From Leptospiraceae bacterium (lineage in GTDB: Bacteria > Spirochaetota > Leptospiria > Leptospirales > Leptonemataceae): a stretch of 64,000 nt of DNA. The stretch's first letter is position 1. Each line of letters starts with the position of its first letter. Location of the stretch: NCBI GenBank assembly GCA_026418015.1, contig JAOACE010000008.1, forward strand, positions 62,001 to 126,000, written 5' to 3'. Under the pieces are notes generated by a model that saw only the letters and a list, made by a program, of their open reading frames with translations, had not been told where the DNA came from and searched no databases. A program made the translations under genes and the position numbers. This document shows, piece by piece, positions 1 through 64,000 of the stretch.

Positions 1-2500
1 ACTCTGTTGCCAATTTTATCCTTTGTGCTTCTCCTCCGGATAAGGTTGTAGCTGGCTGACCCAATTTTATATAATCTAATCCAACACGAATTAGCGTTTC
101 AAGTTTATTTTTTATCTGAGGAATATTTTCGAAGAAATGATAAGCATCTTCAACAGTCATTTCTAACACATCATAAATATTTTTATCTTTGTATTTGATC
201 TGCAATGTTTCTTTGTTGAATCGTTTTCCATTACAAACATCACAGGTTATATATACATCGGGTAAAAAATGCATTTCTATTTTTAGAATCCCCGCTCCTT
301 GACAATTTTCGCATCTTCCTCCTTTTACGTTAAAACTAAAACGCCCTGGTTTATATCCATGAAGTTTAGAATCAGGTAAATTGGCAAACAACTCTCTTAT
401 GGGCGTAAAGACTCCTGTATAAGTGGCTGGATTGGAACGCGGAGTTCTTCCGATAGGTTCTTGATCGATTGCAATCACTTTATCGATATGTTCCAAACCT
501 TCGATTTTGTCGTATTTACCTGCTAGTATATGAGGGTTTGATTCTCTTAATATTCCTTTGTACAAAATATCATACACAAGAGTTGATTTTCCCGATCCAG
601 AAACACCTGTAATGCAAATAAATTTACCTAAGGGAAATCGAACATCAAGATTTTTTAGGTTATTTTCTTTTGCTCCTCGTATGATCAAATATTTACCATT
701 TCCTTCGCGACGCTTTTCTGGGACGGGTATAACAAGTCGTTTTGATAAATATTTGCCCGTTAAACTATCAGGATGTTTTTTTATCTCTTCCGGTGAGCCT
801 TCTGCAACAATAAAACCACCATGGATACCAGCACCAGGTCCCAAATCAATGATGTGATCACATTCTAACATTGTTTCTTCGTCATGTTCAACAACTAATA
901 CAGTATTCCCTGTGTCGCGTAAGTTTTTTAACGTTTCGATTAATTTTGCATTATCTCGCTGGTGTAATCCAATAGATGGTTCATCTAAAATATAAATAAC
1001 CCCCATGAGGGAAGAACCAATTTGTGTTGCTAAACGAATTCTTTGTGCTTCTCCTCCCGACAATGTACCTGCTGATCGCGATAAAGTTAAATATCCCACC
1101 CCAACGTTGTTAAGAAACTCTAATCGTTTTTTTATTTCTTGTATGACTCTTCCCACTACTTTGATTTCGTAATCACTCAAAGTTATATGATTAAAAAAAG
1201 TTAGTAAGTTTTCTATGGTCATATCGACAATTTCCGAAATGTTTTTCCCATGGAACTTTACAGCTAAGGATTCTGGTTTTAAACGTTTCCCCAAACAGAG
1301 GGGGCACGTTTTTTCTATCATAAATTTACTGTACCATTCCCTTATCTCTTCGGATTTGGTTTCGTTAAAACGTCTTTGTAAACCTGGAATAATCCCTTCG
1401 AAAATCATAAATCCTTTTTCGTAATACCCATACAAGATGGCTTTTTGGATCTCTGGTTTTAAGGTTTGCCAAGGTTTTTTTAGATCAAACTTTAATATCT
1501 TTGCTAACTTTTCGAATTTTGGGAAAATATATTTTGACTCATCAATCTCGCCAAAAACTTCAATTGCTCCTTCTAAAATTGATTTATAGGGATTGCGAAT
1601 GATTAAGTTTTCGTCGAACTCTAAGAGAACACCAAGTCCACTACAATTAGGACATGCTCCTAAGGGAGAGTTAAAGGAAAAGCTTACTGGTTTTGGCTCT
1701 GGGATAGAAATTTCGCAGTGATGACAATATAACTTCGTTGAAAAAAAATGTTCTTTGGGTTGATTATCAGATTGTTCAAGTATGATGACAGTATTATTTC
1801 CTTCGCGTAAAGCTAATTCTACGCTATCTACCAAGCGGCTTCTGTTATCTTCGCGTAAAACGAGTCTATCAATCACTAAATCGATGTTGTGCTTTTTGTT
1901 TTTATCGATTTTGACCTTTTTTTGATCTAAAATTTCGTCAATTTCGTAGATTTGATTATCTACACGAACGCGTAAAAAACCACTTTTTTTAGCAGATTCA
2001 AAAATATCTTTATGCTCCCCTTTTTTGTTGACGATCAATGGTGCTAAGATTTGAATTTTTGTGTTTTCTTTTAGTTGATAAATTTTATCGATGATTTGAT
2101 CGATGGTCGTTGCTTCGACTAATCTTCCACACTGATGACAATGAGGAATACCAGCATTCCCATACAACAAACGTAAATAATCATAAATTTCTGTTACCGT
2201 GCCCACAGTGGATCGAGGATTTTTATGAGTAGTTTTTTGTTCGATGGATATAGCTGGACTTAAACCTTCGATAATATCGACATCAGGTTTATTCATCTGT
2301 TCTAAAAACTGTCTTGCATAAGCGCTTAAAGATTCTACATATCGTCTTTGACCTTCTGCATAAATGGTATCAAAAGCAAGGGAAGATTTTCCAGAACCCG
2401 ATACACCTGTTATCACTACAAATTGATTTCTTGGAATTTTTAAAGAAATATTTTTTAAATTATGCTCTCTTGCACCCTGTATAATAATATGATCCAGCAT
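1..2500 (-). CDS. uvrA: UvrA, excinuclease ABC subunit A (3' end outside window)
   Basis: UvrA is the damage-sensing ATPase of nucleotide excision repair; it loads UvrB on bulky or UV lesions. The reverse strand opens at 2500 with [17 protein letters not shown], the conserved UvrA start, followed by the first Walker A ([14 protein letters not shown]). Paired CxxC zinc-binding cysteines follow further in. The second ABC signature, LSGGEAQR, lies at the window edge, so about 830 of roughly 940 residues are present. A TATAAT-like box lies upstream. Its neighbour on the other strand is a nuclease-like gene. The frame is intact throughout. Identity is very sure; only the C-terminus is unseen. Confidence 0.96.
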
Positions 2501-2551
2501 AAAGACAAAATTTTTTGCATTTCTTGATTATAAATAAAAAAAGCTTGAAAA

Positions 2552-3214
2552 TTGAATAAAATATTTTATATTGAAAATGTGCTTAATATAAAGGAAGAAA
2601 TTTTATATAAAAAAAAGAAAAATATTCCAGAAATTTTTATCTATGAATATGTAAATGGAAATCCAATTTTTTATAAAGATTATAAAAAAATATTAGAAAA
2701 AATAAAAAAACATAAAAAACTTTCAGAAAAAATGATTCTGGATTCTATGGGTTCAGGTTATCAACAATGGAAAATTATTGATTTAATCTTAGAATTTTTA
2801 TATAAAAATATAAATACAAAAAAATATCGAATTGCAACCAATGAAGCTGGTTTTCAGATAAATAAAAATCATTGGCGAAGTCTTGATATTGCTATTTTCG
2901 AAAAATCTGCTCTAAAAATTTATGATCTACAATCCTTTAATGGCTATATTGATATTCCTCCATTAATAGTAATAGAAGTAGATACAAAAGCTGATCTGGA
3001 ATCCTTTGATGGAACTTTTGACTATATAAAACAAAAAACAGAAGATTTATTAAATGCAAATGTTCAAAAAGTGATCTGGTATACTACCAATGATGAACGT
3101 GTTTTAATCGCAGAATCAGAAAAAGACTGGATATTATCTCGATGGGATAAAGATATTATGATTTTAGATCAAACCATTCTAAATCTCACTAAATTAATAC
3201 AAAATAATAAATAA
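2552..3214 (+). CDS. Uma2-type PD-(D/E)XK nuclease-like protein
   Basis: A 220-residue protein of the Uma2 (DUF820) family, a restriction-endonuclease-like fold whose cellular role is not established. The core is visible in the second half: RSLDIAIFE (first acidic strand), LIVIEVDTKAD (the E-V strand, less canonical than EVLSPS), then YIKQKTEDLLNANVQKVIWY, the lysine and Gly-Val-like turn that precede the final strands. The first 70 residues are Lys-rich and show no recognisable domain. The listed start is TTG; no better ATG precedes the conserved core and a GTG lies nine codons later. It is divergent from uvrA and convergent with a broken gene. Family assignment is from the motif pattern only. 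Confidence 0.7.
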   Translation: MNKIFYIENVLNIKEEILYKKKKNIPEIFIYEYVNGNPIFYKDYKKILEKIKKHKKLSEKMILDSMGSGYQQWKIIDLILEFLYKNINTKKYRIATNEAGFQINKNHWRSLDIAIFEKSALKIYDLQSFNGYIDIPPLIVIEVDTKADLESFDGTFDYIKQKTEDLLNANVQKVIWYTTNDERVLIAESEKDWILSRWDKDIMILDQTILNLTKLIQNNK

Positions 3215-3225
3215 TATAATATAAA

Positions 3226-3281
3226 AATTTATAAAATTATCAAAAATTATGTCTTAATTCATAAATTTAATTTTATAAATT
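3226..3281. repeat. 14-bp perfect inverted repeat between convergent genes
   Basis: AATTTATAAAATTA at 3226-3239 is exactly inverted at 3268-3281, with a 28-base loop. It sits between the stop of the Uma2-like gene (3214) and the stop of the decayed gene (3284). It could form a bidirectional transcription stop, but an all-A/T stem is weak and could arise by chance in DNA this A+T-rich. Confidence 0.4.
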
Positions 3282-3283
3282 AC

Positions 3284-4073
3284 TTATCTATGTATTAAGT
3301 ACTCAATTCCAATATTGAAATTTGCTTCGTTTAGAGCTGTTCTTGTTCTAAAAAAATATTTATGAACAAAATCTATTCCAATATCAAGACCTAGTCTTTC
3401 ATTTAAACCAGTTTTGAATCTAGGACCCAATGTTAATCGAAAAACTCGACTTTCCAAACTTGTAGCAAAACCAATACCAATACCTAATCTTGGATAAAGA
3501 TAAAAATTACGAAAAACTTTATCTAAAAAGATATAAAAATATAAATTTAAACTATTAATTTGCTCTTTAATGGTTTTAGATGTATCCAGAACACTTAATA
3601 GAATATATGGATAATTTTTCTGAAAAATACTATTTATATCAGAAGAATACTGCCCGTCATATAAAAAAGAATTTATCATAATCCATTCTAATAGAAAATT
3701 ATCTCTTAACCCAGTAATAGTCTGATTTTCCCTATTCCATTCTAATTTTAATCCTGCAATGCCAGCAAAATTTAAATCTAAAGATAGTACAAAATTTTTT
3801 GTATTCAATTCTGTTTTTTTTACATTAGAATAAAAATAGAAATATTGGATCTTTTGTTCTATACTTCCATAATTTAAAACATTATATTGATTTATAATAT
3901 CTGGGAATGTTTAATTTTTATTCAAATTTTTAATATTATTATATTCACTTCCAGAATATAATAATCCATTACCTCCCATAATTCCTGTAAATAACCTTAC
4001 ACCATCTGCAAGTAATGATTTATAATTTAAAATAGTTAAAATCATAAATATATAAAATTTGTAATTTCTTCAT
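3284..4073 (-). pseudogene. Decayed outer-membrane-type protein (frameshift plus stop)
   Basis: A strong Shine-Dalgarno (GAGGAG) precedes ATG at 4073, which starts MKKLQILYI, then runs into a stop after 17 codons. Shifting one base gives a normal signal peptide continuation (FMILTILNYKSLLA, then DGVRLFTG) from about 4045. That frame is closed by TAA at 3911-3913 and then stays open to 3284. The open remainder (about 175 residues) ends in alternating beta-strand-like segments such as LGIGIGFATSLESRVFRLTLGPRF and closes near GIEYLI, as in small outer-membrane barrels or spirochaetal surface proteins. One frameshift and one nonsense codon therefore separate a good translation start from its body. 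I do not recognise the family. Sequencing error is the alternative explanation. Confidence 0.65.
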
Positions 4074-4790
4074 AAACTCTCCTCAAACTATTTCTCTTTA
4101 ATTTTTAGACTTATAATAATATATTTTTGTTCTAAAAAAAAATTAATCTGGTAATTTTATAGAAATAAATTCATATTCAGTATTATTATTGGATCTACAT
4201 TTATATTTACTATGTCTGCTTTTTGCAAAATAAGGAAATCTAAATATAAATAAAACAAAACTAATTAGAATAACTATCAAAATCCAAGAGTATTCATTAA
4301 AAAAAGAAATAATTTTTTTTAATATATCACAATTAAAAAAAAATATTTTTACTAACAATAACAAAATCCAAATAATGCATATAACCAAACTCAAAATTAA
4401 ATTTATTTTCGAAATAGAGTATGGATATTCAGATAATATATTCCAAAATGTTTTATTACTATGACGAATCGTTTTTAATAATGGGCCTGTTACAATATCT
4501 TCTAAATAACTTACATGAGCCTCCCAGTTTTCCTGCCAGAATTTGCTTCCTCGATTGGCTAAATAAAATCCACAAGAAAACAAAATCCCCATTAAATTTA
4601 TTATTATTAAAATAAAAAATAAATATGAATCATCTTGCAGCTTTTTTATTATAATTAATTTAAATAAACCACTATATAATGTTATTAAAACTGTTATAAA
4701 ACCCCAGAAATATAATGCTCTTTTCCAGTATAATTCAATTTCAAATTTTCTTAAATCATGTGCATATTTTAATGCTTCTTTAAATATTTT

Positions 4791-4799
4791 TATAGAATC
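4791..4799. repeat. Target-site duplication, left copy (TATAGAATC)
   Basis: TATAGAATC here is repeated exactly at 4976-4984, directly flanking the 176-bp insertion. In the reading frame of the broken membrane-protein gene each copy encodes Asp-Ser-Ile, so the original codons can be reconstructed. Confidence 0.75.
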
Positions 4800-4975
4800 G
4801 GCTCTGTTGCATAAAATTTAATTATTTGCTATTTATAAAAATATTTCTCAACATTTTTAGACAATTATTCTTAATATGAAAGAACAGTGAATTTTTAAAT
4901 ATATGTTGGTATTATTTGAAAAAATTTCGCCTTTATAAAAATTATGCTTTAAAATGGTTGTTTTGCAACAAAGTT
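4800..4975. mobile_element. 176-bp non-coding insertion (MITE or IS remnant)
   Basis: The element starts GGCTCTGTTGCATAAAA and ends TTTTGCAACAAAGTT. The two ends are imperfect inverted repeats sharing CTNTGTTGCA. The end sequence resembles IS6-type termini (GGTTCTGTTGCAAA), although IS6 elements normally duplicate 8 bp and here 9 bp are repeated. No reading frame of use lies inside, so it is a miniature element or an internally deleted insertion sequence that depends on a transposase elsewhere. It is inserted in a RipA-like gene and flanked by TATAGAATC on both sides. Confidence 0.7.
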
Positions 4976-4984
4976 TATAGAATC
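4976..4984. repeat. Target-site duplication, right copy (TATAGAATC)
   Basis: Exact second copy of the 9-bp sequence found at 4791-4799; together they mark the insertion boundaries. Confidence 0.75.
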
Positions 4985-5220
4985 TTTTTTAAAAGAGTTT
5001 TGCTATAGTTTTCCACGACTATTTTGTACTACCTCTAAAAAACGATTATAATATTTTTCTTGGCTCTTAGGTATACAACCTTCATCATTTTGTTGATTAT
5101 TTTGTTCATTTTGTTCAGGTTGATTATTTTGTTGATTGTTATCTCTATTATTACACATATAATATTATTATCGAATTTGGAATATTAAATATAAAGTAGT
5201 TAAGATATTTTTAATATTTT

Positions 5221-5272
5221 TGTCATAACTATATAAAAAACATTGGACAATTTTAAATAGTATTAATATATT
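5221..5272 (+). promoter_or_regulatory. Light-island operator 1 and promoter of the DUF1295 operon
   Basis: TGTC at 5221-5224 and GACA at 5246-5249 are 21 bases apart, with an A-rich centre (CTATATAAAAAA). The right half-site belongs to a -35 box TGGACA (5244-5249), followed by 17 bases and a -10 box TATATT (5267-5272). The start codon at 5279 is only six bases beyond, so the transcript should be leaderless. The same TGTC-N21-GACA arrangement recurs at 8544, 13945 and 16961; this site matches the 13945 site at 23 of 29 positions. Confidence 0.65.
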
Positions 5273-5278
5273 GGAATT

Positions 5279-6088
5279 ATGTTTTTAGAAAATCATTTAA
5301 TTCAAATTGTATTAATAACAATATTATTGTGTTTTTTAGTAATGAGTTTATTATTCATACTGGGAAAAATTTTTAATAATATGGCAATAGTTGATTTTGG
5401 CTGGAGTATTAATTTTAGTTTAATAGCTTTTTATTTGATACATACAACTAAAGAAATATCAAAAATCAGTTTGATATTTTATATAATGGTTATTATATGG
5501 AGCTTTCGATTAGCATTTTATTTATTATTTACAAGAATCCTTTTTAAACCCGAAGAAGGAAGATATCTTAAATTAAGAGAAAAATGGAAAAAACATTTAG
5601 ATGTAAAATTTTTTATATTTTTTCAATTTCAGGCAATTACAAATGTTATATTAAGTGTTCCATTATTTTTAACTTTATATCAAAATAAGGAAATTCAAAT
5701 AAACCATTATATAGCAATAATAATATTTATTATTGGTTTTATAGGAGAATCTATTGCAGATTTTCATTTATATTATTTTAAAAAAAATCCAAACAATAAA
5801 AATAAAACATTAAAAACAGGTTTATGGAAATATTCCCGACATCCAAATTATTTTTTTGAGCTTGTTATATGGTTTTCTTTTGGATTATACCATATCAACT
5901 TAGAATATGGTTATGTAGCCTTTGTATCATTTTTTATATTACTATTTTTTATCTTGAAAATTACTGGTATCCCTGCAACAGAAGAACAGAATCTTTCGAG
6001 TAAAGGAGAAGATTATAAAAATTATATAGAAAACACTTCGCCATTAATACCATTACCACATAAATTATATAAAAAACTAAAAAAATAA
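5279..6088 (+). CDS. DUF1295 membrane protein (steroid reductase/ICMT-like fold)
   Basis: A 269-residue integral membrane protein with about six hydrophobic helices. The C-terminal half carries the DUF1295 signature: GLWKYSRHPNYFFELVIWFSFG (roughly residues 180-202) and the later ITGIPATEEQN segment. The family is related to 3-oxo-5-alpha-steroid 4-dehydrogenases and isoprenylcysteine methyltransferases and is thought to act on membrane lipids. It starts an operon with a cyclopropane-synthase-like methyltransferase 16 bases downstream. In proteobacterial light or singlet-oxygen regulons DUF1295 genes keep similar company. A lipid reductase role fits, but the substrate is unknown. Confidence 0.85.
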   Translation: MFLENHLIQIVLITILLCFLVMSLLFILGKIFNNMAIVDFGWSINFSLIAFYLIHTTKEISKISLIFYIMVIIWSFRLAFYLLFTRILFKPEEGRYLKLREKWKKHLDVKFFIFFQFQAITNVILSVPLFLTLYQNKEIQINHYIAIIIFIIGFIGESIADFHLYYFKKNPNNKNKTLKTGLWKYSRHPNYFFELVIWFSFGLYHINLEYGYVAFVSFFILLFFILKITGIPATEEQNLSSKGEDYKNYIENTSPLIPLPHKLYKKLKK

Positions 6089-6104
6089 AATAGGAGATAT
6101 ATAT

Positions 6105-7124
6105 ATGCAAGATACCATATTAAAAACGGGATTGATTCCAGATTTTGCTTTAAGAATAATTATTAATAAATTAAATAAAAAACGATTAAAAACAGAAGAT
6201 GAAAAGGATGTAGAAAAAAATCAAAAAAAAATAATGGATAAAGTTCAGGAGCTAAAACAATCTCCTATTGCTTTAACACCAGATTTAGCTAATGAACAAC
6301 ATTATGAACTTCCTTTTGAATATTTTGATCTAGTATTAGGAAAATATAAAAAATATAGTTGTTGCTATTTTTATGAAAATGAGAACTTAGATCAAGCTGA
6401 AAAAAATATGTTAAATTTATATATAGAACGAGCAGAGATAAAAAATGGGCACAGCATTTTAGATTTAGGATGTGGATGGGGTTCTTTTTCTTTATATTTA
6501 GCAGAACGTTTTCCTAATTCTAAAATTGTAGGAGTTTCCAATTCCCGTCTACAAAAAGAATATATAGAAAAACAAATAAAAAAAAGAAAAATAAAAAATT
6601 TAAAGATTATAAATGCTGATATGAATAATTTTAATATTAAACAAAAATTTGATCGAGTTGTTTCTATTGAGATGTTTGAACATATGAGAAATTATGAATT
6701 ATTACTTAAAAAAATTTCTCAATTTTTAAAAAAAGATGGTCTATTATTTGTTCATATTTTTGTACATAAACAATTTTGTTATTATTACGAAGTAAAAGAT
6801 GAAACGGATTGGATGTCAAAATACTTTTTTACTAATGGTATTATGCCTTCTGCTAATTTATTACATTATTTTCAAGAACATTTAGTAATTGAAAAAGAAT
6901 GGCATGTTAATGGAATCCATTATTATAAAACATCTATGGAATGGTTAAAAAATCATAAAAAATATAAAAAAGAAATCTTAGATATTTTTAAAAATTATTA
7001 TAATGATCCATTATTATGGTATTATCGATGGTATATCTTTTATCTTGCGGTTGCAGAATTTTTTAAAACCAATCAGGGAAATGAATGGTTTGTAGCTCAT
7101 TATTTATTTAAGAAAAAATCGTAA
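6105..7124 (+). CDS. Cyclopropane-synthase-family SAM methyltransferase (CNMT-like)
   Basis: A 339-residue S-adenosylmethionine methyltransferase of the COG2230 superfamily. Motif I is ILDLGCGWGSF (118-128). MFEHM (190-194) carries the conserved glutamate. C86 in YSCCYF and H217 in LFVHIF align with the catalytic-site Cys and His of E. coli Cfa. The stretch DWMSKYFFTNGIMPS and a WxxNGxHY-like segment are typical of the coclaurine-N-methyltransferase-like branch. GGAGAT precedes the ATG. It is co-transcribed with the DUF1295 gene and its 3' end overlaps the photolyase 3' end by 17 bases. A phospholipid acyl chain is the expected substrate, by inference from the cluster. Confidence 0.85.
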   Translation: MQDTILKTGLIPDFALRIIINKLNKKRLKTEDEKDVEKNQKKIMDKVQELKQSPIALTPDLANEQHYELPFEYFDLVLGKYKKYSCCYFYENENLDQAEKNMLNLYIERAEIKNGHSILDLGCGWGSFSLYLAERFPNSKIVGVSNSRLQKEYIEKQIKKRKIKNLKIINADMNNFNIKQKFDRVVSIEMFEHMRNYELLLKKISQFLKKDGLLFVHIFVHKQFCYYYEVKDETDWMSKYFFTNGIMPSANLLHYFQEHLVIEKEWHVNGIHYYKTSMEWLKNHKKYKKEILDIFKNYYNDPLLWYYRWYIFYLAVAEFFKTNQGNEWFVAHYLFKKKS

Positions 7125-8505
7125 AAAGTTTTATAAATTCTTCTTTTTGTTTCTTATGATCAACCATAGGTTTAGGATATTTTTTTGTTCCTAATTCTGG
7201 AATCCATTTTTTACAGTATTTTGATTCTGGATCAAATTTCTTTTGTTGTAAAACAGGATTAAAAATGCGAAAATATGGGGCAGCATCTACACCTGTCCCG
7301 CTACACCATTGCCAGTTACCTACGTTAGAAGCTAATTCAAAATCCATTAATTTTAAAGCGAAATATCGTTCTCCATATTTCCAATCAATATGTAAGTCCT
7401 TTACAAGAAAATTGGCACAAATCATTCGAACACGATTATGCATATATCCAGTTTGATTTAATTCTCTCATTCCTGCATCTACAAGAGGATAACCTGTTAA
7501 ACCTTTACACCATAATTCAAAATCTTTTTTAGCATTTATGTCCTGATCTGGATTTCTCCAGTATTTTCTTAGATATTGAAATTTCTTATTCCATTCTAAA
7601 TGTTCGCTATAAGGATAATGATATAAAATATACATATAAAATTCTCTCCATATAAGTTCTTCTATAAATGTTTTTGATTCAAAATAAGATTTTTTTATTA
7701 TATCGCGAATACTAACTAAACCAAATCTTAAATAAACACTTAAATGAGATGTTCCTTTTTTTAAATAAGGAAAATCACGTGTACTTTTATAATCTTTTAA
7801 AAAAATTTGATCTAAATGAATTTCTGGCATGATATAATAAGTTTTTTTAAAATTCATTTTATTCAAATCTGGTTCAGGAAATTTATTAACAAAGTAATCT
7901 AAATTTTTATATATATTTTTTAATTTAGAAAATAATTTTATAAAATGATTTTTATATTTTGAAATCATTTCTAAAGAAATAAAATTTTTTATATATTTTT
8001 TAGAGGGATATTCTAATAATATATGTATATCAAATTTTTTAAACCAGGCTTTTTTATATTGAGAATAAACTTTATAAGGTTCTTCCTTTTGATTTAATAA
8101 TTCCTCTTTTTCGAAAATAACTTGATCTTTAAATGAATAAAAACCTATATTTTTCTTTTTACAAAGACTTTGAATTTTATTGTCTCTTTCTATTGCATAA
8201 GGTTCATAATCATGATTAAGATAAACAGAAGAAATTGTTAACGTTTGAAATAATAATAAAAAAATTTCTTCTGGTTTGCCATATAAAATTAACAAAGAAG
8301 AATTATAACTTTCAATTTCTCGTTTTAGAGATATAATTCTATCAAATAAAAAAGAAACACGTCTATCTTCTTCTGGCAAATTTTTTAAAATATAATCATC
8401 AAAAATAAAAATAGGAATTGTAGTTTGATTTTGCTTTAAAGCTTGATAGAGTCCATGATTATCATCTAAACGTAAATCTCTTCTGAACCAAAATATCTGA
8501 AACAT
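7108..8505 (-). CDS. phr: Class I deoxyribodipyrimidine photolyase
   Basis: Photolyase splits UV-induced cyclobutane pyrimidine dimers using blue light. The 465-residue protein starts FWFRRDLRLDDNHGL, the N-terminal antenna-domain signature. It continues through FIEELIWREFYMYIL and carries the FAD-binding block WCKGLTGYPLVDAGMREL, MHNRVRM, and NVGNWQWCSGTGVDAAPYFR near residues 330-420. The tryptophans of the electron-transfer chain are visible. These features favour a CPD photolyase over a cryptochrome. Its promoter is TTGACA-N16-TATTAT with the ATG six bases beyond. It shares its control region with the CarH-like regulator, so light induction is likely. Confidence 0.94.
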   Translation of the reverse strand: MFQIFWFRRDLRLDDNHGLYQALKQNQTTIPIFIFDDYILKNLPEEDRRVSFLFDRIISLKREIESYNSSLLILYGKPEEIFLLLFQTLTISSVYLNHDYEPYAIERDNKIQSLCKKKNIGFYSFKDQVIFEKEELLNQKEEPYKVYSQYKKAWFKKFDIHILLEYPSKKYIKNFISLEMISKYKNHFIKLFSKLKNIYKNLDYFVNKFPEPDLNKMNFKKTYYIMPEIHLDQIFLKDYKSTRDFPYLKKGTSHLSVYLRFGLVSIRDIIKKSYFESKTFIEELIWREFYMYILYHYPYSEHLEWNKKFQYLRKYWRNPDQDINAKKDFELWCKGLTGYPLVDAGMRELNQTGYMHNRVRMICANFLVKDLHIDWKYGERYFALKLMDFELASNVGNWQWCSGTGVDAAPYFRIFNPVLQQKKFDPESKYCKKWIPELGTKKYPKPMVDHKKQKEEFIKLFTIFS

Positions 8506-8511
8506 TATTAC

Positions 8512-8594
8512 ATAATAATTTATTGTTTTTTTTTGTCAAATATTGTCTATGGTTAATAAAAAAGTTTTGACATATTTTTCACTTTGATTATATT
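8512..8594. promoter_or_regulatory. Divergent phr / carH-like promoters with light-island operator 2
   Basis: On the minus strand, phr has -35 TTGACA (8534-8539), 16 bases, and -10 TATTAT (8512-8517), six bases before its ATG. On the plus strand, the regulator gene has -35 TTGACA (8567-8572), 16 bases, and -10 TATATT (8589-8594), five bases before its ATG. Between them lies TGTC (8544-8547), 21 bases, GACA (8569-8572). An extra TGTC at 8534, ten bases (one helical turn) to the left, overlaps the phr -35. A regulator on this site would cover the regulator's own -35 and abut that of phr. Confidence 0.7.
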
Positions 8595-8599
8595 GTATA

Positions 8600-9397
8600 A
8601 TGAAAATGAAATATTTAATTAAAGATTTATCTAATATTACAGGATTAAGTCCAGCAAGAATTAGAAAATGGCAGGAACGTTATCATATATTAAATCCTAA
8701 AAAAAAAGGAAAAAATGGTTATTATTATTACGATAATGAAGATTTAAAAATATTATTATTTTTTAAAAATGAAATAAAAAAAGGAAAAACACCAAAAGAA
8801 ATTTTACAGATTCCCCGAAAAGATATATTATCCAAAGAAATCTATTTCAATGAATTTAATTCAAAAGAAATGCAATTTATTCAATATATCTCTGAATATA
8901 ATTTTAAAGAAATAAAAAATTATTTAGATAAAATTTATAAAACGAAACATTTTTTAAAATGGTTACAAGAAATTCATAATTTAATCATATTAACTGGTAA
9001 AGCATGGGAAAAGAATTTTATAACCATTTCCGAAGAACATACATTTTCCCGATGGATCTATAATTATATTTCCAGTAAAATTGTAAAATTATATCTTTAT
9101 AAAGAACCTATCTGGTTAGTAGCTGTATTTCCCGGTGATCCACATGAATTAGGAGCATTACTACATTTTGCAAAACTACAATATTATAAAATTCCAGCAA
9201 AATTTGTAGGAATGCTTCCAGAAAAAGAATTACTAAATGAAATTAAACAAAATAACTATAAAATAGTTAGTATTAGTATTGTAATTCCTCAGAAAGAGGA
9301 AGCATTGGAAAAATTAAAGAATAAAATACAAAAAATTTCTAATACAGATATTCTTTTTGGTGGATATGGATATAGACTAATGCTACAACAAAATTAA
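8600..9397 (+). CDS. CarH/LitR-type B12-dependent light-sensing MerR regulator
   Basis: A 265-residue transcription factor. Residues 4-75 form a MerR-type winged helix (YLIKDLSNITGLSPARIRKWQERY). Residues 90-160 form the helical cap with the diagnostic W-x9-EH motif (W136, E146, H147). Residues 172-262 form a cobalamin-binding domain with DPHELG (D180, H182, G185), where H182 would be the axial cobalt ligand. In characterised CarH, adenosylcobalamin holds a DNA-bound repressor tetramer in the dark, and light breaks the Co-C bond and releases DNA. All key residues are present, so photosensing is predicted. It heads an operon running to about 13944 and lies next to a TGTC-N21-GACA operator. Confidence 0.88.
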   Translation: MKMKYLIKDLSNITGLSPARIRKWQERYHILNPKKKGKNGYYYYDNEDLKILLFFKNEIKKGKTPKEILQIPRKDILSKEIYFNEFNSKEMQFIQYISEYNFKEIKNYLDKIYKTKHFLKWLQEIHNLIILTGKAWEKNFITISEEHTFSRWIYNYISSKIVKLYLYKEPIWLVAVFPGDPHELGALLHFAKLQYYKIPAKFVGMLPEKELLNEIKQNNYKIVSISIVIPQKEEALEKLKNKIQKISNTDILFGGYGYRLMLQQN

Positions 9398-9414
9398 AAA
9401 TACAAGGAAAAGAA

Positions 9415-10716
9415 ATGAAACCCAAAATAGCTATAATTGGTAGTGGAATATCAGGTATTGCATGTGCTTATTATTTAAGTAAAGACTTTGATATTACCCT
9501 ATTCGAAAAAGAAAATTATTTAGGTGGTCATACAAATACTATAGAAATTTTACGAGATAATAAAATTATACCAGTAGATACAGGATTTATTGTATTTAAT
9601 TTACATACGTATCCTAATCTATTAAATTTTTTTAATGAATTAGAAGTAGAATTTATAGAATCAAATATGAGTTTTTCTGTCTGGAACCAAAATAAAAGTT
9701 TATATTATGCAGGAACTAATATCAATACCATTTTTGCACAGAGAAAAAATTTTTTCAATATTCGATTTTATAAATTATTAAAAGAAATTTTACGATTTAA
9801 TAAATTCATTCATATATACTATAACAAAGAAATTTCTTATTCAATATCTATAAATGACTTCTTAAAAGAATATAAATTTGACAATTTTTTTAGTGAAAAC
9901 TATTTAATCCCTATGTGTTCTGCTATATGGTCAACAGATCCACAAAAAATATTAGATTTTCCCTTAAAAACCTTAGTGCATTTTTTTAAAAATCATGGAC
10001 TTGCCAGTGTGAATGGACATTATCAGTGGTATACTGTAAAAAATGGCTCTTATAATTATATTAAAAAAGTATTAAAAAAATCATCATTTAAATACTATTT
10101 AAATGAACCTGTATTAGAAGTAATACGAAATAAAGAGAAAAATAACATTACAATTTTAACAAAAAATAGAAAACAAGAATTTGATTTTGCAATTATAGCA
10201 ACACATTCACCAACAGCATTAAAAATTTTAAAAGATGCGACTAAAAAAGAAAAAGAAATTTTAAGTAAATTTCATTATCAAAAAAACATTGCTATTTTAC
10301 ATGAAGATAATAATATCATGTGTTATGATAAAAAAATCTGGTCATCCTGGAACTATAAAATAGGAAAGGATTTTAAAACTTCTACTACCTATTATATGAA
10401 AAAACTACAACCATGGATAGATTTTGATTTATTTGTTTCCATAAATGAATATGAAAATATCAATAATAAAAAAATTTATAAAATCATTGAATATGAACAT
10501 CCTGTATTCGATACAGAAGCTATTAAATATCAGGATAGGTTATATGAATTAAATAATAATGGTTTAGTTTATTTCTGTGGTGCATACTTTCGTTATGGTT
10601 TCCATGAAGATGGTATTTTATCTTCTTTAGAAGTTGTAAATAAAATTAAAAATAATGTTTTCATAGAAAAAAGTAGATATGAATTCCCAAATATACGAAA
10701 TAACCATTATACATAA
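9415..10716 (+). CDS. FAD-dependent amine oxidase-family protein (COG2907 type)
   Basis: A 433-residue flavoprotein. The N-terminus holds the dinucleotide fold IAIIGSGISGIACAYYL and then FEKENYLGGHTNT, with the amine-oxidase-family GG motif. Near the end, FCGAYFRYGFHEDG closes the FAD site. COG2907 proteins sit beside DUF1365 and cyclopropane-synthase-like genes in light or singlet-oxygen regulons of proteobacteria. There, members are implicated in modifying methylated acyl chains, for example toward furan fatty acids. AAGGAAA precedes the ATG. The 3' end overlaps the next gene by 38 bases, which suggests coupled translation. The exact reaction is not known. Confidence 0.87.
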   Translation: MKPKIAIIGSGISGIACAYYLSKDFDITLFEKENYLGGHTNTIEILRDNKIIPVDTGFIVFNLHTYPNLLNFFNELEVEFIESNMSFSVWNQNKSLYYAGTNINTIFAQRKNFFNIRFYKLLKEILRFNKFIHIYYNKEISYSISINDFLKEYKFDNFFSENYLIPMCSAIWSTDPQKILDFPLKTLVHFFKNHGLASVNGHYQWYTVKNGSYNYIKKVLKKSSFKYYLNEPVLEVIRNKEKNNITILTKNRKQEFDFAIIATHSPTALKILKDATKKEKEILSKFHYQKNIAILHEDNNIMCYDKKIWSSWNYKIGKDFKTSTTYYMKKLQPWIDFDLFVSINEYENINNKKIYKIIEYEHPVFDTEAIKYQDRLYELNNNGLVYFCGAYFRYGFHEDGILSSLEVVNKIKNNVFIEKSRYEFPNIRNNHYT

Positions 10717-11458
10717 AAGAGAGTATATAAAGCAGCATTTATTAAAATATAAAATTTTTATGTTTTATATTGATTTAGATGAAATTGATTTTTTAAATAA
10801 TATTCCCCTTTTGTCTTATAATAAATTTAATCTTTATTCTCTTTATGATAAAGATCATTTTTATTTTTATGATAATTATTCTTCCATCAAAGAAAATCTA
10901 TTGCTCTATATTAAAGAAAATCAATTAGAAATTCCTGATAAAGTATTTTTATTAACCAATTTAAGATTTCTTGGGTATGTTTTTAATCCAGTAAGTTTTT
11001 ATTATTGTTTTAAAAATAATCAATTAATTTATATTATCTCTGAAGTAAATAATACATTCCATGAACAAAAACCCATTCTTGTTCCAATAAAAGAAACACA
11101 AAAAAGAAATAATCTTTATTACTATAAAACTAAAAAAGATTTTTATGTTTCTCCTTTTGTAAAATATGATACAGAACTTCTATTTCGATTTAATATACCT
11201 GAGGATAAATTATTAATGCAGGTGGACTCTGGATATTTTAGTGAAAAAAAAGAATATCATGTAAAAGCATCTATGTCTGGAATAAAAAAACCATTAAATA
11301 CAAAAACCATCTTAATTGAAACATTAAAATTTCCTTTCGTAACTTTTAAAATTATAATTGGTATACATTGGCATGCACTATTATTATGGATGAAAAAAAT
11401 TCCCTATTTTAAAAAAAATGAAGTTGATAACCTATTAAAAAATCAGAAGCAAAAATAA
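10679..11458 (+). CDS. DUF1365 family protein
   Basis: A 259-residue protein with the DUF1365 hallmarks: a basic start (IIHKREYIKQHLLKYKIFMFYIDLDEI), LRFLGYVFNPVSFYYCF around residues 97-113, VNNTFHEQ, and VSPFVKYD. The function of the family is unknown. It almost always lies between an FAD amine oxidase and a cyclopropane-synthase-like gene, as here, and is assumed to act in the same lipid pathway. The ATG lies inside the preceding gene. The Cfa-like gene follows after 17 bases. Confidence 0.88.
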   Translation: MNSQIYEITIIHKREYIKQHLLKYKIFMFYIDLDEIDFLNNIPLLSYNKFNLYSLYDKDHFYFYDNYSSIKENLLLYIKENQLEIPDKVFLLTNLRFLGYVFNPVSFYYCFKNNQLIYIISEVNNTFHEQKPILVPIKETQKRNNLYYYKTKKDFYVSPFVKYDTELLFRFNIPEDKLLMQVDSGYFSEKKEYHVKASMSGIKKPLNTKTILIETLKFPFVTFKIIIGIHWHALLLWMKKIPYFKKNEVDNLLKNQKQK

Positions 11459-11475
11459 TCAGTAAGGAGGAATAG

Positions 11476-12780
11476 ATGGAACTACAATTACAAAAGAAAA
11501 AAGAAATTCAAAATATAAGACCTAAGAATTTATATCAATATTTATTCATTAAAGCATTAAAAAATATAACTAATGGAATTCTATATATTTTCTTAAATGA
11601 GCAAGAATATATTAAAATTGGAAAGGAAAATTATAAAATACCCGCTTATATTTATGTAAAAGATGAAAATTTCTTTAAATATTGTATATTATTTGGTGAA
11701 ATTGGTTTTGCAGAAGCTTTTATTCTTGGATATTTCGAAACACCAGATTTATACAGATTATTAGAATGGTTTGTAGATAATTCAGAAAATAATCCAGGTT
11801 CCAGCTATTCCAAAACAAAACAATTTTTTATTAATATTTTAGGATTTTATAATAAAATCATACATTTATTTAGACCTAATACTATAAAAATTGCTAAGGA
11901 AAATATTTCCAAACATTACGATTTATCCAATGAATTATATAAACTAATGTTAGATTCTACTATGACCTATTCCTCTGGTATTTTTTCTCCTAATTTAAAT
12001 AATTTAACAGATGCCCAAATAGAAAAATACGAAAGAATTTGTATAAAATTAAATTTAAAACCCGGATTAAGAGTTCTGGAAATTGGTTCTGGATGGGGCG
12101 GATTTGCTAAATATATTGCAGAAAATTATGACTGTAAAGTTGATACTATTACTATATCAAAAGAACAATATGAATATACAAAAAATCTTATCAACCAATA
12201 TCAGTTAAATGATAAAATTAATGTACATTTCTTAGATTACCGACAACTCAGCACAAGTGTTTTTGGTAAATATGATAGAATTGTATCCATAGAAATGGCA
12301 GAAGCATTAGGACACAAATATTTAGATATTTATTTTAAAAAAATTGCAGAAATGCTAAAAGATGATGGGATTGTCGTTTTACAATACATTAATTTTCCAG
12401 AATCTCATTACAAAAATTATCTAAAATCTGTTGATTTTATAAAAAAACATATCTTCCCTGGTGGAGAACTTTTATCTCATTTAGAAGTATTAAAATCACT
12501 ACATAGAGTTTCTGAGTTATGTATATATGATTTAGAAAGTTTTGGTATTAGTTATGCAAAAACTTTAAAACTATGGAAGTATAATTTTATAAATAATATA
12601 GATAAAATAAAACAACTCAATTTTGATGATTATTTTATAAGAAAATGGATTTACTACCTGACCTATTGTGAAGTAGGATTCCGTTCCCGTTATATAAATG
12701 TATCACAGGTTGTATTATCTAAAGCAAGAAATATTAATATTATTGATTCTACAGAATTTAAATTAAGGAAAAAAACATGA
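11476..12780 (+). CDS. Cfa-type fatty-acid SAM methyltransferase, His-to-Gln variant
   Basis: A 434-residue protein of the cyclopropane-fatty-acyl-phospholipid synthase family, with full N-terminal lipid domain and motif I VLEIGSGWGGF (200-210). The conserved Glu is at 276 (MAEALG). The residue matching E. coli Cfa His266 is Gln303 (VVLQYIN), and the one matching Cys139 is Ser167. IFPGGELLS follows. Gln at this place is, from memory, usual in the branch that methylates unsaturated acyl chains without closing a cyclopropane ring. A 10-methyl(ene) product is therefore a reasonable guess. AAGGAGG lies just before the ATG, and the stop overlaps the next start (ATGA). Confidence 0.88.
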   Translation: MELQLQKKKEIQNIRPKNLYQYLFIKALKNITNGILYIFLNEQEYIKIGKENYKIPAYIYVKDENFFKYCILFGEIGFAEAFILGYFETPDLYRLLEWFVDNSENNPGSSYSKTKQFFINILGFYNKIIHLFRPNTIKIAKENISKHYDLSNELYKLMLDSTMTYSSGIFSPNLNNLTDAQIEKYERICIKLNLKPGLRVLEIGSGWGGFAKYIAENYDCKVDTITISKEQYEYTKNLINQYQLNDKINVHFLDYRQLSTSVFGKYDRIVSIEMAEALGHKYLDIYFKKIAEMLKDDGIVVLQYINFPESHYKNYLKSVDFIKKHIFPGGELLSHLEVLKSLHRVSELCIYDLESFGISYAKTLKLWKYNFINNIDKIKQLNFDDYFIRKWIYYLTYCEVGFRSRYINVSQVVLSKARNINIIDSTEFKLRKKT

Positions 12781-13487
12781 AAACAAAATTTAAAATTATT
12801 TTATTATTGATGATTTTAATTATGGGAAATCAAATTTTTTCTCAGCAGAGAACATTTATTGGTTATGCTTACGACATAAATACAAATAAACTACTTTATA
12901 CAGAAAATCATACAGAATTTTATTACAATAATAAACATATTAAAACTATTCTCATATATAGAGATAAAGAAAATAAAAAAATTGCAGAAAAGATTTCGGA
13001 TTATACAAAAAATAGCCAGATACCATTATTTCATTTTAAAGATTTCCGAAATGGATATGAAGAAGGAAGTGTGTATGAGAATAATCAATTTAAAATTTAT
13101 TTTATAGAAAATAATAAAAAAAATATTTCTAAATCATTTCCTTTTAAGGAAAATATTGTATTGGATTCTGGATTCCATAAATTTATACAAAATCATTTTG
13201 ATGAATTGCTTAATAACAAAACATTAACAATAGAATTTGCTGTACCAAGTCGTTTAACTCTGATTTCTTTTAAAGTTTATAAAGTAAAAGAATATCAGAA
13301 AGATAATAAAAAAATTATACGATTTATATTCGAAGTTGATAATTTTGTATTTCGCTTACTCGTAAAACCAATTTATATAGATTATGATAAAGAATCAAAG
13401 GAACTATTACAATATACAGGAATTTCCAATCTCTATGATGAAAATAATAAAGCCTATAATGTTAAAATTATATTTAAATACAATTAA
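12777..13487 (+). CDS. Exported protein of unknown function in the lipid operon
   Basis: A 236-residue protein that I do not recognise. The first 22 residues are a signal peptide (MKTKFKIILLLMILIMGNQIFSQ). The rest is rich in Lys, Asn and Tyr with repeated short beta-strand-like stretches (for example TLTIEFAVPSRLTLISFKVYKV), ending NVKIIFKYN, so it may be a periplasmic beta-fold protein. Its start overlaps the stop of the methyltransferase gene by four bases, so translation is coupled. The position in the operon suggests a role in handling or placing the modified lipid, but that is inference. Confidence 0.75.
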   Translation: MKTKFKIILLLMILIMGNQIFSQQRTFIGYAYDINTNKLLYTENHTEFYYNNKHIKTILIYRDKENKKIAEKISDYTKNSQIPLFHFKDFRNGYEEGSVYENNQFKIYFIENNKKNISKSFPFKENIVLDSGFHKFIQNHFDELLNNKTLTIEFAVPSRLTLISFKVYKVKEYQKDNKKIIRFIFEVDNFVFRLLVKPIYIDYDKESKELLQYTGISNLYDENNKAYNVKIIFKYN

Positions 13488-13497
13488 GAATACATAT

Positions 13498-13944
13498 ATG
13501 ATATTAGCAAAAGAACAATTTATAAAAGCTTCAATAGAAGAAGTATGGGATTTTTTTAGTAACCCTAAGAATTTAAAAATTATTACACCTCCTTATTTAG
13601 GATTTGATATTATAAGCAATTTACCAGAAAAAATGTACGAAGGACTTATAATTGAATATCGTGTTAAACCATTTTTGGGAATACCTTTAAAATGGATTTC
13701 AGAAATTACACATATTAAAGAAAAAGAATATTTTATAGATGAACAAAAAATTGGTCCTTATAAATTATGGCACCATACTCATTGTTTTTTTCCTCAAAAA
13801 AATGGAGTTTTAATGAAAGATATTGTATATTATGAACTTCCTTTTTCTCCTTTTTCGAATTTCTTTTTATTTATAGTAAAAGAAAAATTAAAAGATATTT
13901 TTGATTATCGTTTTAACAGAATTGAAGAAATTTTTAATCAATAG
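13498..13944 (+). CDS. SRPBCC (START-like) ligand-binding protein
   Basis: A 148-residue protein with the SRPBCC pattern: an opening strand AKEQFIKASIEEVWDFFSNPKNL, then ITPPYLGFDI, LKWISEITHIKEKEYFIDEQKIGPYKLWHHTHCF, and a long C-terminal helix (FLFIVKEKLKDIFDYRFNRIEEIF). Such folds enclose a hydrophobic ligand; in light-regulon operons they are common beside DUF1365 and Cfa-like genes. The start is set at ATG 13498, eleven bases after the previous stop, because this removes a long non-conserved overlap and begins right at the first strand. It is the last gene before operator 3. Confidence 0.8.
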   Translation: MILAKEQFIKASIEEVWDFFSNPKNLKIITPPYLGFDIISNLPEKMYEGLIIEYRVKPFLGIPLKWISEITHIKEKEYFIDEQKIGPYKLWHHTHCFFPQKNGVLMKDIVYYELPFSPFSNFFLFIVKEKLKDIFDYRFNRIEEIFNQ

Positions 13945-13973
13945 TGTCAAAACTATACAAAAAAGTATAGACA
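13945..13973 (+). promoter_or_regulatory. Light-island operator 3, upstream of the BLUF cyclase
   Basis: TGTC at 13945-13948 and GACA at 13970-13973 are 21 bases apart. The first base follows the stop codon of the SRPBCC gene directly. Inside lies a second dyad, CTATAC-AAAAAA-GTATAG (13953-13970). GACA ends 30 bases before the ATG of the photoactivated cyclase, the same distance as in operators 1 and 4. The -35 would be TAGACA; no good -10 box is visible, so this promoter may need an activator or be weak. Confidence 0.6.
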
Positions 13974-14002
13974 TAAAATGTTATATATATTTCATTTATT
14001 TT

Positions 14003-15049
14003 ATGGATAAATTAAAACGTGTAAGCTATATTAGTAAATTTGCTAAACCACTTTCCAAAGAAGATATAGAAAAAATTGCAGAAATTTCGCAGAAAAATAA
14101 TTCCAGAGAGAAATTAACAGGTGTATTATTTACTTATAAAAATATATTTTATCAAATTATAGAAGGTCCAGAGAGAAATTTAGATAAACGATTAAATATT
14201 ATTTTTAATGATAATAGACACAAAGATATTTTTGTTTTAAAAGTAGAAAAAAATGTAGAAAAAAGAAAATTTTCGGAATGGTTTATGAAAACAGTCATAT
14301 TAGATGAATCACAAGATTATCTGATCCAGCCTTTAACTGATATGTTAAATACTATTACAGATAGCTGGATTTTACTGGAAAAATATGTTTCAGATGTTAT
14401 ATTAAAAACGATTCAAAAAGGAGAAAATCCCTTAGATTACAAACCACAATTTAAAGATAAAATAATAATATTTGGTGATATATTTGCTTCGACAACGTTT
14501 ACAGAAATTCTCAATACTAATCAAGTTTATGATCTATTTGAAATATTTTTTGAAATTACTATTGATACTATTAATAAATATGGTGGAAATGTTTCAAAAC
14601 TGTTAGGTGATGGTTTCTTAGGAAGTTTCTCTCAAGACTATTTAAATAATGCACTAAATGCAGTCATAGAAATATCGAAACAATTAAAAACATTGAGAAA
14701 TAGTTATCCAGAAAATCATCCATACCATTATTTATATGCTGGTTTCGGTATGAGTAAAGGAAAAATATTAGAAGGAAATATTGGTTCTAAAAATAAAAAA
14801 GATTATACCTATATTGGTTATCCAGTAAATCTTGCTGCAAAAATTCAAGCAATTACGAGAAAAACAAATTATTTCTTAATTTTTGACGAATCCTTATTAG
14901 ATCAAAAAATATTTTATGAATTTAAAAAAATTGGAAAGTACGTAACAAAAAATCAAGTAGAAATTCAATTATTTACTTTAAATCATAATGAATTAAAATC
15001 AAATTTAAACTATAATAATTTAATACAAAAAATTAAACAATTAAAATAA
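14003..15049 (+). CDS. BLUF-domain photoactivated adenylyl cyclase
   Basis: A 348-residue protein colinear with Beggiatoa bPAC. Residues 5-95 are a BLUF flavin domain: Y9, N32 and Q51 match bPAC Y7, N30 and Q49, and W93 also aligns. Residues 105-145 are the coupling helices. Residues 150-345 are a class III cyclase with metal aspartates D159 and D203, and adenine-selecting K199 and T269. The transition-state Asn is present (N276), but the partner Arg (bPAC R278) is Lys280. Blue light should raise cAMP. The start is set at ATG 14003 because it matches bPAC's length and has the same distance from its operator as the other island genes. TpPAC and LiPAC of Leptospirales are known relatives. Confidence 0.92.
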   Translation: MDKLKRVSYISKFAKPLSKEDIEKIAEISQKNNSREKLTGVLFTYKNIFYQIIEGPERNLDKRLNIIFNDNRHKDIFVLKVEKNVEKRKFSEWFMKTVILDESQDYLIQPLTDMLNTITDSWILLEKYVSDVILKTIQKGENPLDYKPQFKDKIIIFGDIFASTTFTEILNTNQVYDLFEIFFEITIDTINKYGGNVSKLLGDGFLGSFSQDYLNNALNAVIEISKQLKTLRNSYPENHPYHYLYAGFGMSKGKILEGNIGSKNKKDYTYIGYPVNLAAKIQAITRKTNYFLIFDESLLDQKIFYEFKKIGKYVTKNQVEIQLFTLNHNELKSNLNYNNLIQKIKQLK

Positions 15050-16894
15050 CTAATAAATTTTAAAATTTCCAAATATATAAAACATAAAGTTCTCATCATT
15101 TTTTAAAGATAAATTTTCCATACCAAGATATTCTAAATCATTTATATATTTTTTTATATTTTCTTTCTTATAAAGATGTTCTGGTATAGCTATTTCTTGT
15201 TCTTTCAAATATTTTTCCATTTTTGCTAATAAATTAACAGGTGTTCCAAAATAATCAATCCCAGTATTTAAATTCACAGCAAAAACTTTACCACTATTTA
15301 AAATTATACGAATTTTGATTTCTTTATTATTAAAATTATTCCATATTTCTTTTGCACACTGTATTAAAGATTCTTCATCTGGTAAGGAAGCAAAAATAGC
15401 ATCTCCCATTGTTTTTATCACAGCTCCATAATATTTTTTTATTTTTTCATAACAAACTTCAAAAAATTTTTTTACCATATAAAAAGCAAAATCATCTCCT
15501 TTTTCTATATATAATTTTGTACTACCTACAATATCGATAAACATTAAATATTGTATTCCTATGTCCAATTTTATATTTGTATTTAAAACCTCTTCAGAAA
15601 AAAGATCTCGAAATTCCTGAAAATTAAATAATTCATAAGGTCTTAAAAAGAATTCATCTTCTGATATATATTCTAAAATAATTTCTTTTATACTATCTGA
15701 AGTATTTTCTATAATAATCTGTGCATTATCTTCTAATTCAATATATTGATCTGTTGTAATATAATCGTTAATAATTAATTCTTTTTTTGCATTTTGACAT
15801 TTTTTTAATATAATATATTGTTTCTGACCTTTCCAACGCAACCTATAAATATCATTAGTAAAATGAAGAAAAAATTTATAAGTAGTTTTAGGTTCTATTT
15901 TCTTTTGCAAAATAATATGTGGTTTTTTAGCTGGTTCTGCTGCACAATAAAATTCCTGTTTTACTTTGAAAATTGATGGATGTACTTTAAATGTAATTTC
16001 GATATTATTAAAACCAGTAGATTCAAAATCAATTTCGCATACTTCGCAACTTTCTTTTTCGGGAATTTCGCCTAAATGATTAAGTTCTTTTCTTACACCT
16101 TTACAATGAGGACAAATAATATCATAACTCAATAAAAATAAACCCTGTTTTGTGGATTTTAAAAAAAACGATAATACTTCATAAAAATTTAGATTTAGAT
16201 CTTTTATAATCTTTTTTATTTTAATTCGATATAAAAAATTATTATCCTGATTTAATAAATAATTCCATATTGCTTTATAATATAAATTTAATCCTTTATC
16301 ATTAATTCTTTTATAAATATTTTCTATTTTATTGAAAATTTCTTCTTTTTGTTTTTTATGTATTAAACTTTTCCTTAAAATAAACTTATTATATTTAATT
16401 TGTTCAACCAAGTATTGTAAATAATTTTGATATTTTTTTTGTATTTTTGGCATACCGATTTTTAATATCATTTTACCAAAGATATTTCGAGGAATCCATC
16501 CAAAATAAATAGAAAGATTTGTATGATTATTTTCACTCTCTAAAAGAAACATAGCACGAACATATCTGGCAAATCCTTTCGTATAAACCCTTTCATTTTT
16601 AATAAATCTGGGATATTCCCATTGCCATGGGACTTCCCTCCATTCTAATAGAATTCCAGCATTTTTAGATTTACCAATTAAAATTCCATTTTCTTCTTTA
16701 AATTCCATTGGTGGCAAACCTAATTCCTTATTAGTAGTAGATGTATCAGCTAAATAGTCCCAAATATCTTCTGGTTTAACTTCTAAATGAAAATTCCATA
16801 AAAAATCCAGTTTTTCATTATTCTGTAAATTAAGTTGATTTACATTATATTCTTTTTCCCATGGATATAAAGATAAAAACTCTTTTAAATTCAT
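15050..16894 (-). CDS. DUF5939-type class III adenylate/guanylate cyclase
   Basis: A 614-residue protein. Roughly residues 30-170 look like an SRPBCC lipid-binding fold (FHLEVKPEDIWDYLAD, then GFARYVRAMFLLE). The middle holds a zinc-ribbon pair (C261/C264, C283/C286) in a DUF5939-like region. The C-terminal cyclase has D454 (FIDIVGST), K494 and D498 (IKTMGDAIF), D547 and N554. The position expected to hold Arg is Lys558. Its stop abuts that of the BLUF cyclase, tail to tail. The start is uncertain: ATG 16894 lies 45 bases beyond a TTGACA-N16-TAATAT promoter, while in-frame starts farther up overlap that promoter. The signal sensed is unknown. Confidence 0.85.
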   Translation of the reverse strand: MNLKEFLSLYPWEKEYNVNQLNLQNNEKLDFLWNFHLEVKPEDIWDYLADTSTTNKELGLPPMEFKEENGILIGKSKNAGILLEWREVPWQWEYPRFIKNERVYTKGFARYVRAMFLLESENNHTNLSIYFGWIPRNIFGKMILKIGMPKIQKKYQNYLQYLVEQIKYNKFILRKSLIHKKQKEEIFNKIENIYKRINDKGLNLYYKAIWNYLLNQDNNFLYRIKIKKIIKDLNLNFYEVLSFFLKSTKQGLFLLSYDIICPHCKGVRKELNHLGEIPEKESCEVCEIDFESTGFNNIEITFKVHPSIFKVKQEFYCAAEPAKKPHIILQKKIEPKTTYKFFLHFTNDIYRLRWKGQKQYIILKKCQNAKKELIINDYITTDQYIELEDNAQIIIENTSDSIKEIILEYISEDEFFLRPYELFNFQEFRDLFSEEVLNTNIKLDIGIQYLMFIDIVGSTKLYIEKGDDFAFYMVKKFFEVCYEKIKKYYGAVIKTMGDAIFASLPDEESLIQCAKEIWNNFNNKEIKIRIILNSGKVFAVNLNTGIDYFGTPVNLLAKMEKYLKEQEIAIPEHLYKKENIKKYINDLEYLGMENLSLKNDENFMFYIFGNFKIY

Positions 16895-16938
16895 ATACAA
16901 AAAATTAAAATTTTTATATTTTTTTGGCAACTGAAAAA

Positions 16939-17011
16939 ATATTAATTTCATACCCATTTTTGTCAAATGTTTTTACAAATTATTTGACATATAAAGAAAA
17001 TTAAATATATT
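16939..17011. promoter_or_regulatory. Divergent cyclase / MFS promoters with light-island operator 4
   Basis: TGTC (16961-16964), 21 bases, GACA (16986-16989). On the plus strand TTGACA (16984-16989), 16 bases and TATATT (17006-17011) lead to the MFS ATG seven bases on. On the minus strand TTGACA (16961-16966), 16 bases and TAATAT (16939-16944) face the DUF5939 cyclase. Both -35 boxes are formed by the two half-sites, so one bound protein would block both genes. Confidence 0.7.
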
Positions 17012-17018
17012 TATCTTA

Positions 17019-18422
17019 ATGTTAAATAAAAAATCTATTCTATTTCTGGGAACAGCTGAATATGGTTATTTTATAATTGAAATTTTTATCAGGCTTTATT
17101 TATTAAAATATTATACAGATATTGTTGAATTAAAGCCATTTTTAGCAAGTATTGCTATTTCTATAGGTATTCTTTGGGATGCAATATCTGATCCCATAAT
17201 GGGATATATTTCTGATCATTTTCCTATTAAAATAAATTGGAAGAAAAAAACTTACATAAAAAAACGTATATTCTACATTATAATTGGATCATTTTTTGCA
17301 GGAATCTTTATCTCGTTAATATTTAATCCTTACATAAAAAATCAAAATGATATCTTCAAATTTATTTATTTATTATTTTGTTATATAGCTTTAAACACAT
17401 TTTTAACAATATCCTCCGTTCCACATTCTGCCCTATGTGGAGAAGCTACAATTGATACTCTAACAAGAAATAAAATTTTTGGTTTTCGTTTATTCTGGGG
17501 TAATCTGGGATTAATTTCGGGTATTCTTATACCTGTATTTCTAAAATTGGAAAATACACAGGAATTTCTATTAAGAAGTTTTCTATTATTTTTTCTAATT
17601 TTCGGTAGTAGTTTTACTTCCATTTCTGTAGGCTTTAATTATGATAAATTTACTCATTATACAAATAATATTAATAATTTTACTAAACATTTATATAAAA
17701 TTTTAAAAAATTTCTTAACGTTATTCCAGAATAGATATTTATTTATTTTAATAATCAGTTATATTATTGCTTATATTGCTATCGGTATAAATTCAACAAT
17801 TGCTTTATATTATTATGAATATTTCTTAAAATTAAATCAAGAACAAATTTCTATTATTTTATTAATATTTTTAATTATATGGACTTCGGCTATTCCATTA
17901 TGGATTTATTTAGCTAAAATTATTGGTAAAAAAAGATCTGTTATATTAGCTATATTCCTATTAGGAATAGGTACAATGTTTTCTTATCCCTACTTTCCAG
18001 AAAAACAACTTTTATTTCCAATTATTGCATCTATTATTGGAGGTATACTTGTTGCGTCTATTGTTTTATTAGATACTTTAATAGCAGATTTAGCGGATTA
18101 TGATTATGTAAAACTAAAATTAAAAATAAAAAGAGAAGGTCTTTTTTTCGGTTTTTTAAAATTCTGTATTAAAATCTCTCGTGCCTTATCTATTATTATT
18201 TCTGGTTTTTTATTAAGTATCATTGGTTTTTCCAATCCTGATTTAATAAATGATATTATTGCTAAAAGAATTTCATATATTTTTGGTTATGGAGTAGGTA
18301 TTATTTTTATTTTTGCAGGTTTTATCTTTATTTTATTTGATTATAACGAAGAAAAACATAACAAAGTAATACATATAATCAAAAAATACAATCATAAAAA
18401 TTTAAATCACAATGAAAGATGA
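17019..18422 (+). CDS. MFS transporter, GPH (melibiose-carrier-like) type
   Basis: A 467-residue carrier with about twelve hydrophobic helices. Early motifs fit the glycoside-pentoside-hexuronide branch of the major facilitator superfamily: ILWDAISDPIMGYISDH (loop 2-3) and RNKIFGFRLFWGNLGLISGI. DTLIADLADYDYVKLK matches the second-half repeat of the same motif. GPH-like carriers occur in proteobacterial light or singlet-oxygen regulons together with Cfa and DUF1365 genes, where the cargo is not known. It is transcribed alone from operator 4, with a predicted leaderless start. The region up to rpmE (18423-18523) is non-coding. Confidence 0.85.
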   Translation: MLNKKSILFLGTAEYGYFIIEIFIRLYLLKYYTDIVELKPFLASIAISIGILWDAISDPIMGYISDHFPIKINWKKKTYIKKRIFYIIIGSFFAGIFISLIFNPYIKNQNDIFKFIYLLFCYIALNTFLTISSVPHSALCGEATIDTLTRNKIFGFRLFWGNLGLISGILIPVFLKLENTQEFLLRSFLLFFLIFGSSFTSISVGFNYDKFTHYTNNINNFTKHLYKILKNFLTLFQNRYLFILIISYIIAYIAIGINSTIALYYYEYFLKLNQEQISIILLIFLIIWTSAIPLWIYLAKIIGKKRSVILAIFLLGIGTMFSYPYFPEKQLLFPIIASIIGGILVASIVLLDTLIADLADYDYVKLKLKIKREGLFFGFLKFCIKISRALSIIISGFLLSIIGFSNPDLINDIIAKRISYIFGYGVGIIFIFAGFIFILFDYNEEKHNKVIHIIKKYNHKNLNHNER

Positions 18423-18538
18423 TTTATTTATAAAAATTACAATACTTTATTAGTTTTTAGCAAATTTTATTGACCTGAAAATAAATTTTATTTTTATTGC
18501 TATCTTAAAATATTGATATTAAATTGAGGTCTAATAGT

Positions 18539-18739
18539 ATGAAGCAAGGAATTCATCCAGAATACAAAGAAGCGGTAATACGATGTGTTTGTGGTGCCGA
18601 ATACAAAACAAAAACTACCAAAGGTGATCTTCACATCGAAATTTGTGCAAATTGTCATCCATTTTATACTGGAACTCAAAAAATCGTAGACTCTGCTGGT
18701 AGGGTAGAGAAATTCAAACGTAAGTATAAACTTAAATAA
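18539..18739 (+). CDS. rpmE: Ribosomal protein L31
   Basis: A 66-residue large-subunit protein. [19 protein letters not shown] is the canonical L31 start, and CVCG and CANC supply four cysteines, so this is the zinc-binding form. [20 protein letters not shown] is the conserved C-terminal block. The start at 18539 has GAGG about ten bases upstream; an in-frame TTG five codons earlier is ignored. It marks the return from the island to core genes. Confidence 0.95.
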
Positions 18740-18744
18740 TTTTT

Positions 18745-19743
18745 ATGGATAAAATTGTTGAAGAAACAATACCATCCGAATACTTTAAATTAGCAAGGGA
18801 TGGTATTCTTCGCCTTATGGCGAACATCAAAAGTGTTATTACAATTCAAACTCAAAAGTTAGAATATATATTAGCTGCAAAAATTGCTGGTGGTCATGTA
18901 ATATTGGCTGATTCGCATGGTGTTGGTAAAACTTCCTTAGCACGAGCGTTAGCTGGCTCCATCGAATGGAATTATTCAACTACAAATAAGCAAGGGATCC
19001 CTATTGAAAGTTTTTCCCGAATTCAGTGTACGGTTGATTTGCTACCGCAAGATATTTTAGGATTCAATCAGTTTGATTTAAAAGCCAATCAATATAAATT
19101 CAACAAAGGTCCTATTTTCGCGCACTTTATATTAACTGACGAAATCAATCTACTTACGCCTAAAACACAAGGTTCTTTTTTCCAAGTAATGGAAGAGCAA
19201 AGTGTAACCATAGAAGGAACCACATACGAAATACCTGATCCTTTTTTTATTATTGCAACGATGAACCTTAAAGGTGCACATCTATTCCCTTTACCAGCAC
19301 CTCAATTAGATCGATTTATGTTACAAGTTTCGATGGGCTATCCAGAAGAAAATGACGAAGCAAGCATTATCGAAAAACACGGTAAAGAAGATTCTTGGAA
19401 AGGTTTTGGACCAGTAGTACAAGCAAAAGAATTAATAGCTTGGCAAAAACTTGTTGATCATATTACGATTTCCAGGGATGTAATTGAATATATTACGCGA
19501 TTGATTCGTAGAACGCGAAATCATCCTGGTGTAATTACAGGTGCAAGTCCCAGAGCTGGTATTAAGCTATCAAGAGCAGCTAGAGCATTAGCGCTCATAA
19601 GAGGAATGGATTATGTTACGATTGACCACGTAAAAGAAATTGCTATACCAGTGCTTGCACATCGTTTAGAATTAGAAGATCCAGCAATGGATGCAAAAGA
19701 AATTATGGGAGCAATCTTAAAAGAAGTCCCAACAAAAATTTAG
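18745..19743 (+). CDS. MoxR-family AAA+ ATPase
   Basis: A 332-residue AAA+ chaperone-like ATPase. Walker A is DSHGVGKTS (56-64), Walker B is FILTDEINLL, sensor 1 is IIATMN, and SPRAGIKLSRAARALAL is the sensor-2 helix region. MoxR proteins help activate or assemble VWA-domain or DUF58 partners. Here the DUF58 protein follows after one base, then a transglutaminase, the standard MoxR-DUF58-TgpA operon. It begins five bases after rpmE and may share its transcript. Confidence 0.93.
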   Translation: MDKIVEETIPSEYFKLARDGILRLMANIKSVITIQTQKLEYILAAKIAGGHVILADSHGVGKTSLARALAGSIEWNYSTTNKQGIPIESFSRIQCTVDLLPQDILGFNQFDLKANQYKFNKGPIFAHFILTDEINLLTPKTQGSFFQVMEEQSVTIEGTTYEIPDPFFIIATMNLKGAHLFPLPAPQLDRFMLQVSMGYPEENDEASIIEKHGKEDSWKGFGPVVQAKELIAWQKLVDHITISRDVIEYITRLIRRTRNHPGVITGASPRAGIKLSRAARALALIRGMDYVTIDHVKEIAIPVLAHRLELEDPAMDAKEIMGAILKEVPTKI

Positions 19744-19744
19744 A

Positions 19745-21004
19745 ATGAAGTTTCTTCAACAGCTTGCGTTAAAATTTCGATATTACTATCCCCTTACTAC
19801 AAATGGAACATTTCTTTTGATTTTTTCTCTTGCATTATTAGGGATTGCTTTTGGTTCATTCAACCTTTATGCATTGTTTTTTTCTGTGTTAGGGTTGATA
19901 TTTATTACATTGCTTGTTGTTGTCGGATTGATTCTTAAATTAAAAAATTCTGACGAAACATTCAAAATCGAATTGAATCAACCTATTGTTGCTCGTTTAA
20001 ACAACCAAAAAATCAAAATACTATGTAGTATTGAATTTTTACCATTTTTTTTTCGAATTCATTACACTCTAAAAGGAAAATTCAAAGTAGGTAGAAAATG
20101 CTATTATTATGCCTATTTTGAACATAGCATAAAACCAGAAATCAACAAAGAACTTCTTATTCCCGTGTATTTTCCTTTTTCGGGAATTGGTGACTTTAAA
20201 GGTTATGCTTCTATTGGAGATATATTTGGAATCATTCGCATCTATTTTAAACCACCCGAAGAGGTTAAAATCTATGTACTGCCTCCTTTGTTTCCGGAAA
20301 AAACTCAAATCCATATTCTACCTGCAACAACACAAGAAAGTCTAAGAAATATTCAAACCTCCGAACAGGAAAAATATTTTATGAGGGAATACATTCCAGG
20401 TGATAGGTTAAAAGACATTAACTGGAAAAGTTCTATCAAGCTGAATGAATTAATTACAAGGATTTCGCCCTCTTCGCCTGAAGAATCTCATTTGATTTAC
20501 ATAGAAATACGCCCCTATCATTACGACCCAAATAAAGATGGTATTAACGCAATCTTACAATTAAATTATCTAAAAAGCTGGGTACTTTCTTTTATTAATG
20601 TGATGATGAAAGAGCACCCCAACTACAAATTTCATGTCTTTACTGGAAAAGAATCTTTTTTGATTGATTCCGAAGAACAATTGTTTCAACTTGCAAAAAA
20701 ATTGGTAGAATTAGATTATATGACGTATAGCCCTATTAAAGAACAAGTGAATTCACAAGAAAAATTTGTGTTTAGTACTGGTTTTGATAAACAAATTGCC
20801 AATTATCTTGCTATTTCGAAAAGTAAAACCTATTTATTTAGAGTGGTTTTTGGTTCCCAACGAAAAGTACCATTGTTTTTTTCGGAAATCTTTAACATCA
20901 CACCTGGTTTTTGGATTTTCCGTAGAGAAAATCCGGATAAAAAATCTCCTAAACCACAAAACGGGAAATTGATGGAAGAAAAAATAAAAATTGATTTTAT
21001 TTAA
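19745..21004 (+). CDS. DUF58 protein (MoxR partner)
   Basis: A 419-residue membrane-anchored protein. Two hydrophobic helices lie at about residues 20-70, then a beta-rich stretch. The DUF58 core is FMREYIPGDRLKDINWKSSI near residues 213-232. The C-terminal part has the VWA-like alternation of strands and helices typical of these proteins. It is translated directly after the MoxR ATPase (start one base beyond its stop) and is presumed to be its client. The cellular role of this system in spirochaetes is not settled. Confidence 0.87.
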   Translation: MKFLQQLALKFRYYYPLTTNGTFLLIFSLALLGIAFGSFNLYALFFSVLGLIFITLLVVVGLILKLKNSDETFKIELNQPIVARLNNQKIKILCSIEFLPFFFRIHYTLKGKFKVGRKCYYYAYFEHSIKPEINKELLIPVYFPFSGIGDFKGYASIGDIFGIIRIYFKPPEEVKIYVLPPLFPEKTQIHILPATTQESLRNIQTSEQEKYFMREYIPGDRLKDINWKSSIKLNELITRISPSSPEESHLIYIEIRPYHYDPNKDGINAILQLNYLKSWVLSFINVMMKEHPNYKFHVFTGKESFLIDSEEQLFQLAKKLVELDYMTYSPIKEQVNSQEKFVFSTGFDKQIANYLAISKSKTYLFRVVFGSQRKVPLFFSEIFNITPGFWIFRRENPDKKSPKPQNGKLMEEKIKIDFI

Positions 21005-21007
21005 ATT

Positions 21008-23341
21008 ATGATGAAAAACTTAAATCAACACATTTTATTTATATCGCGAACATTATTGTATTTATTGGCTGTTATATTACCTGCATTTCATCCTGCAATC
21101 GCTGTTTCTCACGATCTATATACAAAAGTTTCTTTAATCTTTTTGCTACCAATCTCGATGATATTATCATATCATTTTGCACCTCCCAAAAATCCGCTTA
21201 GAGGCTTTTTAATTTTAATCGTAGTATTACTTTTAACCATCATCATCTTTTTTCCTTTTAATCGTGCTCTATTTTTTCCTATTTTTATTTCTTTATGGGG
21301 ATTTTTTAGTACACTTTTGATCTTTAACGCGCAAGGTCGATTCCCTATTTTTGGAACAATAGAAATCTTTCTTTTAGGATTTATTTATTATAAAATCATA
21401 CAGTTTAGTCGATCTTCTGAAGAAATTGCAAGGTTAAGTTCACAGATTACCAATTTTTATATTGCGATTACAATTCTTGGGTTTTTAATGCATTCTTTGA
21501 TTTTATATATCAGCACATTCTCGAACAAAAAGATAGATGAATTTAAAAAAGAATTCGCAGTATTTTTTACAATTGGTATACCTTTATTTGTATTATTTAC
21601 GTTTATACTGCCTCCGGATTTTATTAAACACCAAACTGTCTTTAATGATTTAGAACCAGAACCACCATTAAATCCATTAGATGGAGAAGGATTTTTTAAA
21701 AGACAAGAAGGTTCTGGACAACAAGAAAGAAATTTTCGCAATGGCAAACCACTAGGAAAAAGACAAGAAAAATATCCTTCGGAATTACAGAAGAACGAAC
21801 AAAACCAAGAAAACACAAATCCGAAGCAATTACCCCAAAACCCCGACGAAGATCAAAATTCTGGCGGGGGTCAATCCAAAAACCGATTAGAAGGTGTACC
21901 ATCAGATCAATGGGATCAATTCAAAAATTCTCAACAAGCACAAAAAGGTAAACAATTAGCTGTGATGATCATTGCATCCGAAATCCAACCTATCTATGCA
22001 GCAGAAAGTTATCTTACGAAATATAACCCAGAATTTGGTTTCGAAATCGATAAAGAAGAATTTTTAAATCAATTAAAAAATCAACATTTGATTTCGACTT
22101 GGAAAGACCCTTATCCGCCACAAGACGATAAGCGTTCTCCATTTACTATTTTTTACTTGTCTACGATTAAAGATAGAGTGTTGGCTTATCGACCGTTTCA
22201 GGTTGAACCAACCATTATGGATCAAAAATACCACCCATTTGATTTATCTTATACAGCCATTAGTGGAATCAGTATATCTACCCCCAAAGATTGGAAAACA
22301 CTCTCCATCAACGATTTAAAAAACGAAGAAGCAATCCAACTAGATAGATACCTTGAATTAAATTTAAACAATCAAGATAAACAATTGATAAAAAACTATT
22401 TAAACCAAATTTTAACCAACAAAGACAGAATGAATTATTTTATAGTACTAGATAGCATTCTACAATCCTACAAAACTTACCAATATAAACTTGGTTTTAA
22501 CGAAAAAACTAATATAGAAACCATCAAAGATTTTTTGTTTAAAACCAAAGAAGGTGACTGCACAGAATTTTCTGCAACTACTATTTTATTATTAAGAAGT
22601 GCTGGAATACCTGCACGATTAGTCCATGGTTGGTTAGCATCAAGAGAATTACAAACCCCTGCACACATTGGTGGATTAATGCACCTAAGAAAAAAGATCC
22701 ATTATCTACAACGTTTCGATATTAAAGATTTATATTTAGTTACTACATCTCATCGACATGCATGGATTCAGGTCTATTTTCCTCAATATGGATGGATCGA
22801 TATAGAAACTACTTCCTACGCGAAACCACCTAAACCAGAATTCGATCCTAATGCAAAAGATGTTGTAATTCCTCTTATAGAAGAAGAGCCATATCCACCT
22901 ACACCTAAAAAATTTCAGTTTCCTTTTAAATTATTTTTCTTATATTTAGGCATTGTAATCGGTACAACATTATTGCTTTTATATGTTTATAGAATTTTAT
23001 TAAATTTATTTTATTTTATTTTTACTAGAAATTATAGCGAAAAAGCAATCAAATACATAAACCTACTATTCTATATGAGGATCTATGAATATGGTTATCC
23101 CAAACGAAAATTTTTCGAAACACCGATAGAATATGCAGAAAAACTTCCAGAAACCAACGAATTTGCTCAAAAATTAATCGAATTAAAATTCCGTACAAAT
23201 TTAAGCGAACAAAGAAAAGAAGAAATCTACCAAGAATTGTTAAAAATCTATAAAAAAACTTTACAAACGTTAAAACCGAAAGATTTATGGAATAACATTA
23301 AATTTATACTAACATTAAAAGGAATCTTTTACCGAATCTAA
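21008..23341 (+). CDS. TgpA-like membrane transglutaminase-domain protein
   Basis: A 777-residue protein. Six hydrophobic helices fill the first 200 residues. A low-complexity Gln/Asn/Glu-rich linker follows at about 235-310. The extracytoplasmic transglutaminase-like cysteine peptidase fold has the triad C518 (EGDCTEF), H584 (HRHAW) and D598 (GWIDIETT). One further helix near 645-670 precedes a cytoplasmic tail with DUF4129-like character (EYAEKLPETNEFAQKL). It completes the MoxR-DUF58-transglutaminase operon with three-base spacing. The substrate is unknown; cell-envelope protein processing is likely. Confidence 0.88.
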   Translation: MMKNLNQHILFISRTLLYLLAVILPAFHPAIAVSHDLYTKVSLIFLLPISMILSYHFAPPKNPLRGFLILIVVLLLTIIIFFPFNRALFFPIFISLWGFFSTLLIFNAQGRFPIFGTIEIFLLGFIYYKIIQFSRSSEEIARLSSQITNFYIAITILGFLMHSLILYISTFSNKKIDEFKKEFAVFFTIGIPLFVLFTFILPPDFIKHQTVFNDLEPEPPLNPLDGEGFFKRQEGSGQQERNFRNGKPLGKRQEKYPSELQKNEQNQENTNPKQLPQNPDEDQNSGGGQSKNRLEGVPSDQWDQFKNSQQAQKGKQLAVMIIASEIQPIYAAESYLTKYNPEFGFEIDKEEFLNQLKNQHLISTWKDPYPPQDDKRSPFTIFYLSTIKDRVLAYRPFQVEPTIMDQKYHPFDLSYTAISGISISTPKDWKTLSINDLKNEEAIQLDRYLELNLNNQDKQLIKNYLNQILTNKDRMNYFIVLDSILQSYKTYQYKLGFNEKTNIETIKDFLFKTKEGDCTEFSATTILLLRSAGIPARLVHGWLASRELQTPAHIGGLMHLRKKIHYLQRFDIKDLYLVTTSHRHAWIQVYFPQYGWIDIETTSYAKPPKPEFDPNAKDVVIPLIEEEPYPPTPKKFQFPFKLFFLYLGIVIGTTLLLLYVYRILLNLFYFIFTRNYSEKAIKYINLLFYMRIYEYGYPKRKFFETPIEYAEKLPETNEFAQKLIELKFRTNLSEQRKEEIYQELLKIYKKTLQTLKPKDLWNNIKFILTLKGIFYRI

Positions 23342-23342
23342 T

Positions 23343-24623
23343 ATGATAAGAATTATTTATGTTTTATTTTTTATATTTTTTTTACAATGTAGTAATCAAT
23401 TCAACTGGATTGAATATCGCGGGAAAAAAGGTTCTGGCTCTACCCAAGAAAATATTCTACCTCCCTTAGGATTAAAATGGAAAATTAAAATACAAGAAGA
23501 AGGAATGCGTAAAAAAAGAGCCTTTAATCCTCCCATTATTATTGGAAATATCATCTATTTTGGCTCTCCTGATGGAAATTTCTATGCCTTTGAAATTGAT
23601 ACAGGCTATATGAAATGGATTTTTAAAACCAAAGGAGCGGTAAACTCTGTTCCCTTCGCAGATGATAAAAATGTTTATTTTGGTTCTAACGATGGAAATG
23701 TTTATGCAGTAAACAGAGAAACAGGAGAAAAGGTCTGGTCTTATTACACTGGAAGAACAGTTCAATCTTTGGTTTTACGATACAAAGATTATATAATTTT
23801 TACTAGCGATACGGGCGCAACTTATTTTTTAGATTTAGATGGAAACCCAGTATTTACATTGCCAAACCCTGTTTGGTCTCATCATACTTTTCAGGTTTAT
23901 GATGATGTAGTATACTGGGCACCCCAAGGAAGACGTTTTGGTGCTTTTAAGATCGACACAAAAGAATTCTTGTGGTTTGTTAATGTAAATGCTCCTTATC
24001 CACTTTGGTATTCTTTCCCCGCAATTGACGAAAAAAAGATTTATTTCTCTTCTAGTTTTTTTAAAGGTACCGATGTAGAATTCAACTATTATGCAATGGA
24101 TAGAATTACAGGCGAACTGATCTGGCAGAAAACAGATTCTTATCGAGGTAGTTTATTTTTTCCTCTTAACGAACGAACAACCTTCTTAGATCATGTGGAA
24201 CTTTTAGATTATTTAGCACCAGCCTTATGGAAGGATTTAGTGATTTATACTTCCGGCGATACGTTGATAAGAGCTTTCGATAAAAATACAGGAAAAATTG
24301 TTTGGACGAAAGAATTAAGATATCCTACATCTAGTGCTCCAACCATTGCTGGAAATCGAATGTATTTTGGTGTAAATGGTATTTCTGGTTCGACAGATTC
24401 TGGTCTATTTGTTTCGAAACCCAAGTTGATGTGCATTTCAGTAGAAGATGGAACAACCATATGGGAATACGAAACCGAAGGTGCTGTATTAAATTCTCCT
24501 TTAATTTCCAATGGAAGAATCATTTTTGGTACAGACGACAATATTTTTTATGTATTAGAAGAAGTTTTTAATTTTTCGGAAATTCTTCAACCCTTATTTA
24601 AATTACTACCCAGTTACAAATAA
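23343..24623 (+). CDS. PQQ-repeat (BamB-like) beta-propeller lipoprotein
   Basis: A 426-residue probable lipoprotein: a short signal (MIRIIYVLFFIFFLQC) with the lipidated Cys at 16. The body is made of repeated blades with the PQQ-like pattern: GSPDGNFYAFEIDTGYMKWIF, GSNDGNVYAVNRETGEKVW, AFDKNTGKIVWTKEL and ISVEDGTTIWEYE. That is a beta-propeller like BamB, used for protein contacts rather than for binding PQQ. It starts one base after the transglutaminase gene and probably belongs to the same envelope system. Confidence 0.85.
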   Translation: MIRIIYVLFFIFFLQCSNQFNWIEYRGKKGSGSTQENILPPLGLKWKIKIQEEGMRKKRAFNPPIIIGNIIYFGSPDGNFYAFEIDTGYMKWIFKTKGAVNSVPFADDKNVYFGSNDGNVYAVNRETGEKVWSYYTGRTVQSLVLRYKDYIIFTSDTGATYFLDLDGNPVFTLPNPVWSHHTFQVYDDVVYWAPQGRRFGAFKIDTKEFLWFVNVNAPYPLWYSFPAIDEKKIYFSSSFFKGTDVEFNYYAMDRITGELIWQKTDSYRGSLFFPLNERTTFLDHVELLDYLAPALWKDLVIYTSGDTLIRAFDKNTGKIVWTKELRYPTSSAPTIAGNRMYFGVNGISGSTDSGLFVSKPKLMCISVEDGTTIWEYETEGAVLNSPLISNGRIIFGTDDNIFYVLEEVFNFSEILQPLFKLLPSYK

Positions 24624-24671
24624 TATTTAAATTTTTCTTGTCTTAAAAAATTTTTTCAATTTTTTGATCTT

Positions 24672-25661
24672 ATGAAGTTAAATCTCTCTATTAACGAAGT
24701 AAAAGAAAAGCTTCAAAAACTCTACATGCCTCACGAAATTGATCAAGCCATCGATTTGATCAAAGAAATTCGCGAATTAAAAAAGCAAAAAAATGCCGTT
24801 ATATTAGGCCATAATTACATGACTCCTGATGTCTATTATGGTGTATCGGATTTTGTAGGAGATTCCTTAGGACTAGCAAAACAAGCAAGTGAAGTGGATG
24901 CAGATATCATCTTGTTTAATGGTGTTCACTTTATGGCAGAAACAGCTAGTGTTTTAAATCCCCAAAAAAAAGTGCTTATTGCGGATTTACAAGCTGGATG
25001 TTCACTAGCAGAAAGTATTACTGCGGAAGATGTTAGAAGATTAAAACAAATGTATCCCGGTGTTCCAGTGGTCACTTACATCAATTGTAGTGCAGAAGTA
25101 AAAGCGGAAACTGATGTTTGTTGTACAAGTGCAAATGCTCTTAAAATTGTCCAAAGTATAGATTCAGATACGATTATATTTTTACCTGATGTTTATTTAG
25201 GAAAAAACATTCAAAAACAAACCAATAAAAGATTAATCTTATGGGAAAAAGGTAAATGCATGGTTCATGAACAATATACCAAAGAAGATATAGAATATTA
25301 TCGAAAGCAATTTGATGATCTTTTAGTGATTGCTCACCCTGAATGTAATACTGATGTCACAGAAGCAAGTGATTTTACTGGTAGCACATCGCAAATGGCA
25401 GACTTTATAAGAAAAAGTCCCAGAAAGAATGTATTGTTAGTAACTGAATGCAGTATGGCAGATAACCTACGAAGCGAATTCCCCGATAAAAATTTTATTG
25501 GTACCTGCCATACTTGTCCACATATGAAGAAAATCACACTTGCAAAAATTCGCGATGCTCTGCTTTACGAACAATACGAAGTAAAAGTCCCCGAAGAGAT
25601 TGCGGAAAAAGCTCGTAAATCCATTTTAAGAATGTTCGATTTATCTTACACAAAAGCATAA
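24672..25661 (+). CDS. nadA: Quinolinate synthase A
   Basis: NadA condenses iminoaspartate with dihydroxyacetone phosphate to quinolinate in de novo NAD synthesis and needs a [4Fe-4S] cluster. The 329-residue protein shows [19 protein letters not shown], the cluster cysteines in [11 protein letters not shown] and [10 protein letters not shown], and [12 protein letters not shown]. The length is usual for the bacterial form. nadB and nadC are not in the window. It stands alone, converging on the acyl-CoA ligase with no gap. Confidence 0.95.
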
Positions 25662-27302
25662 CTAATTTTTATACATCTCTTGGATTTTGTTTCTTAGAAC
25701 CTTTTTATCGAATTTTCCTACACTCGTTTTTGGTATGCTTTCTACGACATGAATATCTTCTAGATGGGGAATCTGCCAATGTGCAAAATGTTTTTTTAGT
25801 TCTTCAATAATAGCTTTTTTATCGATCTCAGCACCTTCCTTAGGAACACAGAAAACAACTGGTGCTTCTTCTTTTAAAGGATCTTTTCTACCCACCACTG
25901 CTGCTTCTAGGACAAAAGGTAATCCCATCACAACATTTTCCATTTCTACACTAGAAATCCATTCTCCCCTGGTTTTAATTAAATCCTTTTTGCGATCGGT
26001 AATTTGTATATAATTATATTCATCAATTGCTACAACATCCCCCGTTCTAAACCAACCATCTTCTGTAAATGATTCTTTGATATCCATGTTGTAATAACTA
26101 CCAGTTATCCATGCTCCGCGAACAATTAATTCACCTACACTTTTACCATCTCGAGGAATATCTTTACCATTATCATCGATAGCACGAATTTCTACGCCGG
26201 GAACAGGAAATCCTTGTTTTACTCGAACACTATACTGTTTTTCTTTATCCCAATTGTTCATATAGCTTCTTATTCGAGAAACAGTACCTAATGGAGAGGT
26301 TTCTGTCATTCCCCATGCATGTAAAATGTTGATTCCAAATTCTTTTTCGTAATTTTCTATCATAGAACGAGGTGCTGCCGAACCACCCACTACCATTGTA
26401 TGTAATTTTAAATTATAGGATTTCTTTTTAATTTGTTGATATAAAACATTCCATACAGTAGGAACACCAGCTGCAATGGTTACCTGTTCTTGCTCTAACA
26501 ATTCTGCTAAAGGATGACCTAACAAATGCTTGCCAGGAAATACTAATTTTGCACCAGTCATCACACACGCGAAAGGTATTCCCCAAGCATTAGCATGAAA
26601 CATAGGTACAACAGGTAGCACAGTTTCGCGTTCTCCTAATCCCAATGCATCTGCTAAACAAATTCCCATAGAATGTAGATAAATCGTTCTATGGCTATAT
26701 ACTACACCTTTGGGATTTCCCGTAGTTCCAGAAGTATAACACATGCCAGCAGGATCATTTTCGTCAATCTGCAATGAGTTCAGAATACTCCAACCATCCT
26801 CATAATCTCCCATCGAAAGAAATTCTTCGTAACTAATGGCATTGGGCAGTGAAGCAGGCTCAACATTTTCCTTATCATCCATGATGATAAATTTTTGAAC
26901 TGTTTTGAATTTACTAACTAATGGTGCAATCAATCGCGTTAAAGATTTATCGATAAAGATGTATTTATCCTCTGCATGGTTTACGATAAATTCTAACTGT
27001 TCTGGAAATAACCTTATATTTAGAGTATGGAGCACATTTTGATTACACGGAATAGCAAAATAGAGTTCCAAATGCATGTAATGATTCAAAGCAAAAGTAG
27101 CAATGCGATCATATTTACTTACACCACTTCGTTTTAAAGCAGACATCAGTTGAAGTGTTCTTTTAAAATACTCTCCGTAAGTATATCGATGAATGGATTC
27201 GTCATTCATCTTGGAAACGATTTCCTTCTCTGGATGAACATTATACGCCCTTTTTAAAATGGATCCCAAAACCAATGGATATTGCATCATTGTTGACTTC
27301 AT
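25662..27302 (-). CDS. Long-chain fatty acid-CoA ligase (AMP-binding)
   Basis: A 546-residue acyl-adenylate synthetase. The P-loop-like motif is MCYTSGTTGNPKGVVYSH; further motifs are HAWGMTETSPLG, GWFRTGDV, and DRKKDLIKTRGEWIS, with the C-terminal catalytic Lys in PKTSVGKFDKKVLR. It resembles the medium/long-chain ligases of beta-oxidation (COG0318). A TTGACA box lies 30 bases above the ATG with a weak AATTAA, so the message is probably leaderless or short-led. Substrate chain length cannot be told from sequence here. Confidence 0.93.
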   Translation of the reverse strand: MKSTMMQYPLVLGSILKRAYNVHPEKEIVSKMNDESIHRYTYGEYFKRTLQLMSALKRSGVSKYDRIATFALNHYMHLELYFAIPCNQNVLHTLNIRLFPEQLEFIVNHAEDKYIFIDKSLTRLIAPLVSKFKTVQKFIIMDDKENVEPASLPNAISYEEFLSMGDYEDGWSILNSLQIDENDPAGMCYTSGTTGNPKGVVYSHRTIYLHSMGICLADALGLGERETVLPVVPMFHANAWGIPFACVMTGAKLVFPGKHLLGHPLAELLEQEQVTIAAGVPTVWNVLYQQIKKKSYNLKLHTMVVGGSAAPRSMIENYEKEFGINILHAWGMTETSPLGTVSRIRSYMNNWDKEKQYSVRVKQGFPVPGVEIRAIDDNGKDIPRDGKSVGELIVRGAWITGSYYNMDIKESFTEDGWFRTGDVVAIDEYNYIQITDRKKDLIKTRGEWISSVEMENVVMGLPFVLEAAVVGRKDPLKEEAPVVFCVPKEGAEIDKKAIIEELKKHFAHWQIPHLEDIHVVESIPKTSVGKFDKKVLRNKIQEMYKN

Positions 27303-27421
27303 AGTTTTTAATTTACTTAATTGATTCTATTGTCAATTTTTTTTTTATGTACAAACGAGAAAATTATTTATATTTAATTTGACAATCTCATATAGAACAA
27401 TTTTTTAAAAATGAATTAGAA

Positions 27422-28372
27422 ATGTGGAATTTAAATCATATAATTTATGCTTTGATTCTTATAGCTATTTTTTATTTTTTGATCTTCGAATTTTATCCGT
27501 ATATTTTTAAAAAATTTATTCTTAAACTTTTTAAAAGGTTTGGTCTTTATATTTATTTTGATGGAAAAGGCTTTATTCATCCTTTTTATTTTAAAGCCAT
27601 CAATGTTCATGTAAAATTTCAATATAAAAAAGAAATCGATTCCTTCGAATTAGACTGCGAATCCATAGAATTTAAAATTAAAATTCTTCCTTTAATTGTT
27701 GGAAAAGTTCAAATATATGATTTGTATTTGTCTTATCCTTATCTCTATTACGAAAATAAACTCAATTCTTTTTTAAAGATTCAAATCCTTCCAGATCAAA
27801 AAAGGGTATGTTTTAAGAATTTTAATATTGAAAATGGCGAAGTTTATGTGATCGATTATTTATTACCGGGTCCCTATAAACTTCGACTTACAAACATCAA
27901 CATAAAAAATGCAAAGATGGATTTATCTACTCCGATAAATCTATTATTTTTTATCGAAGAGGGAAATGCGAACATAGAACAAGGAATCATTACTGCAAAA
28001 ACAAACTTTAAGGAAAAATTTCCTCACGGTCGTTTAATTTTAAAAGATGTTAAATGGACATCTGTAATGGGAATAAAGATTCCTTTTTTTGGAACAAAAT
28101 TCGATTTAGATGTTTTTTATAAGCACCATTCATCGAATTCAACCTATGTTAAAGGTTTTCTACACTTGACGGGCAAAAGCCAAGAAGACGAATTAGGCAT
28201 TCCATTCGAATTTATTATTTACTGGAAAGAATATAGACTTCCCATGGATTTAGCATTACAAAAACTTATAGAAAAAATCTTCGAAACGGTACAACCTACG
28301 TTTATCGAAAAAGGAATATTAACCATTGGTAAAGAAGTATTCGATAGAATCAAAAAAACACCAGAGAAATAA
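27422..28372 (+). CDS. Membrane-anchored protein, AsmA/TamB-like N-terminal pattern
   Basis: A 316-residue protein without a family I can name firmly. One N-terminal helix (residues 7-30) is followed by repeated beta strands with the pattern of AsmA-like lipid-transfer proteins: SIEFKIKILPLIVGKVQIYDLYLSYPYLYY, VCFKNFNIENGEVYVIDYL, and LRLTNINIKNAKMDL. It is probably anchored in the inner membrane with a periplasmic beta groove. The glycerate kinase gene follows after one base, so the two are co-transcribed, though a functional link is not obvious. Confidence 0.65.
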   Translation: MWNLNHIIYALILIAIFYFLIFEFYPYIFKKFILKLFKRFGLYIYFDGKGFIHPFYFKAINVHVKFQYKKEIDSFELDCESIEFKIKILPLIVGKVQIYDLYLSYPYLYYENKLNSFLKIQILPDQKRVCFKNFNIENGEVYVIDYLLPGPYKLRLTNINIKNAKMDLSTPINLLFFIEEGNANIEQGIITAKTNFKEKFPHGRLILKDVKWTSVMGIKIPFFGTKFDLDVFYKHHSSNSTYVKGFLHLTGKSQEDELGIPFEFIIYWKEYRLPMDLALQKLIEKIFETVQPTFIEKGILTIGKEVFDRIKKTPEK

Positions 28373-28373
28373 T

Positions 28374-29663
28374 ATGGATTTAAAAAATTTCGCGTTAAAT
28401 ATCCTTCGAAGAACCATTCAAAAAATCCAACCCGATTTTTTGTTAAAACAAAAACTAGAAGAATTGAATTTTTATAAAACCGTCGAAGCATCTTCGAATC
28501 TTTTTGTAATTTCCTTAGGTAAAGCTGGGTTCACCATGGGTATTAGTTTTTACGATTATTTAAAACAACATCATTTAAACAATAAAATCCTTAAAGGATT
28601 TATCTGTACTCCTTATCATACAAAAAAATTTGATATTGATGGTTTCGAGATAATTGAATCTTCGCATCCTTATCCCGACAAAAATAGTTTATTAGCCGGA
28701 GAAAGGTTGTTCGAAATTACCCAAACAATTCCCAAAGAAACTACTATAATTGTTCTACTTTCTGGTGGTGCTTCTTCTTTAATCGAAAAACCCATTGATA
28801 CAATTTCGTTAGAAGAAATTCAGCATCTTACAGAAAAACTCTTAAAAAGTGGTGCAACCATTCAAGAAATCAATACAATACGAAAAAAACTATCTTTAAT
28901 CAAAGGTGGAGGACTTGCAGAAATGCTTTATCCCCGCGACGTATATCAATTTTTATTGAGCGATGTAATTGGTCCTAATGCAGAAGAGTATGTTTCTTCT
29001 GGACCTATGTATCCAGATAAAACAAGCGATGAAAAAGTTTATCAACTTTTAGAACAATATTCCATAGAATGGAGCAAAAAAATTCTATTTCCTCAAAAAA
29101 ATCGTACATCATTAAAATCATCTTATACAATTGGCAACAACGAAATTGCCGCTCAAAAACTAAAAGAATCTCTTATAGAAGAAGGCTATCGAGCAGAAAT
29201 ACTCAGAATTAATTTTACAGGAAATTTAGATCAATACGAACAAATCATTTCTAACGATATTAAAAATTTCTTAGAAAAACCAAAAAATAAACACGCTTTG
29301 ATCTGGGGTGGTGAACCTACCATTCGAATTACTGGAACAGGGATAGGTGGTCGTAATCAAGAACTATGTTTACGCATTGCTTTTTGTTTAAAAGAGTTTT
29401 CTCAATATAAAGAGAAAATTCTTTTTTCTTCTTTTGGTACAGACGGTATCGATGGACCCACCGATAGTGCCGGCGGAATTGTATTTTGCGATAGCGTTCA
29501 AAAAATCAATGATTTGATAAAAAACCATCAAGAGTATTCCAATGCAGAAGATTTATTACGAAATAATGATTCTTATACTGCTTTAAACTTAATCGACGGT
29601 TTAATCAAAATTGGTCCAACAGGAACAAACCTAAATGATTTAAGTTTTTTTGTTTATGATTAA
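28374..29663 (+). CDS. Glycerate 2-kinase (GckA/TtuD type)
   Basis: A 429-residue kinase of the DUF4147/MOFRL family, which phosphorylates glycerate at the 2-position. Motifs: ISLGKAGFTMG, VLLSGGASSLIEKPID, KSGATIQEINTIRKKLSLIKGGGLAE, LLSDVIGPNAEEYVSSGP, and the C-terminal MOFRL block GGRNQELCLRIA with FGTDGIDGPTDSAGG. The start is put at ATG 28374, two bases after the preceding stop, because the upstream in-frame codons overlap that gene and are not family-like. It links serine or glyoxylate metabolism to glycolysis. Confidence 0.92.
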   Translation: MDLKNFALNILRRTIQKIQPDFLLKQKLEELNFYKTVEASSNLFVISLGKAGFTMGISFYDYLKQHHLNNKILKGFICTPYHTKKFDIDGFEIIESSHPYPDKNSLLAGERLFEITQTIPKETTIIVLLSGGASSLIEKPIDTISLEEIQHLTEKLLKSGATIQEINTIRKKLSLIKGGGLAEMLYPRDVYQFLLSDVIGPNAEEYVSSGPMYPDKTSDEKVYQLLEQYSIEWSKKILFPQKNRTSLKSSYTIGNNEIAAQKLKESLIEEGYRAEILRINFTGNLDQYEQIISNDIKNFLEKPKNKHALIWGGEPTIRITGTGIGGRNQELCLRIAFCLKEFSQYKEKILFSSFGTDGIDGPTDSAGGIVFCDSVQKINDLIKNHQEYSNAEDLLRNNDSYTALNLIDGLIKIGPTGTNLNDLSFFVYD

Positions 29664-30719
29664 TTACTTGTTCCTGTTGATTATATAATACGGCAAGGTT
29701 TTCAAAATATCGCGATAATCTTTGTTTGTATAAGCAATCAAAAAATTCGAAACCAAATTCGAACAATATCCTGCTAAGGTTTTTTCGAATTCTAAGCTTT
29801 TTTCGATTCCTAAAAGCATGGGAAATGTAAGTTTACCTAATTCTTTATCTTTTTTAGTTTTTTTCCCTAAGGATTTTTCGTCCCCTATTTCGTCTAAAAT
29901 ATCATCGCTGATTTGAAAGAGTAACCCCAAGATTTCTCCATATTCAATGTATGACTGGTATATTCTATCGTCGAATAAACGATTTTCTTTTATTTTTCCT
30001 GTAATGATGGCTAATTCTATGGTTGCACGAAATAAAGCTGCAGTTTTATGATAATGAATCATCAATAGCTGATAAAATTCTTCTTTTTTTGTATCTAAAG
30101 CTAATTGTTTAAAATATTTATAATATCCTTTTAATTTAAAAAAATCTTCGTAAGAAGAAAAATCTTTTGTAGGTTCATCGAAATCCTTTTTTTCGTGAGA
30201 AAGATCCAATGCTTGACCTAATATCATCCCCGAAATACCTCCATATTTAGCAAGAATTTGAATTTTTTCTTTAACACAACAGTTGGTCAAACATAATAAA
30301 TAAAATGCCAATGTATTTAAAGAATCTCCTGCAAGAATAGCTGCCCACTCTGGAAATTTTTTATGACAGGTGGGTATACCTCTTCGAAAATCATCATTAT
30401 CCATTGCTGGCAGATCGTCATGGATTAAAGAATAAGTATGTATAAGTTCTATTGAATTTGCTGTATACAAAAATTCATCTATCTCTTGCTGCGATAGATT
30501 TTTTTCGAAACCAGAAATCAACAAAAAAACGATAGGACGTATCCTTTTACCACCATTAAGCAAAGAATATAAAATAGGTTTATAAACTTCTTTTATAAAA
30601 TTAGACTCTTTTTGAACAATAGAAGCAATATTATTAGCAAGAAACTGATTGATGATTTCGGAAAAATCTAATAATATTGCTTCTAGATGGGATATTTTAT
30701 GGTAATAATTCTCGTTCAC
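29664..30719 (-). CDS. ispA: Short-chain polyprenyl (farnesyl) diphosphate synthase
   Basis: A 351-residue trans-isoprenyl diphosphate synthase. The first Asp-rich motif is [15 protein letters not shown], with the two-residue insertion typical of bacterial farnesyl synthases. [12 protein letters not shown] is the substrate-binding block, and [12 protein letters not shown] is the second Asp-rich motif followed by [15 protein letters not shown]. That points to an IspA-like C15 (or C20) product. It overlaps the end of ndk by 23 bases on the same strand, so the two are translationally coupled. Confidence 0.88.
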
Positions 30720-31116
30720 TAAAAAAATAATGGATCTCTTTTAAGGCATTTTCTACGGAATCAGAACCATGAACAGCGTTTGCTTCTTTACTTTTTGCGT
30801 ATAATTTTCTTATAGTTCCTTCTTTTGCATCTTTTGGATCGGTTGCTCCTATTAAGTCTCGCCATTTTTGTACTGCATTTTCTGCTTCTAAAACACCTAC
30901 AATAACGGGACCAGAGCTCATATAATTACAAAGATCCTCGTAAAAAGGTCTTTCTTTGTGTACTTCGTAAAATTTTTGTGCATCATATTTAGACATATGA
31001 AGAAGTTTTAATCCAACAATACGAAATCCATTTTCTTCTATTTTCGTTAAAATATGCCCAACATGTTTATTCTGTAATGCATCAGGCTTTAATATTATGA
31101 ATGTTCTTTCCATCAA
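30697..31116 (-). CDS. ndk: Nucleoside diphosphate kinase
   Basis: A 139-residue enzyme that balances NTP pools by phosphotransfer through a histidine. [11 protein letters not shown] at the N-terminus and the active-site block NAVHGSDS with H116 are diagnostic. The length is the usual one. Two consecutive ATG codons stand at the start; the choice matters little. The upstream 286 bases carry its promoter and that of the divergent Rrf2 gene. Confidence 0.95.
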
Positions 31117-31402
31117 TTCCGTATTTTTTGAATCAACTCATTGGTCAATTTTTTTTATTTTTTATATTTTTATAAAAACTTAAATTGTTATGAATTCAAC
31201 ACTTATCTTAGAATCATACGTGAAAATCATTTTAAACATAAAATAAAGATTTTTTAAGATAAATTTTATCAAAAAAATGTATAAAACTGAATCAAATCAA
31301 CCTTGCTCAATAAACGTGCAAAAAATTGTATTATTTCATAATACTTAAAAAAAAAATTGTGCTTGACTGAATTATAAACTCTAAAATACCGAAATAAGAA
31401 CT
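31117..31402. promoter_or_regulatory. Non-coding region between ndk and the Rrf2 regulator
   Basis: This 286-base stretch has no credible gene. Just before the regulator start, CTTGACTGAATTATAAACTC (near 31363-31382) resembles the half of an IscR-type site (GACT...ACTC), followed by a TAAAAT. Autoregulation at this place is plausible but not shown. A scatter of A/T tracts is otherwise featureless. Confidence 0.35.
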
Positions 31403-31834
31403 ATGGAAACATTACTATTTGATCGATACATAATTTTGCTTTTAAAAGCAGTTCTTTTTTTAGCAAAGCATAAAAACGAACAAAAATATTTTAAAGTAAA
31501 AGAAATAGCCGAAAGTTTAAATGTTTCTAAAAGTTATATGGCACGCATTATTCAAGGTCTTGTACACAATAAAATATTAGAATCATCTACTGGACCAACA
31601 GGGGGTTTTTATCTACCCACAGAAAACCTAAAACTAACCTTACACGACGTGATTAAACACACAGGATACGAAAAAGAACTAGAACGATGTGTAATGGAAT
31701 GGCCAGAATGTAACGAAGAAGAACCCTGCCCATTGCATCAAACATGGAAAAAATTTAAAGAATCCTTGTTAAAAGATTTAAAAAACTATACCATAGAAGA
31801 AGCATGCGACCAACTCTATGATAGAATTGTCTAA
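31403..31834 (+). CDS. Rrf2-family Fe-S transcription regulator
   Basis: A 143-residue regulator. Residues 28-75 are a winged helix (VKEIAESLNVSKSYMARIIQGLV, then the GPTGGFYL wing). Three cysteines, C96, C103 and C109 (CVMEWPEC and PCPLHQTW), occupy the place of the cluster ligands in IscR and NsrR, so a [2Fe-2S] or [4Fe-4S] cluster is expected. It could sense iron-sulfur status, nitric oxide or oxygen. No isc or suf genes are nearby, so the target is unclear. The 3' end overlaps the next gene on the other strand by four bases. Confidence 0.85.
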   Translation: METLLFDRYIILLLKAVLFLAKHKNEQKYFKVKEIAESLNVSKSYMARIIQGLVHNKILESSTGPTGGFYLPTENLKLTLHDVIKHTGYEKELERCVMEWPECNEEEPCPLHQTWKKFKESLLKDLKNYTIEEACDQLYDRIV

Positions 31835-32289
31835 TTATTATCTTCTATAATAAAACCATTTTCTTTAAGGACTTGATTGATAAAATTTTCGGGGAATTTG
31901 GTATCTATTTCGAAGCGATACGTAATCCATTTATCTCCTGGTTTATAGAACACGAATAAAAGACGAAGGGGTTGCTTTTCGTATCGCACATAAGTAATGA
32001 TAATTTTTAAAGATTCAAAATGTTCTTGATTGTAAGAAATTGAATAATCTTTATAACCGCCAAGAACCTTTTCGATATTGGTAAAAGTATTTTTTAAATT
32101 TTTTATCGATTCGGATTTATTATAAAGAATTGGATTACTCGAAAATAAATAATCCAAAGCTTGTTCAATTCGATTTTGTTTGTACAAGTCAAAGAAGTTT
32201 TTAACTATCTTTTCTGGTTCGTTGGATTGTGCATGTATGCCCCGAATAAAAATTGTTAATAAAATAAAAAGAGTAATTTTTAACTTCAT
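31831..32289 (-). CDS. Exported protein of unknown function
   Basis: A 152-residue protein with a signal peptide (MKLKITLFILLTIFIRGIHAQS, cut near residue 21). The mature part, from EKIVKNFFDLYKQNRIEQALDYLF to WITYRFEIDTKF, resembles small DUF4019/NTF2-like periplasmic proteins: an N-terminal helix pair followed by strands. I cannot name a function. It lies ten bases below the large coiled-coil gene and probably shares its transcript. Confidence 0.7.
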   Translation of the reverse strand: MKLKITLFILLTIFIRGIHAQSNEPEKIVKNFFDLYKQNRIEQALDYLFSSNPILYNKSESIKNLKNTFTNIEKVLGGYKDYSISYNQEHFESLKIIITYVRYEKQPLRLLFVFYKPGDKWITYRFEIDTKFPENFINQVLKENGFIIEDNN

Positions 32290-32298
32290 AGAAAATCC

Positions 32299-35112
32299 TT
32301 AGATATTCTGATTCGCTGTTGATATCACTGCGCGAACGAGAGAAATATCAATATTTAATCGTTCTGCAATGAGTTCTGGATCCCATTTGTGTTTTAGGTA
32401 TAACGTTAAAATTCCTTCTTTTTTCCATTCGTCGAGAATCTGCCTTTTTTTCTCAGGAATTTCTTTGGAATCTTTTGTTGCCCTATCTGCTTCTTGTAGC
32501 ATTTTTTCTACGGTTTCGTAGAAAGCACTTAATTTATCCATTTTTTCGATGGCTTCCGAAACTAGAGATTCTAGTTCATTTTTAATGTATCCACCCTTAT
32601 CACTTATTTCTGACAATCGTTTTGACATTACAGAAATCTGACTTTGTTTTTTCTCTAAATCGGTCATCAACACATCGATTTGTTCAAAGCGAGCTTCTAT
32701 TTCTTTGAATTTTATATCGATATCTTTTAACTCTGCTACCTTTTTTTCTAATACTTCTAATTCTTCTTGTATGTTATCCTTTCGAATTTCAAAAAGTTCT
32801 AGCTTTTGCATCAATTCTTTTGCGTTCTCGCCAGCTTCTAATGCTTCTTTTCGAGATTTTTCGATAGCTCTTAAAGCATTCTCAATATACTTTCTTCTTT
32901 CTGTTAATTCTTTAAAGAAATCTTCGAAGGCTTTTCGGTATTCTTCGAATTTTAACAATCGTTGTTCAATTCTTTCTGCAATTTTATCTGCACTTTCTAT
33001 GTTCACCAATTTTACTTCTACTTCCTGGATTTTGTCGCTTAGAGATGAAAAACGATTTTCTACGGTATCTAACAATGCTCTTCTTTCGTTTAACATTCTT
33101 AATTCTTGTTCGATTTTTTCTTTAATAGAGTTAATAGATGCTATCTTTTGTAAAAATTCTTCCAAATCCTTTTTATTTTCCTGAATTTCTTTTAGTCGTT
33201 TAGTCAAGATTTCTAGTCCTTGATCAAATTTTATAATAAACTCCTCTGCGGTATCTACTAATGATAGTTTCTCTTCGAATTTTCTTATTTTATGTGAATC
33301 TTCTTGTAATTCTCTAAAAATTTCATCTTTTAGGTTTCGTACTTTCTCTGTTTCGCTTATGATATCTGCGCGAATGTTAGCAATTTCGTTTCGAATTTGA
33401 GTTAAATCCTTTTGCATGTTCTCCATCGATTTCTTGATAGTAGCAGAAGTTCTCTTTTCTAATTCTTCTATTTGGAGCTGCCCTTTGTCTACTAAGATGG
33501 TTAATTGTCTGGAAATCTTTTCGTCTATGGTTTGGTTCAACTTTCCTAATTTTTCATCTTGTTCTTCCATAAATTTTGATGCTCTTTTTACTAAGCTATG
33601 GACTAACTCTTCTTCTTTTTCTTTTATTTCTTTGATGGCTTTTTCCGCAATTTCTTCTAACTTTTGTCTTGTTCTCGTGGTTTCCCGAATCTGTTCTTCT
33701 ACAAGATCAATTTTACTTTCGATTTCTTCCCGTAATCGCAGAAAGCCTTCTCTTGCATTTAGGAGTTCTTCTTTTTCTTGTTGTGCAAATTCCGAAAGTT
33801 CACCTTTAAGATTTTCTAAGGTATATAAAAGATTTCTTTTTAGTTGTTCTCCCAATTCAATAAATTTATCCAAAATGATTTCGTATTCTCTTTTTACATT
33901 GAGGATCTTTTTTTCTTCTTCGCTTACATAAATCGAAAACTTCGTTTGATATTTATCATATAAATTCTTAAACATGAGATCTAATCCCTCTATTTTTTCT
34001 GCTTTTACTTGCTCGATTTCTTCTTTTATTCCACTTACATTCATTTTTAGTTCTTCTAAATTTGCTTTTGCATGATATTCCCATTGTTCTAATAATTCTT
34101 CGCTTTTAGTCTGGATTTCTTGCTTTCCTTTGTTTATCACATCCATTAGTCTGTTTTCTGCATTTAGGTATTTTTCTTGGAATAATTCTATTTGTTCAAC
34201 GATGCTATTTGCCATTCTTCGCGTTTCGTTGATAATCTCGTCGCGTTTAGATATAGTTTGCAAGTTAAATTTATCGATTTCGTTCCTAATTCTTGTAATT
34301 TCTTCTTTTAAGGATTGAACTGCGGTTTCTTTGATTTGGTGTAAACCCACTTCCATGTTTTTAAAGCGTTCTTGATACATCCTCATCAATTCGATAAACT
34401 TTTCTTCGATTTTAACAGATTCCAAAGAAAACTTTTCGTCTATGTTTTGATTTATATTATGAATCTTTTCATCTAACAAATCGATTTGATATTTTTCTTC
34501 GTCAATTTGTCTAGAAATTTCTTTGGATTTATCGAATAATTCCTTTAAAGCTAAGTTTTCTTTTTCGATAAACTCTCTTGTTTTTAATCGTGCTTCTTCG
34601 ATTATTTTATTAATGATATTGTTAAGAGATTCTGTAATCTGATTTTCTTTAGATTCGATGTAAGTTTCTAACGATTTTGCTCTTGCATCGAGGTTCTTTA
34701 TTAAATCGTGGATTGCCTGAATTTTATCAAAACCTTTATCCAATACTTCTATTTCTTTGTTAAGAAGCTCCGCTTGTTGCGAAATAGTAAAAATCTTTTC
34801 CGAAATCTGATTCGTAAATTCATTTTGTTCTTGTAGTTTTTTTATGTATTGTTGATTATTCGCTATCAATTCTTCCAATGTTTCTGTGGTAGACTTCGCC
34901 TGTCTTAAACGTAAATCAAAATCGATGATGGTATCTTTGATTTCTGTTTTTTCGTTATCAATAAATTCTTTAAAATCGTCTTTTATATTTTCTATTGTTT
35001 GAATGATTTTAGCCTCATCGAATTGTTGATTTTTTTTCGATAGTCGAAGTGTTAATAATACAGAAATTAATACAGAAAAAAAAGAACTCAACACTATTAA
35101 TACAAAAGTCAT
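32299..35112 (-). CDS. Giant coiled-coil protein (SpiroCoCo-like)
   Basis: A 937-residue protein. One N-terminal membrane helix (residues 3-22) precedes about 850 residues of continuous heptad-repeat helix, rich in Glu, Lys, Leu and Ile. It ends in a compact domain with an HTH-like look, WDPELIAERLNIDISLVRAVIS. This layout matches, from memory, the SpiroCoCo family conserved in Leptospira. A role as a membrane-tethered cytoskeletal or cell-shape filament is plausible but undetermined. Several opposite-strand open frames here are only shadows of the biased codon content. Confidence 0.85.
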   Translation of the reverse strand: MTFVLIVLSSFFSVLISVLLTLRLSKKNQQFDEAKIIQTIENIKDDFKEFIDNEKTEIKDTIIDFDLRLRQAKSTTETLEELIANNQQYIKKLQEQNEFTNQISEKIFTISQQAELLNKEIEVLDKGFDKIQAIHDLIKNLDARAKSLETYIESKENQITESLNNIINKIIEEARLKTREFIEKENLALKELFDKSKEISRQIDEEKYQIDLLDEKIHNINQNIDEKFSLESVKIEEKFIELMRMYQERFKNMEVGLHQIKETAVQSLKEEITRIRNEIDKFNLQTISKRDEIINETRRMANSIVEQIELFQEKYLNAENRLMDVINKGKQEIQTKSEELLEQWEYHAKANLEELKMNVSGIKEEIEQVKAEKIEGLDLMFKNLYDKYQTKFSIYVSEEEKKILNVKREYEIILDKFIELGEQLKRNLLYTLENLKGELSEFAQQEKEELLNAREGFLRLREEIESKIDLVEEQIRETTRTRQKLEEIAEKAIKEIKEKEEELVHSLVKRASKFMEEQDEKLGKLNQTIDEKISRQLTILVDKGQLQIEELEKRTSATIKKSMENMQKDLTQIRNEIANIRADIISETEKVRNLKDEIFRELQEDSHKIRKFEEKLSLVDTAEEFIIKFDQGLEILTKRLKEIQENKKDLEEFLQKIASINSIKEKIEQELRMLNERRALLDTVENRFSSLSDKIQEVEVKLVNIESADKIAERIEQRLLKFEEYRKAFEDFFKELTERRKYIENALRAIEKSRKEALEAGENAKELMQKLELFEIRKDNIQEELEVLEKKVAELKDIDIKFKEIEARFEQIDVLMTDLEKKQSQISVMSKRLSEISDKGGYIKNELESLVSEAIEKMDKLSAFYETVEKMLQEADRATKDSKEIPEKKRQILDEWKKEGILTLYLKHKWDPELIAERLNIDISLVRAVISTANQNI

Positions 35113-35291
35113 ATTCGCACTCCTAGGAATTTTTAAAAAATCTATTTTAGGGTTTTAAACCGATTCTTAAACACGTTTTTATTTTAACAAGTTTTTTTTA
35201 TCTCGATGAATCCATAAACAATATTTTTATTAAAAACTATATTTTTGTTTACATATTAGAAAGCATTTTTATTTTTTCTTTTGTTACGTAG

Positions 35292-35840
35292 ATGCAAAGT
35301 AAAGATATTCAAGACTTTAAAAACTTTATCGAAAAAGAAAATAATTTGATCAAATTTGATTTTAAAAAATACAAAAACAATCGACTGTTAGAATTTAGTC
35401 TAAAAAAACATATATTTACTTCGAAACATACACCCTTGGAAATTTATAAAAAATTTTTACAATTCAAAGATTTAAAAAAACAATTAACATTTGATGAATT
35501 TTTAAATTATCTACAAGAACAAGAACTATGGGATTCAAAAAAAAGTATAGAAATGCGATTAAAATTCTATTTACAAAAAAAATATGGATATCATAAATTA
35601 TTAGAACTTTTAAAAAAAGACCTTTATAACGAAGAAGAGATAAAAAATCAACTAATTGATATTCCCCCAGATTATTGGAACAGTCAAATTAGGGATATTG
35701 TCGAATCTCTTAAAAAAAACAATCCAAATATAGAAAAACAAAAACTCCAAAAAAAGATTTACAATAAACTTGTATACTTAGGTTATAGAGAAAACGAAAT
35801 CCAAGAAAGTATAAAAGAAAATTCAATTGACGAAAATTAG
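35292..35840 (+). CDS. RecX-like helical protein
   Basis: A 182-residue all-helical, Lys-rich protein. Three repeats of three helices can be seen: FSLKKHIFTSKHTPLEIYKKFLQF, LTFDEFLNYLQEQELWDSKKSIEMRLKFYLQKKYGYHKLLELL, and KQKLQKKIYNKLVYLGYRENEIQESI. This is the pattern of RecX, the RecA inhibitor, including the Tyr-Gly-then-Ile/Leu turn of repeat two. Conservation is weak and recA is not in the window, so a different helical protein is possible. Confidence 0.55.
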   Translation: MQSKDIQDFKNFIEKENNLIKFDFKKYKNNRLLEFSLKKHIFTSKHTPLEIYKKFLQFKDLKKQLTFDEFLNYLQEQELWDSKKSIEMRLKFYLQKKYGYHKLLELLKKDLYNEEEIKNQLIDIPPDYWNSQIRDIVESLKKNNPNIEKQKLQKKIYNKLVYLGYRENEIQESIKENSIDEN

Positions 35841-35861
35841 TATTTGAATATACATATTTTT

Positions 35862-36158
35862 ATGACTCAAGACAAACAGAACACAAACATTGAAATTATT
35901 CCACCCAACAAAGAATCCTTTACAGAATCCGAAGAAGAAAAACCCAAAGGATGGAAAAAGTGGTTTTATATTATAGTTTCTATTGTAATGGGAATCTACG
36001 TTTTTATTCCAGAATTTACAGATGTTTTTCCCATTATAGGTTGGATTGACGAAGGTATTGCAATTCTGATTCTTACTTATGCATTAAATCGATTAGGAAT
36101 TAAAATCCCTTTTCTTGAACATATTTTAAACAAAAAAAAGAAACATCAGTCGGAATAA
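35862..36158 (+). CDS. DUF1232-like small membrane protein
   Basis: A 98-residue protein. A charged N-terminus (about 35 residues, ending EEEKPKGWKKW) precedes two hydrophobic segments: FYIIVSIVMGIYVFIPEFTDVFPIIGWIDEGIAILILTYAL. The Pro-Asp/Glu-Gly-Trp-Ile-Asp-Glu stretch is the DUF1232 signature. The function is unknown. ATG at 35862 is preferred to a TTG six codons up. It runs thirteen bases into the tail of the convergent DUF342 gene. Confidence 0.75.
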   Translation: MTQDKQNTNIEIIPPNKESFTESEEEKPKGWKKWFYIIVSIVMGIYVFIPEFTDVFPIIGWIDEGIAILILTYALNRLGIKIPFLEHILNKKKKHQSE

Positions 36159-37831
36159 AATCGAACAATACGATCTTTGGAATCATACTTAAAATATCCA
36201 GAACGATTCAATGGAATTTTTAATTGCTTATATTTTTTATTCTTAGCACCAAAAAAGATTTCTACGTTTGGATATAAAATTTCTTTTACATAAACTCTTG
36301 AATCTATAAATGCTTTATTCGACGATAATAGGAACTCTTTTTGGTTGTTTAAATTCTCTAGTTTTTGTTCTAATTTCTCTTTTGCTAAAACCAACTTTTG
36401 GTAGAAATTTTTGTTTTTTTCGTTTTCTAATTTTTCTGGATGGCTTTCGATAAATTTTTGGTTTTTTAGGATTTCGTCTAATAGTTTTTTATTTTTTTCG
36501 ATTTCTAAGTTGATGGTATTTAGTTCGTTCAACACTTCTGGTAAAATACCTACATAAATTACGGTTGGTGGTTCTGCAATCGATCCTATTCGTTTAGCAA
36601 TCAGTTTTTTTCCGCAAATGGTTCTACCACCTATCAACTCTCCTCTTCCTTGGTAAATATGAATTTCTTCTCCTGCCATTATTTCGGAATGTAGAATCAA
36701 TTCTTCCACATAGATATTTTTTTTTGCACCCACCTCTGAATTCTGTATAAACTTAGCATATACATTTCCTTCTGCAAAAACATAACTATTACCTCTTCCT
36801 AATATCCCACCATAAAGAATGATATCTCCACCAGAAAATATTTTTACATTACTTACAGATTTCTCTACAATTACATCGTCTTTTGCTTTTATCTCGAAAC
36901 CATCCAATACTCTATTTTTAACTCTAACAGTTCCTGTAAAATCTATGTTTCCCGTAGAGAAATCCACATTCTCTATTTCTAAAATTTCTGCTATACTAAT
37001 TTTCGCGTAATCTAACTTTTCTGTAGTATCGATTTTTACTTGACCAGAAATTAACGCATATAGCTTGTTTTCTTTTAATTCGGTATTCTCTCCAGCTTCT
37101 ATCTGTGCAGTTTTTCCTTCTCCACAAGGAATTAAATTACCCAACAAATCTACCCCATCCTTGCCTTTTTCTGGTGGTAAAACCTCTGCTAATAAGTCTC
37201 CTTTGTTGCATACTTGAATCACATTTAAAGCGCGAAAATCTACTTTACCAGAAGCATTTTCTTTTGGTTTCGCACGTGGAAAGGGATCAAAATAAAACTG
37301 AATTCTTCCATCCACACTAGAAACTGGTTCTATCGCTTCTGCAATAAGAAAACGTTTTTTCCAGTCTCCTTCTTCTTTTAATTCTTCGATTTCGCGATTA
37401 GCAATACGGTAGATTAAATCTTCTTTTATGCCAATCTTAACACCTTTTTCTTTTAATGCTTCTATGATATCTTCGAATTCTAACCACTTTCCTTTATAAA
37501 CCGGAGGTACAATTTCTATGTAGGCTTTTCGAAAATCATCACTTAAAATGATTTCGAATTTTGCATCTTCGGATTCTGGTTCTTGCCACTTTCCTATATT
37601 ATACCACTTTCCGTCAGATTTTTTTACTATTTGCTTTACTTGTTCTGGATTAAATTCTATCTGAAATAATTCCAAGCGTTTTGCAACTTCTTCGTAATCT
37701 ACATATTTTCCGTTAAACTTATTTTCTGGTGGAAATACACATAGATAAGCTGAGCCTTCGCGATTTTCGACCAAAAAATAACCATCTTTGTTTTTATCTA
37801 TGCTCTCTACAAATTCTTTAAAATCCACCAT
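36146..37831 (-). CDS. FapA/DUF342 family beta-helix protein
   Basis: A 561-residue protein. The N-terminal half is a poorly conserved alpha/beta region; DLLGNLIPCGEGKTAQIEAGENT begins the FapA block. A right-handed parallel beta-helix follows (DFTGTVRVKNRVLDGFEIKAKDDVIVEKSVSNVKIFSGGDIILYGGILGRGN). A C-terminal coiled coil then spans about 430-510. FapA proteins bear on flagellar or cell-surface assembly. ATG 37831 lies eight bases after the aroA stop and replaces a longer frame that would overlap aroA. Confidence 0.85.
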   Translation of the reverse strand: MVDFKEFVESIDKNKDGYFLVENREGSAYLCVFPPENKFNGKYVDYEEVAKRLELFQIEFNPEQVKQIVKKSDGKWYNIGKWQEPESEDAKFEIILSDDFRKAYIEIVPPVYKGKWLEFEDIIEALKEKGVKIGIKEDLIYRIANREIEELKEEGDWKKRFLIAEAIEPVSSVDGRIQFYFDPFPRAKPKENASGKVDFRALNVIQVCNKGDLLAEVLPPEKGKDGVDLLGNLIPCGEGKTAQIEAGENTELKENKLYALISGQVKIDTTEKLDYAKISIAEILEIENVDFSTGNIDFTGTVRVKNRVLDGFEIKAKDDVIVEKSVSNVKIFSGGDIILYGGILGRGNSYVFAEGNVYAKFIQNSEVGAKKNIYVEELILHSEIMAGEEIHIYQGRGELIGGRTICGKKLIAKRIGSIAEPPTVIYVGILPEVLNELNTINLEIEKNKKLLDEILKNQKFIESHPEKLENEKNKNFYQKLVLAKEKLEQKLENLNNQKEFLLSSNKAFIDSRVYVKEILYPNVEIFFGAKNKKYKQLKIPLNRSGYFKYDSKDRIVRFYSD

Positions 37832-37838
37832 ATTTTTG

Positions 37839-39161
37839 TTATGAATTTCGGCAAATTTTCGAAAAATCAAAGAAATAATCGGGATAGGTTTTACTTACAC
37901 AATTTGGATCGATAATCTCCAAATCTGTTAAAAAGCTTCCCAAAGAAAATGCCATTGCCATGCGATGATCTTTGTAGGTTTCTATTCTCGGTTTGGAAAG
38001 AATTTTTTTCGGTGGATAGACTTTTAATCCATCTTTCTTTTCTTCTACTTCTGCTCCGAATTTCGAAAGTTCATTACACAATCCCTTGATTCTTTCGGAT
38101 TCTTTTACACGCATATTTTCTACGTTATAAATTTGGATGGGAGCATTACTAAAAAGCCCCGTTATAGCTAATGTCATGGCAGCATCTGGCATTGCATTCA
38201 TATCGACGGATATACCATCGATAGACTTTCCTTTTTTTACCGTAATGGAATTTGATTTTGCTTCTACAATACCACCGATTTTTTTTATGATTTCTATATA
38301 CTGAATGTCCCCTTGGATAGAAGATAACCCTAATCCTTTAACAGTTACTGGACCAGATACCAAACCAGCTGTATAAAAATAAGTTGCAGCTGTTGCATCT
38401 CCTTCGATCCAAAATTCTTTTGGAGAACGATACCTTTGCATAGGTATTTTAAAATATTTATAATTTTCATTTAATACATCAACCCCAAAAACCTTCATTA
38501 AATGGATAGTCATATCGATGTAGGGTTTACTTACTACATCATCTAGCACGAAAATTTCTATTTCTTTTTGTGTTAAAGGAGCAGCCAAAAGCAGTGCACT
38601 AATAAATTGGCTAGAAGTTTTACCAGATACAAAAATTTGATTGTTTTTCCATTCGCCAGAGATTATCTTTACAGGTGGTGTTCCCTTTTCTGATGTTATA
38701 ATGTCTACTCCGATTTTCTGTAATGCTTCTACGAGATCAAAAATAGGGCGATTTCGCATTTGATTATTACCGTCTATTACAACTTCGTAAGGTATTTTTT
38801 GTGTTGAAAGAATTGCAACTAATGGTCTTAAAGCAGTACCAGCATTTTCTAGGTTAAAATAATTGGTTTTAAGGTTTAAAATATTACTGCCCTTAATACG
38901 ATAGGTTTTTTCTTTTTCTTTTACACATTCAATTCCCATTAGTGGAAATGTATTTAATAACACTTGAACATCATCCGAATTGGGAACATTATAAATAAGG
39001 GTTTCTTCTGCACAAAAAGAAGCTAAATACAAAACCCGATTAGCAATTGACTTCGAACCGATTACTTCTACTTCTCCTTCGAAACTTTTTATACGGGGTA
39101 GGTATAAAATTTCTTTTTCTCCTTCTTGGAATATTTTAAAGATAGACATACAAAATGCCAT
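37839..39161 (-). CDS. aroA: 3-phosphoshikimate 1-carboxyvinyltransferase (EPSP synthase)
   Basis: AroA joins phosphoenolpyruvate and shikimate-3-phosphate in aromatic amino-acid synthesis. The 440-residue protein has GSKSIANRVLYLASF (S3P and PEP binding), LENAGTALRPLVAIL, NNQMRNRPIFDLVEAL, KTSSQFISALLLAAPL, and near the end RVKESERIKGLCNEL with DHRMAMAFSLG. These are the usual family blocks. ATG 39161 or the in-frame ATG four codons on may be the start. The FapA-like gene follows in the same direction. Confidence 0.94.
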   Translation of the reverse strand: MAFCMSIFKIFQEGEKEILYLPRIKSFEGEVEVIGSKSIANRVLYLASFCAEETLIYNVPNSDDVQVLLNTFPLMGIECVKEKEKTYRIKGSNILNLKTNYFNLENAGTALRPLVAILSTQKIPYEVVIDGNNQMRNRPIFDLVEALQKIGVDIITSEKGTPPVKIISGEWKNNQIFVSGKTSSQFISALLLAAPLTQKEIEIFVLDDVVSKPYIDMTIHLMKVFGVDVLNENYKYFKIPMQRYRSPKEFWIEGDATAATYFYTAGLVSGPVTVKGLGLSSIQGDIQYIEIIKKIGGIVEAKSNSITVKKGKSIDGISVDMNAMPDAAMTLAITGLFSNAPIQIYNVENMRVKESERIKGLCNELSKFGAEVEEKKDGLKVYPPKKILSKPRIETYKDHRMAMAFSLGSFLTDLEIIDPNCVSKTYPDYFFDFSKICRNS

Positions 39162-39179
39162 TTTTTTTTAAATCACATA

Positions 39180-39605
39180 ATGAAAAGAAATAATAAACAA
39201 ATCGAAGAATCAAAAGAAATACAACTAGATTTTACAAAACTTCAACAAGTTGCAAAAATCAAAGAAATCTTACCCGTAGTTGTACAACATGCAATCACCA
39301 AAGAAGTCTTAATGCTTGCATACATTACTCCAGAAGCTTTAAAAAAATCCATCGAACTAAAAAAAGCAGTTTTTTACAGCACGACAAGAAATGAATTATG
39401 GATTAAAGGAGATACATCGGGAAATTATTTAGAACTCCAAGAAATTCGCATAAATTGTGAACAAAATTCTCTGCTTTTTTTGGTAATACCCGTTAACGAT
39501 GGAGTGTGTCATACATTGAAAAAAAACAAAAACGAACACAGAGAAACGTGCTTTTACAGAAAAATAAACAACGATAAATTAGAATTTATCCCAAAATACG
39601 ATTAA
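39180..39605 (+). CDS. hisI: Phosphoribosyl-AMP cyclohydrolase
   Basis: HisI opens the adenine ring of PR-AMP in histidine synthesis, using zinc. The 141-residue protein has LPVVVQHAITKEVLMLAYITPEAL, AVFYSTTRNELWIKGDTSGNYL, and the metal-binding block VNDGVCHTLKK with a further Cys in ETCFYRK. It is a stand-alone HisI, not fused to HisE. The start at ATG 39180 avoids overlap with the divergent aroA start; no other his gene is nearby. Confidence 0.92.
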   Translation: MKRNNKQIEESKEIQLDFTKLQQVAKIKEILPVVVQHAITKEVLMLAYITPEALKKSIELKKAVFYSTTRNELWIKGDTSGNYLELQEIRINCEQNSLLFLVIPVNDGVCHTLKKNKNEHRETCFYRKINNDKLEFIPKYD

Positions 39606-39635
39606 TTTCTTGCAAAATCATGAAAATCTATTTTT

Positions 39636-40607
39636 TTGTATAGTGTGAAGTATCCAGAAACCAAACCAGCACCACCTCCCAAGTGGATGAGGATTCCTTT
39701 AAAATTTGCAATTCCACAAGAATACATCGACGAAAATCGAATTGAACAATGGAATCTTATCGAGACAAAACAAATTGTAAAAAAGAATCAGCTCAATACT
39801 GTTTGCGAAGAGGCTAGTTGTCCGAATTTAAACCATTGCTGGGGATTAGGAACTGCTACTTTTCTTATAATGGGAGATCGATGCACTAGAAGTTGTGGTT
39901 TTTGTGATATAAAAACAGCTAAACCTTTTGCATTAGATCCCACAGAACCTAAACGATTAGCAGAAGCAGTAAAAAAAATGCACTTAAAACATGTTGTAAT
40001 CACCTCTGTGGACAGAGACGATCTTAAAGACTGCGGAAGTAGTCATTTTGCCCAATGCATCATAGAAGTAAAAAAAGAAAATCCTACAACTACCATAGAA
40101 GTTTTAATTCCCGATTTTAAAGGAAGAATTGAAAACCTACAAAAAATTTGGGATGCAAAACCAGAAATAATCAATCATAACATAGAAACAGTTCCTTCGC
40201 TGTATAAGTATATTTGTCCGCAGTCCAATTATAAGATTTCTTTAAAGGTGTTAGAATTATCTTCGAAACAAGGATTTTTAACTAAGACGGGATTAATTGT
40301 TGGTTTAGGCGAAACCATAGAAGAACTAAAAGAAGTTATAGAAGATGCATATAATTCTGGAACACATATATTAACCATTGGACAATATCTACAACCAACC
40401 CCCAAACATGCTCCTTTAAAAAAATATTATTCTCTGCAAGAATTCCAAGAACTAAAAAATTTTGCTTACGAATTGGGATTTTTACATGTAGAATCAGGTC
40501 CCAATGTAAGGTCTTCTTTTCATGCTGGGGTGGGAGTAGAAAAAATGATTGAAAAATTCTATCAATATAAAAAAAATAATGATAATCTTTTTAAAAAAAG
40601 TGTCTAA
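39636..40607 (+). CDS. lipA: Lipoyl synthase
   Basis: LipA inserts two sulfurs in octanoyl groups by radical SAM chemistry. Both clusters are visible in about 320 residues: the auxiliary site CEEASCPNLNHC and the radical SAM site CTRSCGFCD. ITSVDRDDLKDCGSSHF and TGLIVGLGET are family blocks, and the C-terminal Ser of RSSFHAG is the third-ligand serine. The start may be TTG 39636 or GTG 39645; neither has a good ribosome site. lipB is not seen. Confidence 0.94.
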   Translation: MYSVKYPETKPAPPPKWMRIPLKFAIPQEYIDENRIEQWNLIETKQIVKKNQLNTVCEEASCPNLNHCWGLGTATFLIMGDRCTRSCGFCDIKTAKPFALDPTEPKRLAEAVKKMHLKHVVITSVDRDDLKDCGSSHFAQCIIEVKKENPTTTIEVLIPDFKGRIENLQKIWDAKPEIINHNIETVPSLYKYICPQSNYKISLKVLELSSKQGFLTKTGLIVGLGETIEELKEVIEDAYNSGTHILTIGQYLQPTPKHAPLKKYYSLQEFQELKNFAYELGFLHVESGPNVRSSFHAGVGVEKMIEKFYQYKKNNDNLFKKSV

Positions 40608-40628
40608 TATTATAGAAGGAGCAATCTA

Positions 40629-41225
40629 ATGAAGATTATAAAATTATTCATCGCTTTTTGCACACTAATTTTAGTGATCACTTTATGTACAAAAAGTGAT
40701 AATAAAAACAATGATGCAAATGCATTATCTTTACTTGCTAATTTTACCGACAATGGAAATGGTACAATAACAGATGCAAGTGGTAAAATGTGGATGAAGT
40801 GTACTTATGGACAAGTTTGGGATTCTGCAACCAATTTATGTACTGGTACGGGTGGGGGAACAACCTATGGTGCAAAAAGTTTAGCAGCATGTAGTACAGC
40901 TGGTTTATGCTATGATAGTTCAACGTTACTTCTTAATTCCGGTCCAGCATTTGATGCATGTAATGATCTAGTCTTCGCTGGGTATTCCGATTGGAGGCTA
41001 CCTACAAAATACGAATTAGGGGGACTAGCACAAGGATTAGGAACAAGAAATGTGTTTTTATTATCATTTCCTAATACACCGGATGATAAATTTTTTTGGT
41101 CTAGTTCCATGTCCGAAACTGATCCCAAGTTAGCATATTCTGTTAATTTTTCCGAAACAGACTTTGGTAAAGAATATACAAGAACTACAACAACTATTTT
41201 ATATGTCCGATGCATTAGACCATGA
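40629..41225 (+). CDS. DUF1566 lipoprotein
   Basis: A 198-residue surface or periplasmic lipoprotein. The signal (MKIIKLFIAFCTLILVITLC) ends at Cys20. The mature part is a DUF1566 (Lcl C-terminal) domain: FTDNGNGTITDASGKMWMKC, then FDACNDLVFAGYSDWRLPTKYEL, FWSSSMSE, and the end YVRCIRP. This domain is frequent in secreted proteins of leptospires and proteobacteria, with unknown function. AGAAGGAG stands six bases above the ATG, one of the better ribosome sites in the window. Confidence 0.88.
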   Translation: MKIIKLFIAFCTLILVITLCTKSDNKNNDANALSLLANFTDNGNGTITDASGKMWMKCTYGQVWDSATNLCTGTGGGTTYGAKSLAACSTAGLCYDSSTLLLNSGPAFDACNDLVFAGYSDWRLPTKYELGGLAQGLGTRNVFLLSFPNTPDDKFFWSSSMSETDPKLAYSVNFSETDFGKEYTRTTTTILYVRCIRP

Positions 41226-41478
41226 ATTGGTGTTACTAATCTACCACCAACTCCATAAAAATATTTCTAATGTAGAAGATTTAACCGATAAAGATATTAA
41301 GATGATATTGATAAAAACAATACAAGATGTTCTTAAAGATGTAAAAATAGAATTGATAGATTCTAATGAAATAATGCTTATAAAAGAAAACCAAAATGTT
41401 AAAATTTCTTTACAAAAATGGGTTGATAAAATAAAATTGCTTTATCAAAATTATTCGCCTTATTTTGAAGTTAAGTAA
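41203..41478 (+). CDS. Small hypothetical protein
   Basis: A 91-residue soluble protein that I do not recognise. It begins inside the last codons of the DUF1566 gene (MSDALDHELVLLIYHQLHKN) and reads mostly helical, with LTDKDIKMILIKTIQDVLKDVKIEL in the middle. The start at ATG 41203 is chosen over an in-frame TTG 13 codons earlier, which would overlap the DUF1566 gene more. It probably forms an operon with the membrane protein ten bases downstream. Confidence 0.6.
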   Translation: MSDALDHELVLLIYHQLHKNISNVEDLTDKDIKMILIKTIQDVLKDVKIELIDSNEIMLIKENQNVKISLQKWVDKIKLLYQNYSPYFEVK

Positions 41479-41487
41479 AGGTTTTGT

Positions 41488-42096
41488 ATGTTTTTTTTGG
41501 TATGGATCATTCTTTTTTTTATTCTATTTTGGGTAGTTATAGTTGTTTCGTATTGGGAAAAGCTCCTTCGCTCCAAAGATGTATATACGAGAGAAGAGTT
41601 AATTTATTTCCACCAGATTTTTGATATCCAATTAAGAAAAATGAACCCAGAACATAGTATTTTGGGTTATATAATGTTTTCTTTTGGCGTACTAATAGCC
41701 TGGCTTTTAACCCTATTTGGTGGTCTTATTAGTCCAGATACTGGACCAGAGCCAGATTATGCATCGAACGAAATGGCAAATTATTTTTTTCAATCTGCAT
41801 TATTTGTTTTTATGCTACATATTGTATGGCCATCGTTAAAATTCTTTTTAGAAGAACGTTTTGCCCCACAAATTCTGATAGACTTAATGAATCAAGATAA
41901 ACCTTTTTTTACTGGATTATCAATCACTCTTCCTTCGATTTCTCTGGCTTGTTGGGGAATGTATCATCAAATCCATTTTTTATTTATATTGATCAATGGA
42001 GTAATTCTTTTAACCTATTCAGCATATCAAATTCAAAGAGAAAAAGATCATGAGCAAAATCCACAACCTGACGATAAAGAAGAAATAGAGGTATGA
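41488..42096 (+). CDS. Integral membrane protein of unknown function
   Basis: A 202-residue protein with about five hydrophobic helices: residues 2-22, 60-82, 100-117, 147-160 and 165-180. A charged tail (EKDHEQNPQPDDKEEIEV) follows. No family is recognised. AAGG precedes the ATG by six bases. Its stop overlaps the start of the next gene (ATGA), which implies coupled translation with an exported partner. Confidence 0.75.
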   Translation: MFFLVWIILFFILFWVVIVVSYWEKLLRSKDVYTREELIYFHQIFDIQLRKMNPEHSILGYIMFSFGVLIAWLLTLFGGLISPDTGPEPDYASNEMANYFFQSALFVFMLHIVWPSLKFFLEERFAPQILIDLMNQDKPFFTGLSITLPSISLACWGMYHQIHFLFILINGVILLTYSAYQIQREKDHEQNPQPDDKEEIEV

Positions 42097-42761
42097 ATTC
42101 GAAAATATATTCAATGTTTTTAATACTTTTATCGTTTTCAATCTATAGCCAAAACATCAATTTACAAGAATCCGATAAAGTATTTGAACCTGCAAGAGTA
42201 AGACAAGAGGGATTAACAGGATTTTCCGATACTCCTTGGATGACACCATTTAGTCAAATCAAAGATAAATTCAAAACATTAGCAACCACAAACATAAACA
42301 ACGAAAAAATCGAAATCCTTCAGATGGAAAGGAATAAATACATTCTAGTAAAAAGAAATAACATTGTTTATCGATACAATTTTTATAAAACCCCTTACGA
42401 AGTGGTTAAAATAAAAAATCATAACCTACCTTTCGATGAATACGATAAAACTGACGCAGTATTATACCAAGTTCGTGTAATTCTACCATTTATCGATGCT
42501 AAATTACTGGAAGAAAAACTACAAAATGCTTACGGAAAAAAAACCAAATCCACCGTAGACGAAAAAACTCTTCGTGGTGCAGACATCTGGGATTTAGATG
42601 GTGGATACATCTTTCTATGGTATGAACCCTATAACAATAAGGCATTCGCAAGAAGAATAGATTATATCAGTAAAGAAATGTCTAAAAGAATCTTAGAAGA
42701 ATCCAATGACTATTTTGATTCCAAAGAAAAAGAGCTTCTTCGCGATCTAATTGTAAAATGA
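42093..42761 (+). CDS. Exported protein of unknown function
   Basis: A 222-residue protein. The signal peptide is MNSKIYSMFLILLSFSIYSQN, cut near residue 20. The mature protein begins with an acidic helix and a TPWMTPFSQIKDKFKTLATTNI segment resembling the helix that starts many small periplasmic calcium- or substrate-binding domains. Two further alpha/beta stretches follow (LPFIDAKLLEEKLQNAYGKKT). I cannot assign a function. It is coupled to the membrane protein before it. Confidence 0.7.
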   Translation: MNSKIYSMFLILLSFSIYSQNINLQESDKVFEPARVRQEGLTGFSDTPWMTPFSQIKDKFKTLATTNINNEKIEILQMERNKYILVKRNNIVYRYNFYKTPYEVVKIKNHNLPFDEYDKTDAVLYQVRVILPFIDAKLLEEKLQNAYGKKTKSTVDEKTLRGADIWDLDGGYIFLWYEPYNNKAFARRIDYISKEMSKRILEESNDYFDSKEKELLRDLIVK

Positions 42762-42777
42762 TAACAATATATTTATT

Positions 42778-43272
42778 TTATCTATACCATTCATTCTGAA
42801 TTTGATCCGTAGAAATAATACCTTCGATTTGTTTTATGTATTCTTTTTGGTTTTGAAGGGTATTTTCTATTTTGTTCAATTGATCTTCCCCTTTTTCCTG
42901 AATAAATCTTTCTAACTGAAAATAAATTTCTTTCGCTAAGGGTAAATCTGCATTTTTTGAATAACTTTTTGCATATTCATCGTAGAGCATATCTTCGAAA
43001 ATCTCCTGAACCCTACCACCGTATAGTAAATCATTTTCTTTATTGAGGGTTTTTCGCATAGAATTTAACATCATTTTTATGAATAAACTCTGAAATTCCA
43101 AAGAAACATCGTATAGGCGTTTTTTTTCTTTGGGAAGTTTTTCTGGATTTTCTAACCTACGATAATCCATTTTTTCCGAAGGAATTTTCCCCTGTAGATT
43201 TTCGTTCACATTCGAAGACTTCGACGGAATTTGTTTTAAAAAAGGAAAATATTTTTCTATCGAAATATCCAT
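42778..43272 (-). CDS. FlgJ-type flagellar rod-binding protein
   Basis: A 164-residue protein carrying the rod-binding domain found at the N-terminus of FlgJ: LYDVSLEFQSLFIKMMLNSMRKTLNKEN, LYGGRVQEIFEDMLYDEYA, and a LPLAKEIYFQLERF helix. The muramidase domain of proteobacterial FlgJ is absent, as is usual in spirochaetes. It should help assemble the rod of the periplasmic flagellum. No other flagellar gene is in the window. Confidence 0.85.
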   Translation of the reverse strand: MDISIEKYFPFLKQIPSKSSNVNENLQGKIPSEKMDYRRLENPEKLPKEKKRLYDVSLEFQSLFIKMMLNSMRKTLNKENDLLYGGRVQEIFEDMLYDEYAKSYSKNADLPLAKEIYFQLERFIQEKGEDQLNKIENTLQNQKEYIKQIEGIISTDQIQNEWYR

Positions 43273-43395
43273 CTTATTAAACTTTTCGGAAATTTATCGA
43301 TTTTGAATAGTTTTTTTTGTAGTAAAATGGTGATATAATATAGCATTGGGAACGTTTTTATACACAAAAAAAGGTTGAATTTTTTTTTAAGAAAT

Positions 43396-44097
43396 ATGTT
43401 AAATTTTTCTATGTATTCAAAATTTGCTTTTATATTTTTTTCGAGCATTACCTTTTTATTTTCGAATCCTTGGGAAAAGGAAAAACAACAAATGATAGAT
43501 ACGTTAATTCAATACGGAATTCAAGATAAAAATGTACTGGATGCAATGTCGAAAGTTCCTCGTCATGAATTTGTCCCCAAAGCTTATAAATCCTATTCTT
43601 ATGAAGATACCCCCTTGCCTATTGGTTTTGGACAGACCATTTCTCAACCTTACATCGTTGCTTATATGACAGAACAATTAGATGTTAAAAAAAAGGATGT
43701 TGTATTAGAAATTGGTACAGGTAGTGGATATCAAGCTGCGGTTTTATCGTTGTTAGCAAAAGAAATCTACACAATTGAAATTGTTCCAGAATTGTGCGAA
43801 CGTTCCAAAAAAACATTAAAACAATTAGGTTACAATAATGTTTTTGTAATCTGTGGAGATGGTTATAAAGGCTATCCTGACAAAGCTCCTTTTGATAGAA
43901 TTCTTTTAACTGCTGCACCAGAAAAAATTCCCGAAATTCTAATTCAGCAATTAAAGGATAATGGAATCCTTGTTGGACCAGCAGGTAAAATACAAGAATT
44001 ACAGTATCTATATAAAATTCAGAAGATTAATCATAAAATAATCGAAAAAAAATTAATACCCGTACGATTTGTACCTATGGTAAAACCATCAAAATAA
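43396..44097 (+). CDS. pcm: Protein-L-isoaspartate O-methyltransferase, with N-terminal signal-like helix
   Basis: Pcm methylates isoaspartyl residues so that aged proteins can be repaired. The catalytic part is complete: VPRHEFVPKAYKSYSYEDTPLPIGFGQTISQPYIVAYM, motif I VVLEIGTGSGYQAAVL, and the late PVRFVPMV. In front lies a hydrophobic stretch (MYSKFAFIFFSSITFLFSN) that looks like a signal peptide or anchor. Alternative starts are TTG 43375, ATG 43396 and ATG 43411; a run of nine T follows the TTG. All give the signal-like segment. Confidence 0.92.
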   Translation: MLNFSMYSKFAFIFFSSITFLFSNPWEKEKQQMIDTLIQYGIQDKNVLDAMSKVPRHEFVPKAYKSYSYEDTPLPIGFGQTISQPYIVAYMTEQLDVKKKDVVLEIGTGSGYQAAVLSLLAKEIYTIEIVPELCERSKKTLKQLGYNNVFVICGDGYKGYPDKAPFDRILLTAAPEKIPEILIQQLKDNGILVGPAGKIQELQYLYKIQKINHKIIEKKLIPVRFVPMVKPSK

Positions 44098-44107
44098 TGT
44101 TTTTTGA

Positions 44108-44135
44108 TTGACATGAGATTGAGTCTCATTATTAT
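44108..44135 (+). promoter_or_regulatory. bfd-bfr promoter with iron-box-like dyad
   Basis: TTGACA (44108-44113), 16 bases, and TATTAT (44130-44135) form a promoter six bases before the bfd ATG. The spacer is filled exactly by a perfect 6-5-6 dyad, ATGAGA-TTGAG-TCTCAT (44113-44129). The position, the dyad and the downstream iron-storage genes suggest a Fur-type or similar iron repressor. The sequence is only Fur-like. Confidence 0.65.
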
Positions 44136-44141
44136 GTAACC

Positions 44142-44336
44142 ATGTATATTTGTATATGTAAAGGACTAACAGAAAACCACATAGCAAAATCTATCCAAGA
44201 ACTGGAACGATCTTATGGATATGTAAACATAAGTTTGATTCAGAACTATACGGGTGCTGCAACAAAATGCGGCTGTTGTAAAGATCAAATCCAACAATTC
44301 ATCAAAGATTCCCAAAAAATGGTTGTAAAAAAATAA
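44142..44336 (+). CDS. bfd: Bacterioferritin-associated [2Fe-2S] ferredoxin
   Basis: A 64-residue protein with four cysteines in the BFD arrangement: CIC near the N-terminus and CGCC at about residues 45-48. BFD reduces the heme of bacterioferritin to release stored iron. bfr follows 34 bases downstream, the classical pairing. The transcript starts so close that translation is likely leaderless. Confidence 0.9.
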   Translation: MYICICKGLTENHIAKSIQELERSYGYVNISLIQNYTGAATKCGCCKDQIQQFIKDSQKMVVKK

Positions 44337-44370
44337 AATCAATAATATTGACATAGATTAGGAGAATAAA

Positions 44371-44835
44371 ATGAAGGGCGATACAAAACTTATAGAACAT
44401 TTAAACGGTTGTTTGAAAAATGAGCTAACAGCAATCAATCAATACTTTTTGCATGCAAAAATGCTGGATAATTGGGGCATAAAAAAATATGCACATAAAG
44501 AAAGAGAAGAATCCATCGAGGAGATGAAGCATGCAGACAAAATTATCGAAAGAATTTTATTTCTAGAAGGTTTACCCAACCTACAAGATTTAGGTAAACT
44601 AAAAATTGGAGAAAATATAAAAGAAATCATTGAATGTGATCTAAAAGCAGAATATGAATCACGCGAATATTTAATCAAAGTAATTCGATATTGCGAAGAA
44701 ATACAAGATTATGTATCGAGAGAATTACTCGAAGAACTATTAGAGGATACAGAAGACCACATTGACTTTTTAGAAACACAACTTCAACTCATAGAAAAAA
44801 TCGGTATTCAGAATTTTATTCAAAGTTGGGTCTAG
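44371..44835 (+). CDS. bfr: Bacterioferritin
   Basis: A 154-residue iron-storage subunit. Ferroxidase ligands E18, E51, H54, E94 and H130 are present and M52 can bind heme. The ExxH pair that should be E127-x-x-H130 reads T127-E128-D129-H130, so one ligand is altered. Such variants exist in paired bacterioferritins where one subunit favours heme binding, as I recall. AGGAG lies a few bases before the ATG. It converges on the aminotransferase with no gap. Confidence 0.9.
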   Translation: MKGDTKLIEHLNGCLKNELTAINQYFLHAKMLDNWGIKKYAHKEREESIEEMKHADKIIERILFLEGLPNLQDLGKLKIGENIKEIIECDLKAEYESREYLIKVIRYCEEIQDYVSRELLEELLEDTEDHIDFLETQLQLIEKIGIQNFIQSWV

Positions 44836-46155
44836 TTATACATATACCTTGGCAGAGTTATAATATTCCACAATTGCTTCTGCAATGGTGGAATAGGTTT
44901 CTATAAATTTATCATCATCACTTTCTAAAAGCGTACAACGAAAACCCTGCAATGGTGTTACAAACGTTGATAAAGGAACAACACAAATATTTTTTGCCCC
45001 AAGTAAATAATAAACAAATCGCTGATCATTAGAAAGGTTTGGATTACTACAAATTTCTTCTATAAATTGCTTTACAACAGGATGTTTGATTTCTAACTTC
45101 ATCTTAGGATTCAATGGTTCGTTAAATACAATGGTTGCATAAAAAGCTCCTTTGGGTGGATTAAAAGTTATCCCTGGCACCTTAGAAAAGATTTTTTCGA
45201 GCATTTCGCTTCGTCTTTTATAAAACTGATTTCTCTCGTTAATCCAATTTTTATACTCGGGATGGGTCATAATTTCTGGAATTACGTATTGAGGCAAGGT
45301 AGTAGAAGATACTTCTAACATTTTTGCATTCAATATACTTTTTATATAACTTTCGAACATGGGTTTTTTATGGTGATTGTAAACTTCTATCCAACCACAT
45401 CTTGCACCTGGCCAAGGAAATTCTTTCGATATACCTTTTAACGAAATCGCTGGAACATTATCTACAATCTTGGATAAAGGAACTGCACCTTTGCCATTAT
45501 AAGTCATGTTGATATAAATTTCATCAGAAATTAAAAACAAATTAAATTTTTTTGCAATAGAGACTATTTCTGATAATACTTCTTCGGGAAAAACAGCTCC
45601 TGTTGGATTATCTGGATTGATGATCATTATACCAGCGATAGATTCATTGTATTTTACTTTGTTGTAGAGTTCATCTAAATCGGGCATCCAATTTCTGTCT
45701 GGATCCAACCTATACGTAATTGGTGGATAACCAGAATGTGCAGCTTCCGCAGAAGAATGTGTTGGATATGCTGGCGAAGGTCCTATTACACGCGCTTCTC
45801 GACGTAAAAAACCATAGATTTTACTTACAGCATCCCCTAATCCATTAAAAAAAATGATATCTTCCGGATCGATTTGTGCATAACCTTCCTGATTTAAACG
45901 TTCTGCCAAAAATTCACGTGTTCTTTTTAAACCTTTTGTGGGACTATATGCATATACTTCGTCTTTTGATAATGCATTCTGAATAATTTCTTTCATCCAT
46001 TGGGGAACTTTGGTTCCTTTTTGGACTGGATCCCCTATATTCTCCCAAATAATAGGTTTTCCAAGAATGTTATGGATTTTTTCTGCAATCGTTACAATGC
46101 CTCGAATTTCGTAGCTTAATTCTGTTGCACCAATATGCACAATATTGATTCTCAT
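44836..46155 (-). CDS. Class I/II PLP aminotransferase
   Basis: A 439-residue aminotransferase of the aspartate-aminotransferase superfamily. The PLP lysine is K244 in GISKEFPWPGARCGW. D211 (ISDEIYINM) and NPDNPTG contact the ring and the substrate carboxylate. It resembles the alanine/tyrosine-like branch (AlaA-type, COG0436). The long C-terminal insert before GAKNICVVPLSTF is unusual for small family members. Specificity cannot be told from sequence. Confidence 0.88.
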   Translation of the reverse strand: MRINIVHIGATELSYEIRGIVTIAEKIHNILGKPIIWENIGDPVQKGTKVPQWMKEIIQNALSKDEVYAYSPTKGLKRTREFLAERLNQEGYAQIDPEDIIFFNGLGDAVSKIYGFLRREARVIGPSPAYPTHSSAEAAHSGYPPITYRLDPDRNWMPDLDELYNKVKYNESIAGIMIINPDNPTGAVFPEEVLSEIVSIAKKFNLFLISDEIYINMTYNGKGAVPLSKIVDNVPAISLKGISKEFPWPGARCGWIEVYNHHKKPMFESYIKSILNAKMLEVSSTTLPQYVIPEIMTHPEYKNWINERNQFYKRRSEMLEKIFSKVPGITFNPPKGAFYATIVFNEPLNPKMKLEIKHPVVKQFIEEICSNPNLSNDQRFVYYLLGAKNICVVPLSTFVTPLQGFRCTLLESDDDKFIETYSTIAEAIVEYYNSAKVYV

Positions 46156-46183
46156 AAGTTATTATATACCAAAAAAACTGGAT

Positions 46184-46960
46184 TTAATTCTTAGTCAAAA
46201 GAAAAGTGACACCAATTTGTAAAGATGTTATGATGATTTCACCGCGGCGTGGGTTTACCAATACTTTTCTTCGATCAATAAAATTCGAAGGACCTGTTTT
46301 AGCAGTCACTCCCATGTTTTTGATGTTAAAAAACAATTCGTAGTTTTTAAGCCTATAGAAAAGACCTAAATTCAATAATGCGTGTAATTCTTGAACATAA
46401 GGACCACTATATGCTAAGTTTCCATAACCAAAACCTAAACCTGAACCAACAAAAAAGGTCCATAGTTCTTTTTGGTAAAAATAATAATGATAAAATAATT
46501 CGAGTTGAAATACCTTTGTTAAGATACTATATCCATTAAGTTCTTTAGTTACTGGCAAGTACAGATCACTTTCTGGGATGATTTTATTCGAATTAAGATA
46601 AGTAAAAGGTAAAGATAAATTAAACCCCAATTGAAAAAAATTTATCCCTATTCCCCATTCGCTAGTAGGGTTTTTTAATCCATATTGAAAATCCATCGAA
46701 TACGATGTTAGAGAAAAATCGGGATTTCTATAAATGGGACCTACCTTCTCTATTAAAGGTGTCCATATAGGTGAATACAAAATACCATTGTTTATTCCAG
46801 CCTCTATTAAATCTAACCCCTGACCAGAACTATTGATTATATTCCCCGCACCATATAAGCCATAACCGGGAAGAATTCTAATAAATTTCTCTTGACTATA
46901 AGCTGGAAAATATATTAAGAAAATTATAAATTTTATTATAATAATTTTTATAAACTTCAT
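46184..46960 (-). CDS. Probable outer-membrane beta-barrel protein
   Basis: A 258-residue exported protein; the signal (MKFIKIIIIKFIIFLIYFPAYSQ) is typical. The remainder alternates short strands with turns: MDFQYGLKNPTSEWGIGINFFQLGFNLSLPF, FFVGSGLGFGYGNLAYSG, LLNLGLFYRLKNYELFFNI, and the end EIIITSLQIGVTFLLTKN. That is a small barrel. I cannot name the family. A terminator-like hairpin ends directly before its start codon. An in-frame upstream ATG (47032) would add 24 non-signal residues and is not used here. Confidence 0.75.
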   Translation of the reverse strand: MKFIKIIIIKFIIFLIYFPAYSQEKFIRILPGYGLYGAGNIINSSGQGLDLIEAGINNGILYSPIWTPLIEKVGPIYRNPDFSLTSYSMDFQYGLKNPTSEWGIGINFFQLGFNLSLPFTYLNSNKIIPESDLYLPVTKELNGYSILTKVFQLELFYHYYFYQKELWTFFVGSGLGFGYGNLAYSGPYVQELHALLNLGLFYRLKNYELFFNIKNMGVTAKTGPSNFIDRRKVLVNPRRGEIIITSLQIGVTFLLTKN

Positions 46961-46989
46961 ATAAAAAATGCACTGCAAAAATGCAGTGC
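46961..46989 (-). terminator. Terminator-like hairpin at the start of the outer-membrane protein gene
   Basis: GCACTGCA and TGCAGTGC (46970-46977 and 46982-46989) form a perfect 8-bp stem with a four-base loop. On the minus strand it is followed by ATTTTTTAT, a U-run typical of an intrinsic terminator, and nine bases later comes the ATG of the barrel protein. It may end the bpt transcript, or act as an attenuator or RNA switch for the next gene. Confidence 0.65.
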
Positions 46990-47042
46990 TCGGACAATCT
47001 CGATGATTATCAACCAATCTAAATATCGTCATATAACAAAAA

Positions 47043-47885
47043 TCACTTAATAAACGGTTGAAAATTTTTTTCGTTTAAATGCAATATTTCGTTAGGTCGA
47101 AAAAATTTTTTATAATTCATTTTATTACACTTTTCTATATAATACCCAATATAATAATAATTGGCATTATATCTTTTCGCAAGTTCAATTTCTAACAATA
47201 TAGAAAATGTTCCCAAACTAAACTTTGAATAATCTGGATCGTAGAAAAAATAAACACTTGACCAATAGTCTTCGATTAAATCGAAAATCCCTACACCAAT
47301 GATTTTTTCATTTTCTAAAATTATCAGTTCTTTTGTTAGAGGTTCTTCTAAACAGCTATCAACAAAAAAAGACATATAACCATTTTTTAATTGTTCTAAC
47401 AATAAGAGTTGATATTCATTGAATGAATAATTTTTATTAATTAATTTTATAATAATATTTAAATAATCTTCTTTATTTTCTTTTTCTGGCACCTCGTCAA
47501 ACAAAGAATCTTTATGTACATAGAATTTGTATTTGTAATATAATGACAATTTTCTTAGATCGAATTCAGGAGTTTGAATCTTGTAAGAAATATGATCGAT
47601 CAACTTATTCCAAACGCGTTTTTGCGATTTACTTTTTTTAAAAGTATTTATTGGAACACGAAGAACTTTACATTCAAGGCAGTTTAAGCAAAAAGGTCGG
47701 TAAACATAAAATCCTGCTCTTCGAAATCCCTGATCTAATAATACTTTGTATTCTTTTGCAGACATCTTGTTTTTCGTAAAATAATAAAGATGATGAAAAC
47801 GATCACTCAAATAAGAACAAACATTATGAGAAATTCCTACAAACATCAAATTTTGGTATAAATGAGTTTCAAGATCAAAATGCAT
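47043..47885 (-). CDS. bpt: Aspartate/glutamate leucyltransferase (Bpt)
   Basis: Bpt adds leucine to proteins that begin with Asp or Glu and so marks them for ClpS/ClpAP degradation. The 280-residue protein shows the ATE-family N-terminal cysteine block FRRAGFYVYRPFCLNCLECKVLRVPI, then SKSQKRVWNK, and the C-terminal GNAT-like half with VGIFDLIEDYWSSVYFFYDPDYSKFSLGTF and YYIGYYIEKCNKMNYKKFFRPNE. ATG 47885 is preferred to a TTG nine codons upstream. It is divergent from serC. Confidence 0.92.
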   Translation of the reverse strand: MHFDLETHLYQNLMFVGISHNVCSYLSDRFHHLYYFTKNKMSAKEYKVLLDQGFRRAGFYVYRPFCLNCLECKVLRVPINTFKKSKSQKRVWNKLIDHISYKIQTPEFDLRKLSLYYKYKFYVHKDSLFDEVPEKENKEDYLNIIIKLINKNYSFNEYQLLLLEQLKNGYMSFFVDSCLEEPLTKELIILENEKIIGVGIFDLIEDYWSSVYFFYDPDYSKFSLGTFSILLEIELAKRYNANYYYIGYYIEKCNKMNYKKFFRPNEILHLNEKNFQPFIK

Positions 47886-47930
47886 ATAAAAAAACTTTAC
47901 TCGTAAATCCAATAAAAAATCAAGTTCTTT

Positions 47931-49028
47931 ATGAAGAGAGTATACAATTTTTCCCCCGGTCCTGCTATACTTCCCTTGGAAGTATTAGAACAGATTCGTG
48001 ATGAACTTTTGGATTATCAAAATACTGGAATGTCTGTAATGGAAATGTCCCACAGAGGTTCTGTTTTTAGCAAAATACACGAAGAATCCATGGCTTTATT
48101 GAGAAAAATCGCAAATATCCCCGATAACTTCGATATTTTATATATGACAGGTGGAGCATCCACTCAATTTGCCTTAGTACCATTAAACCTCACAGGTAAT
48201 CGATTTAATCAAAAAGGTGGTATGGCTGGATATATCAATACTGGAACTTGGTCTACCAAAGCCATTGAACAAGCAAAAATCTTAAACGTAAACCATCAAG
48301 TAATTGCAAGTTCAAAAGATAAAAATTTTAGTTATATACCAAAAAATTACGAAATTCCACCAGGATTAGATTATCTTCATATTACTTCGAATAACACAAT
48401 TTATGGTACGCAATACAAAAAATTTCCTGAACCTAAGGATACAAAACTAGTGATTGACATGAGTTCTGATTTTCTTTCTTATCCGATAGATTGGACCCAT
48501 ATTGGTTTAATTTATGCTGGTCTACAAAAAAATGCTGGTCCATCTGGTATGACCGTAGTGATTATTGATAAAGAATACTACAAAAGAGAATATGAACATC
48601 TTCCCACGATGTTTCGCTATTCCACATTTGGTGAATCTCAAAGTTTATACAACACACCACCAACCTTCCAGATCTATGTCTTTAATTTAATTCTAAAATG
48701 GATAGAGAAGAGAGGTGGATTAGAAGAAATCCATAAAATCAACGAAAGAAAAGCAAAATACATTTACGATGTAATAGACGAAAGTAATGGTTTTTATATT
48801 GGTCATTCCGAAAAAGAAGATCGTTCTCTAATGAATGTAACATTTCGATTAAAGAATGAATCTTTACAAGACGAATTTATAAAAAAAGCCAAAGAACATG
48901 ATTTGGTAGAATTAAAAGGACATCGTTCCGTTGGTGGTATGAGGGCATCAATTTATAATGCTATGCCAGAAGAAGGCTGTAGAATATTAGCAGAATTTAT
49001 GAGGGAATTTTACAAAAAACATGGATAA
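47931..49028 (+). CDS. serC: Phosphoserine aminotransferase
   Basis: SerC makes 3-phosphoserine in serine synthesis and also acts in pyridoxine synthesis. The 365-residue protein begins VYNFSPGPAILPLEVLEQI and has GMSVMEMSHRG, the PLP lysine in GLQKNAGPSGMTVVII, and GHRSVGGMRASIYNAMPEEG at the end. All are SerC signatures, and length is normal. A small gene follows after five bases. Confidence 0.95.
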   Translation: MKRVYNFSPGPAILPLEVLEQIRDELLDYQNTGMSVMEMSHRGSVFSKIHEESMALLRKIANIPDNFDILYMTGGASTQFALVPLNLTGNRFNQKGGMAGYINTGTWSTKAIEQAKILNVNHQVIASSKDKNFSYIPKNYEIPPGLDYLHITSNNTIYGTQYKKFPEPKDTKLVIDMSSDFLSYPIDWTHIGLIYAGLQKNAGPSGMTVVIIDKEYYKREYEHLPTMFRYSTFGESQSLYNTPPTFQIYVFNLILKWIEKRGGLEEIHKINERKAKYIYDVIDESNGFYIGHSEKEDRSLMNVTFRLKNESLQDEFIKKAKEHDLVELKGHRSVGGMRASIYNAMPEEGCRILAEFMREFYKKHG

Positions 49029-49033
49029 TATTT

Positions 49034-49240
49034 ATGCTATGGTTAAAATTAGGTAAAAAAGAATTGATTAACCTTGCGCATGCTCGCTCCATTAAGAAAG
49101 GACCTAATTCGACCATAGAAATTTATATGGATCCGGTATCTGGCAAACGGATCCTTCCTTTTCCTGATGATCAAAAACGCGACGAAGTTTTCGATAAATT
49201 AGTAGAAAACTTAATTCGATTAAGAATGGCATTAGAATAA
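49034..49240 (+). CDS. Small hypothetical protein after serC
   Basis: A 68-residue protein of unknown family, starting ATG five bases after serC. It reads MLWLKLGKKELINLAHARSIKK, then a strand-turn-strand NSTIEIYMDPVSGKRILPFPD and a terminal helix DEVFDKLVENLIRLRMALE. Codon use is like the neighbours and the frame is clean, so I take it as real and co-transcribed with serC. Confidence 0.65.
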   Translation: MLWLKLGKKELINLAHARSIKKGPNSTIEIYMDPVSGKRILPFPDDQKRDEVFDKLVENLIRLRMALE

Positions 49241-49253
49241 TTTATTGATAAAA

Positions 49254-49541
49254 TTATTCTATAAAACCACACCCCATTTTGATTGGAATATTTTCTAGGT
49301 AAAAATGTATTCTTAAAGATAAGGGAATATCAAAGAGAATCAATTTTATTCTATAAGTACGACAAAATTCCCACAAGTAAGGAAAAATATCTTGTCGAAT
49401 ATTTTTTAAACCTTCGAAATGTATGCCTAGTAACATTGTTTCTTCTTGATAAGAATTACGTAATCGAAGTATATCCTGAAAAATACTATCGAGTGTTTGT
49501 TTATCTAAAACAAAAATTTTATATGATAACAATGGATACAT
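49254..49541 (-). CDS. Small hypothetical protein, STAS-like pattern
   Basis: A 95-residue protein with an alternating strand-helix order: YKIFVLDKQTLDSIFQDILRL, ETMLLGIHFEGLKNIRQDIFPYLWEFCRTYRIKLILFDIPLSLRIHF. The pattern recalls a STAS domain (strand, helix, strand with short linkers) but no key motif is certain. It is preferred to the overlapping plus-strand frame at 49283-49543 because its codons look natural and it begins with ATG. Confidence 0.5.
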   Translation of the reverse strand: MYPLLSYKIFVLDKQTLDSIFQDILRLRNSYQEETMLLGIHFEGLKNIRQDIFPYLWEFCRTYRIKLILFDIPLSLRIHFYLENIPIKMGCGFIE

Positions 49542-49576
49542 AAATTCTACTATACAATTGTTTTTTAACTTAAAAA

Positions 49577-50353
49577 ATGGTTCCTATGAATCATCCGTCA
49601 AGAAAAAAAATTATAACTTCGTGGATTATCGAAATATTTTTTTTGATTTTACAGATTATCACTTCGATTCTCTACATTCCTTTATTAAAAAATACAAAAG
49701 GTAATAGAGGCAATATTTTAATCATTACGGATTTATTAACATCCCCTCTACTCTACTTATATTTTAGACAAAAACTCGCAAGAGAAGGTTATAATATTTT
49801 TTTTTACTATTGTTTTAATCCATTCCTTCCTCTTAAAAGACATACAGAAAGACTTTCTGAGCTTTTATTAAAAATTCCCAACAATCAATTTACTATTATA
49901 GCTCATGGTGCTGGTGGATTATTGCCTTTATCTTTACCAGATGAAGCCAGAAAAAAGATCCATCGACTAATTACACTAGATACACCCTTCTGGGGCACTC
50001 AGTTATTTCAATCTTTAAAATTTATAAAGGCATTTTATGACATTTCTCCTCGAAGCGAATATTTATTAGCCTATAAAATGAATGCATTACTATACGAAGA
50101 ATTTTTTCCCATAGTTGCATGGCAAGACGAATGGATTGTTCCAGAAAATCTATTACGTTTTGGTCAAGGAAGAGATATTTTATTAGATATACCTGGAAGA
50201 TTAAACCTAATTCTACACAGAGAAAACGTAAATACAATCATACAATTTTGTAATCAATTTTTTCCCCACAATATAATTCTTCAGAACAAACCTAAAGATT
50301 CAGCAAGAGAAAAAAAATCAAAAAAGAAAAGCATCAATCAAAATAAAAAATAG
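49577..50353 (+). CDS. Lipase-like alpha/beta-hydrolase-fold protein lacking the catalytic Ser
   Basis: A 258-residue protein. An N-terminal membrane helix (residues 12-34) is followed by an alpha/beta-hydrolase outline: GNRGNILIITDLLTS, REGYNIFFYYCFNP, and the nucleophile-elbow place NQFTIIAHGAGGLLPLSL, then ITLDTPFWGT as in triacylglycerol lipases. In active lipases the elbow is GHSxGG; here it reads AHGAGG, so Ser is replaced by Gly. The C-terminus is Lys-rich and basic. It may be a non-catalytic relative or scaffold. ATG 49577 or 49586 are possible starts. Confidence 0.7.
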   Translation: MVPMNHPSRKKIITSWIIEIFFLILQIITSILYIPLLKNTKGNRGNILIITDLLTSPLLYLYFRQKLAREGYNIFFYYCFNPFLPLKRHTERLSELLLKIPNNQFTIIAHGAGGLLPLSLPDEARKKIHRLITLDTPFWGTQLFQSLKFIKAFYDISPRSEYLLAYKMNALLYEEFFPIVAWQDEWIVPENLLRFGQGRDILLDIPGRLNLILHRENVNTIIQFCNQFFPHNIILQNKPKDSAREKKSKKKSINQNKK

Positions 50354-50387
50354 AACATTTTTTTAAAAAAAGTATATATAAATATAT

Positions 50388-51071
50388 GTGAACAACAAAT
50401 ACTTAAACCAACCCATAAAAATAAAAGAAATTCCGTTAGAAGATAGACCAAGGGAAAAATTAAAACAAAACGGCATTTCTAGTTTATCGGACTTAGAACT
50501 CGTAGCCATACTATTAGGTACGGGCATAAAGGGATTTAATGCTCTTCAAATATCTGAACAGGTTTTAGAAATCCTAGACAAAAAAAATACCATACCCGAT
50601 CTCGAAGAGCTATTGACAATACCAGGTATAGGAGAAGTAAAAGCTATGATGATTCTAGCTGCAATGGAACTGTTTCGTAGGAAGTGGAAACCACTTCCGC
50701 GACGAGTACAAACTGCAAAAGATGTTTTTTTAGCCATTTCGCATTTTGCTAATAGAAAGCAGGAATATTTTCTTCTAATAACACTTAATGGAGCAAACGA
50801 AATTCTTAATGTACACGTAGTTACCAAAGGGATTCTTAATAAAACCATTGTCCATCCAAGAGAAATCTTTGTACTTGCAATAGAAGATAGAGCAAATGCC
50901 ATCATTGTGGCACATAATCATCCATCGGGGAATTTAAACCCAGGCGAAGATGACATCAACACAACGCAGGTATTAATCGATTCGGGAAAACTTTTAGGAA
51001 TTCCCTTGTTAGATCATATCATCTTTTCGGAAGTCCAATATTACAGTTTTGTAGAAAATCGATTAATGTAA
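50388..51071 (+). CDS. radC: RadC family JAMM protein
   Basis: A 227-residue protein with a helix-hairpin-helix at about residues 55-85 (LLTIPGIGEVKAMMILAAMEL) and a JAB1/MPN-type metalloprotein domain: NAIIVAHNHPSGNLNPGEDD supplies the HxH and Asp metal ligands. The old link to DNA repair is doubted; the function is unsettled. The start codon is GTG 50388; the nearest ATG is out of frame and stops at once. Confidence 0.9.
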   Translation: MNNKYLNQPIKIKEIPLEDRPREKLKQNGISSLSDLELVAILLGTGIKGFNALQISEQVLEILDKKNTIPDLEELLTIPGIGEVKAMMILAAMELFRRKWKPLPRRVQTAKDVFLAISHFANRKQEYFLLITLNGANEILNVHVVTKGILNKTIVHPREIFVLAIEDRANAIIVAHNHPSGNLNPGEDDINTTQVLIDSGKLLGIPLLDHIIFSEVQYYSFVENRLM

Positions 51072-51143
51072 GACTATTTTTTTAGTTTTTTTATTTTTTT
51101 GTTGACCAAATGGTTAATGAATGATATATTGATAAAAAAAATT

Positions 51144-51518
51144 ATGAAAAATCAATCTATTATAACAATTATGTTTCTATTGAATTCTTGTGTTACAACA
51201 AATGCAGGAATAACAACATCAAACATTCCGTTAAACCATAATTTACAAAACATAAAATATATCACAACCGACACGATAAAAAAATCTTGGTACAATTTCG
51301 ACATAGGAATATTAGGATTTCCCTTACAAGAACCACCTATTGACGAAGCAATTAAAGAACTATTATCGAAACATCAAGGGGATGCATTGATCAACATAAA
51401 ATACTACACACAAAAAAGTATATTTTTGTTTATTACAAAAAATACTCTTGTAATCAAAGCGGATGTTGTAAAAATAGAAAAACAAGAAAACGAAATTTCA
51501 CCAACCAAAAAACGATGA
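51144..51518 (+). CDS. Small lipoprotein, first of a paralogous pair
   Basis: A 124-residue protein. The signal (MKNQSIITIMFLLNSC) ends with a probable lipidated Cys16. The C-terminal half carries IDEAIKELLSKHQGDALINIKYY, close to the pattern in the next gene (AINTVVQKLEGDTMINIRGWHE). The shared core is A-I, a helix, then GD-x-x-INI. The family recalls small TRL-like lipoproteins of leptospires. ATG 51144 starts the signal; codons before it are not used. The stop overlaps the next start (ATGA). Confidence 0.7.
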   Translation: MKNQSIITIMFLLNSCVTTNAGITTSNIPLNHNLQNIKYITTDTIKKSWYNFDIGILGFPLQEPPIDEAIKELLSKHQGDALINIKYYTQKSIFLFITKNTLVIKADVVKIEKQENEISPTKKR

Positions 51519-51979
51519 AGTTAATAAAATTTTATATAATTTTTTTATTTTTTTTGAATTGTTTTGCAGGAGCTTTTATCGATAAAGGCGGTCATGTTGA
51601 TTCTATGTTTTTAACGAATTCTGCAACAAACGTATATAGAAATAATTTTTATGTGATTTGTTTAAAAAGTGATGATCAAAATCCAGAAGAAGAAATGGAT
51701 ATATCAAAAAAAATTCAATATATACCTTTCGAACAATATAAAGGAGGTTGCGAACAATATGGGGAAGTATCTCAGTTTTATTTATTTCATTTATTTCCAA
51801 CATCTGATTCTTTGGATCCTGAATATGCCATAAATACGGTTGTACAGAAACTCGAAGGTGATACAATGATCAACATTAGAGGATGGCACGAAACCCATTA
51901 TTATTCATTGTTAGGTCAAGTAAGGGTATTTAAAGTTAAAGGGGATGTGATTAAATTTGCAATTCCAGAAAAAAAATAG
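51515..51979 (+). CDS. Small lipoprotein, second of a paralogous pair
   Basis: A 154-residue protein. The signal MKLIKFYIIFLFFLNC ends at Cys16. Four residues of the mature part resemble FAGA, then it has a separate N-terminal region (about 60 residues with two further cysteines) and the common end domain AINTVVQKLEGDTMINIRGWHETHYY with VRVFKVKGDVIKF. It is translated directly after its paralogue, which suggests local duplication. The function is not known. Confidence 0.7.
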   Translation: MKLIKFYIIFLFFLNCFAGAFIDKGGHVDSMFLTNSATNVYRNNFYVICLKSDDQNPEEEMDISKKIQYIPFEQYKGGCEQYGEVSQFYLFHLFPTSDSLDPEYAINTVVQKLEGDTMINIRGWHETHYYSLLGQVRVFKVKGDVIKFAIPEKK

Positions 51980-51980
51980 T

Positions 51981-52259
51981 ATGAGATATTTAATCTTTTT
52001 TTTATTCTTGGTTTTTTCTTTTTGTTTAGTAGAAGATGCTTCGATAAAGCAACTCGATGCGTATTCGGAACTTTCTAAGGCAATAGAATATAAATACAAA
52101 GAATGTGGTAATAAACCCGATCAACCACTGATTCCACCCACTAAAATCGATAGAAATTCACTTAAAATATGTACATTATCGATTTTAAGAATGGATTGTC
52201 CTTTTAATGAATATCCAATTTTATGTTATGATATGTTTTTTGATATAATACTAAAATGA
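51981..52259 (+). CDS. Small exported Cys-containing protein
   Basis: A 92-residue protein starting one base after the previous stop. The first 20 residues (MRYLIFFLFLVFSFCLVEDA) are a signal with a possible lipobox Cys15. The mature part has five further Cys/Pro positions (KECGNKPDQPLIPPTKI, LKICTLSILRMDCPFNEYPILCYDMFF). Unknown family. The stop overlaps the start of the TonB-dependent receptor (ATGA), so it belongs to that operon. Confidence 0.65.
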   Translation: MRYLIFFLFLVFSFCLVEDASIKQLDAYSELSKAIEYKYKECGNKPDQPLIPPTKIDRNSLKICTLSILRMDCPFNEYPILCYDMFFDIILK

Positions 52260-54748
52260 AAAAAGTTAATAAATTTATTATATTTTTTATTTATTTTTTT
52301 ATATATAGTTTATATAGTTTTGAATTTAGTATTCAGGTTTTAAACGAAAAAAAAGAACCAGTAAACGATGTTCGAGTGATTTTAATAGAAACCAAACAAG
52401 CTGAATTTACCAATAGTAAAGGAATAGCTGTTTTTGAGGTTAAAACACCAGGTTTTTATAACGTTAGAGTTATTTTAAACGATGGTACGATCTTACAACC
52501 AAGCATTCAAGTACTAGGTCAGGGACAAGTAATTCCAATATATACAAAACAACCATTTGAACAAAATCAAGTCCAAGAACAAATTGTTACAGAAAAGGGC
52601 GTTGTTGTAATCGGAAAAAAAAATAAACAAACTTCCTCTGTTTATAATGTTAAACTCGAAGAAATCAAACGCATTCCAGGTCAGTTTGGAGAAGCTTTAC
52701 GTGGTATAGAAAACCTTCCTGGGGTAAATGCTCCACCTTTTGGAAATGGAGATTTAGCACTTCGCGGAGCAAATGAAGACTCAAATTCTTACTATGTGGA
52801 CGATCTACCTATTGCATACCCTTATCATTTAATCGCTTTAAATTCAGTACTACAAAATGAATTTATCAACAACATAGATGTATATACTGGTTCTTATCCT
52901 GCGCGATATGGCGATGCAACAGGTGGTGTAATAGCAATATATACACCCGACAATGTAGAAAAATTTGGTGGACTAACTACATTTAGTTTATGGTCGAGCA
53001 GTGCATTGTTTCAATCCCCTGTTTTTGATAACCAGGGATATTATATTATTGGTGCAAGAGTATCTTACTTAGATCAAACCTTGGCGTCGTTTATACCAGA
53101 TAATGTGACTCTAATTCCTAAATATCAAGATGCACAAGTAAAATATAAGTTCAATTTAACCAATGAACAATCTTTGTATTTTTATCTAATTGGTTCCAAA
53201 GATTCTTTTGTTGCAAAAGTTAAAGATGATCCCTTAGGAGATCCCCTTCAAGAACCTCCGCCAGATTTAATTGGCCTTAGAGCTGCTGTAAACAGAGATT
53301 TTATCACAACTGCAATCCGACATGTGTATCAACCAAGTTCTATTTTTTATTCCGAAACGACATTGCTATATTACACGAAGCGAATTTATCTCGACGCATC
53401 TGTGGGGAATATTTCTGCAAAATTCACGAGAACAGAAGGCTATGGTGCTCTAAAAAACGAATCTTCTTTCGAAATTATAAAAGATCATCTTACATTAGAA
53501 ACAGGGATTGAACTACGCAATTTTATCTACAAAAATAAAGGACAAACAGTTCGGCAGATTGATCCTCTAAATCCATCCCCCAATCCTTATAAGACGAACC
53601 CCCCAGATTTCGAAAAGGTGCCAGTGAATGATTCGAGCATTAGTCCTTTTAACAATGCATATTTATTATTTATTATCAAAACTCCATGGGTAGAAATTTT
53701 ACCAGGCTTAAGATACGAATATTTTTCCTTAAACAAGCAAGAGGTAGTTGATCCACGCGCAACATTTGCTATTCCTATTACAAAAGAATTTAAACTGATA
53801 GGTGGTGGTGGAATCTATCATCGATTACCAAATGGAAATCAGTACTCACCTACATCGGGAAATCCCTACTTACGTTTCGAAAAAGCAAATCATTCTTCTT
53901 TGGGTTTTGAATATAAACAAGAATCATGGACATTTCGCTTGGAAGGATTTAAGCAATATTTTAACGATCTTGTAGTTGGCGATCCTTATATAACAACACC
54001 TGTTAAAATTAACCAAGACCCCGACATAAGAAAGCGAATCGAAGAACCAATTCTATACAATGCACCACTATATTTTTCTAATAAAGGGGATGGTTATTCT
54101 TATGGGGTAGAGGTTTTCTTAAAAAAGGATAAACCACCAGAAAAAAAAGGACTTTATGGTTGGATTTCTTATACTCTTAGCGTTTCCAAGAGAAGAGATC
54201 ATATTCATCGATTAACGGATCAGGAAAAAGAAACTATTCTTAGTGCAAACGAAAGAAGACTTTTACAATATTACGATAACTCGAAAGAATATTCTTCGGA
54301 TTTCGATCGTAGACACATAGTTAATGTTATATTAGGTTGGAAGATCAATCGCGAATATCAATTAGGATTACGATGGCGTTATTCTACTTCTACTCCCTAT
54401 ACAGAAATTATTGGAGACGATGGTGGTATTACCAAAAACAATGGAAGACCAATTTTCGAACCAAAATATTCGGATACAATTAACACAGTTCGGTTAAAAC
54501 CATATCATCGATTAGATTTACGATTAGATAAATTCTTGAATTATGAATGGGGTTATGCGAACGTATACTTAGAACTGATTAATGCTTATATTCGCGATAA
54601 TCCTGGAGGATTTGCTTTTGATAAATCTGTTCCTTATTCTAATATAAACCCACAAATTGCAAACGAATTTGGAAACCTAGAAATTACGCGAAAAGATGCA
54701 AGAATCCGTATTCCATTATTTAATGTTGGAATAGAGGTAAAATTCTGA
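52256..54748 (+). CDS. TonB-dependent outer-membrane receptor
   Basis: An 830-residue receptor. A signal peptide is followed by a carboxypeptidase-regulatory-like domain (about residues 22-105, FSIQVLNEKKEPVNDVRV). The plug begins near 135: IPGQFGEALRGIENLPGV, LALRGANEDSNSYYVDDLP, and YTGSYPARYGDATGGVI. The barrel fills the rest and ends with an aromatic-terminal strand (IPLFNVGIEVKF). Substrate specificity (iron complex, sugar or vitamin) cannot be read from the sequence. It is coupled at both ends to small lipoprotein genes by four-base overlaps. Confidence 0.92.
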   Translation: MKKVNKFIIFFIYFFIYSLYSFEFSIQVLNEKKEPVNDVRVILIETKQAEFTNSKGIAVFEVKTPGFYNVRVILNDGTILQPSIQVLGQGQVIPIYTKQPFEQNQVQEQIVTEKGVVVIGKKNKQTSSVYNVKLEEIKRIPGQFGEALRGIENLPGVNAPPFGNGDLALRGANEDSNSYYVDDLPIAYPYHLIALNSVLQNEFINNIDVYTGSYPARYGDATGGVIAIYTPDNVEKFGGLTTFSLWSSSALFQSPVFDNQGYYIIGARVSYLDQTLASFIPDNVTLIPKYQDAQVKYKFNLTNEQSLYFYLIGSKDSFVAKVKDDPLGDPLQEPPPDLIGLRAAVNRDFITTAIRHVYQPSSIFYSETTLLYYTKRIYLDASVGNISAKFTRTEGYGALKNESSFEIIKDHLTLETGIELRNFIYKNKGQTVRQIDPLNPSPNPYKTNPPDFEKVPVNDSSISPFNNAYLLFIIKTPWVEILPGLRYEYFSLNKQEVVDPRATFAIPITKEFKLIGGGGIYHRLPNGNQYSPTSGNPYLRFEKANHSSLGFEYKQESWTFRLEGFKQYFNDLVVGDPYITTPVKINQDPDIRKRIEEPILYNAPLYFSNKGDGYSYGVEVFLKKDKPPEKKGLYGWISYTLSVSKRRDHIHRLTDQEKETILSANERRLLQYYDNSKEYSSDFDRRHIVNVILGWKINREYQLGLRWRYSTSTPYTEIIGDDGGITKNNGRPIFEPKYSDTINTVRLKPYHRLDLRLDKFLNYEWGYANVYLELINAYIRDNPGGFAFDKSVPYSNINPQIANEFGNLEITRKDARIRIPLFNVGIEVKF

Positions 54749-55257
54749 TGAAAAAAATCATATTTATATTGATTCTAGTACTTACAAATTTTTGCGAAAG
54801 AACACCAGAATACGAAAAATTAGAAGAATTAAGAAATTTTTATATTCTACTACAACTTCCTGATCAAAATAAAGTCAAAGAAATCTGTATAAATTCAGAA
54901 AACGAAGCGTTGAGTTGTATTGCTAATCCAGTAAATAAAAACCTATATCTTTCTACCATAGGTAGTTTTTATCAAATAGCGATTTCTAGCCAAAATCCCA
55001 ACGACTATTGTCCATTAATTCTAAATTCACCTACATTAGCAAAGTTTACGAATGATGCAAAACGATGCCATTTGGAATGCAATCAAAACTATTGGAAAAG
55101 TCTTAGCGATTGTACAAATTTTTCCAACATCTTATCCGAATATACAAAGTGTTTACCAGGTATATGGATCACCCAATGCGAGAATTCTTTACTTAAAGAT
55201 TGTCTAAGAAGATGCTTTACAAAGGGGGATCCTGTATGGTTTATTCCAAATGAGTAA
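54748..55257 (+). CDS. Cysteine-rich lipoprotein downstream of the receptor
   Basis: A 169-residue protein. The signal MKKIIFILILVLTNFC ends with Cys16, followed by eleven residues and an acidic helix. The mature part has ten more cysteines in pairs (CINSENEALSC, CHLEC, CTNF, CLPGIWITQCENSLLKDCLRRC), so it is probably disulfide-bonded. The family is unknown. It overlaps the receptor stop by one base and may cap or assist it at the outer membrane. Confidence 0.75.
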   Translation: MKKIIFILILVLTNFCERTPEYEKLEELRNFYILLQLPDQNKVKEICINSENEALSCIANPVNKNLYLSTIGSFYQIAISSQNPNDYCPLILNSPTLAKFTNDAKRCHLECNQNYWKSLSDCTNFSNILSEYTKCLPGIWITQCENSLLKDCLRRCFTKGDPVWFIPNE

Positions 55258-55258
55258 T

Positions 55259-56317
55259 CTATCTATTCAAGTAATTATAAATTACTTGATACAACATAGG
55301 ATCATAACATTCCTTAGACATATGAGAACCATCGACAAAGGTATTGCAGAAAAATGTTTCGCTCGTAGAAAAATCCTTCCATTGATTTTCTGGAACTAGT
55401 TGCTTTATTCTTTCCTTCCATCTTTTGTAGGCATTTTGAATTACTTGATCTTTTTTAAGCTCTTCTTCCATAATTGGAGAAACTTGTGGTTTAATAACAA
55501 AATAATTTATCTGATGATTTTTTAATAATTCTAACGTCTTCTTAAAAAAAGTCCATTGTCTTTCGGATTCTTTATAATTGCTATACAACCATTTTTTAGT
55601 TCCCATAGCACTCTGTTCTATTTCCGAAAGATCGCGAACATACCATTCAGAAAAAGGAATCGCAGCAAGCCCACATCCATTATTTTTTCTTTGGTAATCT
55701 TCTGTATATTTAAATATTGTTAATATTTTATCATTAGGATTTTTAATACGATTCCACAAAACATACAAATCTGGTGGATATTTTTTTCCTGCAAACAATA
55801 AATAACCTAAAAAGTCCGATACCTCATCTCGTTCGAATAAATGAAAATATTTTACTACGAACGGTAAATCAAATGTATAAGGTAAGTTTGATTTTTTAAA
55901 ACCAGGAGAATATTCATTAAACTGAAAAGGATCGGATTCTAACACTACAAGATTTGGTTTTACGTCTTTTGTTAGTAATTTTTCCAAAATATATAGATAA
56001 AAAGCAGGAGAGTTAACAGGTACAGAAAAATTAAACATTTCCCAATTCGGATAGTTTTTTTTAAAATCTTGATAATCAATAAACATCAACCTTGAGCTTC
56101 CTAATAGGATTAAAATCTTTTTATTTTCTTTGTTATTTTTATAAAATTTTTCTAATTCTTCTATTAGTTCTTCTTTATATTGATAATACAAAAAAGTAGC
56201 ATCTTTTTGTGTTAACAATTGTATTTTTTTTATCAAAAAAATCTTATCTAAAATGAATAAGAGAATAAAAAGAAATAGAGGAATATAGGCTATCTTAACT
56301 TTTTTAAACTTTTCCAT
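55259..56317 (-). CDS. DUF1574-type membrane-anchored protein
   Basis: A 352-residue protein with one N-terminal membrane helix (residues 6-26). The body fits DUF1574 as known in Leptospira: ILILLGSSRLMFIDYQDF (a GDSL/SGNH-like first block), LVVLESDPFQFNEYSPGF, and the end DGSHMSKECYDP with an Asp/His pair. That outline suggests a periplasmic acyl-transfer or esterase domain acting on surface polysaccharide. AAGAGA stands six bases before ATG 56317. It overlaps the end of the GT87 gene. Confidence 0.8.
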   Translation of the reverse strand: MEKFKKVKIAYIPLFLFILLFILDKIFLIKKIQLLTQKDATFLYYQYKEELIEELEKFYKNNKENKKILILLGSSRLMFIDYQDFKKNYPNWEMFNFSVPVNSPAFYLYILEKLLTKDVKPNLVVLESDPFQFNEYSPGFKKSNLPYTFDLPFVVKYFHLFERDEVSDFLGYLLFAGKKYPPDLYVLWNRIKNPNDKILTIFKYTEDYQRKNNGCGLAAIPFSEWYVRDLSEIEQSAMGTKKWLYSNYKESERQWTFFKKTLELLKNHQINYFVIKPQVSPIMEEELKKDQVIQNAYKRWKERIKQLVPENQWKDFSTSETFFCNTFVDGSHMSKECYDPMLYQVIYNYLNR

Positions 56318-57743
56318 ATACATCTCTTGTAAAAATATATTTATATAAATTTATCATTAAATAAATTAAAATTATTAAATTAATCCATGTATAAAATGAA
56401 TATAAAGAAAAAAAATCTTTTATTCTATAAGGTAAAAGGTTAAAAACCCAAATATAGATTACAGGTATTATAAAAATCTTTAAATGTTTTTTTAAATATT
56501 TATATTTATAAATAAAATAAAAAAAATAAACTATTAACAATAATCCATAAGTATGATACCAACTTATTCCAGATGTCAACAATGCAGACAATAAAACAAA
56601 ATACAAATACAATAAAAAAATAAAATAATTGTGCTGTTTTTTAAAATACAATAGAAGTGTAATTAAAACAACGTTAAATAGAATAAAGTTATTGATTAAT
56701 TTTATCATCAAACTTACTTGTAAGGTTGATAAATTAATAAATGACAATGGTAATCCATATTGAAATTGCTTAAAGTCAGAAAAAGGTATTAGCAGTTTAC
56801 ACAATGCCCCAGAGATGGTTTGATTGTTTGCATAAGGCCGAACTACAGAATATTTTTGGTAGGTTTTTATGATCAAATTATACCATGTTTTAAAGATTTG
56901 TAGGTTTTCTTCGAAACCTAAATACAATGCAGGCAATAAAATCCCCAATAAGATACCAATTATCATTCCTATAATAATTTTATATCTCTTTCTAATAAAA
57001 TAAAACCCCGCTACAAATCCTGGTATAATTTTAATTACAGTTGCTAATCCTATAACGATGCCATTTACAAAATCATAAAAAATATTATTATATTTATAAT
57101 ATAAATAGAAAGAAAAACTTATAAAAAAAATTAATATAAATCCTACATTTCCGTTAGAGATGTTTTGTACTTGTAGAGGAAAATATGCAAATAACGATAA
57201 AAATACCGATAAATAAACCTTTCGCTTAGAAATTTTGATATCCATATACGAAGGAATTCTAAACAAAAAAAATAAGCTCAGTAATAGCAGTATCAACTGA
57301 AAAATTTGATAAATAAAAGCACTCACATTATAAGAGAAATTAGTTAGAGGTAAAATCAAAAATGCGAATAATGGTGGATAAAGATAAGAACCAGCACCTT
57401 TTAAAAGGTTGATATTTTCTGATATTTTGGATAAATCTAAATCCTTGGGAATATTCTCTAAAAAATTTATAATTCTGTCTTCGTAATAAGGACTCTTTTT
57501 ATCTTTTAATGTTTTCGATGCATTATAATAGTCTTCGAAATCACTTTTACTTCTTATAGAAAATAAAATATTTTGATCTTTTTTTTGTGTTTTTAAATCC
57601 AGAATTTCCAATGATTGATAACCAAGAATTCCAAACAAAATAAATAACATAATTTTTATATTTTTCTTATAGAGTAGCCAAACAAAAATTTTTTGTTTTA
57701 ATAAAGAATAGTTAAAAAATTTTGTCTTTTCCAAAGATTGCAT
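56304..57743 (-). CDS. GT87-family (DUF2029) membrane glycosyltransferase
   Basis: A 479-residue protein with about eleven membrane helices. FYNASKTLKDKKSPYYED after the first helix and YLYPPLFAFLILPLTN are the DUF2029/GT87 signature, and KIIPGFVAGFYFIRKRYKI follows. GT87 enzymes use polyprenyl-phosphate sugars outside the inner membrane. With the DUF1574 gene just downstream it likely builds or decorates a surface glycan; the sugar is unknown. Confidence 0.85.
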   Translation of the reverse strand: MQSLEKTKFFNYSLLKQKIFVWLLYKKNIKIMLFILFGILGYQSLEILDLKTQKKDQNILFSIRSKSDFEDYYNASKTLKDKKSPYYEDRIINFLENIPKDLDLSKISENINLLKGAGSYLYPPLFAFLILPLTNFSYNVSAFIYQIFQLILLLLSLFFLFRIPSYMDIKISKRKVYLSVFLSLFAYFPLQVQNISNGNVGFILIFFISFSFYLYYKYNNIFYDFVNGIVIGLATVIKIIPGFVAGFYFIRKRYKIIIGMIIGILLGILLPALYLGFEENLQIFKTWYNLIIKTYQKYSVVRPYANNQTISGALCKLLIPFSDFKQFQYGLPLSFINLSTLQVSLMIKLINNFILFNVVLITLLLYFKKQHNYFIFLLYLYFVLLSALLTSGISWYHTYGLLLIVYFFYFIYKYKYLKKHLKIFIIPVIYIWVFNLLPYRIKDFFSLYSFYTWINLIILIYLMINLYKYIFTRDVYGKV

Positions 57744-57791
57744 TTAGAAAAGGTTTTTTTAAAATAATATTACGTCAAATCATTTAATTAT

Positions 57792-58859
57792 ATGCTAGAA
57801 AATCAAGAACTACATGATTATTATTTTGAACTTCCAGAGGAATATATTGCAAAGTATCCAGTAATTCCAAGAGATCATGCCAAGCTAATGGTTTTATTAA
57901 ACAACCAAATTATCGATGATTATTTTTATAATTTAGATCAATATTTGCCAAAAAATTCTGTTTTAGTATTCAATCGAACAAAGGTTTCTCACCGTAGAGT
58001 GTATCTATACAACGAAAAGAAAAAATCAACCTTCGAAGTACTTTTTTTAGAATGTATCGATAAAAACTTATGGAAATGTTTGATTAAAAAAGGAAGAAAA
58101 CTTAAAAAAAACGATTATCTTACAAAGAATGATTATGTTTTTAAGTTAGAAAAACGCGATGATAAATTCTTCTATTTAAGTGCTTGGAAAAACCAAACTC
58201 CTACGATGACAAACATTAGCGAATCCGAAGAATTTTTTGAACTCTATGGAAATCCACCTATACCCCCATATTTAAAAAGACAAGCAGAAGATATCGATAA
58301 AAAATTCTATCAAACTGTTTTCGCGAAAGAACCAGGAAGTGTTGCCGCACCTACGGCATCTTTACACTTTACAGAAGAACTTTTAGAAAGAATTTCTCAA
58401 AAACATAAAATTCTGTTTTTGAACTTACAGATCGGTTATGGTACTTTTTCTCCTGTTGGCGAAAAAGAAATCAATCGTAAAGAATTGCACGAAGAATTCT
58501 ACGAAATTCCCAAAGAAACCGTAGATTTTTTAAATCAAATAAAAAATCATCATCCTATCATTGCAGTTGGTACAACTACTTTAAGAGCTTTAGAAGATAA
58601 CTTCTTAAAATTTCGTCAGTTTACCGAAGGCAAATTCTCTACGAAAATTTTTATTAAACCACCAGATCATGTTCTTTCTTCGGATTATTTAATTACCAAT
58701 TTTCATCTACCAGCATCTTCTTTATTTATGTTAGTTTGTGCATTTGGTGGAACTCATTATCTAAAACAAGCTTATCAACATGCTATCAAAAATCGATATC
58801 GTTTTTATAGTTATGGCGATGGAATGATCATCCAAAATCGGAAATATTTCAAATCCTAA
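57792..58859 (+). CDS. queA: S-adenosylmethionine:tRNA ribosyltransferase-isomerase
   Basis: QueA transfers the ribose of SAM to preQ1-tRNA to make epoxyqueuosine. The 355-residue protein has FELPEEYIAKYPVIPRDHAKLMVL, LPKNSVLVFNRTKV, the conserved PPYLKRQAEDIDKKFYQTVFA and PGSVAAPTASLHFTEEL, and THYLKQAYQHAIKNRYRFYSYGDGMII at the end. The length is normal. It is monocistronic or followed by the unknown gene after 42 bases, which has its own promoter. Confidence 0.95.
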   Translation: MLENQELHDYYFELPEEYIAKYPVIPRDHAKLMVLLNNQIIDDYFYNLDQYLPKNSVLVFNRTKVSHRRVYLYNEKKKSTFEVLFLECIDKNLWKCLIKKGRKLKKNDYLTKNDYVFKLEKRDDKFFYLSAWKNQTPTMTNISESEEFFELYGNPPIPPYLKRQAEDIDKKFYQTVFAKEPGSVAAPTASLHFTEELLERISQKHKILFLNLQIGYGTFSPVGEKEINRKELHEEFYEIPKETVDFLNQIKNHHPIIAVGTTTLRALEDNFLKFRQFTEGKFSTKIFIKPPDHVLSSDYLITNFHLPASSLFMLVCAFGGTHYLKQAYQHAIKNRYRFYSYGDGMIIQNRKYFKS

Positions 58860-58866
58860 ATAATAA

Positions 58867-58894
58867 TTGACAAAATTCTTTAAAAAAATATTAT
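58867..58894 (+). promoter_or_regulatory. Promoter of the unknown gene at 58902, predicted leaderless
   Basis: TTGACA (58867-58872), 16 bases and TATTAT (58889-58894), with TATAAT overlapping at 58892-58897. The start codon at 58902 is seven bases past the -10 box. Spacing and boxes match the bfd and phr promoters. Confidence 0.65.
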
Positions 58895-58901
58895 AATTTT
58901 A

Positions 58902-59804
58902 ATGAAAAATATATCCATCTTAAAAGAAATTAAACATCTAAAAATTCCTCACTTTCATTTAGATGGATTTCAAAAAAATATTTTAGATAATTTACATTTA
59001 GAATTTTTTTTAGAAAAAAGTAGAGTAATTATTACGCCAGATTTTCAATTTTATCTAACAGGCGATACACAAGAAAAAGAAATTATTGAAGTAGAAAAGC
59101 TTCTTAAAGAAAAAGATTTTCTTAATAAACTCAAAGATTTTATTATTTATAATTTAGCTTTATATTCCGCATTAATAGAAACAAATTCTTACTACATAGA
59201 AAACAACCAAAATTTAATTTTATGTAGGTTCGTGCCAGAAGCAAACCATAGAGATCAGTTTGAACTTAAAGTTTACACAATCCATCCAGATGAACTACCT
59301 CAAAACTATAAAGATAAAATTTATCTGGGAAGGGATTTTGTTTCTATAAAAACGTTAACGCGAAAATATTTAGGAATTTTATCCATTGCTAATAGCATAA
59401 AAGAACAAATAAAAAAATTAGAAAAACGATTAATTGAATATATTCCAAAAGAGATTTATTCCGAAATTCAAAGTGAATACATCGACGAAATAAAAGAGCT
59501 AATTTTGGAAATGTTGGATTCCACAGAAGAAATAAATAAAAGTGCACCAGAAGAAATATCCCATAAAACTTTAAAAGAACATCAACTAATAGAAGTAAAC
59601 ACAATATTCAGAAATATTAAACATATCTTGATGGATATCGAAGAAACAACTAAGGAAATGGAAGATAAATTATTTCAATTAAATCTACTTAAAGCATCTA
59701 AATATGTGATTAAATTTAAAAAAGATATTATAAATTATATACACTATATTTTAATAAAAATCAACGGTAGAATTTCTGATTCTGTAAATAAAATCCATAT
59801 TTAG
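58902..59804 (+). CDS. Coiled-coil protein of unknown function
   Basis: A 300-residue soluble protein that I do not recognise. The first 150 residues are mixed (FHLDGFQKNILDNLHLEFFLEKSRVIITPDFQFYL, later YTIHPDELPQNYKDKIYLGRDFVSIKTLTRKYLGIL). The rest is helical with heptad character (IKEQIKKLEKRLIEYIPKEIYSEIQSEYIDEIKELILEML). It ends four bases inside the convergent NfeD-like gene. The place next to the division cluster may be coincidental. Confidence 0.65.
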   Translation: MKNISILKEIKHLKIPHFHLDGFQKNILDNLHLEFFLEKSRVIITPDFQFYLTGDTQEKEIIEVEKLLKEKDFLNKLKDFIIYNLALYSALIETNSYYIENNQNLILCRFVPEANHRDQFELKVYTIHPDELPQNYKDKIYLGRDFVSIKTLTRKYLGILSIANSIKEQIKKLEKRLIEYIPKEIYSEIQSEYIDEIKELILEMLDSTEEINKSAPEEISHKTLKEHQLIEVNTIFRNIKHILMDIEETTKEMEDKLFQLNLLKASKYVIKFKKDIINYIHYILIKINGRISDSVNKIHI

Positions 59805-60241
59805 TTTGGGTTAACTTTTACATAAAGAAGCAAACCATTTTGCCGAACAACAGTGATTTCTTTTCCAACAGGTATTATGGTGCCATCGTCAGAAATGGCT
59901 TTCCAATAACTTCCAGAGATTTTAACTCTACCAGAACCTACATGTGGGTTGATTTCTTCTACAACGATGCCTTTTTTTCTTTCTAGACTATCTTTCGAAA
60001 ATTGATATTTTTCTAACGACGGATAAAATTTAATTGTTATTTTTCTTAAAGTTAAAACCAAAATAATCGAAAGAATAGACCATAAAAAAAATTGATAAAA
60101 AATATTAGTAATAAATCCTAAATAAATCAACCCAGCCATTAATATGGCAGAAACACCAAAAAAGATAACAATCAATCCTGGGATGAACAATTCTATAAGA
60201 ATTAAAATTATCCCAAAGATTAACCAGAATAATTCGTTCAT
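59801..60241 (-). CDS. NfeD-like membrane protein
   Basis: A 146-residue protein. Three hydrophobic helices (residues 4-68: [34 protein letters not shown] and on) are followed by an OB-fold domain: [57 protein letters not shown]. This is the short NfeD form, usually partnered with a membrane stomatin-like protein; none is here. Its start overlaps the ftsZ stop by four bases, so it is coupled to ftsZ. Confidence 0.85.
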
Positions 60242-61605
60242 ATTCTATTCATTCTTCGTAAATAGGCTGGTTTTTGTAATTCTTCGAAATTGATGTCGAA
60301 ATAATTATCGTCCGTATGGTTTTTGTAAGATTCTTTCGACTGATTTACAAACACTGGTTCTAAGATTTCTTCTTTCTGAGGAACTTGATTGTTCCATTTG
60401 TTTATATTGTATGAATATTTGTTATCTTCTTCTTGCACGTGAAGTTCTCTATTCTTTCTAATAGGGTAAGGATCTTTTGCAATTTTTTGTGTTCGACTAC
60501 TTATTTGTTTTTTGGGTTGCAAATCGTAAGAATTAATTATGACAGATTCGTTGGCATTTTTAATAACTTGTTCTTCTTGCGGAGGATGAACTTTTAAGTT
60601 ATCGTATAAATTAATGTTATAATCGTCTGGTTTTTTTGTAGGTTTATTTTTTCTCTTAAATCCCGTTGCAATTACTACAACATGTACTTCGTCTTCTAAT
60701 GTATTATCGATGGTAAGGCCAATAATTTTATTTGCTTCTGGATCCACTTCTCTTGTAATTAATTCCGAAACATCTTTCCAAGTTTGTAGGGTTAGGTCGT
60801 TTCCTCCACTAACATTGATTAGAACACCTGTTGCTCCACTGATATCGGGATTTTCTAATAAAACATTATTAATTGCTTGGTTTACTGCATCGATTACTTT
60901 ATTATCGCCAACACCTTTACCAAAGCCAAGTACAGCCTCCCCAGATGCACTCATGATATTTCTTACATCAGCAAAATCTACATTGATAATACCAGGCTTG
61001 TTGATAATATCTGAAATTCCTTTAACAGCATTGTATAATATTTCATCGATTAGTTTTAAAGCAACAGTTGCAGGAACATTTGGTTCAATAATCTGGAATA
61101 TTTGATCATTTTTTATTACGATTAAAGTATCTACATGTTGTTTTAATGCCTCTATGCCTAATTTTGCATTTTTTTCTCTAACTTTTCCTTCGAATGCGAA
61201 TGGAATTGTAACAACTCCAACAGTCAATGCACCTAAATTTTTTGCAATTTCTGCTACAATGGGAGCAGCACCAGTACCTGTTCCACCACCCATTCCAGCA
61301 GTAACAAATACCATATCTGCACCATCTAATGCTTTTGCTATTCTTTCTTTATCTTCTTTGGCTGCTTTTAATCCTTTTTCCGGATCTCCACCTGCTCCCA
61401 TACCATTAGTGACCTTTTTTCCAATAACGATTTTTGTCGGGGCATTGGACATCTTTAAGGCTTGTTCATCTGTATTGATCACAATAAAATCTACATCAAT
61501 CATTCCGTTTTCAATCATACGATTCACTGCATTGGAACCACCACCACCTACTCCAACAACTTTTATAATTGTTGGGGATGTTTTTGTATTTTCTATTTCT
61601 ATCAT
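60238..61605 (-). CDS. ftsZ: Cell division GTPase FtsZ
   Basis: FtsZ forms the Z ring. The 455-residue protein has [16 protein letters not shown], the tubulin signature GGGTGTG (106-112), [17 protein letters not shown], and the T7 loop. A long linker of about 100 residues, rich in Asn, Gln and Lys, leads to the C-terminal peptide [11 protein letters not shown], which binds FtsA. AAGGAG stands close before the ATG. It is flanked by ftsA upstream and nfeD downstream. Confidence 0.97.
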
Positions 61606-61649
61606 AATTACTCCTTAGGTTGCATATTTATCCCCAAAATAGAAGCCCC

Positions 61650-62888
61650 TTAAATATTATCGACTATCCAACTTCTTAATTTTTTTAATAATTTTTTATC
61701 TTTTTGGATGGGTAATTTTTCTTCTTTATACTCTTGTAATGAATCTGCAAACAATTGTTTTGCAATGAATTTTACAATACCAACAGAAGTAGAAAACTCT
61801 GGACCACTTACTTCGGCAGATAATCCTTTTAATCCTTTAGGTTTACCTATTCTTGTTGGCAAACGAAAAATTCGCTGTGCTACTCTATCAATGCCCATTA
61901 GAATACTACCGCCTCCGGTTAATATAATCCCAGCAGTTAGTAAATTTATGTCAATCTTCTTTTTAATAATTTTTAGTATGATTTCGAAAATTTCTTCGAT
62001 TCGTGCTTCTAATATTAAAGCAATATCTTTTAAGTGTACTAACCTACGAGGATTCTCGATGGTAGATGGAATTTCTATCTTAACAGTTGGATCTACTTCT
62101 TCTATGGTTGCAACACCATCCCTTTTTTTTACGAACTCTGCAATTTCGAATGGAATTCTAAAAGCATATTCTAAATCCGATGTTAAATGAAAAGAACCCA
62201 ATGGTATACTAAAAGAATGAAAAACTCCACCATCCATATAGATAATTACATCTGTTACACCATAACCAAAATCTATCAATACGCAACCAGAATTCTTTTC
62301 TTCTTTTTTTAATACGGCTTCGGAAGAGGCAATAGAATTTAAAATCACATCATTCACTTCTAAACCAATTTTATAAAAAACTTTATAAATATTTTGTATT
62401 TGTACTTTCGGTGCAGAGATTATATGAACATTGGCTTCTAACCGAAATCCTGTCATACCTATGGGATCAGAAACACGGTTTTTTTTATCTACTATATATT
62501 CCCTCGATAAAACATGTATGATTTGATACTCCGGTGGTAGAACTATATTGGTAGCATTTTCTACGACTCTTTCAACATCTTCGGAAGTAATAACTCGATC
62601 TTCGTGAGATACAACATAAATTCCAGTAGAATTTTCTCCTTTTATATTGACACCACTTATATTTGCATAAACAGATTCTACTTGAACTGCACACATTTTT
62701 TCTGCGTCTCGAATTGCAGATTGAATAGAACGCGAAACACTTTCTAGGTTGATTAATTCTGCATTACGAACTCCATTCGTTTCTGCTGTACCAATTCCTA
62801 TAATTTCTATATCTGAATTATGAATATTTGCAATGATAGCTTTTGTTATAGAAGAACCTATATCTACTGCACAAATTTTTCGTATCAT
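61650..62888 (-). CDS. ftsA: Cell division protein FtsA
   Basis: FtsA is the actin-like ATPase that ties FtsZ to the membrane. The 412-residue protein starts CAVDIGSSITKAIIANI (phosphate 1), has the SHS2 insert with AEKMCAVQVESVYANISG and MTGFRLEANVHII, LIDFGYGVTDVIIYMDG (phosphate 2) and IILTGGGSILMGI (adenosine site). The C-terminal KKLRSWIVDNI forms the amphipathic membrane helix. Its start overlaps the ftsQ stop by four bases. Confidence 0.95.
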   Translation of the reverse strand: MIRKICAVDIGSSITKAIIANIHNSDIEIIGIGTAETNGVRNAELINLESVSRSIQSAIRDAEKMCAVQVESVYANISGVNIKGENSTGIYVVSHEDRVITSEDVERVVENATNIVLPPEYQIIHVLSREYIVDKKNRVSDPIGMTGFRLEANVHIISAPKVQIQNIYKVFYKIGLEVNDVILNSIASSEAVLKKEEKNSGCVLIDFGYGVTDVIIYMDGGVFHSFSIPLGSFHLTSDLEYAFRIPFEIAEFVKKRDGVATIEEVDPTVKIEIPSTIENPRRLVHLKDIALILEARIEEIFEIILKIIKKKIDINLLTAGIILTGGGSILMGIDRVAQRIFRLPTRIGKPKGLKGLSAEVSGPEFSTSVGIVKFIAKQLFADSLQEYKEEKLPIQKDKKLLKKLRSWIVDNI

Positions 62889-63445
62889 AATTCACCATCA
62901 ACAATTAACAGACTATCCTCTTCCCGAATATCCAAAAAGGCTTTTTTTATATTTTTTTCCTCGATCCATAATACAAGCGAAATAAATTTTACTTCCCAAT
63001 TTTTTTTTGTATAATCTTTTATATCAATACGAATTTTTCTATCATCTAAAAAAAAAATCAACTCATTACTCGTTATTTTTATTTCTGATATTAACAATAA
63101 AATTGAAGGATTCAGATTTATAATCTTAACATAAGAATCAAGAAAAAAATTGAAATTGTCTATGTAAAAAGAATTAAAAACATCTAAACTATAATTTAGT
63201 ATTGGTATTGTAGATGTATCATTATCGCATTTATTTTTTTTTATAAAGTTTTTAGAAGAAGTTAAAAATACATTTTCTTTTTTTCTGTAATCGTAGATGT
63301 TTAACACACAATAGTTTTTATATAGAGTAACATTCGAAGATTTTTCCGTTTTTAACAATAGATAGAATCCCAAAATTATAAAAAAAATTGATAAAAAAGA
63401 TAAAATATATATTTTTTTCTCTCTAAAAAAATGCATTGTATTCAT
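62885..63445 (-). CDS. ftsQ: FtsQ/DivIB-like division protein (short)
   Basis: A 186-residue protein with one membrane helix (residues 10-30) and an extracytoplasmic part with strands in the order of an FtsQ beta domain, closing with WIEEKNIKKAFLDIREEDSLLIVDGEL. Sequence similarity to known FtsQ is faint and no clear POTRA motif is seen, so the name rests on topology, the ending, and the place between murC and ftsA. It is shorter than most FtsQ. Confidence 0.7.
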   Translation of the reverse strand: MNTMHFFREKKIYILSFLSIFFIILGFYLLLKTEKSSNVTLYKNYCVLNIYDYRKKENVFLTSSKNFIKKNKCDNDTSTIPILNYSLDVFNSFYIDNFNFFLDSYVKIINLNPSILLLISEIKITSNELIFFLDDRKIRIDIKDYTKKNWEVKFISLVLWIEEKNIKKAFLDIREEDSLLIVDGEL

Positions 63446-63495
63446 TTTTAATGGTTGTGAAAAAAAAGCAAATATTTTTTTATGAATAAAATAGA

Positions 63496-64000
63496 TTATA
63501 AAACATTTTGCAAAGGTCTTTTTGTTATTATATATTCACGAATTTGTTGAGAAATATCTCCTGCTCCCATAAAGACCACACAATCATAATTCTGAAAGAA
63601 AATATTGTCATAATCTTTGTTTTCGATGTAATGCACATTTTTTCGGACAAACCTACCGATTAGTTCGGATGTAACACCCGATATGGGCTTTTCATCTGCC
63701 GCATAAAGTGGAAGTAAGTAAACATCGTCGGCATATTCTAAAACTTTTGCAAATTCCCTTGCTAATTCTTTAGTTCGTGTATAACGATGAGGTTGAAATA
63801 CAATTGCGATTCTGTTGTTATATTTTTCTCTTAATGCTAATAAAACATTCAAAATTTCGTTTGGATGATGACCATAATCATCATATACATCGATACCATT
63901 AATTTTTCCTAGATAATCCATCCTTCTTTCTACACCGGGGAAACGATTTAATATTCGAATCAATGAATTTATCGAAGAACGATGAGTTACTTCATTTCCT
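63496..64000 (-). CDS. murC: UDP-N-acetylmuramate-L-alanine ligase (C-terminal part)
   Basis: MurC adds L-alanine to UDP-MurNAc. Only the C-terminal 167 residues are in the window; the reading frame stays open to the right edge, so the 5' end lies beyond it. The visible part has NRFPGVERRMDYLG, VYDDYGHHPNEILNVLLALRE, FQPHRYTRTKELAREFAKVL and YAADEKPISGVTSELI, all MurC C-terminal blocks. MurC leads the division cluster here. Confidence 0.94.
   Translation of the reverse strand, partial: GNEVTHRSSINSLIRILNRFPGVERRMDYLGKINGIDVYDDYGHHPNEILNVLLALREKYNNRIAIVFQPHRYTRTKELAREFAKVLEYADDVYLLPLYAADEKPISGVTSELIGRFVRKNVHYIENKDYDNIFFQNYDCVVFMGAGDISQQIREYIITKRPLQNVL

Follow-up and report, generated by a model that had tools for sequence, protein, structure and literature searches.

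Introduction

Experimental proof of the furan fatty acid (FuFA) enzymes UfaM, UfaD, UfaO, and FufM comes from Cereibacter sphaeroides and Rhodopseudomonas palustris (PMC7380195). UfaO carries a DUF1365 domain, and FufM methylates 9M5-FuFA in vitro and leaves 18:1(11Z) unmethylated; the dimethyl acid was made by FufM alone, in R. sphaeroides as well as in vitro (PMC7380195). In E. coli Cfa, the bicarbonate is held by the side chains of Glu239, His266, and Tyr317 (PMC11387697). With regard to control, a ufaM gene beside a LitR/CarH gene is light-induced 25- to 33-fold in Pseudomonas mendocina (PMC9758184). Our limited literature search found no link between ufaM and spirochaetes.

We analysed a window (one whole stretch of DNA, 64,000 nucleotides long) from a spirochaete genome of 2.9 Mb in 28 contigs. 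Another genome of its class (G032) has a second contig of 25,287 bases, whose first 15,000 bases match the plasmid of Turneriella parva DSM 21527 at 100%, and the window is assigned to the Turneriella/Leptospira class accordingly. As with the proven UfaM (RSP2144, RPA2569), the locus found there combines the CMAS fold and the A240/Q266 pair (E. coli Cfa numbering) with UfaD- and UfaO-type partners and a nearby photolyase, which adjoins UfaM in C. johrii; the spirochaete host and the presence of UfaM, UfaD, UfaO, and FufM types in a single locus set the window apart from those proven cases. These genes probably make up the whole dimethyl-FuFA pathway, which would place a complete set in the spirochaete class of Turneriella and Leptospira, beside light sensors.

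Results and Discussion

Organization of the Gene Cluster

The features of the cluster are listed in Table 1; proteins are called by the first position of their gene. The order is DUF1295 and the FufM-type gene, then the photolyase on the opposite strand, and then the CarH-like gene, UfaD, UfaO, UfaM, the signal-peptide-like protein, the small protein, and the BLUF cyclase, this last run being all on one strand and closely spaced.

Table 1. Features of the cluster, in positions of the window.
Feature	Position	Strand	Residues or evidence
DUF1295 membrane protein (5-alpha-reductase-like superfamily)	5279..6088	+	PF06966, 194 bits; PF02544, 31 bits
FufM-type (coclaurine-N-methyltransferase-like) furan methylase	6105..7124	+	C86, E192, H193, H217, F219, Y273
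DNA photolyase, divergent from the CarH-like gene	7108..8505	-	family match
MerR/CarH-like regulator, first gene of the UfaD-UfaO-UfaM run	8600..9397	+	Wx9EH and DxHxxG motifs
FAD amine-oxidase-like protein, UfaD-type desaturase	9415..10716	+	PF01593, PF13450
DUF1365 protein, UfaO-type oxygenase	10679..11458	+	PF07103, 207 bits; synteny
UfaM-type fatty acyl phospholipid methyltransferase	11476..12780	+	S167, E276, A277, Q303, I305, Y360
Signal-peptide-like protein, conserved downstream of UfaM in relatives	12777..13487	+	conserved place
Small protein, conserved nearby in some relatives	13384..13944	+	gene order
BLUF photoactivated adenylyl cyclase	13901..15049	+	E 3e-77 to photoactivated adenylyl cyclases of solved structure

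The CarH-UfaD-UfaO-UfaM order was found again in many relatives, and the UfaD-UfaO-UfaM run is conserved in Rhodopseudomonas, Rhizobium, Burkholderia, Acinetobacter, Legionella, Salinivibrio, Rhodococcus, and Streptomyces. The plasmid copies in Rhizobium, Burkholderia, and Acinetobacter are accompanied by DUF1295 and FufM. The 9415 protein has one match in each of six genomes of the Cereibacter clade and Rhodopseudomonas (227-281 bits, 35-36% identity), the FAD gene adjoins DUF1365 in the gene order of relatives, and the Rhodopseudomonas UfaM genes (L134, L141) lie beside both. The product of 12777-13487 had no match in Pfam or NCBIfam, and its AlphaFold model, computed with no alignment, had a pLDDT of 48, too poor for searching. 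The product of 13384-13944, for which Pfam gave no match, is by our assumption possibly SRPBCC-like.

Active Site Residues and the UfaM Signature

The 11476 protein (434 residues) matches the CMAS family PF02353 with 268 bits and is 33% identical to E. coli Cfa, its PDB match to that enzyme starting at residue 52; it has the family, the N-terminal domain, and the length (about 400-430 residues) of UfaM. By alignment with E. coli K-12 Cfa, E239, I268, and Y317 correspond to E276, I305, and Y360, whereas C139, H240, and H266 are replaced by S167, A277, and Q303. The two proteins have in common the fold and, of the bicarbonate ligands, Glu239 and Tyr317. The original prediction had called attention to Ser167 and Gln303, as well as to the retention of the corresponding Cys and His (C86, H217) in the 6105 protein, and in both respects it agrees with the alignment; the third changed site, H240 to Ala277, had been overlooked.

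The distribution of these residues was followed in rows gathered, non-randomly, by UfaM, FufM, and CMAS queries. The UfaM type, defined by A240 and Q266, comprised 75 rows (three of them duplicates of other rows), and E239, I268, and Y317 were present in 75/75, as in the 11476 protein, this combination being a criterion derived in the present analysis. H240 was found in all 46 rows with H266, which were divided into 23 Cfa-type (C139, H240, I268) and 23 FufM-type (H240, F268). The A240/Q266 pair was absent from every Cfa-type row examined and common to the six UfaM of C. johrii, C. ovatus, Luteovulum azotoformans, and three Rhodopseudomonas genomes. Among the sequences examined, Ala240 together with Gln266 is a two-residue rule dividing UfaM from Cfa. 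Q266 was rejected as a marker on its own: in three further proteins (L130 from Turneriella, L153, and a second CMAS frame of L154) it is paired with H240, and the rule therefore requires A240 as well. Seven rows fell outside all types, namely, one fragment, three with Q266 and H240, and three with Asp at 266. The second CMAS frame of L154, a Rhodococcus erythropolis plasmid, lies at 6990-8330 in the interval between UfaM and DUF1295, is apparently frame-shifted, and is absent from the annotation of the record. CMAS-family proteins of related genomes (L133, L149, L150) have Gln139, Asp266, and Ser268.

Position 139 was Ser in 62, Ala in 7, and Cys in 6 of the UfaM-type rows, and Ser in 15, Cys in 6, Gly in 1, and Ala in 1 of the 23 FufM-type rows; the Ser that had been taken as a marker is not diagnostic. 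Neither could we sustain the idea that the change is typical of enzymes that methylate without closing a ring. The FufM types form no ring and yet keep H240 and H266, and BfaB, which makes 10-methylene chains, was chosen for its kept bicarbonate site (PMC7791843); the change is a signature of UfaM.

Placement of the 11476 Protein in the Family

As references we used orthologues from close relatives (C. johrii, L. azotoformans, C. ovatus, R. palustris XCP, R. palustris 2.1.18, and R. infernalis), which stand in for the proven RSP2144, RPA2569, RPA0924, and Halomonas UfaM and were identified from their gene order and the number of CMAS genes. The 11476 protein has a single match per genome in the two Cereibacter species and L. 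azotoformans and three in each Rhodopseudomonas, in agreement with the three methylase genes RPA2569, RPA3082, and RPA0924 described for R. palustris (PMC7380195). Against R. palustris XCP it gave 258 bits with UfaM (41% identity), 181 with the RPA3082-like protein, and 37 with FufM, and its identity to the alphaproteobacterial stand-in UfaMs is only 34-41%.

A first tree, of 81 rows, was built without the signature columns and after exclusion of four fragments and two near-copies; the UfaM types formed one group (SH-aLRT 99) and the FufM types another (100). A tree of 44 chosen rows, again without the signature columns, recovered the UfaM group with the 11476 protein inside it (97/88) and the FufM clade (100/100); neither tree holds BfaB, TmpB, or UfaA1 sequences. 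The 11476 protein sits with gammaproteobacterial proteins in a sister branch, outside the branch of the alphaproteobacterial UfaMs. When the UfaM rows on the side of the window were forced together with Cfa, away from the alphaproteobacterial UfaMs, the cost was 3.8 log units and the arrangement was not rejected by the AU test (p-AU 0.095). With that qualification, the 11476 protein groups with UfaM and apart from Cfa and FufM, and the claim that it is distinct from true Cfa was supported.

If the 11476 protein were a genuine Cfa whose base site has drifted and which still makes cyclopropane fatty acids, this would account for the retained E239, I268, and Y317, for the 33% identity to E. coli Cfa, and for the sister position of the UfaM and Cfa branches with the p-AU of 0.095. 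We consider it most improbable: the Glu239-His266-Tyr317 triad is broken by Gln303, the A240/Q266 pair of the UfaM-type rows occurs in zero Cfa-type rows, the genome has a separate Cfa-type paralogue in which the C, E, H, H, I, Y residues are all retained (L001, 1132-2421, contig C13), and UfaD- and UfaO-type genes adjoin 11476. The UfaM placement draws jointly on the tree, the signature, and the gene order, and by these 11476-12780 is in all likelihood a UfaM orthologue in a FuFA locus. What looks like a Cfa gene would very probably be the first enzyme of the FuFA pathway instead, which corrects the likely annotation of cyclopropane synthase.

Partner Genes and the Expected Product

The original prediction had left the product as a methyl-branched or a furan fatty acid. 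The FAD gene and DUF1365 lead us to expect the furan; with partners of UfaD and UfaO type, a plain methyl-branched end product of the BfaA/BfaB style is improbable. In the layouts of bfaAB and tmpBA, a CMAS gene adjoins a flavoprotein gene (PMC7791843), and by analogy the 11476 protein could be BfaB/TmsB- or TmpB-like, the neighbouring flavoprotein reducing a 10-methylene chain to a saturated methyl-branched acid. However, the bfaB genes were selected for a conserved bicarbonate site (PMC7791843), and that of the 11476 protein is altered; the neighbouring flavoprotein belongs to the amine-oxidase UfaD type, with its single match in each of the six reference genomes, and the DUF1365/UfaO gene in between would be left unexplained. 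We give this alternative very little credence, the distinction being drawn from site and partner.

The Second Methyltransferase

In the 6105 protein, C86, E192, H193, H217, and Y273 keep the residues of Cfa, and I268 is replaced by F219. Its best matches of solved structure are plant N-methyltransferases (coclaurine N-methyltransferase, E 3e-75). With the FufM of R. palustris XCP it shares 42% identity (281 bits), and the other two CMAS proteins of that genome gave 81 and 77 bits. Both the R. palustris FufM (RPA0924; XCP orthologue) and the 6105 protein have H240, H266, and F268, and both genes have DUF1295 directly upstream; the R. palustris genes for FufM and DUF1295 lie on a different contig from UfaD-UfaO-UfaM, whereas in the window 6105 lies about 5 kb from UfaM. 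Reading it as a catalytically intact Cfa was not supported, and it is assigned to the FufM/coclaurine-N-methyltransferase type instead; as the Cfa of the genome it was rejected, that part being taken by the paralogue at L001.

The plant matches would also fit a locus that ends at the monomethyl furan acid, with 11476 being UfaM-type and 6105 methylating another substrate, for example, a small amine as in the plant coclaurine N-methyltransferases. This is unlikely considering that the identity to Rhodopseudomonas FufM is far above that to the other CMAS of the same genome, that the FufM clade has full support in the 44-row tree, and that, of the 28 genomes with UfaM in a set of 41, 27 have FufM as well. 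The most plausible role of the 6105 product is the second methylation, that of the furan, and the earlier view that the two methyltransferases have different jobs is supported, one being of FufM and the other of UfaM type.

Proposed Pathway

Taking into account the residues, the family placement, the gene set, and the conserved gene order, we infer the following reactions. In Cfa, bicarbonate on Glu239, His266, and Tyr317 removes a proton of the new methyl and the ring closes. In the 11476 protein the imidazoles of H240 and H266 give way to Ala277 and Gln303, and the chain would lose a proton instead, leaving a methyl-branched trans-alkene; the predicted UfaM reaction is that of cis-vaccenate to 11Me-12t-18:1. 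UfaD (9415) would produce the conjugated diene, UfaO (10679) would add an O2-derived oxygen with closure of the furan, and FufM (6105), acting on 9M5-FuFA, would methylate it to the dimethyl FuFA, a singlet-oxygen scavenger. The UfaM of Halomonas in E. coli gave 11-MODCA, and cyclic fatty acids were present as well (PMC12089945); therefore UfaM may also form rings.

Light-Linked Neighbours

The 8600 regulator aligns with CarH over both domains, and its two motifs presumably bind cobalamin (B12). The CarH-like regulator, the photolyase, and the BLUF cyclase suggest a light-controlled use of the pathway. As in the window, the LitR/CarH-controlled ufaM cluster of Pseudomonas has a photolyase, an FAD oxidoreductase, and UfaM beside the LitR/CarH gene; FufM and DUF1295, both present in the window, are not among the genes named for it (PMC9758184). 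In C. sphaeroides the control is by sigma-E/ChrR (PMC6852236), as against a CarH-like regulator here. The BLUF cyclase ends the UfaM gene run, and some relatives have related BLUF proteins close to the locus (L042). The gap between the photolyase and the CarH-like gene (8506-8599) has two divergent TTGACA boxes, as if of divergent promoters. A repeat search for a common operator upstream of 5279 and 8600 found none that was convincing.

DUF1295 as a Partner of FufM

DUF1295 was directly upstream of FufM, on the same strand and 42 to 207 bases off, in 40/40 plasmid records, these being the best 40 of 222 FufM matches, many of them close relatives yet spanning alpha-, beta-, and gammaproteobacteria. 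In Rhodopseudomonas, too, it adjoins FufM. Co-occurrence with UfaM and FufM, which was seen in two classes, was examined with tests that ignore kinship beyond a count by genus and with bit-score thresholds chosen after the score lists had been seen: in 41 genomes (that of the window and 40 relatives), UfaM was present in 28, one of which carries it in two pieces, and FufM and DUF1295 were present in 27 each, all 27 DUF1295 genomes having UfaM (Fisher p 8e-10); counted by genus in the same 41 genomes, 16 were with and 9 without, with no exceptions (p 5e-7). In 15 of the 27 DUF1295 genomes, the distance to FufM or UfaM was at most 12 kb. In 190 alphaproteobacteria, with the same limits on the tests, UfaM-type proteins were found in 24/25 DUF1295 genomes versus 98/190 overall (p 4e-7), and DUF1295 in 8/8 FufM genomes (p 3e-8), one of which is the R. 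palustris genome that supplied the query; 74 UfaM genomes were without DUF1295. Other DUF1295 records that we opened, from Phyllobacterium, Streptomyces, Legionella, and Rhodococcus, have the gene in a UfaD/UfaO locus.

In Chlamydomonas, genes induced by singlet oxygen in dependence on SAK1 include CFA1 (log2 5.92; mutant 1.16), CFA2 (4.05; 0.18), DUF1365 (3.50; 0.40), and DUF1295 (3.04; -0.16), and the CFA2 locus is named coclaurine N-methyltransferase in Table 9 of that paper, which is older than the pathway (PMC4067076). Our limited literature search found no connection between DUF1295 and furan fatty acids. Twenty-seven positions of DUF1295, RxPNY among them, are shared by 15 or all of 16 members. 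A phmmer search of the PDB gave no match up to E 0.01, and the AlphaFold model, computed with no alignment, had a pLDDT of 52, too poor for searching.

FuFAs react with singlet oxygen to give a dioxoene product. It is conceivable, and we propose it tentatively, that DUF1295 is a fifth member of the FuFA/singlet-oxygen set, a membrane NAD(P)H-dependent reductase acting on FuFAs or, most attractively, on their dioxoene after quenching. The reductase role is a guess from the superfamily (the PF02544 match) and the 27 conserved positions. Since FufM alone yields the dimethyl acid, DUF1295 may not be needed for methyl transfer. If the reductase reading is true, the full set of genes for making, using, and cleaning up FuFAs would be together in the window, under light control. 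The enzyme type of 11476 is a known one, here in a spirochaete; the DUF1295 lead is, as a prediction, well supported, and the function of this constant partner of FufM is directly testable in Rhodopseudomonas.

That DUF1295 is exclusive to FuFA loci was rejected because a Listeria stretch has it without any FuFA gene, and it may serve other lipids too. In that stretch (L. innocua plasmid, L193, 1269-5762), photolyase, DUF2177, DegV protein, and DUF1295 genes follow one another. An alpha/beta hydrolase gene adjoins DUF1295 in the FuFA loci of Phyllobacterium and Streptomyces (L191, L192).
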